This document shows, piece after piece, positions 1 to 34,613 of a stretch of DNA of 34,613 bases. Source of the DNA: Patulibacter minatonensis DSM 18081 (GTDB lineage Bacteria > Actinomycetota > Thermoleophilia > Solirubrobacterales > Solirubrobacteraceae); the NCBI RefSeq assembly GCF_000519325.1, contig NZ_KI912613.1, positions 551,123 through 585,735 of the forward strand, in the 5' to 3' direction. Numbering within the stretch: position 1 is the stretch's first letter; each line of letters starts with the position of its first letter. The notes beneath the pieces were generated by a model that was not told the DNA's origin, made no database searches, and saw only the letters and a program-made list of their open reading frames with translations. The translations under genes and the position numbers were made by a program.

Positions 1-560
1 CCGGGACCCCGCCGGCGCTCCGGCGCGTCGCCGCCGCCGTCCCGAGCGGTGCGCTGCGCTCGACGCTCCGCGCCCTGCCGCCCGCGCAGGACGAGCTGCG
101 CAGCGTCCTGCCGGACGCCGACCGGCTCCTGGCCGACGTCGGCGACGCCGCCCGCGACCTGCGGCCGACGACCGCGGCACTGCAGGCCGGCGTCCCGCCG
201 CTGGACGACGCGCTCGCCGGCACGCCGGGCATCCAGGCGTTCCGGCGCCTGGGCACCGCCGCCACCCCGGTGGTCGGCCGCGCGCGGCCCGTCGTGCAGG
301 ACGCCCGCGACCCCGCCGCGCTCCTGACGCCGATCGCCGACTCCCTCGGGCCGCTGACCTCGTACCTCGCGCCGTACCACCACGACATCGTCGAGGCCGT
401 CACCGGCTTCGATCGCTGGGGGAACTTCGCGTTCGACGACGGGCTCGCCAAGGGCGCGCGCGCCGTCCGCTTCTCGATGGTGCTGACCTGCCACAAGAAC
501 CGCGACCCGTACCCGAAGCCGGACGAGGCCTCGAAGCAGCGGAAGGCGTGCCAGAAGTGA
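1..560 (+). CDS. MCE-family lipid-transfer protein, C-terminal part (5' end outside window)
   Basis: Reading frame 3 is open from the left edge to the TGA at 558-560 and gives about 185 residues. The visible part is the long alanine/leucine/arginine-rich helical tail seen after the MlaD/MCE domain in actinobacterial MCE proteins. The MCE domain and N-terminal membrane anchor lie upstream of the window. The end carries two cysteines (in LTCHKN and KACQK) that could form a disulfide outside the membrane. The next MCE gene starts inside this stop codon (GTGA overlap), so the genes are translationally coupled. In this family several MCE subunits form a tube that carries lipids or sterols across the cell envelope, driven by YrbE permeases and an Mkl-type ATPase, neither of which is in this window. 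The family call rests on tail character and on the three complete MCE genes that follow. Confidence 0.85.
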   Translation, partial: GTPPALRRVAAAVPSGALRSTLRALPPAQDELRSVLPDADRLLADVGDAARDLRPTTAALQAGVPPLDDALAGTPGIQAFRRLGTAATPVVGRARPVVQDARDPAALLTPIADSLGPLTSYLAPYHHDIVEAVTGFDRWGNFAFDDGLAKGARAVRFSMVLTCHKNRDPYPKPDEASKQRKACQK

Positions 561-1879
561 GCCGGGTCGACGACCGCGGGAGCCGCTGGGCCTCCCGCCC
601 CGCCATGCCGATGGGCCTGCGCGGCGCGCTGTCGGTGCTCGTCGTCGTGCTCGTCGTGCTGATCGCGTGGAAGCGGCCGAACCCGTTCGCCGACCCGCAG
701 ACGGTCCGCGTGCAGCTCCGCGACGCGAGCGGCCTGAAGCAGGGCAGCGAGGTCCGCGTCTCCGGGACCGACGCCGGCGAGGTCACGGGCGTGGAGCGCC
801 GGGACGGCGTCGTCGTCGCGACCCTCGAGCTGCACGACGACGTCGGGGAGGTCCGCCGCGACGCGTCCGCCGCCGTGTGGCCGCGGCTGATCTTCGAGGG
901 CAACGCCTACGTCGAGCTGCGCACGGGCTCCGCCGACCAGCCGGCGCTCGGCGACGCCCCGATCGCCCTGGACCGGACGTCGTCGTACGTGCCGCTGGAC
1001 CGCGTGCTGCGCATCGCCGACGCCCCGACCCGCGGCAGCGTCCGGCGGATCGCGAAGGGCCTCGACGGCGCGTCGGACCGCACCACCACCGGGGCGGTCA
1101 ACCGCACGCTGCGGGCCGCACCCGAGCTCCTCGGCGACGTGGCGACGACGTCGCGCGCCGTCGGCGGCGACCGTCTCCGGCGCGCCGTCGCGGGGATGGC
1201 GAGGACCGGCGACGCGATCGCCGACCACGACGCCGACCTCGTGCCCGTGCTGCGGGACGCCTCGAAGACCGCCGAATCCCTGCACGCGGACGGCGGCGCG
1301 CCGCTCCGGCAGACGGTCCGGGACCTGCCCGGGACGCTCGCCGCGCTCCGGGTCGGCAGCGCCCGCGCTGATCGCACCCTCGCGTCGATCGACCGCTTCA
1401 CCACCGACCTGCGTCCCGGGCTGCGGGACGTCGCGCCGACCGTCGCCGTGGCCCGCCCCGTCGTCCGCCGCGCCGGCACCGTCGCGCAGGCCGCCGTGCC
1501 GCTGACCGCGAGCCTCCGGACCGCGCTCTCGCGTGCGGCGCAGCTCTCGCCGGAGGCCCGCGCGCTGATCGGCGAGGCGCTCCCGACCGTCGACACCCTG
1601 GACGCGTCGCTCCTGCCGGCGCTGAACAAGCCGACCCCGACGCTGAAGCTGCCGTCCTACGTCGCGTTCCTCAACATGTTCGCCGGCGGCGGCGGCGCGT
1701 CGCGCGCGTTCCAGACGCCGTCGGACAACCCGATGCAGCAGGGCGACGGGCACTTCATGCGCTTCGGCATCCGCTTCCTGACCGGCATCGGGATCCCCGT
1801 CCCGCCGTGCCAGGACGTGCAGGCGCTCGGTCCGGCGCTCGCCCCGCTCCTCGAGAAGCTGGAGCTCTGCACCCCGTGA
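557..1879 (+). CDS. MCE-family protein (MlaD domain), 440 aa
   Basis: This is a subunit of an MCE lipid-import tube. A single membrane anchor lies at about residues 18-37 (GALSVLVVVLVVLIAW). The MlaD/MCE beta-barrel domain follows at about 45-130, with the typical RDASGLKQGSEVRVSG segment and the closing stretch YVELRTG. A helical tail of about 300 residues comes next and ends in a Gly/Pro/Cys-rich tip (two cysteines near the end). I chose the GTG at 557 because it overlaps the previous stop (GTGA) and has GGAAGG about 10 nt upstream; the GTG at 548 would sit almost on top of that Shine-Dalgarno sequence. The following MCE gene overlaps this stop in the same way. The lipid cargo cannot be read from the sequence. 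Confidence 0.92.
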   Translation: MSRVDDRGSRWASRPAMPMGLRGALSVLVVVLVVLIAWKRPNPFADPQTVRVQLRDASGLKQGSEVRVSGTDAGEVTGVERRDGVVVATLELHDDVGEVRRDASAAVWPRLIFEGNAYVELRTGSADQPALGDAPIALDRTSSYVPLDRVLRIADAPTRGSVRRIAKGLDGASDRTTTGAVNRTLRAAPELLGDVATTSRAVGGDRLRRAVAGMARTGDAIADHDADLVPVLRDASKTAESLHADGGAPLRQTVRDLPGTLAALRVGSARADRTLASIDRFTTDLRPGLRDVAPTVAVARPVVRRAGTVAQAAVPLTASLRTALSRAAQLSPEARALIGEALPTVDTLDASLLPALNKPTPTLKLPSYVAFLNMFAGGGGASRAFQTPSDNPMQQGDGHFMRFGIRFLTGIGIPVPPCQDVQALGPALAPLLEKLELCTP

Positions 1880-3285
1880 GCCGCTCCCCCCGCACCGCCG
1901 GTGGCGTGCTACCGCCTCTCGGCCGGTCGCTCCTCGTCGGCCTCGTCGTCGTCGGGATCGCGCTCGTCGGTGTCGTCCTCAAGGTGAACGAGACCGGCCC
2001 GTTCGCGCCGTCCTCCTACGCCGTCGAGGCGACGTTCCGGGACGCCGGCGGCGTCAAGGAGAGCGATCACGCGCTCGTGACGATCGCCGGGGTCGACGCC
2101 GGCCACGTCGGCTCGATCACGCACCGGGACGGCCGGGCGATCCTGCAGCTGAAGCTCGACGACGACACCCGCGGCAAGATCCGGACCGGCGCGACCGCCA
2201 CGGTCCGCCCGCGCTCGCAGCTCGGCGACCTCGTCGTGGAGCTGACGCCGGGGCCCCGCAGCGGCCGGCCGCTGAAGGACGGCGACCGCCTCGGGACGAA
2301 CGCGACCTCCGCCTCGGTGCCGTTCAGCCGCGTGGCGTCGACGTTCGACACCGACACCCGCACGTGGCTGCAGATGCTGATCGGTGAGCTCGACGCGGGC
2401 GTCGGCGGCGACCGCCGCGGCCGCGAGCTGCAGCGGGCGATGCGCAGCCTCGAGCCCCTCGCGGCCTCCGCCTCGTCGGTCACGGGCAAGCTCGCCGACC
2501 GGCGCACCACCCTGACGCGCCTGGTCCGGGACCTCGACGTCCTCTCCACCGCGACCGGCCGGCGAGGCACCGAGCTGCGCAAGGCGATCGTCGCGGCACG
2601 GCAGGTGCTCTCGGTGACCGGCGACGACCGCGAGGCCGTCGCGGCGAGCGTCCGCGCCCTGCCGTCGACGCTCGCCGCCACGCGCGGCGCCCTGAGCTCC
2701 GTCACCACGCTGGGCGACCACCTCGACCCGGCCCTGACCGCGCTGACGCCGCTGACCCGCGAGCTCCCCGGAACGCTGCGCACCGCGCGGGAGACGCTGC
2801 CGAAGGCCGACGAGCTCCTCGCCGAGGCCGGCACCACCGCCCGCACCTCGACGGCGCCCGCAAAGGCCCTCGCAGACACCACGCGGGCGGCGCAGACCGC
2901 GATCCCCGCCCTGCGCTCCCCGCTGCGCCGCGGCGGCTCGTTCGTCCGGTCGGTGAACGAGAACAAGGACGGCATCGGCCTCCTCGGCGAGCGCTTCAGC
3001 GGCATCTTCTCGACCGCCGACACGAACGGCACGCTGCTGCGCGGCCTCGGCTTCTTCGAGCCGTTCAACCCGAAGAACTTCGGCTTCGGCGGGTCGCCGT
3101 CCGACCGGGTGAAGGCCGCGGCGGTCGTCGTGAAGGCGACCGTCGAGGCGTGCAGGACGAACGCGTTCGCGTGCCTCCTGCCGTTCACCGTGCCCGGCCT
3201 CCAGGACGCCACGAAGGCGCTCCTGAAGAGCCGCGAGGAGACGTCCGCCGCCGCACCGTCCGCGACCGGGGGGACCGGCCGATGA
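1876..3285 (+). CDS. MCE-family protein (MlaD domain), 469 aa
   Basis: Third MCE subunit in the row. The N-terminal anchor is at about residues 15-36 (SLLVGLVVVGIALVGVVLKV). The MCE domain is at about 45-130, with the pattern FRDAGGVKESDHALVTIAGV and a closing VVELTPGPRSG. The rest is a long amphipathic helical tail typical of the needle-forming part of these tubes, then a Phe/Gly-rich segment near 395-415 and a stretch with two cysteines close to the C-terminus (TVEACRTNAFACLL). The start is the GTG inside the preceding TGA (1876-1879). In-frame starts further upstream would overlap the previous gene by about 70 bp. Its own stop overlaps the next ATG, so the operon is read as one coupled unit. 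Confidence 0.92.
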   Translation: MSRSPRTAGGVLPPLGRSLLVGLVVVGIALVGVVLKVNETGPFAPSSYAVEATFRDAGGVKESDHALVTIAGVDAGHVGSITHRDGRAILQLKLDDDTRGKIRTGATATVRPRSQLGDLVVELTPGPRSGRPLKDGDRLGTNATSASVPFSRVASTFDTDTRTWLQMLIGELDAGVGGDRRGRELQRAMRSLEPLAASASSVTGKLADRRTTLTRLVRDLDVLSTATGRRGTELRKAIVAARQVLSVTGDDREAVAASVRALPSTLAATRGALSSVTTLGDHLDPALTALTPLTRELPGTLRTARETLPKADELLAEAGTTARTSTAPAKALADTTRAAQTAIPALRSPLRRGGSFVRSVNENKDGIGLLGERFSGIFSTADTNGTLLRGLGFFEPFNPKNFGFGGSPSDRVKAAAVVVKATVEACRTNAFACLLPFTVPGLQDATKALLKSREETSAAAPSATGGTGR

Positions 3286-4577
3286 ACCGCCACGTGCCCA
3301 AGGGCGGCGCCGTCCTCCTGGCGATGTTCCTCGCCGTCGGCGTCCTCCTGTTCCTCTTCTTCTCCGCCCGCTTCGGCGGCCCGGCGATCGAGACGAAGAC
3401 GCGCTTCCGGCTCTCCGCCGTCGTCACCGACACCCAGGGCCTCACGAAGCGCTCCGACGTGCGCCTGAACGGCGTGCTGGTCGGCCACGTCGACCAGGTG
3501 CAGCGCCGCGGCGGCCAGGCGTCCCTGACGCTCGTCCTCGACGGCGAGCCGGTGACGCTCCGCAAGGGGACCGCGCTGCGCGTCGGGACGAAGACCGCGC
3601 TCGGCGAGGCGTACGTCGACCTGACGCCCGGTCCGGCGCGCGCGGAGCAGCTCGCGTCCGGCACCACGCTGCGGGCGTCCGCGGTCCGCCCGGCGGTCGA
3701 GGTCGACGAGGCGCTCCAGGCGCTCGACGCCCCCACCCGCCGACGGCTGCAGCGGACCCTCGGCACGATCGGCGAGGCGACGAGCTCCCCGCGCGTGAAG
3801 GAGCAGATCGGCGGCGCGATCGAGGGGCTGCGCGGCAGTGTCGACGGGATCCACGACCTCGCGACGCTCCTGCAGGACCAGGGCGGCGACATCAGCCGGA
3901 TCGTGACCTCCGGCGGCCGGGTCGTCGGCGAGCTCGCCGCGCGCGACGGTCGCGTGCAGGCGCTCGTACAGAACGGCCGACGCACGCTGGACGCCGTGGG
4001 CGCCCGGGACGCCGCGCTCCGCGCCACCCTGCAGGAGGCACCGCGGCTCCTGGCGAGCGCGCGGGCGACGCTGCGGTCCGGCCGACCGCTGCTCTCCGAG
4101 GCCCGGCCGGTCGTCCAGGACCTCCGCGCCGCGACCCCCGACCTGACCGCCGCCACGCGCGAGATCCCTTCCACCGCGAAGGACGTCGACGCGATCCTCG
4201 ACCGCGGCCGGAAGCTGGAGCGGGCGGCGACGCCGGTCCTGGAGGCCGCCCCGGACCTCCTGGACGCCGCCGGCCCCGCCGCACGCCGGGCGTCCCCGGC
4301 GCTCGCGAACGTCGCGACCATCACCCGCTGGCTGGCCCCGCGCAAGCGCACGTTCGCGTCGTGGTTCTCGAACACCGCCGCGATCGGCACCAACGGCGAC
4401 GAGAAGGGCCGCTGGGCGCGCTTCTTCATCTTCATCGACCCTGCGACCCTGCTGGGCCAGAAGGCGTCGCTCCCCGAGAACGCCTACACCCCGCCCGAGG
4501 ACGCCCTCGCCCCCAAGCCGTTCAAGCAGGGCGACTTCGAGCGCCTGCAGCCGACGCCGGCGCCGCCGTCGCCGTAG
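3282..4577 (+). CDS. MCE-family protein (MlaD domain), last gene of the mce operon, 431 aa
   Basis: The start is the ATG of an ATGA overlap with the previous stop. A strong N-terminal membrane segment lies at residues 9-28 (AVLLAMFLAVGVLLFLFFSA). The MCE domain follows at about 38-120 (TDTQGLTKRSDVRLNG, closing in EAYVDLTPGP). The helical tail carries an aromatic segment near 380-395 (FASWFSNTAAIGTNGDE, WARFFIFIDP) and ends in a proline-rich tip. In complete actinobacterial operons six MCE proteins follow two YrbE permeases, so the four seen here are probably the distal members. That placement is an inference, because the upstream part is outside the window. Confidence 0.92.
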   Translation: MNRHVPKGGAVLLAMFLAVGVLLFLFFSARFGGPAIETKTRFRLSAVVTDTQGLTKRSDVRLNGVLVGHVDQVQRRGGQASLTLVLDGEPVTLRKGTALRVGTKTALGEAYVDLTPGPARAEQLASGTTLRASAVRPAVEVDEALQALDAPTRRRLQRTLGTIGEATSSPRVKEQIGGAIEGLRGSVDGIHDLATLLQDQGGDISRIVTSGGRVVGELAARDGRVQALVQNGRRTLDAVGARDAALRATLQEAPRLLASARATLRSGRPLLSEARPVVQDLRAATPDLTAATREIPSTAKDVDAILDRGRKLERAATPVLEAAPDLLDAAGPAARRASPALANVATITRWLAPRKRTFASWFSNTAAIGTNGDEKGRWARFFIFIDPATLLGQKASLPENAYTPPEDALAPKPFKQGDFERLQPTPAPPSP

Positions 4578-4601
4578 GGCGGGCCGCTGCGCCGGTGCCA
4601 G

Positions 4602-4616
4602 CGATCCTGCGGATCG
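4602..4616 (+). terminator. weak hairpin after the mce operon
   Basis: CGATCC and GGATCG pair around a TGC loop 24 bp after the last MCE stop. The stem is only 6 bp and no T-run follows. It may mark the operon end, but it is weak evidence. Confidence 0.3.
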
Positions 4617-4650
4617 GCCGGGCCGCCTGTGCGACCCTGGCCGACGCACC

Positions 4651-5085
4651 GTGCCGCTGCTCCGCCGCAGGACCGTGCCCTCCGGCACGCCCCTCCCCGA
4701 CCGTCCCGCGTTCACCGCCGGGATGGCGACCGACCCCGACGGTCGCCCGTTCCAGGTCCGACGGAACGTCGCGCTGGAGCGCTACGCCGGGCACCCGGAC
4801 TACCCGCACCGCGTGGGCGCGACCGTGCTCGGGACCGGGATGCGCTCGAACGAGCTGCTGCGCCTGGAGGACGCGCTCGTCTCCGCGTGCTCGCCGGGGC
4901 GCGACACGGTCCTGGCGCTCGTCCTGACCGCCACGGGCTACCACGAGTTCGTCTTCTACAGCCGGGCCCCGACGGTCGCCCTGCTGCGGCTCCGCGAGAT
5001 CGGCGACGCGGTCCCCGAGGCCGACCTGCAGGTCTACGCCGAGCGCGACCCGCGCTGGGCGATCTACCGCGACCTCGTGCGCTGA
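4651..5085 (+). CDS. small hypothetical protein, DUF695-like, 144 aa
   Basis: A soluble protein without a signal peptide or membrane segment. The middle and end contain ELLRLEDAL, LALVLTATGYHEFVFYSR and ERDPRWAIYRDL. These resemble the DUF695 type of small protein, with a beta strand of aliphatics followed by an aromatic 'EFVFY' strand and a C-terminal 'DPxWxxYRD' signature. No biochemical role is known to me for this family. The GTG at 4651 is the longest start; an in-frame ATG at 4723 (MATDPDG) is an alternative and neither has a clear ribosome site. It follows the mce operon by 73 bp, is convergent with the collagen-like gene and shares a terminator with it. The coding call is firm and the family call is moderate. 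Confidence 0.7.
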   Translation: MPLLRRRTVPSGTPLPDRPAFTAGMATDPDGRPFQVRRNVALERYAGHPDYPHRVGATVLGTGMRSNELLRLEDALVSACSPGRDTVLALVLTATGYHEFVFYSRAPTVALLRLREIGDAVPEADLQVYAERDPRWAIYRDLVR

Positions 5086-5088
5086 GCG

Positions 5089-5110
5089 GCGGGCGGCGAA
5101 CGCCGCCCGC
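5089..5110. terminator. bidirectional terminator hairpin
   Basis: A perfect inverted repeat, GCGGGCGGCG / CGCCGCCCGC around AA (effective 9-bp stem, 4-nt loop), lies between two convergent stops (5085 on + and 5121 on -). It can serve both genes. There is no T-run, as is common at this GC content. Confidence 0.65.
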
Positions 5111-5120
5111 TCCGCCGCGC

Positions 5121-5993
5121 CTACGGCTGCTTGGAGAGCCAGGTCGCCGCGAACGACGTGCCCGGGCCGACCGCGATCTGGGGGTTGTCCGCCGTCTTCA
5201 CGTACGTCGACAGCGCGATCGCGTTGTCGTTGGCCGCGATCTCCGCCGACGTCAGGCAGACGGTGGTGCTGACGCGGAAGATCGGCGTGCCGCCGACGGT
5301 CGCGTCCGGGGTCTCCGTCGTCTTCGCGACCGCCTGGCCGTCGACCGTCAGCTGCAGGACCACCCGGCCCGTGAACGCGATCGACGTCTGGAAGCCCGCC
5401 GTCACGAGGTAGCAGCCGGGGACCGTGGGTTTGATGTCCGCCGAGTTGGTCGCGTGGATGCCGCCGGCATCGCTCTGCTCGTCGGTCCACGCGATGCCCG
5501 TGAGGCCCATGCCGTCGAGGAGCAGCCCGCCGTTGGAGGAGATCCCGAGCCGGACCTGCGGGACCGCCGCCCGCGAGGCCGGCGTCACGGCGTCCGCCGC
5601 GAGCGTCGGGTTCGGGTAGCTGCCCGCCAGCACGCCGCCGGCGGCGCCGGTCGCCGGTCCGGCGGGGCCGACGTCGCCCTTGGCACCCGTCGGACCTGCG
5701 GGCCCCGTCGCACCCGCCGCGCCCGTCGCCCCGGTCGCGCCCTTGGCACCCGCGGCGCCCTTCTGGCCCGTCAGCGCCTTGCGCGCCTTCTTCGAGATGT
5801 CGGCCGTCTGGATGGTGCCGTTCTTGATGTTCCTGCTCGTGATCTGCGACGCGGCGTAGGCGCTGCCCCCGCCGACGGCGAGCACGAGGGCGAGCGTCGA
5901 CGCGACGTTCGCGTAGCTCAGGGGGCGACGTCGTCGCGGGGGTGCCTGCCCGGTGGGCGTGGTCTCGGGGCTGCGGGGCGCTGGGTCGGTCAT
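5121..5993 (-). CDS. collagen-like surface protein with C1q-like C-terminal domain, 290 aa
   Basis: The order is a short basic cytoplasmic tail (RRRRPLSY), a membrane or signal segment (VASTLALVLAVGGGSAYA, about residues 28-48), a linker typical of actinobacterial collagen-like proteins (NGTIQTADISKKARKAL), about 12 Gly-X-Y triplets (from GQKGAAGAKG to GDVGPAG), a YPNPT motif, and a C-terminal beta-rich domain of about 140 residues resembling the C1q/BclA jelly roll. The collagen run should trimerise and the head could bind a surface or ligand. The start is the ATG at 5993 because GGAGG stands 7 nt before it; the longer frame to 6041 has no such site. It is secreted or anchored outside the membrane. 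The partner is unknown. Confidence 0.85.
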   Translation of the reverse strand: MTDPAPRSPETTPTGQAPPRRRRPLSYANVASTLALVLAVGGGSAYAASQITSRNIKNGTIQTADISKKARKALTGQKGAAGAKGATGATGAAGATGPAGPTGAKGDVGPAGPATGAAGGVLAGSYPNPTLAADAVTPASRAAVPQVRLGISSNGGLLLDGMGLTGIAWTDEQSDAGGIHATNSADIKPTVPGCYLVTAGFQTSIAFTGRVVLQLTVDGQAVAKTTETPDATVGGTPIFRVSTTVCLTSAEIAANDNAIALSTYVKTADNPQIAVGPGTSFAATWLSKQP

Positions 5994-6086
5994 GCGCGCA
6001 AGCCTCCGACGTGGCGCACCGCCGCGCATCGGGGGCGACACCCCGGAGTTCGCGGGCCGGGCACGACGCCCGACCCGGACCCGGGC

Positions 6087-6650
6087 TCAGCGCCGGGTCT
6101 CGTACCGGGTCAGCAGCACGCCGCCCGGGAACTCCAGGGTCTCCACCAGCTCCAGGTGCACCCAGCCGTCCAGGGCGGCGAAGAAGGGCTTCCCACCGCC
6201 CAGCAGGACCGGCGAGGTCGCCAGCACGTACTCGTCGATCAGCCCGGCCCGCATGGCCGACGCCGCGAGCGTGGTGCCGCAGATGTCCATGGGCCCGCCG
6301 TCCTGCGCCTTGAGCCGGGCGATCTCGGCGACCGCGTCGTCGGCGACGAGGCGGGCGTTCCCCTCGAGCGGGCCGAGCGTCGAGGAGAACACCACCTTGC
6401 GCATGTCCATCCAGCGCCGGGCGTACTCGAGCTCCGCGGGCGTGACGCCGGGCTGCTGGTCCGCGGTCGGCCAGTGCCCGCTCATCATCTCCCAGATCCG
6501 GCGCCCGTAGAGGGCGAGGTCCGTCGCCGCCACGCGGTCGGACCACCACTGGAACAGCTCGTCGCTCGGCATGCTCCAGCCGAGGTCGTCCCCGGGCGCG
6601 GCGATGTAGCCGTCCAGGGACACGTTCATCGCAAAGGTCAGTTTCCGCAC
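6087..6650 (-). CDS. RibD C-terminal/DHFR-fold reductase family protein, 187 aa
   Basis: A single-domain member of the 'bifunctional deaminase-reductase' (RibD_C) family. Seen are the N-terminal strand and loop MNVSLDGYIAAPGDDLGW, YGRRIWEMM in the nucleotide-binding region, and the C-terminal ICGTTLAASAMRAGLIDEY and SPVLLGGGKPFF. The family binds NADPH in a dihydrofolate-reductase-like fold. Stand-alone members like this one are common in actinobacteria and mostly of unknown substrate, so riboflavin or folate synthesis should not be assumed. The start is a GTG at 6650 with GGAAGG 8 nt upstream. It lies 93 bp upstream of the collagen-like gene on the same strand. It is divergent from apbE across 195 bp that hold no other gene. 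Confidence 0.88.
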   Translation of the reverse strand: MRKLTFAMNVSLDGYIAAPGDDLGWSMPSDELFQWWSDRVAATDLALYGRRIWEMMSGHWPTADQQPGVTPAELEYARRWMDMRKVVFSSTLGPLEGNARLVADDAVAEIARLKAQDGGPMDICGTTLAASAMRAGLIDEYVLATSPVLLGGGKPFFAALDGWVHLELVETLEFPGGVLLTRYETRR

Positions 6651-6845
6651 AGCGTCGGCCTTCCGGGGTTCGGTGGTTCGGCGTACAGACCATCAGGACG
6701 CAGGACACTCATCGGTCTTCCCGGACCCGACGTCGCCGACGGCGGGCCGGACGTCCGCGCAGGCCCGGCCGGGATCCCGGGGACGCGCCGTCGACGCCAC
6801 GCCCCGACCGCGTGCGACGCCGGAGTCCCGACCCCGGGAGGATCC

Positions 6846-7748
6846 GTGGTCACCGTGCCCTCGTCCCCGTCCCATCTCGCCTTCGACGCCATCGGCACCG
6901 CGTGGCGGATCGACGCCGTGGTCCCGCTCGACGAGGTCGCCCCGGAGGTCCACGCGCTGATCGACCGCTACGACCGGACGTGGTCGCGGTTCCGGGACGA
7001 CTCCCTCGTCGCCGAGATCGGCCGGCGCCGCGGACGGTGGAGGCTGCCCGCCGAGGCGGGCGCGCTCCTCGGGCTCTACCGCCGGCTGCACGACCTCACC
7101 GACGGCGCGGTGTCCCCGCTGGTGGGCGCGGCGCTCGAGCACCACGGCTACGACGCCGGGTATTCCCTGCGCCCGTCCGACGGGCCGGTCGTCGTCCCCG
7201 CCTGGGACTCCGTGATGCGCCCGGAACGCGGGCTGCTCGTCGTCGACCGACCGGTCGTCCTCGACGTCGGCGCGCTGGGAAAGGGACAGCTCGTCGACCT
7301 CGTGTCGGACCTCCTGGTCGCCCGCGGCGTCGACGAGCACGTCGTCGACGCCGGGGGCGACCTGCGGATCCGCCGGGCGGACCGCGCGGACGCCGCGCCC
7401 GAGGACCCGGGCATGCGGGTCGCCCTCGAGCACCCGGACGACCCGGCACAGGCCATCGGGGTCGTCACGCTGACCGGGGGCGCGATCGCCGCGTCGGCCG
7501 TCAACCGCAGGGCCTGGGGCGCGGACCGCCACCACGTCCTCGACGCGCGGACCGGCGAGCCGACCCGCGACGTCGTCGCCACCTGGGCGATCGCCCCGAC
7601 CGCGATGGAGGCCGACGGCCTCGCCACCGCCCTCTTCTTCCTGACGCCGAGCGCGATCCAGGCGCACTTCCCGTTCCGGGGCGTCCGGCTCCTGGCCGAC
7701 GGCCGGGCGCAGGCCACACCCGACCTCGTCGGTGCCCTCTTCACCTGA
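6846..7748 (+). CDS. apbE: FAD:protein FMN transferase (ApbE family), 300 aa
   Basis: Enzymes of this family move FMN from FAD onto a Thr/Ser of a target flavoprotein outside the membrane, with Mg2+. Seen are the N-terminal FDAIGTAWRI, the central VLDVGALGKGQLVD (the usual D-x-GG-x-AKG region, here GALGKG), VDAGGDLRI, the loop AASAVNRRAWG followed by HHVLDARTGEP, and the C-terminal APTAMEADGLATALF with the metal-binding Asp of the family. The usual SGxYxR loop is altered to SAVNRR, which actinobacterial members often show. No signal peptide or lipobox is visible. The GTG at 6846 has GGGAGG 4 nt upstream; GTG at 6855 is possible but further from it. No FMN-bind or ferric-reductase partner is nearby, so the target is unknown. 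Confidence 0.88.
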   Translation: MVTVPSSPSHLAFDAIGTAWRIDAVVPLDEVAPEVHALIDRYDRTWSRFRDDSLVAEIGRRRGRWRLPAEAGALLGLYRRLHDLTDGAVSPLVGAALEHHGYDAGYSLRPSDGPVVVPAWDSVMRPERGLLVVDRPVVLDVGALGKGQLVDLVSDLLVARGVDEHVVDAGGDLRIRRADRADAAPEDPGMRVALEHPDDPAQAIGVVTLTGGAIAASAVNRRAWGADRHHVLDARTGEPTRDVVATWAIAPTAMEADGLATALFFLTPSAIQAHFPFRGVRLLADGRAQATPDLVGALFT

Positions 7749-7755
7749 GGACGGC

Positions 7756-7794
7756 GGCAGCGATCGGTGCGCCCGCAGCGCACGTTCCGCTGCC
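7756..7794. repeat. hairpin repeat, copy 1 (39 bp)
   Basis: Arms GGCAGCG-atcg-GTGCGC and GCGCAC-gttc-CGCTGCC pair perfectly on both sides of a 4x4 internal loop, with CCGCA at the tip. Copy 2 begins exactly 60 bp later. It sits just after the apbE stop, between convergent genes, and may act as a terminator or as a REP-like repeat. Confidence 0.75.
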
Positions 7795-7815
7795 AGCAGC
7801 TGCGGCGCGCCGACC

Positions 7816-7854
7816 GGCAGCGATCCGTGCGCAACCGGCGCACGTTCCGCCGCC
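7816..7854. repeat. hairpin repeat, copy 2 (39 bp)
   Basis: It has the same plan as copy 1: GGCAGCG-atcc-GTGCGC and GCGCAC-gttc-CGCCGCC, with tip AACCG. The arms and internal loop are kept (one mismatch in the outer arm), while the tip sequence is completely different. It lies 28 bp from the stop of the nucleotide-sugar dehydrogenase gene on the minus strand. Confidence 0.75.
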
Positions 7855-7881
7855 GCCGGGTCGCCCCGGCCCGCGGCGTGG

Positions 7882-9282
7882 TCAGCCCCCGCGGACCCCG
7901 TCGCGTCCGATCCGTCGCACCGCGACGCCGTCGGCGCGCCACGCGCCGACGTCGAGGACGCCCCGGCCGTCGACCACCGCGTCGGCGCCCGGCAGGTCCT
8001 GCGGGGTCAGCGCGCGGTAGGCGGCGTGGTCGGCCTGGACGATCGCGCCGTCGATCGGGCCGCCCAGCCACGGCTCGAGGCCGAGGCCCCGGAGCTCGTC
8101 GTCGGAGTACAGGGGGTCCGCCACGATCGGTGACGCGCCCGCGGCCTGCAACGCGTCGCGGAGGCCGAAGACGCCGCTGAACGCGGTCTCCTTCACGTCG
8201 CCGCGGTACGCCGCGCCGAGGATCAGGACGAGCCGGCCGCGCAGCGACCCGCCGAGCAGCTCCGCGAGGAGGTCGACCGCGTAGGCCGGCATCGCCTCGT
8301 TGACGGCGCGCGCGGCGGCGGGCAGCGTCGCGCCCGGGTCGCCCTCGAGGTAGAAGCGCGGGTAGACCGGGATGCAGTGCCCGCCGACCGCCACGCCCGG
8401 GCGGTGGATGTGCGAGAACGGCTGCGAGTTCGCGGCGTCGATCACCTGGTCGACGTCGACGCCGATCCGGTCGGCGTGACGGGCGAGCTCGTTGGCGAAC
8501 GCGATGTTCAGGTCGCGGTACGTGGTCTCGGCCAGCTTCGTCAGCTCGGCCGCCTCCGCGCCACCCAGCTCGCGGACCTCGACGGCGTCGGACGCCGGGC
8601 GGCGCAGCTGCGGCGCCGCGTCGTCCGCCGGCTCGACCGCCGACGCCGGCTCCTCGCCGTTCAGGAGCCGCCGGTAGCGCTCCGCGGTGCGGGCCTCGCC
8701 GAGCTGGTCGAGCCCGCCGACGAGCTTCGGGTAGGTCTCGAGGTCACGGAAGATCCGGCCGCTGTAGACGCGCTCGGGGCTGTGGGCGGCGTGGAAGTCG
8801 ACGCCCTCCTCGGCGCGGCCCGTGAAGGCGAGCAGCTCGGCGACGCGGCCGCGCGTGCTGCCGACGGGGAGGGTGGTCTCGACGACGACGCTCGGCGGCA
8901 GGCCGTCGGGCCCCGCGGTCGTGCCGCGCTCCTCGCGGCCGCGGCGGAGCCCGGCGCCGACGTCGCCCAGCGCCGCGTCGACCGCGCGCCACTCGGGTCG
9001 CGCCTGCGCGTCGACGATCAGCGGCGGGACGACGAGGATCAGGTCGGCCCCGGCGGCGACCGCGGCGACGGTGTCGGTCGTGGCGGTCAGGCGGCCGTCC
9101 GCGACGGTCTCGCGCAGCGCGTCGGCCAGGCCGCCCTCGCCCGGGAACGGCTCCTGCGCGGCGTTCACCTGGCGCACGACGCGCTCGTCGATGTCGCAGC
9201 CGACGACCTCGTGGCCCTTGAGCGCGGCGAAGGCGGCGAGCGGCAGCCCGATCTTCCCCAGCGCGACGACGATCACCTTCAT
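7882..9282 (-). CDS. UDP-sugar 6-dehydrogenase (UDP-N-acetyl-hexosamine type), 466 aa
   Basis: A UDP-glucose/GDP-mannose dehydrogenase family member that oxidises C6 of a nucleotide sugar to a uronate with 2 NAD+. The Rossmann loop is VVALGKIGLP, where the usual first glycine of GxGxxG is Ala. The acid at DIDERV binds the NAD ribose. SPERVYSG, KLAETTYRDLNIAFANELA and NSQPFSHIHRPGVAVGGHC follow, the last ending in the catalytic Cys of GGHCIPVYP (about residue 310). The SPERV and SHIHRPGVAVGGHC patterns resemble UDP-ManNAc/UDP-GlcNAc 6-dehydrogenases (WecC/WbpA) more than UDP-glucose dehydrogenases. An insert of about 25 acidic and alanine-rich residues lies near 220-245. The ATG at 9282 overlaps the stop of the upstream oxidoreductase (ATGA), so the two are coupled. 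The exact substrate is inferred. Confidence 0.88.
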   Translation of the reverse strand: MKVIVVALGKIGLPLAAFAALKGHEVVGCDIDERVVRQVNAAQEPFPGEGGLADALRETVADGRLTATTDTVAAVAAGADLILVVPPLIVDAQARPEWRAVDAALGDVGAGLRRGREERGTTAGPDGLPPSVVVETTLPVGSTRGRVAELLAFTGRAEEGVDFHAAHSPERVYSGRIFRDLETYPKLVGGLDQLGEARTAERYRRLLNGEEPASAVEPADDAAPQLRRPASDAVEVRELGGAEAAELTKLAETTYRDLNIAFANELARHADRIGVDVDQVIDAANSQPFSHIHRPGVAVGGHCIPVYPRFYLEGDPGATLPAAARAVNEAMPAYAVDLLAELLGGSLRGRLVLILGAAYRGDVKETAFSGVFGLRDALQAAGASPIVADPLYSDDELRGLGLEPWLGGPIDGAIVQADHAAYRALTPQDLPGADAVVDGRGVLDVGAWRADGVAVRRIGRDGVRGG

Positions 9283-10382
9283 CGGGCCACCCCCGCCGCG
9301 TCGCCGGCGGCGTCCGAGCCGCCGGTCGATCCGTCCCGTCCACCACGGATCGGCAGGACGTGCACGGTCTCCTGCGACTGGGCCGAGCGCAGGACCGCGT
9401 CGGCCAGGTCGACGGCCGCGAGGCCCTCCTCGAGCGTCACGACCTGCGCGTCCTCCTCGCCGCGGACCAGCGCGCAGAAGCCCTCGAGCTCGACGAGCAG
9501 CGGCTCGCGGCGGGACAGCGCGTAGCGGGTGACGTCGCCCTCGGAGACGCCGCGCAGCGACCGCAGGGAGTCCCACTCGCTCGTGACCTCGCCGTTGGCG
9601 TAGAAGGTCAGGTCGGCGGTCAGGGTGTCGGCGACGAGCATGCCCTTCTCGCCGAGGACGCGGGTCTGACGGACCTTCGTCGGCGAGAGCCAGTCGACCA
9701 TCGTGGTGAACGTCGTGCCGCCCTCGAGCCGGCCGACGACGTTGACGAGGTCCTCGTGCGGGCGGTTCATCCGGTGCTGCGTCTGCGCCGAGAGCGTCGT
9801 GACGCCCCCGCCGCCGAGCCAGCCGACGAGGTCGAGGTCGTGCGTGGCGAGGTCCTTGACGACGCCGACGTCCCGGATCCGCGCGGGGAACGGGCCGAGC
9901 CGCTCGGTGGCGACGTGGAAGACCTGGCCGAGCTGCCCGCCGAGCGTCCGGCGGCGGAGCTCCAGCAGCGCGGGGTTGCAGCGCTCGACGTGCCCGACGG
10001 CGCCGTGCACGCCCGCAGCGCGGATGGCGGCGATCAGCTCGCGCGCGAGCTCCGGGGTCTCGGCCAGCGGCTTCTCGACGAGGACGTGGACGCCGGCGGC
10101 GACGAGCTCCAGCGCCGCGGCGAGGTGGTCCTCGGTCGGGACTGCGACGATCGCGAGGTCCGGCTTCCCGTCCCGGAGCAGGCTGCCGATCGTCGGGAAG
10201 ACGAGCGCCGGGTCGCCGACCGCGCCGTGCCGGTCGCCCTCGGGATCGACCGCGCCCGCGAAGGTCGTGACGCCCGCGGTCTGGAGCACCCGCGCGTGGT
10301 GGCGGCCCATCATCCCCAGGCCGACGACCGCGCCACGCAGGGGCCGGGTGGCGTCGGGTGGGCTGACGGCGCTCGCGCTCAC
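9279..10382 (-). CDS. Gfo/Idh/MocA-family oxidoreductase (nucleotide-sugar 3-dehydrogenase-like), 367 aa
   Basis: The N-terminal NAD-binding fold shows VVGLGMMGRHHARVLQ (GxGxxG). It is followed by IVAVPTEDHL and VHVLVEKPLAET, the EKP motif of the family with its catalytic Lys. The C-terminal half is the alpha/beta domain, with the conserved D-x-x-x-H pair (VVKDLATHDLDLVGWL). Paired by a 4-bp overlap with a UDP-sugar 6-dehydrogenase, it could do the WbpB-like C3 oxidation of a UDP-N-acetyl-hexosaminuronate; that is an inference from the pairing. The GTG at 10382 was chosen because a TAGGCT box ends exactly 7 nt upstream (likely leaderless) and the fold begins about 17 residues later. The frame is open further upstream but reads low-complexity Arg/Pro. 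Confidence 0.87.
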   Translation of the reverse strand: MSASAVSPPDATRPLRGAVVGLGMMGRHHARVLQTAGVTTFAGAVDPEGDRHGAVGDPALVFPTIGSLLRDGKPDLAIVAVPTEDHLAAALELVAAGVHVLVEKPLAETPELARELIAAIRAAGVHGAVGHVERCNPALLELRRRTLGGQLGQVFHVATERLGPFPARIRDVGVVKDLATHDLDLVGWLGGGGVTTLSAQTQHRMNRPHEDLVNVVGRLEGGTTFTTMVDWLSPTKVRQTRVLGEKGMLVADTLTADLTFYANGEVTSEWDSLRSLRGVSEGDVTRYALSRREPLLVELEGFCALVRGEEDAQVVTLEEGLAAVDLADAVLRSAQSQETVHVLPIRGGRDGSTGGSDAAGDAAGVAR

Positions 10383-10389
10383 CGCTCGG

Positions 10390-10395
10390 AGCCTA
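10390..10395 (-). promoter_or_regulatory. -10 box TAGGCT, likely leaderless start
   Basis: TAGGCT on the minus strand is separated by exactly 7 nt from the GTG at 10382, which has no Shine-Dalgarno sequence. This fits transcription starting at or next to the start codon, and the same spacing recurs at three or more other genes here. Confidence 0.55.
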
Positions 10396-10524
10396 GAGGG
10401 CGACCCCGCGGAGGGCCGTGCCCGCCCGCGCAGGACGTCCGGACCGCTGCCCGGGAGTCCCGCCGCAGGTCCCGGCGGGGAGGCCGACGACGTCCGCCGC
10501 CGGCGTCCCCGCACGACCAGGTCC

Positions 10525-11808
10525 TCAGCGCACGTCGAACCGGTACAGCCGGTACCGGTCCATCAGGCCGATCACCGAGGTCGAGTACGCCGGGTCGGTC
10601 GCGTACCCGGCCCGGTGGACGCGGCGGATGAACTCCTTCGAGTCGTTCCTCGCCCCGAACGCCGACGCGTACCGCGGGTTCTCGACGAGGAACTCGGCGT
10701 GGTCGACGAACGAGTCCTTCGCCGTCCGGTAGAGCCGGAACGCCGCGAGCACGCGTTCGCTCTGCCCGTTCACGACCTCCGTGGTCTCGCGGAAGACGCA
10801 GCCGACGGCCTCGTCGCCCCACCGGTAGATCCCGCCGCCCTTCGCCGACGCCTTGATCCCGAAGAAGTTGTTCGCCCCGGCGGTGTGGGCGCCCGAGCCC
10901 GACTCGAGGATCCCCTGTCCGAGCGTCACCGCCGCCGGGACCCCCGTCCTGCGGTCGCTCCTCGACGCCGCCTGGTGGTACCGGTCGACGAACGCCTCCG
11001 TGCTCGCCGGCGCGGGCTCGAGCGCGAACGGGACGTCCTGGGTGCAGCGTCCCTGCTCGGCCTGGCCGGGCTTCGGGCCGCCGCCCTGACCGGGGTCCTG
11101 GTCGTCGGTCGGCGGGGTCGCGGGCCCGGCCGGCGCCCGCCGGCAGTCCTTGGCGACCCGGCCGTCGGAGCCCGTGTACGTGTAGGCGTCGGGGATGAAG
11201 CCGGTGACGGGGTAGGTCACGCGGTTCCACGTGGTCGACGTGCCGTACGTGCCGGTCACCGCCGGCCCCGTCGTCTGGCAGCTGATCCGCACCTTCGTGC
11301 CGGGCGCGAGCTTCCCGACCTCGGGCGTCGCGGGGCCCGGGCCTCGGCGGACGCTCAGGGGCAGCGACTGCGTGCCGACGCGCCCGGGCTTCGTCCTCCC
11401 TGCGCCCTGCGCGGCGGCGGGGCCGCAGACGTCGGCAACGAGCGCGTCGCTGCCGGTGAAGACGGACGCGTCGGAGAGGTACGCGACCCGCCCCCCGATG
11501 CGGACGCGGTCCCAGACGCGCGACCGGCCGAACGGCCCGTCGGCGGCCGGGCCGCTCGTCTGGCAACGGATCGCGACGCGGGTGCCGGTCGCCACCCGCG
11601 CGACGACGGCACCACCCCCGGGCCTCGCGAGCGCGTCGACGGTGGGTCCGGATGCGGCGCGCACCTCGCCGGTCACGGGGCCCGGCGCCGCGGGGGCGGC
11701 GTGGGCGGCCCCCGGCGCGGCGAGCAGCAGGCCCGCGGCGCCGAGGATGCCGAGCGCGCCGGCGGTGCGGCGGGCCCGGCCGGGGCGGGACGTCGCGGTC
11801 AGGAGCAC
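10525..11808 (-). CDS. secreted peptidoglycan hydrolase with glucosaminidase domain and two SH3-like modules, 427 aa
   Basis: The signal peptide (RRTAGALGILGAAGLLLAAP, cut after AHA) covers about residues 1-35. Two SH3-like modules of about 75 residues follow (about 50-130 and 145-225). Each has the form 'GTxVxIxCQTxGP ... GxSxxWxRV ... YTGSDxxVxxxC' with a pair of cysteines. A Gly/Pro linker leads to a C-terminal N-acetylglucosaminidase domain of the FlgJ/AcmA type (about 275-427), with the Glu of GQGILESGSG as probable catalytic acid and NNFFGIKA and FRLYRTAKDSFVDHAEFL as family signatures. It should cut the glycan strand outside the cell. The GTG at 11808 has GGGTGG a few bases upstream and overlaps the stop of the upstream M23 gene by 10 bp, so the two hydrolases are made together. 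Confidence 0.9.
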   Translation of the reverse strand: MLLTATSRPGRARRTAGALGILGAAGLLLAAPGAAHAAPAAPGPVTGEVRAASGPTVDALARPGGGAVVARVATGTRVAIRCQTSGPAADGPFGRSRVWDRVRIGGRVAYLSDASVFTGSDALVADVCGPAAAQGAGRTKPGRVGTQSLPLSVRRGPGPATPEVGKLAPGTKVRISCQTTGPAVTGTYGTSTTWNRVTYPVTGFIPDAYTYTGSDGRVAKDCRRAPAGPATPPTDDQDPGQGGGPKPGQAEQGRCTQDVPFALEPAPASTEAFVDRYHQAASRSDRRTGVPAAVTLGQGILESGSGAHTAGANNFFGIKASAKGGGIYRWGDEAVGCVFRETTEVVNGQSERVLAAFRLYRTAKDSFVDHAEFLVENPRYASAFGARNDSKEFIRRVHRAGYATDPAYSTSVIGLMDRYRLYRFDVR

Positions 11809-12707
11809 GTCGGCGCCACCCGTCCGTCGCTGCCGGTGTAGACGTAGGTGTCGGTGACGTAGGCACCGCGGCCACCCCCGAGGTCGATCAGGTCCCAGAT
11901 CCTCGACGTGCCGTACTTGCCGGTGACCTGCTGCCCGGTGGTCTGGCAGACGATCCGCACCTTCGTGCCCGTCGGGAGCCGGACGAGCGCGGCCGCGGCG
12001 GACCTCGGGCCCCGGCGACCGACCACCGGCAGCCCTTCGTCGGTCCGCACGGTCGCGACGAAGCGCTTCGCGATCGCCGGGAGCGGGACGCCCGCCGCCG
12101 GGGTCGTGGGCGTCGGGGTCGGGGTCGGCGTCGGGGCCGGCGCGGGGGTCGGCGCCGGCGTGCCGCCGCAGTTGCGGCTCTTCAGGACGAACGCCCGGCC
12201 GAACGCGGAGTAGACCGGCGCGACCTTGCCGCGGAAGACCGCCTTGACCACCGCGCTGCTGGTGGGCGCCGAGCGCTGCTCGTAGTGCAGGTGGGGCGGC
12301 ACCGGCTTGGTGCCGCTCGTGTGGCCGATGTGCCCGATCAGCTGGCCGCGCTTGACCTTGGCGCCCTCCTGGACCTTCCGGTCCTGGAGGTGCGCGAACA
12401 ACGTGTACGTCTTCGGCCCGTGCTTGATCTGGATGTTGTTGCCGTAGCCGCTGGAGTCGGAGAAGTAGCTGCTGATCACCGTGCCGGCGGCGGGGGCGAC
12501 GACCGGGTCGCCGTTCTCGTCGTGCCCGTTCGCCCCGTTGATGTCGATGGAGTAGTCGGAGGGTGAGTGGCCGTGCCACGCCTTGAAGCTCATGGACGTG
12601 CCGCAGGGGAACGGCAGGTCGAGCGACGGGGCGGCCTGGGCCGAGCCGGCGAACGCGGCGGGGAGCGCCGCGGCCGTGACGGCCAGGGCGACGAGGGGAC
12701 GACGCAT
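11799..12707 (-). CDS. secreted M23-type metallopeptidase with SH3-like module, 302 aa
   Basis: The signal peptide (LVALAVTAAALPAAFAGSAQA) is followed by an M23/LytM-like domain at about residues 35-180. It shows DPVVAPAAGTVISSY, KVKRGQLIGHIGHTSG and the zinc-ligand signature PPHLHYEQR. The usual first motif HxxxD is not present as such: the Asp (in YSIDING) is kept but the residue four before it is Asp, with a His only eight residues before. A Pro/Thr linker follows, then one SH3-like module like the two in the next gene (GTKVRIVCQTTG ... YTGSDGRVAPTC). The ATG at 12707 has GAGG 9 nt upstream. M23 enzymes cut peptide cross-links, and the coupled glucosaminidase cuts glycan. Whether this one is active needs the first ligand to be located. 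Confidence 0.87.
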   Translation of the reverse strand: MRRPLVALAVTAAALPAAFAGSAQAAPSLDLPFPCGTSMSFKAWHGHSPSDYSIDINGANGHDENGDPVVAPAAGTVISSYFSDSSGYGNNIQIKHGPKTYTLFAHLQDRKVQEGAKVKRGQLIGHIGHTSGTKPVPPHLHYEQRSAPTSSAVVKAVFRGKVAPVYSAFGRAFVLKSRNCGGTPAPTPAPAPTPTPTPTPTTPAAGVPLPAIAKRFVATVRTDEGLPVVGRRGPRSAAAALVRLPTGTKVRIVCQTTGQQVTGKYGTSRIWDLIDLGGGRGAYVTDTYVYTGSDGRVAPTCS

Positions 12708-12868
12708 GGGAGAGGACCTCGGGGGAGGGGAGTGACGGGGCTCGGCTGAGCGCCTGCGGCCATCATGCGGCCTGCGCGGGCCCCCGGTGCGGTCCCCTCA
12801 GACGCTTCTCACGACCCGTGAGGGAATCGTGAGGTCCCGGTGAAAGGGCCCGCCGGGAACCGGGCCCG

Positions 12869-12874
12869 TACCCT
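12869..12874 (+). promoter_or_regulatory. -10 box TACCCT, likely leaderless start
   Basis: TACCCT ends 7 nt before the ATG at 12882. No Shine-Dalgarno sequence precedes that ATG, which fits a leaderless transcript. Confidence 0.55.
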
Positions 12875-12881
12875 CCGTCGC

Positions 12882-13766
12882 ATGGCCCGTCGACCGCCCC
12901 GCGCCACCATCCACCCGACGGCGGTCGCCGACCCGGAGTCGGCCGCGGGATCGGGCGCGATGATCGGGGCCGACGCCACCCTCGCCGCCGGGGCGATCCT
13001 GGCGCCGTACGCCGTCGTCGACGCGCGGTGCGCCGTCGGGGAGCGCGCGATCGTCGGCGCGCACTCGATCGTCCACCACGACGTGACGATCGGCGCGGGC
13101 GTCCAGCTCGGCTCGCACGTCGTCGTCCACCCGCAGACCGTGATCGGGCGCGGCACCGTCGTCGGCGACCACGCGGTCCTCGGCAAGCCGCCGCGGCTGC
13201 GCGTCGGGTCCGCCGCCGCGACCGGGCAGCCGCTCACCGGCCTCGTCGTCGGCGAGGACGCCACGATCGGCGCCGGCGCCGTCGTCCTCGCCTCCGCGCA
13301 CATCGGCGACCGCACGATCGTCGGGGACCAGGGCTTCGTCCGCGAGCGCTCGCGGATCGGCGAGGACAGCGTCGTCGGCCGCGGCTCGACGATCGACTGC
13401 GACGTCGTCGTCGGCGACCACGTCTCGATCCAGACCGACGTCTACGTCACCGCGCGCAGCACGGTCGAGGACCACGTCTTCCTCGGCCCCGGCGTGCTGA
13501 CGACGAACGACGACCGCATGGGCCGGCCCGTCCGCGACGAGGACGGGCAGCTCGTCGAGGGCGGCATCGAGCTCCGCGGCGCGATCGTGCGGCGCGGCGC
13601 GCGCGTCGGCGGCCGCGCGGTCCTCGTCCCGGGCGTCGAGGTCGGCGCCGACGCGTTCGTGGCCGCCGGCGCGGTGGTCACGAAGGACGTCGCGCCCGGC
13701 CGGCGCGTGATGGGCGTGCCGGCCCGCGACGCCGGCCCGGTGCCCCCGGAGGACCTGCTCGACTGA
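12882..13766 (+). CDS. left-handed beta-helix (hexapeptide) acyltransferase, WbpD/LpxA-like, 294 aa
   Basis: Almost the whole protein is built of hexapeptide repeats of the form (V/I)-G-x-x-x-x, from TIHPTAV at residue 7 to VEVGADAFVAAGAVVTKDV near 270, which forms a trimeric beta-helix. A loop with VFLGPGVLTTNDDRMGRP interrupts the coil, as in WbpD- and WlbB-type UDP-sugar N-acetyltransferases, and His residues such as in SIVHHDV are candidates for catalysis. The end (GRRVMGVPARDAG) is the usual cap. It may N-acetylate a 3-amino-uronate made by the dehydrogenase/oxidoreductase pair 2.5 kb away, though no aminotransferase is in the window. I chose the ATG at 12882 because of the leaderless -10 box. 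A GTG at 12840 has GAGGT 5 nt upstream and is a real alternative. Confidence 0.85.
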   Translation: MARRPPRATIHPTAVADPESAAGSGAMIGADATLAAGAILAPYAVVDARCAVGERAIVGAHSIVHHDVTIGAGVQLGSHVVVHPQTVIGRGTVVGDHAVLGKPPRLRVGSAAATGQPLTGLVVGEDATIGAGAVVLASAHIGDRTIVGDQGFVRERSRIGEDSVVGRGSTIDCDVVVGDHVSIQTDVYVTARSTVEDHVFLGPGVLTTNDDRMGRPVRDEDGQLVEGGIELRGAIVRRGARVGGRAVLVPGVEVGADAFVAAGAVVTKDVAPGRRVMGVPARDAGPVPPEDLLD

Positions 13767-13800
13767 CGGTCGGCCGACCCCGGACGCGCACCCGACGGCG

Positions 13801-13815
13801 CGGCCGGTCCGGCCG
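13801..13815. terminator. short hairpin between convergent genes
   Basis: CGGCCG-GTC-CGGCCG sits in the 50 bp between two convergent stops. The stem is 6 bp with no T-run, so this is a weak candidate for a shared terminator. Confidence 0.35.
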
Positions 13816-13816
13816 G

Positions 13817-15817
13817 CTACCGCAGCGTCACCGTCCTGACGAGCTCCCGGCGGCGGCGCTCCTTGCCGGGCGCGGTCCACGTCACGATCACGCGCAGCCG
13901 CACCGACCGGCGGTCCGCCCGGCGCAGCCCGTCGAGGTACGCCCGCCCGAACCGCGTCGGGCGCACGGTGAGCCGCAGCGTCCCGTCCCGCGCGATCGTC
14001 CGCACGCCGGAGGCGATCGTCCGCAGCCCGCGGCCCCGGCCGACGTCCCGCCTGAGCGTGACCCCGTAGCGCCCGGCGACGGCACCGCCGAGCGCGACCG
14101 TGATCGGTCGCAGGGCCCGCAGGCGGGACCCCTGCGAGCGGTCGGCGAGCCGGATCCGCACGGCCGAGCTCAGGCGCGGCAGGGGATCGACCGCCGCCGG
14201 GACCGCGGACGCCGCGGGGGCCGCCGGCCCGGTCCCGGCGGGTGCCACGGCGTCCGGGACGCGCGACGGTCCGGGCGCCGGATCGGGCGCCGTGTCCGGA
14301 CCGGGATCGGGCGCGGGCGGGTCGAGGCCGCGCACGAGCCCCTCCACCCCCTCGCGGGTCGTGTCCTGCACGTAGGTGTGCTCGATCGACGTCGCACCGC
14401 CGGCCGGGATCGAGCGCTGGAACCGGAGCAGGAACGCGTAGGGCCCCAGGAACACGCCGTCGACCGGTGGCGCATCGAAGCTGACGGCGCCCTGCGCGGG
14501 CTCGTCGGCAGCACCCTCCCGCGGGGCGGGCGGATCCGGCGTGGGGACGAGCGGGGAGGAGTCGAACCGCGGTGCCGTCATCCAGATCGTCGCGCGGCCG
14601 GCCGGCGCCGGGGCGATCGGCCGGTCCACGGTGCCCGGGACGAAGGCGTCGCCGGTGTCCCAGGGGACCCGGAAGGTGGGCGGTGCGACCATCAACGCCT
14701 CGAAGGCCCGGTCGACGGGGGCGCTCGCCGAGTAGCGCACCTCGAGCCGGTGCGGCCGACCGTCGGTCGAGCGCCACACGTCCGAGAACCGGAAGACCCG
14801 GCCGTCCCGCTCCTGCCGGAACGTGCGCTCCAGCACGACCCCCGACGGCTCGTCCGCGGTGCCGGAGCCGAGCGACAGGATCCCGACCGGGGACGTCTCG
14901 ACCACGGTCTGCGCCCCGGTGGCGGGGTCGACGGTGCGCTCGGCCGTCCCCACCGTACCGTCCGATGTCCGCGGGGCCACGCTCGCCGGCCGGTCGTCCA
15001 CGAGCAGTCCGAAGTACCGCTCCTGGTGTCCGTCCGCGTCGGTCCGGAGGCCGATCCCCCCGGCGGCGCCGGACGGCCCGAAGACGAGGCGCGTCGTGGT
15101 GTCGTCCACGACCGCGGTTCGCAGCAGCCCGCCCGACGCGGCTTGGAGGCCGAGCCCCAGCGGTCCCGTGCGGACGCCGAACCCCAGCGTGGTGCCGTCG
15201 CCGGTCCCGCGGGACTGGACGCGCCGGTACACGCCGACCGGCGCACCGCCGGGCCCGGACGCGTCGGGAGCCCGGGAGCTCGACCCGCCGAGGACCCGCG
15301 GGCCGGCGTACGCCGCGAGGTCCAGGGTCGCCGGCCGGTACTCCGCCGCAGCGCCGGTCGGCGCGAGCTCCTCCGGCAGCGCCCGGACGCGGCACGGCTG
15401 GTCCGGGGCGTCGACCTCGGCCGTGAACGCCCCGTCCTCGACGGTCGTGATCACGGCGACGGGATCCTCCCCGGGGGCCGGCGGGGCGAACCGCATCGGT
15501 GTCAGGACCGTGGCCCCCTCGACCCGCTGCTCGCAGACGAGGACGACCTCGTCGCCGTCGACCGCGCCGGGCGCGACGCCCCGGACGACCAACGGCCCGG
15601 GGACCGGTCCGGAGAGCGTCGGCCCGCCGACGACCGGTCCGCCCCCGCCGCTGAACGGTCCCTCGAGCACGGCTCCGTCCGCCGGGGTGGTGACGTTCGT
15701 GGTCGAGATCGCCGCCCCCGCCGTCGCGGGCAGGAGCGGGAGGGCGGAGGCCGGGACGGCGAGGACCGCGACGACGGCGCGGGCGGGGCGTGATCGGGTG
15801 GGGCGTGCCGGGGACAT
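13817..15817 (-). CDS. large secreted protein of unknown family, 666 aa
   Basis: I do not recognise this protein. It starts with a signal peptide (VVAVLAVPASALPLLPATAGA, about residues 14-36). The first 150 residues look like beta-rich Ig- or Big-type modules (TTPADGAVLEGPF, PLVVRGVAPG, VDGDEVVLVCEQ). The middle 200-450 is beta-rich with many acidic and Thr residues and includes ERTFRQERDGRVFRFSDVWR and SIEHTYVQDTTREG. A Pro/Ala/Asp linker (about 490-545) leads to a basic C-terminal domain rich in Arg and Val strands. There is no LPxTG, anchor helix or enzyme motif. The ATG at 15817 has AAGGAC upstream, and a TTGCTC-18 bp-TACGGT promoter precedes it. It is divergent from another secreted protein. 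The coding call is strong (long, uniform codon use); the function is unknown. Confidence 0.8.
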   Translation of the reverse strand: MSPARPTRSRPARAVVAVLAVPASALPLLPATAGAAISTTNVTTPADGAVLEGPFSGGGGPVVGGPTLSGPVPGPLVVRGVAPGAVDGDEVVLVCEQRVEGATVLTPMRFAPPAPGEDPVAVITTVEDGAFTAEVDAPDQPCRVRALPEELAPTGAAAEYRPATLDLAAYAGPRVLGGSSSRAPDASGPGGAPVGVYRRVQSRGTGDGTTLGFGVRTGPLGLGLQAASGGLLRTAVVDDTTTRLVFGPSGAAGGIGLRTDADGHQERYFGLLVDDRPASVAPRTSDGTVGTAERTVDPATGAQTVVETSPVGILSLGSGTADEPSGVVLERTFRQERDGRVFRFSDVWRSTDGRPHRLEVRYSASAPVDRAFEALMVAPPTFRVPWDTGDAFVPGTVDRPIAPAPAGRATIWMTAPRFDSSPLVPTPDPPAPREGAADEPAQGAVSFDAPPVDGVFLGPYAFLLRFQRSIPAGGATSIEHTYVQDTTREGVEGLVRGLDPPAPDPGPDTAPDPAPGPSRVPDAVAPAGTGPAAPAASAVPAAVDPLPRLSSAVRIRLADRSQGSRLRALRPITVALGGAVAGRYGVTLRRDVGRGRGLRTIASGVRTIARDGTLRLTVRPTRFGRAYLDGLRRADRRSVRLRVIVTWTAPGKERRRRELVRTVTLR

Positions 15818-15858
15818 GGCACCGTCCTTCGACGGGGGGAACGGAACGGATCCCGGCG

Positions 15859-15888
15859 ACCGTAGGTGGTGCGTCGACGCTCGAGCAA
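15859..15888 (-). promoter_or_regulatory. sigma70-like promoter for the 666-aa secreted protein gene
   Basis: On the minus strand a -35 TTGCTC (15888-15883) and a -10 TACGGT (15864-15859) are separated by 18 bp. Transcription would start near 15852, giving a leader of about 35 nt before the ATG at 15817. Confidence 0.5.
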
Positions 15889-16141
15889 CCCCCGTTCTGG
15901 TGACCGCGAAGGGCGCGGCCGCCGATCAGGCCCGGTCGGCACCGCGGCCGCCCGGCGCGACGCCCCCACCGCCGGCCGCCCCCGCCTGCGGGCGCCGACG
16001 GCGAACGGCTCCCCGCGCGGCCCGGTCCCGCCCCGGCCTCCGGGCGGATCATGCTCCCCCGGGGGACAAGGAATCCGGACGGATGATCGAGCAGACGTGG
16101 CGCGCCGCCGCTCACGTCGTGCATGCCGCACACCACGGGTC
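15889..16141. other. intergenic region between divergent secreted-protein genes
   Basis: The full gene-free stretch is 15818-16196 (379 bp). Apart from the promoter elements listed on each side I see nothing in it: no open frame with matching codon use, no strong hairpin and no repeat. Confidence 0.6.
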
Positions 16142-16147
16142 TAGTCT
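16142..16147 (+). promoter_or_regulatory. -10 box TAGTCT for the BNR/propeller gene
   Basis: TAGTCT lies about 50 bp before the ATG at 16197. No clear -35 is seen. It would give a leader of about 43 nt that carries a good Shine-Dalgarno sequence (GGAGGA) 7 nt before the start. Confidence 0.45.
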
Positions 16148-16196
16148 GGCGCGACTCGAGCCCCGTCCCGGGGGTCAGCGAACCGGAGGAAGACCA

Positions 16197-18428
16197 ATGC
16201 GTGGGGTTGCAACAGGGATCGCCGTCGTCTCCGCGGGGGCCGCGCTCGCCGCGCTGGCACCGTCCGCCGGGGCCGCCCCCGTGGAGACGATCTGGCCGGG
16301 CTGGCAGTCGGTCGGGCCGGCACCGGGCATCGACTCGGGCTCCACGATCGCGACGTCGGGGACCACGATCTTCGCGATGCGGAGCGCCGCGGACTCGTAC
16401 AGCAACTCCGGTCAGCGCCACCCGTTCGTGGTCGACGCCGCCGGGGTCCAGCGCGTCGGGACGCTCACCTTCGGCCGTACGGGCCAGCCGGCGATCGCCG
16501 CGCCATCGCAGACCCGGCTGGTCGCCCAGAACGGCTGCGAGGTCCAGCGGTCCGACGACACCGGCGCGACCTGGGGCACGGTCGCGCTCCCGGACTGCAA
16601 GGAGCTCTCCGCCGGGACGCTCGCGTTCTCCGACGCGAACAACGGCTTCGCGGCGGCGGGCGGGCGTCTGTGGTCGACGGCCGACGGCGGCGTCACCTGG
16701 AAGCCGACGGGCACGGTGCCGCAGTCGAACAGCTACGTGACGCGCCCGCTGGTGGCCGTCAACGCGACGACGCTGCTGCAGACGCCCGACGGGACGTCGC
16801 TCCGGCGCTCCGAGGACGGCGGCGCCACCTGGAAGGTCGTCGCGCTCCCGGCGCAGGGCGGCATGCTCCAGACGGCGCTCCCGTCGGTCGGCGCGGTCGT
16901 CCGGCGCGCGAACGGCGCGATCCTCGTCGGCGTGCGGGGCGCCGTCCTGCGCTCGACGGACCTCGGGAAGACCTTCACGCGCACCGACGCCCCGACCCCG
17001 CCGGAGCTCGCGGGCGCGAAGGACCTCGACGTCCCGATGATCGCCTGCGACGCCGCGAACGCCTGCGTCGCCGACATCGACGACCCCGGCGTCAGCACCC
17101 GCCACCAGGGACTGCGGTACACCGACGCCGGGTTCGGCGCCCCCGTCGCGGGGCTGCCGCGCCAGGCGAGCGCCCCCGCGACCAACACGATCGTCGGGCT
17201 GCAGGACCTGCCGACGACCACCGCACTGGTGCGCTCGACCAACGGCGGCGGCACGTACGGCCCGGTGATCACCGGCAACACGTCGCTCGGCAGCATCGGC
17301 GGCGACGGTCTGCTGTCCGTGATCCGCGGCGACCGCGTGAGCATGTCGACGGACCGCGGCGAGGTCTTCACCGACGCACCGCTCCCCGGGCCGTCCCCGA
17401 TCGTCGAGGACGTCACGGCGCCCGGCGGCACGATCGCGCTGACGGAGGACGGCAAGGTGTCGCGCCTCGTCGGCGGCGCGTGGCAGACGGTCGCCGACGC
17501 CACGCCGATCAAGCCGAAGGCGATCGCCGTCGCCGGGGACGTGCCCGTGGTCGTCGGGACCCGCGGCGTCGCGGTGATCAACAAGCCGCCCGCGGTCACC
17601 CTGACCTCCGCACCGGCGCTCGCGGGTCGCGGCTTCTCCGGCGCGACCGCCCGCGGGAAGACGATCCTCATCTGGTCCGGGACGCGGCTCGTCCGCTCCG
17701 GTGACGGCGGGAAGCGCTGGAAGGCGCAGACGCTGCCCGGGCGCATCACCGACGTGACGATCGTCGACAAGCGGTTCGCCTTCGCGCTCTCCGGGCACCG
17801 CCTCCTGACGTCGAGGAACGCGGGCGCGACGTTCAAGGGCGTCGGGTACCCGGTGCCGCTCGGCGACGGCAACGGGATCGACACCGCGGCGTTCCGCGAT
17901 GCGAAGAACGGCGTGAGCACCGGGGACGCCGGCCTGCAGATCACGACCGACGGCGGCCGCAGCTTCCGGCCCGTCCCGACCCCCGGCGGCACCGAGCCCG
18001 TGTTCGCGGACTCGACCGGCGGCGTGGTCGTCCAGGACCGCCTGAGCGGCGACCTCTACCGCTTCCTCGCCGCGTCGAAGGCGGCGAGCGCGAAGATCTC
18101 GCTGAAGCTCAGCGGTCGCGCGGCGCCGAGGAAGGCGCGGACGACCGGGAAGGGCAAGAAGAAGCGGACCGTCGCCTCGACGGTCCGGGTCGTCGGGAAG
18201 ATCACGGGCATCCCGCTGGACGGCACCGTCCACCTCGTCACCCAGGGCACGAAGTCGGGCGATCAGGCGCCGGCCGGGAGCGCCGAGGTCAACGCCGACG
18301 GCACCTTCACGCGGAAGGTCCGGCTGGGTGCGGGCGACCGACTGGTGCGCGCCTGGTACCAGGGCGCGGTGCTGCCGTCGGGCACGATCGGCGGCTCCGC
18401 GAGCACGGCGGTGAAGGTCCGGAAGTGA
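16197..18428 (+). CDS. secreted BNR/YCF48-like beta-propeller protein with C-terminal Ig-like domain, 743 aa
   Basis: The signal peptide (GIAVVSAGAALAALAPSAGA) is followed by about 560 residues with repeated Asp-box/BNR motifs of the type S-x-D-x-G-x-T-W: RSDDTGATWG, STADGGVTWK, RSEDGGATWK, RSTDLGKTFT, RSGDGGKRWK, TSRNAGATFK, TTDGGRSFR. This is the sortilin/sialidase/YCF48-type propeller pattern. A basic linker (GKGKKKRT) then joins a C-terminal beta-sandwich domain (about 640-743) with VRVVGKITGIPLDGTV. No sialidase active-site arginines or FRIP motif stand out, so a binding or scaffold role is more likely than an enzyme; that is an inference. The ATG at 16197 has GGAGGA 7 nt upstream. A strong hairpin follows the stop. 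Confidence 0.83.
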   Translation: MRGVATGIAVVSAGAALAALAPSAGAAPVETIWPGWQSVGPAPGIDSGSTIATSGTTIFAMRSAADSYSNSGQRHPFVVDAAGVQRVGTLTFGRTGQPAIAAPSQTRLVAQNGCEVQRSDDTGATWGTVALPDCKELSAGTLAFSDANNGFAAAGGRLWSTADGGVTWKPTGTVPQSNSYVTRPLVAVNATTLLQTPDGTSLRRSEDGGATWKVVALPAQGGMLQTALPSVGAVVRRANGAILVGVRGAVLRSTDLGKTFTRTDAPTPPELAGAKDLDVPMIACDAANACVADIDDPGVSTRHQGLRYTDAGFGAPVAGLPRQASAPATNTIVGLQDLPTTTALVRSTNGGGTYGPVITGNTSLGSIGGDGLLSVIRGDRVSMSTDRGEVFTDAPLPGPSPIVEDVTAPGGTIALTEDGKVSRLVGGAWQTVADATPIKPKAIAVAGDVPVVVGTRGVAVINKPPAVTLTSAPALAGRGFSGATARGKTILIWSGTRLVRSGDGGKRWKAQTLPGRITDVTIVDKRFAFALSGHRLLTSRNAGATFKGVGYPVPLGDGNGIDTAAFRDAKNGVSTGDAGLQITTDGGRSFRPVPTPGGTEPVFADSTGGVVVQDRLSGDLYRFLAASKAASAKISLKLSGRAAPRKARTTGKGKKKRTVASTVRVVGKITGIPLDGTVHLVTQGTKSGDQAPAGSAEVNADGTFTRKVRLGAGDRLVRAWYQGAVLPSGTIGGSASTAVKVRK

Positions 18429-18440
18429 GGTCCTGAAACC

Positions 18441-18472
18441 CCCCGTCGCGCCGTGAAACCGGCGCGACGGGG
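18441..18472 (+). terminator. strong hairpin after the propeller gene
   Basis: CCCCGTCGCGCC and GGCGCGACGGGG form a perfect 12-bp stem with an 8-nt loop, 12 bp after the stop. The loop holds one copy of the GTGAAACC repeat that is also part of the putative SARP operator of the downstream exporter, so terminator and operator overlap. Confidence 0.65.
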
Positions 18473-18484
18473 CCGTGAAACCGG
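18450..18484 (+). promoter_or_regulatory. SARP-like direct-repeat operator before drrA
   Basis: An identical 13-mer GCCGTGAAACCGG occurs at 18450-18462 and 18472-18484, exactly 22 bp apart (two helical turns). A third core TGAAACC lies at 18434-18440. The last copy ends 7-8 bp before a -10 box. Heptamer repeats at 11- or 22-bp period, about 8 bp before the -10, are the known layout of SARP activator sites. The 1055-aa regulator downstream has the matching DNA-binding domain. Confidence 0.55.
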
Positions 18485-18491
18485 GCGCTCC

Positions 18492-18497
18492 TAGCTT
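18492..18497 (+). promoter_or_regulatory. -10 box TAGCTT of the drrAB exporter operon
   Basis: TAGCTT lies about 45 bp before the drrA ATG with no recognisable -35. The direct repeats occupy the -35 zone, as at SARP-activated promoters. The leader ends in AAGGAG, 6 nt before the start codon. Confidence 0.5.
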
Positions 18498-18541
18498 GCG
18501 GTCCAGGCCGATTCCCCTTCCCCGGCCGCAAGGAGCACCCG

Positions 18542-19543
18542 ATGACCAACGCAGTCCACGCCACGGGCCTCGTCAAGGCCTTCGGCGACTTCCGCGCCGT
18601 CGACGGCATCGACCTGACGGTCCCCGCCGGCCAGATCTTCGGCGTCCTCGGGCCGAACGGCGCCGGCAAGACGACGATGCTGAAGATGCTGGCCACGCTC
18701 TTGCCGATCGACGGCGGCGAGGCCCACCTCTTCGGCGTCGACGTCCGCCGCGAGCCGCACCGGATCCGCCAGCTCGTCGGCGTCACCGGCCAGTACGCCT
18801 CCGTCGACGAGAACCTCACCGCCACCGAGAACCTGCGGATGTTCGGCCGGCTGCAGGGCCTGTCGCGCGCCGACTCGCGGGCGACGGCCGCCGACCTCCT
18901 GGGCCGCTTCGGCCTGGAGGAGGCCGCCGACCGGGCGATCTCGCAGTTCTCCGGCGGCATGCGCCGACGCCTCGACCTCGCCGCCAGCCTGATCAAGCGC
19001 CCGCCGCTGATCTTCCTCGACGAGCCGACCACCGGCCTGGACCCGCGCACCCGCGGGCAGATGTGGGACACGATCCGCGACCTCGTCGCCGACGGCTGCA
19101 CCGTCCTCCTGACCACCCAGTACCTCGACGAGGCCGACCAGCTGGCCGACCGGATCGCGGTCATCGACCGCGGGAGCAAGGTCGCGGAGGGCACCCCTGA
19201 GGACCTGAAGTCCTCGGTCGGCGCCTCGACGCTCCAGCTCCGGCTCGCCGACGGCACCGACCGCGTCCACGCGGCCGAGGTCGTCGAGCGGATCCTCGGC
19301 GTCGCCCCGGCGCTGACCCCCGAGTCCGGGCGCCTCTCCGCGCCCCTGGCCGACGCCGACCGCGCCGCCGACGTCCTGATCGCCCTCCGGCAGGTCGGGC
19401 TCGGCGTGCAGTCGGTCAGCGTCGACCGCCCCACGCTGGACGAGGTCTTCCTCGCCCTGACCGGCCACGACGCCGGTGACCAGAACGACCCCGCCGGTCC
19501 GGCCGGCGACGACCGTCACGACCCCCTGGAGGTGGCCGCATGA
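18542..19543 (+). CDS. DrrA-type ABC transporter ATP-binding protein, 333 aa
   Basis: The nucleotide-binding subunit of a two-gene exporter of the daunorubicin-resistance (DrrAB) family. Seen are Walker A GPNGAGKTT (about residues 38-46), Q-loop VTGQYASVDENLT, signature FSGGMRRRLDLA, Walker B LIFLDEPTTGLDP and switch region TTQYLDEADQLAD, where Gln stands at the usual H-loop His, a normal trait of DrrA proteins. After about residue 225 comes the DrrA-type C-terminal domain, ending in SVDRPTLDEVFLALTGHDA. ATG with AAGGAG 6 nt upstream. It overlaps the permease gene by 4 bp (ATGA). Such pumps export hydrophobic drugs or cell-wall lipids; the substrate is not readable here. Regulation by the neighbouring SARP-type protein is suggested by the upstream repeats. 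Confidence 0.93.
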   Translation: MTNAVHATGLVKAFGDFRAVDGIDLTVPAGQIFGVLGPNGAGKTTMLKMLATLLPIDGGEAHLFGVDVRREPHRIRQLVGVTGQYASVDENLTATENLRMFGRLQGLSRADSRATAADLLGRFGLEEAADRAISQFSGGMRRRLDLAASLIKRPPLIFLDEPTTGLDPRTRGQMWDTIRDLVADGCTVLLTTQYLDEADQLADRIAVIDRGSKVAEGTPEDLKSSVGASTLQLRLADGTDRVHAAEVVERILGVAPALTPESGRLSAPLADADRAADVLIALRQVGLGVQSVSVDRPTLDEVFLALTGHDAGDQNDPAGPAGDDRHDPLEVAA

Positions 19544-20403
19544 GCACCGCCCTGATCGACCGTCCCGCCCCGCGCGCGGACGCCCCGACCCACCCGACCG
19601 TCGACCCCGACGCCGCGGTCGCCTCGACCCGGCCCCGCAACACCCTGCGCGACGCCGCGTCGCACACGATGACGATGGCCTGGCGCGCCACGATGAAGAT
19701 GCGCCGCAACCCGGAGCAGTTCTTCGACGTCCTGATCCAGCCGATCCTGTTCACGGTGATGTTCGCCTACGTCTTCGGCGGCGCGATCTCCGGCGACGTG
19801 CAGAGCTACCTGCCGATCATGATCCCGGGCATCCTCGCCCAGACCGTGCTGACGACCTGCATGGCCACCGGCGTGCAGCTGCGCGAGGACATGGACAAGG
19901 GCGTCTTCGACCGCTTCCGGTCGCTGCCGATCGCCCGGATCGCGCCGCTGGCCGGCCCGATGGTCGCCGACCTCCTGCGGTACACGACGGCCGCCGTGCT
20001 GACGTTCGGGATGGGCATCGTCATCGGCTACCGCCCCGACGGCGGGGTCCTCGGCGTCCTCGGCGCGATCCTGCTGGCCGTCTTCACCGGCTGGTCGCTG
20101 GCCTGGGTCTTCACCTGGATCGGCACGATCGCCCGCAGCGCGCAGGCCGTGCAGGGCATGTCGATGATGCTGCTGTTCCCGCTGACGTTCCTGTCCAACG
20201 CGTTCGTCCCGGTGAAGACCCTGCCGGGCTGGCTGCAGGACTTCGTGAACGTCAACCCGGTGTCGCACCTCGTCTCGGCCGCCCGCGACCTGGCCAACCA
20301 CGGCACGGTGTCCGGCGAGGTCGGCTGGACCCTCCTCGCCGCGGTCGTCGTGATCGCGATCTTCGCCCCGCTCTCGGTCCGCAGCTACATGCGGCGGGTG
20401 TGA
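19540..20403 (+). CDS. DrrB-type ABC-2 transporter permease, 287 aa
   Basis: The membrane partner of the preceding ATPase. A basic, proline-rich cytoplasmic N-terminus (about 40 residues) contains MKMRRNPEQFFDVLIQP, the start of the ABC-2 membrane domain. About six hydrophobic segments follow (for example ILFTVMFAYVFGGAI and the last, TLLAAVVVIAIFAPLSV). The ABC-2 signature region between segments holds DKGVFDRFRSLPIAR, LTFLSNAFVPVKTLPGWLQ and NVNPVSHLVSAARDL, all typical for DrrB. The start is the ATG in the ATGA overlap. The stop (20401-20403) is 4 bp from the stop of the convergent regulator gene. Confidence 0.92.
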   Translation: MSTALIDRPAPRADAPTHPTVDPDAAVASTRPRNTLRDAASHTMTMAWRATMKMRRNPEQFFDVLIQPILFTVMFAYVFGGAISGDVQSYLPIMIPGILAQTVLTTCMATGVQLREDMDKGVFDRFRSLPIARIAPLAGPMVADLLRYTTAAVLTFGMGIVIGYRPDGGVLGVLGAILLAVFTGWSLAWVFTWIGTIARSAQAVQGMSMMLLFPLTFLSNAFVPVKTLPGWLQDFVNVNPVSHLVSAARDLANHGTVSGEVGWTLLAAVVVIAIFAPLSVRSYMRRV

Positions 20404-20410
20404 GCGCTCA
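20401..20410. other. palindrome holding both convergent stop codons
   Basis: TGAGCGCTCA is a perfect 10-bp palindrome in which each strand supplies its own TGA stop (drrB on +, the SARP-type regulator on -). No separate terminator is seen in the 4-bp gap. Confidence 0.6.
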
Positions 20411-23400
20411 GCCGTCCGGCGACCCCGCCAGCGCCGCCGCGGCGAGCCGCTGGAGCGGCTTCCCGGTGACGTCGCCGAGCTCCGCCCGGAGCTCGGCGAT
20501 CCGGCCCGGAGCCCGCTCCTCGGCGCGCGCCGCCACCGGCTCCCACGCCATCGACGGGATCCAGCGGTTGTAGGAGAACCGCTCGGCGAGGACGAGCAGG
20601 CGGACCGCCTCGTCGACCCCGTCGTCCTCGCGCAGCAGGGTCCACGCCGCGACGGCGAACAGCCCGAGCCCGGTCACCGGGTGGTCGAGGTACGGGTTCC
20701 CGCTCGCCAGCACCCGGACGACCCGGTCCCGGGCGCTCCGGGCCAGCGCGCGCGCCTCGTCCTCGGCCTCCGGACCGGCGTGCCGGGCGAACGCGGCCAG
20801 CGCGGCGGACTCCGCGTAGAGCAGCCACGGCTCCATCCCGGTCCGGGGCATCCCGGGGAACGACACGTCCGCCATCGCCGCGACCGCCGCCCGGTAGCCC
20901 TGGATGCCGGCGTCCTTCTCGCCGCGGGCCAGGAGCAGCTCCGCGTGCCCCATCTCCCGGGCCGCGCGGCCACCGAAGACCGTCTCGATCGGCCCCATCC
21001 GGTCGATCGCGGCGAGCTCGGCCTCCGCCTCGTCCAGCCGGCCCGCACCGACCAGCCCGAGCGCGAGCAGCGCCCGCAGCTGGCTCAGGTCGTCGCGGGC
21101 ACCGAGGCGCTCGAGCACCGGGACCGCGGCCCGCGCGTGCACCGCCGCGCCCTCGTGGTCGCCGAGCGAGCCGATCAGCTGCGCCAGCTGGGTCCGCAGG
21201 GTCGCCGCCGCCCAGGGACCGTCCTCGTCGGGGCGGGTCAGCGCCAGCGCGCCCTCCGCCGCCGCGATCGCCCCGGTGACGTCGCCGTCGTTCTCCCGTG
21301 CGTGGGAGCTCCACTGCCGCGCGATCCGCGCGAGGTGCCGGTCCGGGTCGTCGGCCAGCGCCCCCAGGGCCGCGGGGAGCGCGCGGGGCAGCTCGGGGTC
21401 GTAGACGAGGGCCGCGCGGGCCGACGCCGCGACCTGCGCGTCGCCGCCCGGGGCGTCCGCGACGCGCTCGAGCAGCGCGCGCAGCTCGGGCGTCCGCTCG
21501 TCGGCGGCGATCATCGCGTTGGTCACGATGATCGACGCCGCGGCGCGCGCGGCGTCGACGAGCTCCGGGGGCGGCGTCCACCCCGCGACGAGCGCGCTGA
21601 GCGGCGGCGCCAGGACGATCACGCGGCCGTGGTCGCCGCGGATGGACCACAGCCCGGCGAGCGCCGCCACGAGGACGACGGCGGCCTCGACGTCGCCGTC
21701 GTCGAGCGCCCCGCGCAGCGCGTCGGTGAGGTTCCCGTCCTCGGCCGCCATCGCGTCGATCGCGTCGAACTGCCCGGGGCCGAAGAGCCGCGGCCCGTGG
21801 GTCGCGGCGTGGCCGACGGCCCACGCGCGATGGGCAGCGCGGGCGGCCCCGTCCTCCCCGGCCTCCCGCAGCCGGAGGCGTCCGAACTCGCGGACCGTCT
21901 CGAGCATGCGGTGCCGCACGCCGGCGTCGGTCTCCTCGACCGCGAGCAGCGACTGCGCGGCGAGGTCCTGCACCACGGGCAGGGCGTCGGCGCCCAGGAC
22001 CTCGTCGGCGGCGTCGAGCGAGAACCCGTCGTGGAAGACCGAGAGCCGGCGGAGCGCCGCGCGGCCCGGCTCGTCGAGCAGGTCCCACGACCAGTCGATC
22101 ACGGCCTCGAGCGTCCGGTGCCGGTCCGGGGCGGTGCGGTCGCCGCCGCGCAGCAGCGCGAAGCGGTCGGCGAGCCGGCGGCCGACGTCCTCCACCGACA
22201 TCGCCCGGACCCGCGCGGCCGCCAGCTCGATCGCCAGCGGCAGGCCGTCGAGCCGGTCGACCACGGCGCCGACCGCGTCGTCCGGCAGCCGCACGCCGGG
22301 GCGCGCGGCCGTCGCGCGCTCGCGGAACAGCCGCCGTGCGTCGTCCGGGCCGAGCGCGCCGAGCAGATGGACGCGCTCGGCCGCGATCGCGAGGGGCGCC
22401 CGCGTCGTCGTCAGCACGCGCAGGTCGGCCGTCGCGGAGACGAGGAACGCGACGAGCGCCGCGACCGCGTCGATCACGTGCTCGCAGTTGTCGAGGACGA
22501 GCAGCGACGGCGCGCGGTCCAGGTGCTCCGCGATCCGCGCACGGACGTCGGCGCGCTGCTCGGGCGTCAGCGCGCGCCGCCCGGCCACGGAGTCCCGGAC
22601 GCCGAGCGCCGACCCGACCTCGCCGACGACGTCGTCGGACGACGTGACGCCGACGAGCTCGACGACGTGGACGACCGCCTGTGGTGCGTCGCGGGCGAGC
22701 ACGTGCACCAGACGCGTCTTCCCGAGCCCGCCGGGCCCGACGATCGACACCAGGCGCGACGTCGAGAGCAGCGCGCGCAGCCGCCGGACGTCGTCGTCGC
22801 GTCCGAGGAGGGTCGTCGCGTCGTGCCGGAGTCCGGCGCGCACCGGGCGGTCGAGCGCCAGCAGGTCCCGGTGGACCCGCCGGAGCGCGTCGCCGGGGTT
22901 CGCCCCCAGGCGGTCGCGGAGTCCGCAGCGGTGCGCCTCGTAGCGCTCCAGCGCCGCTCCCGGTCCGCGCACGACCGACTCGCTGCGCAGGAGGTCCGCG
23001 AGCAGGCCCTCGTCGTCGGGCGCGGCGGCGTGCGCGGCCTCGAGCCCGGGCAGGGCGCCGGCGTGGTCGCCCGTCCGGCCCGACGCGCGGGCCAGGACGA
23101 CGCGGGAGCGGGCGACGTCGGCGGCCGCGGCGCGGACGAGCTCCGCGAGCGGCCCGGCGTCCGCGTGGTCGTCGTCCCGCGGCTCCGCGACGTCGCCGCC
23201 GAGCACCACGGCCTGCCGTGCGAGGTCGGCCGCGACGGCGGGGTCGTCGTCGAGGGCACGGGCGGCGTCGGCGGCCAGGCGCCGCAGCCGGAGGACGTCG
23301 ACGGCGCCGGGGTCGATGGCCAGGCGGTAGCCCGCGTCGTCGTGGGCGACGGCACCGGACCCGCAGGCGGACCGCGTGCGCGAGACGACGACCTGCAGCG

Positions 23401-23575
23401 CCTTGGCGGCGTTGGCGGGCGGGTCCTCGCCCCAGATCAGCGCCGTGAGGCGGTCCGGGCGGACGCTGCGGCCGTCGGCGGCGGCCAGCGCGGCGAGCAG
23501 CGACCGCGAACGGTCGCCGGCGACGGGGACGCCGTCCCAGCGGACGCCGTCGAGGAGGGTGAGCTCCGGGGGCAC
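20408..23575 (-). CDS. SARP/AfsR-type transcriptional regulator: OmpR-like DNA-binding, BTAD, NB-ARC ATPase, TPR, 1055 aa
   Basis: A large STAND-type regulator. Residues about 15-90 form the OmpR-like winged helix of SARPs (RSLLAALAAADGRSV, LTALIWGEDPPANAAKALQV, VVSRTRSACG, DAGYRLAIDPGAVD). The bacterial transcriptional activation domain spans about 95-240, followed by the P-loop ATPase (Walker A GPGGLGKTR near 280, Walker B LLVLDNCEH near 357, sensor TTRAPLAI, and GLPLAIELAAARVRAMS). The C-terminal half is helical TPR-like repeats (AEGALALTRPDEDGPWAAAT, AELAAIDRMG) that usually sense a signal or partner. It likely activates transcription when ATP- and ligand-bound. GTG at 23575 has no Shine-Dalgarno sequence; a CAGACT box lies 6 nt upstream. 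Convergent with drrAB, whose promoter has SARP-like repeats. Confidence 0.9.
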   Translation of the reverse strand: MPPELTLLDGVRWDGVPVAGDRSRSLLAALAAADGRSVRPDRLTALIWGEDPPANAAKALQVVVSRTRSACGSGAVAHDDAGYRLAIDPGAVDVLRLRRLAADAARALDDDPAVAADLARQAVVLGGDVAEPRDDDHADAGPLAELVRAAAADVARSRVVLARASGRTGDHAGALPGLEAAHAAAPDDEGLLADLLRSESVVRGPGAALERYEAHRCGLRDRLGANPGDALRRVHRDLLALDRPVRAGLRHDATTLLGRDDDVRRLRALLSTSRLVSIVGPGGLGKTRLVHVLARDAPQAVVHVVELVGVTSSDDVVGEVGSALGVRDSVAGRRALTPEQRADVRARIAEHLDRAPSLLVLDNCEHVIDAVAALVAFLVSATADLRVLTTTRAPLAIAAERVHLLGALGPDDARRLFRERATAARPGVRLPDDAVGAVVDRLDGLPLAIELAAARVRAMSVEDVGRRLADRFALLRGGDRTAPDRHRTLEAVIDWSWDLLDEPGRAALRRLSVFHDGFSLDAADEVLGADALPVVQDLAAQSLLAVEETDAGVRHRMLETVREFGRLRLREAGEDGAARAAHRAWAVGHAATHGPRLFGPGQFDAIDAMAAEDGNLTDALRGALDDGDVEAAVVLVAALAGLWSIRGDHGRVIVLAPPLSALVAGWTPPPELVDAARAAASIIVTNAMIAADERTPELRALLERVADAPGGDAQVAASARAALVYDPELPRALPAALGALADDPDRHLARIARQWSSHARENDGDVTGAIAAAEGALALTRPDEDGPWAAATLRTQLAQLIGSLGDHEGAAVHARAAVPVLERLGARDDLSQLRALLALGLVGAGRLDEAEAELAAIDRMGPIETVFGGRAAREMGHAELLLARGEKDAGIQGYRAAVAAMADVSFPGMPRTGMEPWLLYAESAALAAFARHAGPEAEDEARALARSARDRVVRVLASGNPYLDHPVTGLGLFAVAAWTLLREDDGVDEAVRLLVLAERFSYNRWIPSMAWEPVAARAEERAPGRIAELRAELGDVTGKPLQRLAAAALAGSPDG

Positions 23576-23641
23576 CCCGTCAGTCTGACCGACGGGCCGG
23601 AGCGTCCCGCGAACCCGGCGTCGCGCCGCTCGCCCCGTACG

Positions 23642-25132
<1,491 letters not shown>

Positions 25133-25168
25133 TCACCGTTCCCTCACGGTCGGGACCCAGCCCCGGGG

Positions 25169-25174
25169 TACCGT
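25169..25174 (+). promoter_or_regulatory. -10 box TACCGT, likely leaderless start
   Basis: TACCGT is followed by exactly 7 nt (ACGCGCC) and then the ATG at 25182. No Shine-Dalgarno sequence is present. Confidence 0.55.
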
Positions 25175-25181
25175 ACGCGCC

Positions 25182-25955
25182 ATGCGCCGTTCCCCCATCG
25201 CGCTGCTGGTCCTGTCCGCCGCCCTCGCCGCGTCGCCCGCGGCCGGTGCGGCGGAGGGCCCCGGCGCCACGTCCCCGTTCTATCCCGGCAACGAGCTCCA
25301 CGTCGACGCCCCGGACACCGTCGTCGGCGGCTCGGTGCTGACCGACGTCGGCGTCGAGGGCGTCGCGACGTGGAACGAGAACCCCACGACGTCGACGACG
25401 ACCTCGTACACCTTCTCGCTCTACGTCCAGGACCCCACCGTCAGCGCGACGTGCGGGGCCTCCTACGGCGCGCAGCTGCAGCAGTCGATCAACCTCGGCA
25501 GCAGGCTGAAGGGGACGACGGCGTTCAGCGGCTTCGTCGCCCAGGACTCGATCCGGCTGGGCCCGGCGGTCCCCGCCAACCAGGCGACGTACGCGGAGAA
25601 GACCGCGCCGTTCGTCGTCCGGCCGGACCTGAAGAAGGTGCTCCTCTGCGCGTACCAGCGCTCCGTCACCGACGACGTCGCGACGGCCTCGCGCACCGTC
25701 GCCGTCGAGCCCGCCGCCTGCCGCCTGAAGTCCTCGAGCGTCCGTCGCGGCAGGGCGCTGGAGGTCCGCTGCAACGTCAAGGGCCCGCTGCAGGTGAAGC
25801 TCCGCCGCGCCGGGAAGACCCGGACGCTGAAGGGCACGATCCCGTCGACGGGCCGCAAGTCGCTCTCGTCGAGGTCGCTGGCGAAGGGCAGCTACAGCGC
25901 GAGCTACGCGATCAACGGCCAGAAGCTCGGGAGCCAGAAGGTCCGCATCCGCTGA
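25182..25955 (+). CDS. secreted beta-rich protein of unknown function, 257 aa
   Basis: The signal peptide (RRSPIALLVLSAALAASPAAG, cut near residue 22-25) is followed by a domain of about 150 residues. It contains Thr/Ser-rich strands (NENPTTSTTTSYTFSLYVQ), one Cys near CGASYGAQL and another in VLLCAYQRSV. A C-terminal module of about 75 residues (CRLKSSSVRRGRALEVRCNV ... KGSYSASYAINGQKLG) looks like a small beta sandwich with a cysteine pair. This kind of C-terminal module is common in exported actinobacterial proteins. I recognise no enzyme motif. The start at ATG 25182 is supported by the signal peptide and by the leaderless -10 box. It is divergent from purA across 220 bp and convergent with the helicase-loader gene. 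Confidence 0.78.
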   Translation: MRRSPIALLVLSAALAASPAAGAAEGPGATSPFYPGNELHVDAPDTVVGGSVLTDVGVEGVATWNENPTTSTTTSYTFSLYVQDPTVSATCGASYGAQLQQSINLGSRLKGTTAFSGFVAQDSIRLGPAVPANQATYAEKTAPFVVRPDLKKVLLCAYQRSVTDDVATASRTVAVEPAACRLKSSSVRRGRALEVRCNVKGPLQVKLRRAGKTRTLKGTIPSTGRKSLSSRSLAKGSYSASYAINGQKLGSQKVRIR

Positions 25956-25970
25956 CGACCGGCGCGGTCG
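25956..25970. terminator. short hairpin after the secreted protein gene
   Basis: CGACC-GGCGC-GGTCG directly follows the stop at 25955. The 5-bp stem is weak. The 75-bp gap to the convergent stop at 26031 has no better candidate. Confidence 0.3.
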
Positions 25971-26030
25971 CGGATCGACGCTGCCCGCACCGCCCTGCAG
26001 CGGTGACCGGTGGCCCGGACGAGGTCGGCC

Positions 26031-27026
26031 TCAGCGCCGGTCGCGGTCGTCGAAGACCCGGCGCTCCGGGCGCCGGAGGTCGGCGGGGTCCGCGCCGAAG
26101 GTGCCGGAGGACGGACGCGGCGGCTCCGCGGGTCGGAACGCCGGGACGTCCGCCCCGTCGAACCCCTGCCCCGCGTCGCCCGGGTCGAACGGGGGCGGCG
26201 GGCCGAGCGGACCACCCGGGCGCGCACCGGGGACCACCGGCGCGTCCCAGGCGCGGCGGTCCTGCGGCGCGGCGCGGAACCCGGGGCCGCCGACCGGACC
26301 GGGCGACGGGGACTCGCCGCCCGCGCTCCGCCGCGCCGCCGCGGCGTGGCCGCCGGGGTCCGGCTGGCGGTGGTCGACGCCGTCGATCAGGATCGTCTCG
26401 CACATGCCCACCAGCCGCGAGACCGCGCGCTCGCCGATCTGGTCCTGCATCTGCATCGGGTCGAGGTTCGTCGTCAGGACGATCGCCCGGCGCTCCTGCC
26501 AGCGCTCGTTGATGATCGTGTAGAGCTGCTCCAGCACCCACGGGTTCGTCCGCTCGGTGCCGACGTCGTCGAGCACCAGCAGCGACACCTCCGTCAGCTG
26601 GTCCAGCAGGTCGAGCGTCTTCGTCCCGTCGCCGTCGTACGTCCGGCGGATCTCCGACAACAGGCGCGGCACCGAGTACACGGCGACGGCCCGGCCGCGC
26701 TCGATCGCGTACCGGGCGACGAGCATCGCCAGCCACGTCTTGCCCGTCCCGATCGACCCGGAGATCCACAGCCCGTCGCCGGCCTGCAGCCGCTCGTCGA
26801 GCGTGTCGACGTAGCGCCGCACCCGCGACACCGCGTCGCGGGGCAGCCCGTTGACGTTCGTGTGCTGGAACGACGCGTCCTGGTACTCCCGCGGGATCCG
26901 CGCCCGCAGGCTGCCGGCGACGCGGGCCGCCTGCTGCTCGGGCATGCACCGGCACTCGGACGCCGTGCGGGTCCGCTCGTCGACGAGCCAGCCGGAGCCG
27001 TCGCACCGGTCGTAGGGGCAGCGCAC
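26031..27026 (-). CDS. DnaC/DnaI-like helicase loader ATPase, 331 aa
   Basis: An AAA+ protein of the DnaC/IstB type that is expected to load the DnaB helicase. The first 27 residues hold four cysteines (C3, C8, C25, C27; CPYDRCDGSGW ... ECRC), a probable zinc-binding knuckle. Walker A GSIGTGKTWLA is near residue 90, Walker B LLVLDDVGTERT near 150, sensor 1 IVLTTNL, and an arginine-finger region ERAVSRLVGMCETI. After about residue 215 the protein turns into a Gly/Pro/Asp-rich, probably disordered tail of over 100 residues. GTG at 27026 lies 3 bp after the dnaB stop, with GAGG inside the end of dnaB, so the two are coupled. No transposase is near, which argues for a loader and against an IS21 IstB helper. 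Confidence 0.88.
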   Translation of the reverse strand: MRCPYDRCDGSGWLVDERTRTASECRCMPEQQAARVAGSLRARIPREYQDASFQHTNVNGLPRDAVSRVRRYVDTLDERLQAGDGLWISGSIGTGKTWLAMLVARYAIERGRAVAVYSVPRLLSEIRRTYDGDGTKTLDLLDQLTEVSLLVLDDVGTERTNPWVLEQLYTIINERWQERRAIVLTTNLDPMQMQDQIGERAVSRLVGMCETILIDGVDHRQPDPGGHAAAARRSAGGESPSPGPVGGPGFRAAPQDRRAWDAPVVPGARPGGPLGPPPPFDPGDAGQGFDGADVPAFRPAEPPRPSSGTFGADPADLRRPERRVFDDRDRR

Positions 27027-27029
27027 GGG

Positions 27030-29903
27030 CTAGGTCCTCGGCAACGGGGGACCGCCACCGGGAAGGGGCGGCCCGCCACCGGGTGGCGGGCCGCCGGACG
27101 GGGGTCCGCCGAAGTTGGCGGGCGGTCCGCCCATCCCCTGGGACGGCTGGGCCATCGTCAGGAAGCGCGGGTACTCGCCCTGGAACAGCAGCCGGATCGT
27201 GTCGGTGCGGCCGGAGCGGTTCTTGGCGATGATCAGCTCGGCGACGCCGGGCTCGGCGGTCTCCTTGTTGTAGTAGTCGTCGCGGTACAGGAACATCACG
27301 AGGTCGGCGTCCTGCTCGATGTTCCCCGAGTTGTGGGTGACGATCCCGTCGGCCAGCCAGCACGCGAGGCCGGGGACGGTGAGGTCGTAGACCTCCTCCT
27401 CGCCGGCCGGTTCGATCGAGACGATCCGGTCCCAGAAGACATCGCTGGTGGCGGCGACCCGGAGTCGCTCGTCCTCGAGGACGGCGGCGTAGCTCGCGAC
27501 CGTGGCGCGCGACGGCGCGAACCTGAAGTGCGACGTCCCGCCGTACGAGGTACCCCGCGCCGCGGTCATCGCGCGCTGTGAGATGCCCTTCGCCCGCATC
27601 TTGTGCCGGACCTGATCCCAGACCTCGATCGGCAGCGTGTCGACGTTCGTGGTGGGGACGCGGTCGCCGATGGACGCGCGCAGGGCCTCGCCCTGGGCGA
27701 CCCGCGGTCCGAAGACGCCGATCTCGTCGAGGAACCGCAGCTGCGCCGCCCACCCCGTGACGTCCACGCAGGAGACACCGCCGTCGTCGGGCGTCGACGT
27801 ACGCGCCACGATCCCGAACCGCAGGAGCAGTGCGGCGACGTCCGCCGCCAGGCGCCTCGAGCACGTCGAGAAGTAGATCCTGCTCGCGCGCTTGCGTCCT
27901 TCCGAGGCGGGGCGGCTCCAGATGCAGCCGTCGGTCGCCCAGAGGTGCCGGAGCAACAAGGCGATCTGCTCGTTCGGCAGCCGGAAGACGTCCTCGGGCA
28001 GGTGCTTGTCGTGCGAGCGCTGCCCGAAGATCCCGAGCTCGCGGAGCCACAGGTTGACCCCCGCCGGTGCCCAGCGTGTGCCGTTGCCAGCGAGGACCAG
28101 CTGGTGCCAGGTCCCCGTGTGCTCGTGGCGGTTCACCGTCGACCCGAACTCCCGGCGCGCGGCGTCCGCCACCGCGATGCTGTTCTCCTCCGAGGCCGTC
28201 GTGTACCGGAGCGGCTGCCCGGAGACGTAGCTGCCGTCTCCCACGAGGTGCCCCAGCAGGACGACCCGGTCCTGGGGCCACGCGACGGTGGTCTCCGGCT
28301 CGGGCAGGCGACGACTGACGGCGACGCGGTCGCCCGGGACGAGCTCGTCGATGGTCTGCCAACCCCCACCGGCCATCACGCGGTGTTCGGCGGTGGCCCG
28401 CATCGTCCGCCCGGAGGCGAGGCGCAGCTCGAACACCGGCTTGCGCCCGACCTGCCAGACGAGATCGGTGTCCCGTTCGACGATCGAGCCGAAGGCGTCG
28501 ACCGCGAGCACCCGGGGTGTCGCACGGACCAGCTCGTCGATCCGCACCCGGCGGCCGTCGGCGAGGACGACGAGCGTGTCGCCGGTGACGCACTCGCGCA
28601 GGTCCGACAGCAGCGGTCGCTTGTCCGGCCGCGAGTCGACGCCTCGCGAGAGCTGCGAGAGGGCGATGACCGGGCAGGAGAGCTCCTGGGCCAGGATCTT
28701 CAGGCCGCGGGACATCTCGCCGATCTGCTGGACGCGGTTCTCGGCGCGGCCGTCGGCCCGCATCAGCTGCAGGTAGTCGACGATCACCAAGGACACGCCG
28801 TGGGCGTGCGAGGCGTGCAGCCGCCGGGCCTTCGCGCGGATCTCCATGATCCCGATGTCCGAGCTGTCGTCGATGTAGAGCGGCGCCTGCGCGAGCTTGT
28901 CCGCGACCTCGAGGAGGTCGCCCCACCGGTCGCCGATGCGGCCCTTGCGGACGTCGTCGCCCTTGATCGCGGCCTGCGACGCGAGCACGCGCTGCAGCAG
29001 CTCGCGCTCGGGCATCTCGAGCGAGAACAGGGCGACGGCGCCCTTGCCCTGGAGCGCGACGTTCTCGGCCAGGTTCGTGACGAAGGCCGACTTGCCCATC
29101 GCGGGACGCGCCGCGAGGACGACCATCGCCCCGGGCTGCAGGCCGGCGGTCTCCTTGTCGAGGTCGCGGAAGCCGGTCTCCAGGCCGGTGATGTCCCGGC
29201 CGTCCTTCTCGAGCGCCTCGAGCTCCTTGATCGCCTCGTCGACGAACGAGCCGACGGTGCGGAGGCCCTTGTTGTCCTCGTCCTCCGACACGTCGAAGAC
29301 GGCCGTCTGGGCCTGCTCGACGATGATGTCCGGCTCGCCCTCGCCCTTGAGGACCGCGGTCTGGATCTCGTACGTCGCCTGGAGCAGCCGGCGGAGCTTC
29401 CCCATCCCCTGGACGATCTGCGCGTGCCGGGGGAGCGCCGCGACCTCGGTGACCGCTGCGGTCAGCTGGAGGATCGCCTCGCGGCCGCCGGCCTCGTCGA
29501 GCGTGCCGGTGCGGCGGAGCTGCTCGACGACCGTGATCGAGTCGATCGGCTGGTTCTCCGCGTAGAGCCGGCGGATCGCCTCGTAGATCGTCGCGTGCTG
29601 CGGGGCGTAGAAGTCCTCGGGCTTCAGGCCGTCCTCGACCGTCAGCCCGTACCGCGCCTGCTCGGAGAGCATCATCGCGCCGAGCACGGCCTGCTCGGCG
29701 TGGAGGTCGTGCGGCGGGACGTGCGCGGGGCCGATCGACGGTCCGTCGTCGAACCCGCCGTCGTCGTAGCCGTCGCCCGCGCCGCCGTCGTAGCCCCCGC
29801 GGTCGTCGTAGTCGCCGCCGCCGTCGTACGCCGCGCCACCGGTCCCCAGGTCGACGTAGGAGTCGTCGGGCGGCGGGATGTCGTGTCGGTCGTCGGAGGC
29901 CAT
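27030..29903 (-). CDS. dnaB: replicative DNA helicase DnaB with intein, 957 aa precursor
   Basis: The replicative hexameric 5'-3' helicase. After a Gly/Asp/Tyr-rich N-terminal extension (about residues 10-58) comes the DnaB N-domain (DLHAEQAVLGAMM, DFYAPQHATIYEAI). The RecA-like ATPase follows: Walker A ARPAMGKSAF (near 265), FSLEMPERELLQRV, Walker B SLVIVDYLQLM and ALSQLSRGVDSRPDKRPLL. An intein of 421 residues (438-858) splits the protein between SDLRE and SGNIEQDAD. The C-extein carries the arginine-finger region AKNRSGRTD and ends in a Gly/Pro tail. The spliced helicase would be 536 residues. ATG at 29903; TACGGT lies 14 nt upstream. The loader gene follows directly. Since DnaB is essential, the intein must splice. 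Confidence 0.95.
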   Translation of the reverse strand: MASDDRHDIPPPDDSYVDLGTGGAAYDGGGDYDDRGGYDGGAGDGYDDGGFDDGPSIGPAHVPPHDLHAEQAVLGAMMLSEQARYGLTVEDGLKPEDFYAPQHATIYEAIRRLYAENQPIDSITVVEQLRRTGTLDEAGGREAILQLTAAVTEVAALPRHAQIVQGMGKLRRLLQATYEIQTAVLKGEGEPDIIVEQAQTAVFDVSEDEDNKGLRTVGSFVDEAIKELEALEKDGRDITGLETGFRDLDKETAGLQPGAMVVLAARPAMGKSAFVTNLAENVALQGKGAVALFSLEMPERELLQRVLASQAAIKGDDVRKGRIGDRWGDLLEVADKLAQAPLYIDDSSDIGIMEIRAKARRLHASHAHGVSLVIVDYLQLMRADGRAENRVQQIGEMSRGLKILAQELSCPVIALSQLSRGVDSRPDKRPLLSDLRECVTGDTLVVLADGRRVRIDELVRATPRVLAVDAFGSIVERDTDLVWQVGRKPVFELRLASGRTMRATAEHRVMAGGGWQTIDELVPGDRVAVSRRLPEPETTVAWPQDRVVLLGHLVGDGSYVSGQPLRYTTASEENSIAVADAARREFGSTVNRHEHTGTWHQLVLAGNGTRWAPAGVNLWLRELGIFGQRSHDKHLPEDVFRLPNEQIALLLRHLWATDGCIWSRPASEGRKRASRIYFSTCSRRLAADVAALLLRFGIVARTSTPDDGGVSCVDVTGWAAQLRFLDEIGVFGPRVAQGEALRASIGDRVPTTNVDTLPIEVWDQVRHKMRAKGISQRAMTAARGTSYGGTSHFRFAPSRATVASYAAVLEDERLRVAATSDVFWDRIVSIEPAGEEEVYDLTVPGLACWLADGIVTHNSGNIEQDADLVMFLYRDDYYNKETAEPGVAELIIAKNRSGRTDTIRLLFQGEYPRFLTMAQPSQGMGGPPANFGGPPSGGPPPGGGPPLPGGGPPLPRT
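27330..28592 (-). mobile_element. DnaB intein with LAGLIDADG homing endonuclease, 421 aa
   Basis: It starts at Cys (CVTGDTLVVLADGRRV, block A) and has the block-B TxxH as RATAEHRVM. It carries two dodecapeptide motifs of a LAGLIDADG endonuclease, LLGHLVGDGSYV and LLRHLWATDGCIW, each with its acidic residue. It ends in block F/G VYDLTVPGLACWLADGIVTHN, with His-Asn before the +1 Ser of the extein. All splicing residues (Cys1, block-B Thr and His, the penultimate His, the final Asn, Ser+1) are present, and the endonuclease looks intact. Base composition and codon use are similar to the host, so it is not a very recent arrival by that measure. Confidence 0.95.
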
Positions 29904-30005
29904 GGGGCGAGCGGTTGACCGTACCAGCGGCGGGCGGGCCGCCCGAGGGCACGGGTCGCACGGTGCGGGGAGTTCCTGCGGCGCCCCGTCTCGTCGGCGT
30001 CCGGC

Positions 30006-30011
30006 TACCCT
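30006..30011 (+). promoter_or_regulatory. -10 box TACCCT, likely leaderless start
   Basis: TACCCT is followed by exactly 7 nt (GGTCCGC) and the GTG at 30019. There is no Shine-Dalgarno sequence. Confidence 0.55.
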
Positions 30012-30018
30012 GGTCCGC

Positions 30019-31410
30019 GTGTCGTCCGCCCCCGGCCGGGCCCCGTCGCCGCTGGGTCCCACCCCGGCGCCCGACGGGCCCCCCGTGCTCCGCGACCGCG
30101 CGCTCTGGACGGGCGCCGCGGTGGGGCTCGTCGTGTCGATCCTCCTGACCGTCGTGCGCGGCGACGCCCTGTGGGGCTCCAGCGAGGGCGTGTACGCGCT
30201 GACGGCCCGCCAGGTCCTCGACGGCGACGACCTGTACGGGCGCCTGATCGGGGCCCAGCCGCCGATCACGCTGCTGGCGGGGATCCCGGCGCTCCTCGTC
30301 TCCGACACGATCGGTGCGATCCACGCGTGGATGGGGCTGCTGCAGCTCGCCGGCGGGGTCGCCGCGGGGGTCGCCGTGCGGCGCCTGACGGGGTCGCCGA
30401 TCGCGACGTTCCTGGCACCCCTGGCCGCCGTCTCGCTGCCGTGGGCCGTCAACCAGCACGGCGTCTACACGCCGGAGCTCGTCGGCCTGCCGTTCCTCCT
30501 CGGCGGCGCGGTCGCCGCGGCGCGCCCGCGGACGGTCCCGCTCGGGGCGGTCCTGCTCGCCCTCGCGGTCTTCGTGAAGCTCCCGTTCGTGCTCCCGGCC
30601 GTCCTGGTGGTGCTCGCGTGCGCCGACCGCCGACGCGGGATGGTGTGGCTCGCGGGGACCGGGATCGGCCTCGCCGGGTTCTTCACCCTGGTCTTCGGGA
30701 CGGCGATGTGGGAGCAGGTCGTGCTCGCCCAGGGCCAGAGCGGCCTGCACCCGTGGAGCGCGCTCCCGGGGACCGTCCTGCAGAGCGTCTGGTCGCTGCT
30801 CGGCCTGCTGGCCGGGTGCGCCCTGCTCCTCCGCGAGCGCCGAACGGACCGGTGGCCCCGGGACGGCGTGCAGCTGCGCGTGAGCGCCGCGCTGGCCGCC
30901 GGCGCCGTCCTGACGTGGGCGAGCTCGTTCAAGGAGGGCACGAGCCTGAACGTCCTCGTCCCGATCGAGCTGGCCCTGATCCCGCTCGCCGCGACCGGGT
31001 TCCTCCTCGCCTGGCGCCGCGCCGGGCGGACCGCCTACGCGACGGACCCGGCGATCCGGCTGGCGGACCGGGGCCCGCTCGTCCGCCTGGGGATCCTGCT
31101 CGTGTCGACCCTGACGCTCGCGCAGACCGTCGCGGTGCTCGTGCCGCCGCACGACACGTTCCCGTGGACCCGGCCGGGCACCCCGCCCGCCTACGGTCAG
31201 ACGGCGAACACCGGCGTGGTCGACGCGAAGCGCCGCGCGGCCGCGACGTGCCCGCCGGACGCCCCGTTCGGCGGCCTCGCGTACTACGCGTTCCTCTTCG
31301 ACCGCCGGATGCCGGATCGGCAGCCGGACACGTTCCTGACGAAGACCGCCCCGCGCCTGAAGGCCGTCCGTGCCCGCATGGAGGCCGACGGACCGGTCTG
31401 CGGCGGCTGA
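30019..31410 (+). CDS. multipass membrane protein, GT-C glycosyltransferase-like, 463 aa
   Basis: After a short proline-rich cytoplasmic tail the protein has about ten hydrophobic segments (for example WTGAAVGLVVSILLTVV, PITLLAGIPALLV, LGAVLLALAVFVKLPFVLPA, TLTLAQTVAVLV). Between the first two is the extracytoplasmic loop SSEGVYALTARQVLDGDDLY followed by GAQPPITL. The acidic residue, 'ARxxLxGxxLY' and 'QPP' pattern resembles loop 1 of GT-C fold mannosyl- and arabinosyltransferases (GT39/GT87-like), which use polyprenyl-phosphate sugars. The catalytic Asp/Glu cannot be fixed by eye. A soluble C-terminal tail of about 85 residues contains two cysteines. The GTG start is supported by the leaderless -10 box. 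The gene is opposite in direction to its replication and ribosomal neighbours and ends in a strong terminator. Confidence 0.8.
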   Translation: MSSAPGRAPSPLGPTPAPDGPPVLRDRALWTGAAVGLVVSILLTVVRGDALWGSSEGVYALTARQVLDGDDLYGRLIGAQPPITLLAGIPALLVSDTIGAIHAWMGLLQLAGGVAAGVAVRRLTGSPIATFLAPLAAVSLPWAVNQHGVYTPELVGLPFLLGGAVAAARPRTVPLGAVLLALAVFVKLPFVLPAVLVVLACADRRRGMVWLAGTGIGLAGFFTLVFGTAMWEQVVLAQGQSGLHPWSALPGTVLQSVWSLLGLLAGCALLLRERRTDRWPRDGVQLRVSAALAAGAVLTWASSFKEGTSLNVLVPIELALIPLAATGFLLAWRRAGRTAYATDPAIRLADRGPLVRLGILLVSTLTLAQTVAVLVPPHDTFPWTRPGTPPAYGQTANTGVVDAKRRAAATCPPDAPFGGLAYYAFLFDRRMPDRQPDTFLTKTAPRLKAVRARMEADGPVCGG

Positions 31411-31426
31411 GCGCCCCGGGAACGAC

Positions 31427-31452
31427 GACGGCGCCGGTGGTCCGGCGCCGTC
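31427..31452. terminator. strong terminator hairpin after the membrane protein gene
   Basis: GACGGCGCCGG and CCGGCGCCGTC form a perfect 11-bp stem with a TGGT loop, 17 bp after the stop at 31410. It may also back up rplI termination from the other strand. Confidence 0.7.
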
Positions 31453-31464
31453 GGGCACTGCGGT

Positions 31465-31484
31465 CGGCCGGCGCGCGCCGGCCG
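31465..31484 (-). terminator. palindromic hairpin after rplI
   Basis: A 20-bp perfect palindrome (CGGCCGGCGC / GCGCCGGCCG) starts 9 bp after the rplI stop. It is a likely rplI terminator without a T-run. Confidence 0.5.
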
Positions 31485-31492
31485 GGGAGCGT

Positions 31493-31945
31493 CTAGCGCT
31501 CGGTGACGACCATGGTCTTGACGTTGGCGATGACGCCCTCGGTCAGCTCGACGTCGACGACGAACGTGCCGGTGGAGCGGATCGGCTCGGCCAGGCGGAC
31601 GTTGCGCTTGTCGACGTCGATGCCGCGCGCCTCCTTGATGGCGTCGGCGATGTCCTGGTTCGTGACGGAGCCGAAGAGGCGGCCGTCCTCACCCGTCTGG
31701 TGCTGGATGGTCAGCACCGTGTTCGTCAGGGCGTCGGCCTGCTCGCGGGCCAGGCCGACGGCCTCGGCGCGCTGACGCGACTGGGCGGCGGCGACGCGCT
31801 GGGCGTCCTCGAGCAGCGCCTTCGTGGCGGGCGCGGCGAGCTTGCGCGGCAGCAGGTAGTTGCGGAGGTACCCCTTGGACACCTCGACGACGGCCCCACG
31901 GGAGCCGAGCTGCGGAACGTCCTGGAGAAGAATTGCCTCAGGCAT
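31493..31945 (-). CDS. rplI: 50S ribosomal protein L9, 150 aa
   Basis: Binds 23S rRNA at the base of the L1 stalk. The N-terminal rRNA-binding domain is MPEAILLQDVPQLGSRGAVV with the signature GYLRNYLLPRKLAAPAT. A long central helix (about 45-75) and the C-terminal domain (TGEDGRLFGSVTNQDIADAI) follow, and the length is normal for L9. The ATG at 31945 has no Shine-Dalgarno sequence. A GAATCT box lies exactly 7 nt upstream (31953-31958), so it may have its own leaderless promoter. A 9-bp hairpin sits 28 bp upstream, between it and the GNAT gene. The stop is TAG. Confidence 0.96.
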   Translation of the reverse strand: MPEAILLQDVPQLGSRGAVVEVSKGYLRNYLLPRKLAAPATKALLEDAQRVAAAQSRQRAEAVGLAREQADALTNTVLTIQHQTGEDGRLFGSVTNQDIADAIKEARGIDVDKRNVRLAEPIRSTGTFVVDVELTEGVIANVKTMVVTER

Positions 31946-31972
31946 GCGGATCAGATTCGATTCTGTCGTGCC

Positions 31973-31995
31973 GGGCACGGCGGGATGCCGTGCCC
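31973..31995 (-). terminator. hairpin between the GNAT gene and rplI
   Basis: GGGCACGGC and GCCGTGCCC form a perfect 9-bp stem with a 5-nt loop. On the minus strand it is downstream of the GNAT stop and 28 nt before the rplI ATG. It may end the rpsF-ssb-GNAT transcript or act as an rplI leader structure. Confidence 0.5.
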
Positions 31996-32125
31996 CTCAG
32001 CGGGACAGGAGAGGATGCCACGTCGGGCAGGTCCGCTGCGGCGCGGTGCCCGGCGGATCCCCAGTGGGCGACGGCGCATGCGGGGTCCGGGCCCGTCCCG
32101 CGAACGGGGGCGGGCGGCGGGCGTA

Positions 32126-32173
32126 CCCGTCAGCCGGCCTACGGCGGACGGCGGGCGGGCCCGTCAGCCGGCC
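32126..32173. repeat. 14-bp direct repeat at the 3' end of the GNAT gene
   Basis: CCCGTCAGCCGGCC occurs at 32126-32139 and 32160-32173 (34 bp apart), with partial similarity beyond it. The second copy contains the GNAT stop codon, and the first lies just outside the gene, as if the gene end had been duplicated. Confidence 0.6.
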
Positions 32174-32718
32174 GAGGGCGGCGATCCGGACCCGGGCGTC
32201 AGGCCCAGGTCGGACGCCAGGAGGTCCATCAGGAGGCCGTCCCGCCAGGCGCCGGCCTCGTGGTCGAACTCGTGCTCGCGCAGCACGCCGACGTCCCGGA
32301 AGCCGACCCGGCGATAGGCCGCGACGGCCCGCGCGTTCGCGACCGTCGGGTCGATCGTGACGCGGTGGTGCCCGCGGTCGAGGATCAGGTGCCGGACGGC
32401 CGTCGCCACCGCGTCGGGGCCCAGTCCGCGCCCGTGGAAGCCGGCGCCGAGGAAGACGTCGATCGACGCGTGCCGGTAGTCGGGCTCGAGCTCCTCGAGG
32501 AACTGGATCAGCCCGGCGACGCGACCGTCCGCCTCGATCGTGAGCACCACGAGGTCCGGCTCGTCGAACGGGAAGTCCTCGTCCTCGGGCGGCGGGGGCC
32601 ACCAGCGCCCGACCTCCGGGTCGTCGAGGAAGGCGCGCAGCACCGGTGCGTCGGCCCGGGTGACGGGCCGCAGACGGACGCGGTCCCCGCGCAGGTCGGG
32701 CGACGGGTCGGCGGTCAT
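32164..32718 (-). CDS. GNAT-family N-acetyltransferase (RimJ/RimL-like), 184 aa
   Basis: The N-terminal part DRVRLRPVTRADAPVLRAFL is typical of the RimJ/RimL/AAC(6') subgroup. Motif A, IDVFLGAGFHGRGLGPDAVA, holds the acetyl-CoA pyrophosphate loop (HGRGLG). Motif B includes ANARAVAAYRRVGFRDVG. It transfers acetyl from acetyl-CoA to an amine. Family members modify ribosomal protein N-termini or aminoglycosides, and the substrate here is not readable. It sits 51 bp after ssb on the same strand, exactly where rpsR is normally found, so a ribosomal target is tempting but unproven. ATG at 32718 with GAGG 8 nt upstream. The C-terminus (GSGSPPSAG) is a short flexible tail. Confidence 0.88.
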   Translation of the reverse strand: MTADPSPDLRGDRVRLRPVTRADAPVLRAFLDDPEVGRWWPPPPEDEDFPFDEPDLVVLTIEADGRVAGLIQFLEELEPDYRHASIDVFLGAGFHGRGLGPDAVATAVRHLILDRGHHRVTIDPTVANARAVAAYRRVGFRDVGVLREHEFDHEAGAWRDGLLMDLLASDLGLTPGSGSPPSAG

Positions 32719-32769
32719 GGGCCGATCCTCGTGCGGCGTGCCGGACCCGCGGCGGGAGGCGCGTGCGTC

Positions 32770-33363
32770 CTAGAACGGGATGTCGTCGTCGGCCGGCGCC
32801 GGGGTCGGCGCGGGGGCCGGGGCCTGGCGCGGCTGCTCGTTGCTCCAGCCGCCCCCACCGCCGCCGCCCTGCTGGCCGCCGCCACCGAAGTCGCCCTGGT
32901 CGACCGGGTAGGACGTGCCGGGGCCGTTGAAGCCGCCGCCGCCCTGCTGGCCGCCACCGCCGCCGCCCCAGTCGTCGGACTGACCGCCGCCGTAGCCGCC
33001 GCCCTGGCCGCCACCGCCGCCGGGACCGCCCTCGCGGCCGCCGATGAACTGGACGTCCTGCGCGACGATCTCGATCGCCTCGCGCCGGTTGCCGTCCTTG
33101 TCCTGGTACTCGCGCCAGCGCAGGCGTCCGTCGACGGCGACCTGGCGGCCCTTGGTCAGGAACTTCGCCGTGGCGTCGGCGGAGTTGCCGAAGACCGTGA
33201 CGTTGAAGAAGTTGGGGACGTCGTCCCACTGCCCCGTCTGGTTGTTCTTGCGGCGCTCGTTGACGGCGACCCGCAGCGAGCAGACCGACCCGCCGGACGG
33301 CAGGCCGCGCAGCTCGGGGTCGCGGGTCAGGTTCCCGACGATCGTGACGCGGTTGATGGGCAT
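32770..33363 (-). CDS. ssb: single-stranded DNA-binding protein, 197 aa
   Basis: The OB-fold domain covers residues 1-110: PINRVTIVGNLTRDPELRGL, AVNERRKN, NFFNVTVFGNSADATAKFL, QVAVDGRLRWREYQDKDGNRR. It is followed by a long Gly-rich linker (about 112-175, broken by SDDW and NGPGTSYPVDQGDF) and the acidic tip DDDIPF that recruits partner proteins. It coats single-stranded DNA at the fork. ATG at 33363 with a purine-rich GAGGAAAGAAG stretch upstream. It lies 268 bp from rpsF, with a terminator-like hairpin near the rpsF stop, so it probably has its own promoter. Linker and tail are longer than in E. coli SSB relative to the core. Confidence 0.97.
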   Translation of the reverse strand: MPINRVTIVGNLTRDPELRGLPSGGSVCSLRVAVNERRKNNQTGQWDDVPNFFNVTVFGNSADATAKFLTKGRQVAVDGRLRWREYQDKDGNRREAIEIVAQDVQFIGGREGGPGGGGGQGGGYGGGQSDDWGGGGGGQQGGGGFNGPGTSYPVDQGDFGGGGQQGGGGGGGWSNEQPRQAPAPAPTPAPADDDIPF

Positions 33364-33404
33364 GCGGGGCTTCTTTCCTCGGAGTACGTCTTGTGCGTCG
33401 GCCG

Positions 33405-33410
33405 AGCGTA
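33405..33410 (-). promoter_or_regulatory. possible ssb promoter (-10 TACGCT)
   Basis: TACGCT on the minus strand lies 41 bp before the ssb ATG. No good -35 is present. It is offered because the rpsF-ssb gap is long and contains a hairpin that would reduce read-through. Confidence 0.3.
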
Positions 33411-33562
33411 CGGCCGGCGCGGGGTCGTCGGACCCGGGGCGCTGCTTCGCCACGGAGACGGTGCCGTGGCGGAACAGACCGTCACGGGATCGCCTCGGGT
33501 GACGCAGCATTCCACGCGGGCCGGACGGGTGCGAGGCCGCGCCGAGAACCCCTGGAAACGCG

Positions 33563-33587
33563 AAGAGCCGCCCGGTGGGCGGCTCTT
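33563..33587 (-). terminator. hairpin after rpsF
   Basis: AAGAGCCGCCC and GGGCGGCTCTT form a perfect 11-bp stem with a 3-nt loop, 44 bp after the rpsF stop. It is a terminator or attenuator between rpsF and ssb. I see nothing else in the 268-bp gap except the possible ssb promoter. Confidence 0.65.
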
Positions 33588-33631
33588 GCACGGTGCGCCG
33601 GCGTGGCCGCCGGCGCCAGGAAGGAGGAGGC

Positions 33632-34012
33632 TCAGTCGGACTCGGCGGCCGCGACGGCGGCACCGGCGGCAACGGCCTGCGCGTCGATCTCGCGGAGGTC
33701 CGGCAGGTCGACCGGGTTGCGCTCGAGCTTGATGATCCGGTGACGGAGGACCGTGTCGTTGATCTTCAGCTGGCGGTCGATCTCGCTGAGCAGCGAGGCC
33801 GGGCCCTTGAAGCGGTACACGCGGTACTCGGCCGTCGCCTCGTCGCCGATCGGGTAGGCGAGCGCGCGGACGCCCCACTCACGACCCTCGAGCAGCGTGC
33901 CCTCGGACTGGATGAGCTTGTCGACGTCGACCGCCAGCTTCTGCCGCACGTCCTCCTCGGCGGACGCGTGGAGGAGGATGACGAGGTCGTAAGAAGGTGC
34001 GGGAGCGGCCAT
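33632..34012 (-). CDS. rpsF: 30S ribosomal protein S6, 126 aa
   Basis: The core at residues 5-100 is typical: YDLVILLHASAEEDVRQKL, WGVRALAYPIGDEATAEYRV, YRFKGPASLLSEIDRQLKIN and VLRHRIIKLE. A C-terminal extension of about 25 Ala/Asp/Glu-rich residues follows. S6 binds the central domain of 16S rRNA together with S18, whose gene is absent from this operon. The ATG at 34012 is chosen because S6 proteins begin here. The longer in-frame opening upstream reads unrelated sequence across a promoter. It is the first gene of the minus-strand block. Confidence 0.96.
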   Translation of the reverse strand: MAAPAPSYDLVILLHASAEEDVRQKLAVDVDKLIQSEGTLLEGREWGVRALAYPIGDEATAEYRVYRFKGPASLLSEIDRQLKINDTVLRHRIIKLERNPVDLPDLREIDAQAVAAGAAVAAAESD

Positions 34013-34040
34013 AAGAGAGTTCGCGTGCGAGCGACGGTCG

Positions 34041-34046
34041 ACAGTA
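34041..34046 (-). promoter_or_regulatory. extended -10 promoter of rpsF (TGC-TACTGT)
   Basis: On the minus strand TACTGT is preceded by TGC, an extended -10 form. It lies 28 bp before the rpsF ATG. No clear -35 is seen. Confidence 0.5.
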
Positions 34047-34150
34047 GCAAAGGGTTCCCGTACCGGTCGCCCGCCCAGCACGGGGCGGGGGTCGACCCGG
34101 TGGTCGGAACCGAGGGGGCGAGCGCAGGGCGCCCGCAGGGTCTCCACATC

Positions 34151-34613
34151 ATGCCCCATCACGACCCCTCCCCGTCGAGCGTCCTCCGCCGCGCGCGCCT
34201 GGGCACGGTGGCGACGGTCGCCGCCGTGCTCCTGATGATCGTCCTCGTGGCGGCCGGCCCGCGGCTCGGCGGCGATCCGCCCGTGATCCCGGACGGGCGG
34301 GCGCAGGTGGGTGCGAGTGCACGGGACGCCCCTGCTCAGGCGGCGGATCCGGCCGCGGCGGGGGCGGGTCCGACGGCGGGGTCCGCGGGGCTCCCGTCCG
34401 ACGCCGGCGACCCGCCGCCGACCGGCGGCGGCGGGGGTGCGCGGGGCGGGGAGGGTGCGGGCGGCGGGAGCGGTGACGGAAGGAGCGGTGGCGGTGGCGG
34501 CGGCGCTCGCGGCGGGGACGGTCCGGGCAGGGCGACGGCGGCCGGCGGGGCGGCGGGCAAGCGGGCGGACGCCGACGGCGACTCGCCCTCGAGCGCCGCG
34601 AGGCGTGCCGCGG
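34151..34613 (+). CDS. membrane-anchored Gly-rich protein, N-terminal part (runs off window)
   Basis: An open frame starts at ATG 34151 and has no stop up to the right edge (about 154 residues). The N-terminus is short and basic (VLRRARLGTVAT), followed by one membrane segment or signal (VAAVLLMIVLVAAG, about residues 23-36). After that comes a low-complexity stretch rich in Gly, Ala, Pro, Asp and Arg, which looks like a flexible extracytoplasmic linker. The functional domain, if any, is outside the window. It is divergent from rpsF across 138 bp. The coding call rests on the hydrophobic segment and the unbroken frame; in such GC-rich DNA long open frames also arise by chance, so confidence is moderate. 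Confidence 0.6.
   Translation, partial: MPHHDPSPSSVLRRARLGTVATVAAVLLMIVLVAAGPRLGGDPPVIPDGRAQVGASARDAPAQAADPAAAGAGPTAGSAGLPSDAGDPPPTGGGGGARGGEGAGGGSGDGRSGGGGGGARGGDGPGRATAAGGAAGKRADADGDSPSSAARRAA

Follow-up and report, generated by a model that had tools for sequence, protein, structure and literature searches.

It is highly likely that positions 18453-18497 of the window (the whole stretch of Patulibacter minatonensis DNA analyzed here, 34,613 nucleotides) form a SARP-dependent promoter, and that the AfsR-type regulator encoded convergently to the exporter operon drrAB binds the repeats of this promoter and switches the operon on. Read from the sequence, the repeats in front of the exporter are very probably the docking site of this neighboring AfsR-like sensor-activator, and regulator and operator both carry those features of known SARP systems for which they were tested.

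Anatomy of the probable promoter and gene content of the window

The features that bear on this reading, in window coordinates, are:

18434-18440 (+): upstream TGAAACC core, a possible accessory site, 20 bp before unit 1 and at -42 from the proximal core
18441-18472 (+): perfect 13-bp hairpin (arms 18441-18453 and 18460-18472) with a TGAAAC loop, a possible terminator over units 1-2
18453-18463 (+): predicted SARP operator unit 1 (distal), GTGAAACCGGC, with its core at -22 in 23/25 loci of the operator class
18464-18474 (+): SARP operator unit 2, decayed, GCGACGGGGCC, its CGA invariant in four same-genus species
18475-18485 (+): SARP operator unit 3 (proximal), GTGAAACCGGG, predicted -35 substitute, with 7/7 core bases invariant in the genus
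18492-18497 (+): -10 hexamer TAGCTT
18530-18535 (+): ribosome-binding site AAGGAG for drrA, read from the sequence
18542-19543 (+): drrA, exporter ATPase, 333 aa (TIGR01188, 344.9 bits against a cut-off of 312.45)
19540-20403 (+): drrB, ABC-2 type exporter membrane subunit, 287 aa (PF01061, E 5e-31)
20408-23575 (-): AfsR-type STAND-SARP regulator, 1055 aa, with wHTH, BTAD, NB-ARC and a helical TPR-like C-terminal part
23363-23410 (-): predicted recognition helix of the regulator, residues 56-71, core KALQVVVSRTR; by alignment R66 is AfsR R92 and V62 is AfsR T88

A preliminary description of this DNA had reported identical 13-mers at a period of exactly 22 bp, a TAGCTT -10 box behind the last copy and no -35, and each of these points holds: GCCGTGAAACCGG occurs exactly at 18450-18462 and again at 18472-18484, TAGCTT lies 7 bp past the second copy, and a scan of the promoter region found no sigma-70-type -35/-10 pair. 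The GCCGTGAAACCGG pair by itself is weak evidence, as the whole window contains five exact 13-mer pairs, this one included, at spacings of 13-44 bp. Taken in 11-bp steps, however, the array consists of three units (18453-18485) followed by 6 bp and then TAGCTT, and it is because the middle unit has decayed that a 22-bp rather than an 11-bp period was first seen. By analogy with afsS, drrA transcription is predicted to start at about 18504. The third TGAAACC core of the preliminary description, 20 bp further up, is present at 18434 but off the 11-bp register and missing from three same-genus relatives; since a core exactly at -42 recurs in three other genera (L103, L108 and L123, thus four genera including that of the window), its sequence may mark an accessory site. 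The pattern TGAAAC-N16-TGAAAC, with zero or one mismatch, has one site only in the 5.52-Mb genome, and a regulon sharing the operator was rejected on that count.

One repeat had also been placed within the loop of a terminator. The hairpin with its TGAAAC loop is real (folding energy of 18425-18500, -38.4 kcal/mol, z -2.9), but no T-run stands behind 18441-18472, so that “terminator” is only a plausible label for it. Among the species compared, the hairpin is confined to that of the window; there alone, the putative activator site shares bases with what may be the transcription end of the BNR-repeat gene upstream.

That drrAB starts here, as first described, is borne out by drrA, which begins at 18542 behind AAGGAG, scores above the TIGR01188 cut-off and has a DrrB partner, as expected of a DrrAB exporter (predicted role, drug or lipid export). 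The drrB start overlaps the drrA end, and DrrB scores under the cut-offs of the named drrB models. The regulator gene is convergent to drrB, with 4 bp between their ends, and its product has the N-terminal OmpR-type winged helix followed by BTAD that marks SARP/AfsR-type proteins, as had been claimed for this 1055-aa gene, together with the NB-ARC/NOD and TPR-like C-terminal parts of the large AfsR-type form (PF03704, E 6e-10, above cut-off; PF00931, E 2e-8; PF00486 detected, under its cut-off). Its Walker A motif, GPGGLGKT, is intact. The protein matches AfsR and EmbR in sequence and predicted fold (phmmer to AfsR, 8hvr, E 1.3e-10; structure model with mean pLDDT 88.2), and in the model its C-terminal half is helical, with a STAND-TPR protein as the best fold match. 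It is AfsR-like and not AfsR, as it reaches 37.6 bits against the AfsR equivalog NF053617, whose cut-off is 1430.

A scan of the family loci found no 11-bp array before the regulator gene that would suggest autoregulation, though such a scan misses decayed arrays, that of the window included. The gene immediately upstream of the regulator, and on its strand, is purA (adenylosuccinate synthase; window 23645-24961, -), as it is in the relative L082. Elsewhere in the window, three successive MlaD/Mce-domain genes (548-4577, +) are followed by an ApbE-domain ORF (4629-7748, +). The genome holds two more STAND-SARP paralogues (G000:C1:643327-646266 and 2045945-2047321), ~39-40% identical over the matched part and with no drrAB adjoining.

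Conservation of the array in the genus and the wider family

The same convergent gene set occurs in three other species of the genus, where the orthologous drrA is 77-80% identical and the regulator, over its whole alignment, 63-78%. All three show (T/C)GAAACC, 15 bp, TGAAACC and, after a further 9 bp, an nAnnnT hexamer, while the sequence upstream of the promoter in the window is unrelated to theirs. Under gapless anchoring of the four species, 13 of the 14 core positions (units 1 and 3) are invariant, as against 4/60 upstream and 6/37 downstream. The preliminary description had proposed as a check that the repeats should be more conserved than their flanks in relatives that keep the gene pair, and the array passes it.

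Beyond the genus, a regulator-alignment scan in which each bacterial or archaeal species was represented by one genome yielded 589 confirmed relatives, of which the best 80, with the genus relatives and the window, make up the locus set. A convergent drrA lies within 3 kb of the STAND-SARP regulator in at least 58 loci, across actinobacteria. Among the matches listed, the best lag upstream of drrA (three-unit similarity) is 11 bp in 46 of 58 loci, with a mean score of 16.7 at lag 11 vs. about 11 at other lags; neither 26 control drrA homologues that were not selected for a regulator neighbor nor shuffled sequences gave an 11-bp peak. In 52 of the 55 loci listed, an nAnnnT hexamer starts exactly 17 bp past the first base of the proximal unit (other offsets, 0-3/55), and so it does in 25/26 loci of the largest class when taken without register shift (one locus extended by a unit). 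The family thus has the direct repeats at an 11-bp period that are expected of SARP operators, the middle unit being decayed in the window, and has them in the -35 place at a fixed distance from the -10. At the place of unit 2, TGAAACC (at most one mismatch) is present in 15/25 loci of the operator class to which the window belongs.

The arrays are not confined to the standard arrangement. In 26 related loci without it, we found, among the matches listed, eight arrays with a correctly spaced -10, vs. ~2 expected from the shuffled rate. For seven of the eight, the gene behind the promoter was identified; array and -10 stand in front of:

L145:12963 and L178:13342: FAD monooxygenase near tetracycline destructases
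L152:14389: FAD monooxygenase near rifampin monooxygenase
L173:13088: LfrA/QepA-like MFS pump
L180:9925: P450
L177: DUF4097 protein
L144: drrAB operon in another arrangement

These family names denote similarity only; no named resistance model passed its cut-off. The regulators at L145, L152, L173, L178 and L180 have no drrAB beside them. The sequence patterns suggest a broader design of one sensor per export or detoxification gene. Going further, we find it somewhat more probable than the converse that these AfsR-type STAND activators make up a large class, apparently undescribed so far, of dedicated local sensors, each turning on one adjoining export or drug-inactivation gene (for a DrrAB exporter, a P450, a multidrug MFS pump, or an FAD enzyme of the tetracycline-destructase-like or rifampin-monooxygenase-like type); the promoter design would be one and fixed, and a readable code would link recognition-helix residues 58-65 to the operator heptamer.

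Operator classes, the recognition helix and rival readings

Each regulator clade has its own repeat sequence (GTGAAACC, TGCAAG, TGTCAG, TGTCGG and CGTCAGCG), in agreement with the recognition helix and not with the exporter. Classes were set by helix residues and operators fitted per class without a preset sequence, which makes the correspondence between the two a finding, with the caveat that operator sequences were already known when the classes were drawn and that each class's frame was set on its TG/CG core:

Helix KxLQ[VI]: operator GTGAAACCG, 26 loci, window included
Helix NALHTQ: operator TGCAAG, 5 loci
Helix NALQ[ARS]L: operator TGTCAG, 12 loci
Helix GALQALVGR: operator TGTCGG, 6 loci
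Helix AALQTLVSR: operator nCGTCAGCG or GTGAGCG, 6 loci

Among the aligned regulators R66 is invariant, and positions 58, 61, 62, 63 and 65 vary by class. Operator distance correlates with that of the helix (0.66) and the regulator body (0.67), and less with that of DrrA (0.26); the corresponding partial correlations are 0.42, 0.41 and 0.07. Between two clades within the TGAAACC class, DrrA identity can fall to 43%, and DrrA pairs that are 73% identical can carry different operators. Taken together, the correlations and these identity contrasts indicate that the operator tracks the regulator, not the exporter. Mapped on the regulator tree, the operator classes require only four changes (five on that of DrrA), so the helix-operator correlation partly reflects shared descent; as each class has a single origin among the regulators, the code is weakened as a fully independent test.

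This tracking bears on who uses the repeats. A PhoP site overlaps the AfsR box upstream of afsS (PMC10972967), and one could imagine another winged-helix protein, e.g., a PhoP- or OmpR-type response regulator, as their main user in the window; we regard this as very unlikely, because it is the class of the adjoining regulator, not the exporter, that the repeat sequence follows, and because the genome holds this site only once. Still less credible, to the point of being negligible, is that the repeats are a side effect of the hairpin that may terminate the upstream gene, or arose by chance in a G+C-rich sequence: although a perfect 13-bp hairpin has one copy in its loop and the window holds four other exact 13-mer pairs with short spacing, three relatives whose upstream sequence differs and lacks this hairpin retain the repeats, and at least 55 loci share the architecture. 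As a full explanation, a chance or terminator origin is refuted by conservation amid unrelated flanks.

Of the sign of the effect, the opposite can be imagined, i.e., that the neighboring SARP binds the repeats but represses drrAB and is released upon ligand binding. A precedent is Atr32, an NB-ARC-bearing SARP clustered with two ABC transporter genes (Atr29/Atr30) and reported as a negative regulator of atratumycin production (PMC6835768), though it differs from the window protein in its 667 aa and in belonging to a biosynthetic cluster, and the passages on it describe no operator. Repression is nonetheless improbable, somewhat less so than use of the repeats by another protein, because the fixed spacing to an nAnnnT -10 without a -35 is the published activator geometry, and a repressor has no need for a fixed -10 phase.

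Proposed mechanism, known systems and significance

Activation by the neighboring regulator would proceed as follows. We infer that its wHTH-BTAD part occupies the 11-bp direct repeats where a -35 would otherwise lie, with one protomer on each unit, and that the bound SARP brings RNA polymerase to TAGCTT, a weak -10, turning drrAB on; as in the AfsR model, protomers side by side would keep sigma region 4 at the -35 position (PMC10936776). A third protomer is likely on the distal unit, given that this unit is the best kept (23/25 loci) and that PimR provides a known case of heptamer triplets. The NB-ARC and TPR-like parts would keep the SARP domain inactive until it is released by ATP and probably by a ligand, as the NOD and TPR parts of AfsR inhibit it until ATP binds (PMC10936776). 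The ligand may perhaps be the exported compound.

AfsR at the afs box of Streptomyces coelicolor (PMC10936776) has in common with the window system the SARP-NOD-TPR order, 11-bp direct repeats over the -35, an nAnnnT-type -10 and the same 17 bp from the proximal unit start to that -10. In the AfsR-afsS complex the downstream repeat spans -29 to -19 and the -10 is CACTGT (PMC10936776), so that the AfsR offset of 17 bp assumes CACTGT at -12 to -7 (standard numbering), and the register relative to AfsR is possibly off by one base, as the AfsR consensus CGTT(T/C)ATCGNN (PMC10972967) also fits CGTGAAACCGG. The afsS -10, CACTGT, is found exactly in locus L131 as well. Of the AfsR helix alpha-3 residues R92 and T88, which contact bases (PMC10936776), the arginine R92 corresponds to the invariant R66 of the window family. 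In contrast, AfsR is a global regulator acting on afsS, whereas the predicted target in the window is one adjacent exporter operon, and the unit sequence is GTGAAACCGnn in the window system vs. that consensus in AfsR. A point against the proposed arrangement is that the strongest units of the window stand 22 bp apart around a decayed middle, in an array of three whose distal member is the most conserved; AfsR, by contrast, binds two 11-bp units that adjoin each other. The SARP-LAL operators, that of PimR among them, offer a likeness here in their heptamer triplets with 4-bp spacers, where at least two heptamers are needed for binding and one monomer occupies each; PimR differs in acting inside an antibiotic cluster, in an operator without -35 overlap and in its C-terminal half (PMC5930380).

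DnrI is a small SARP without the STAND part. In Streptomyces peucetius it bound the drrAB resistance genes, as cited from Prija et al. (2017) in PMC10972967; DnrI, however, is a cluster activator, and no antibiotic cluster was recognized among the window genes examined. In the open-access literature searched, we did not find described a SARP helix-operator code, its class-wise match, a STAND-SARP/drrAB pair outside clusters, or the pairing of one sensor with one exporter.

So far, SARPs have been known chiefly for switching antibiotic clusters; in the loci described here, which are spread over many actinobacterial families, this machinery takes the form of a putative single-operon sensor for export or detoxification. 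As each regulator lies beside its own operator, the family provides more than 50 matched helix-operator pairs, which open the DNA-binding specificity of SARPs, and the inducers of AfsR-type STAND proteins, to direct tests.
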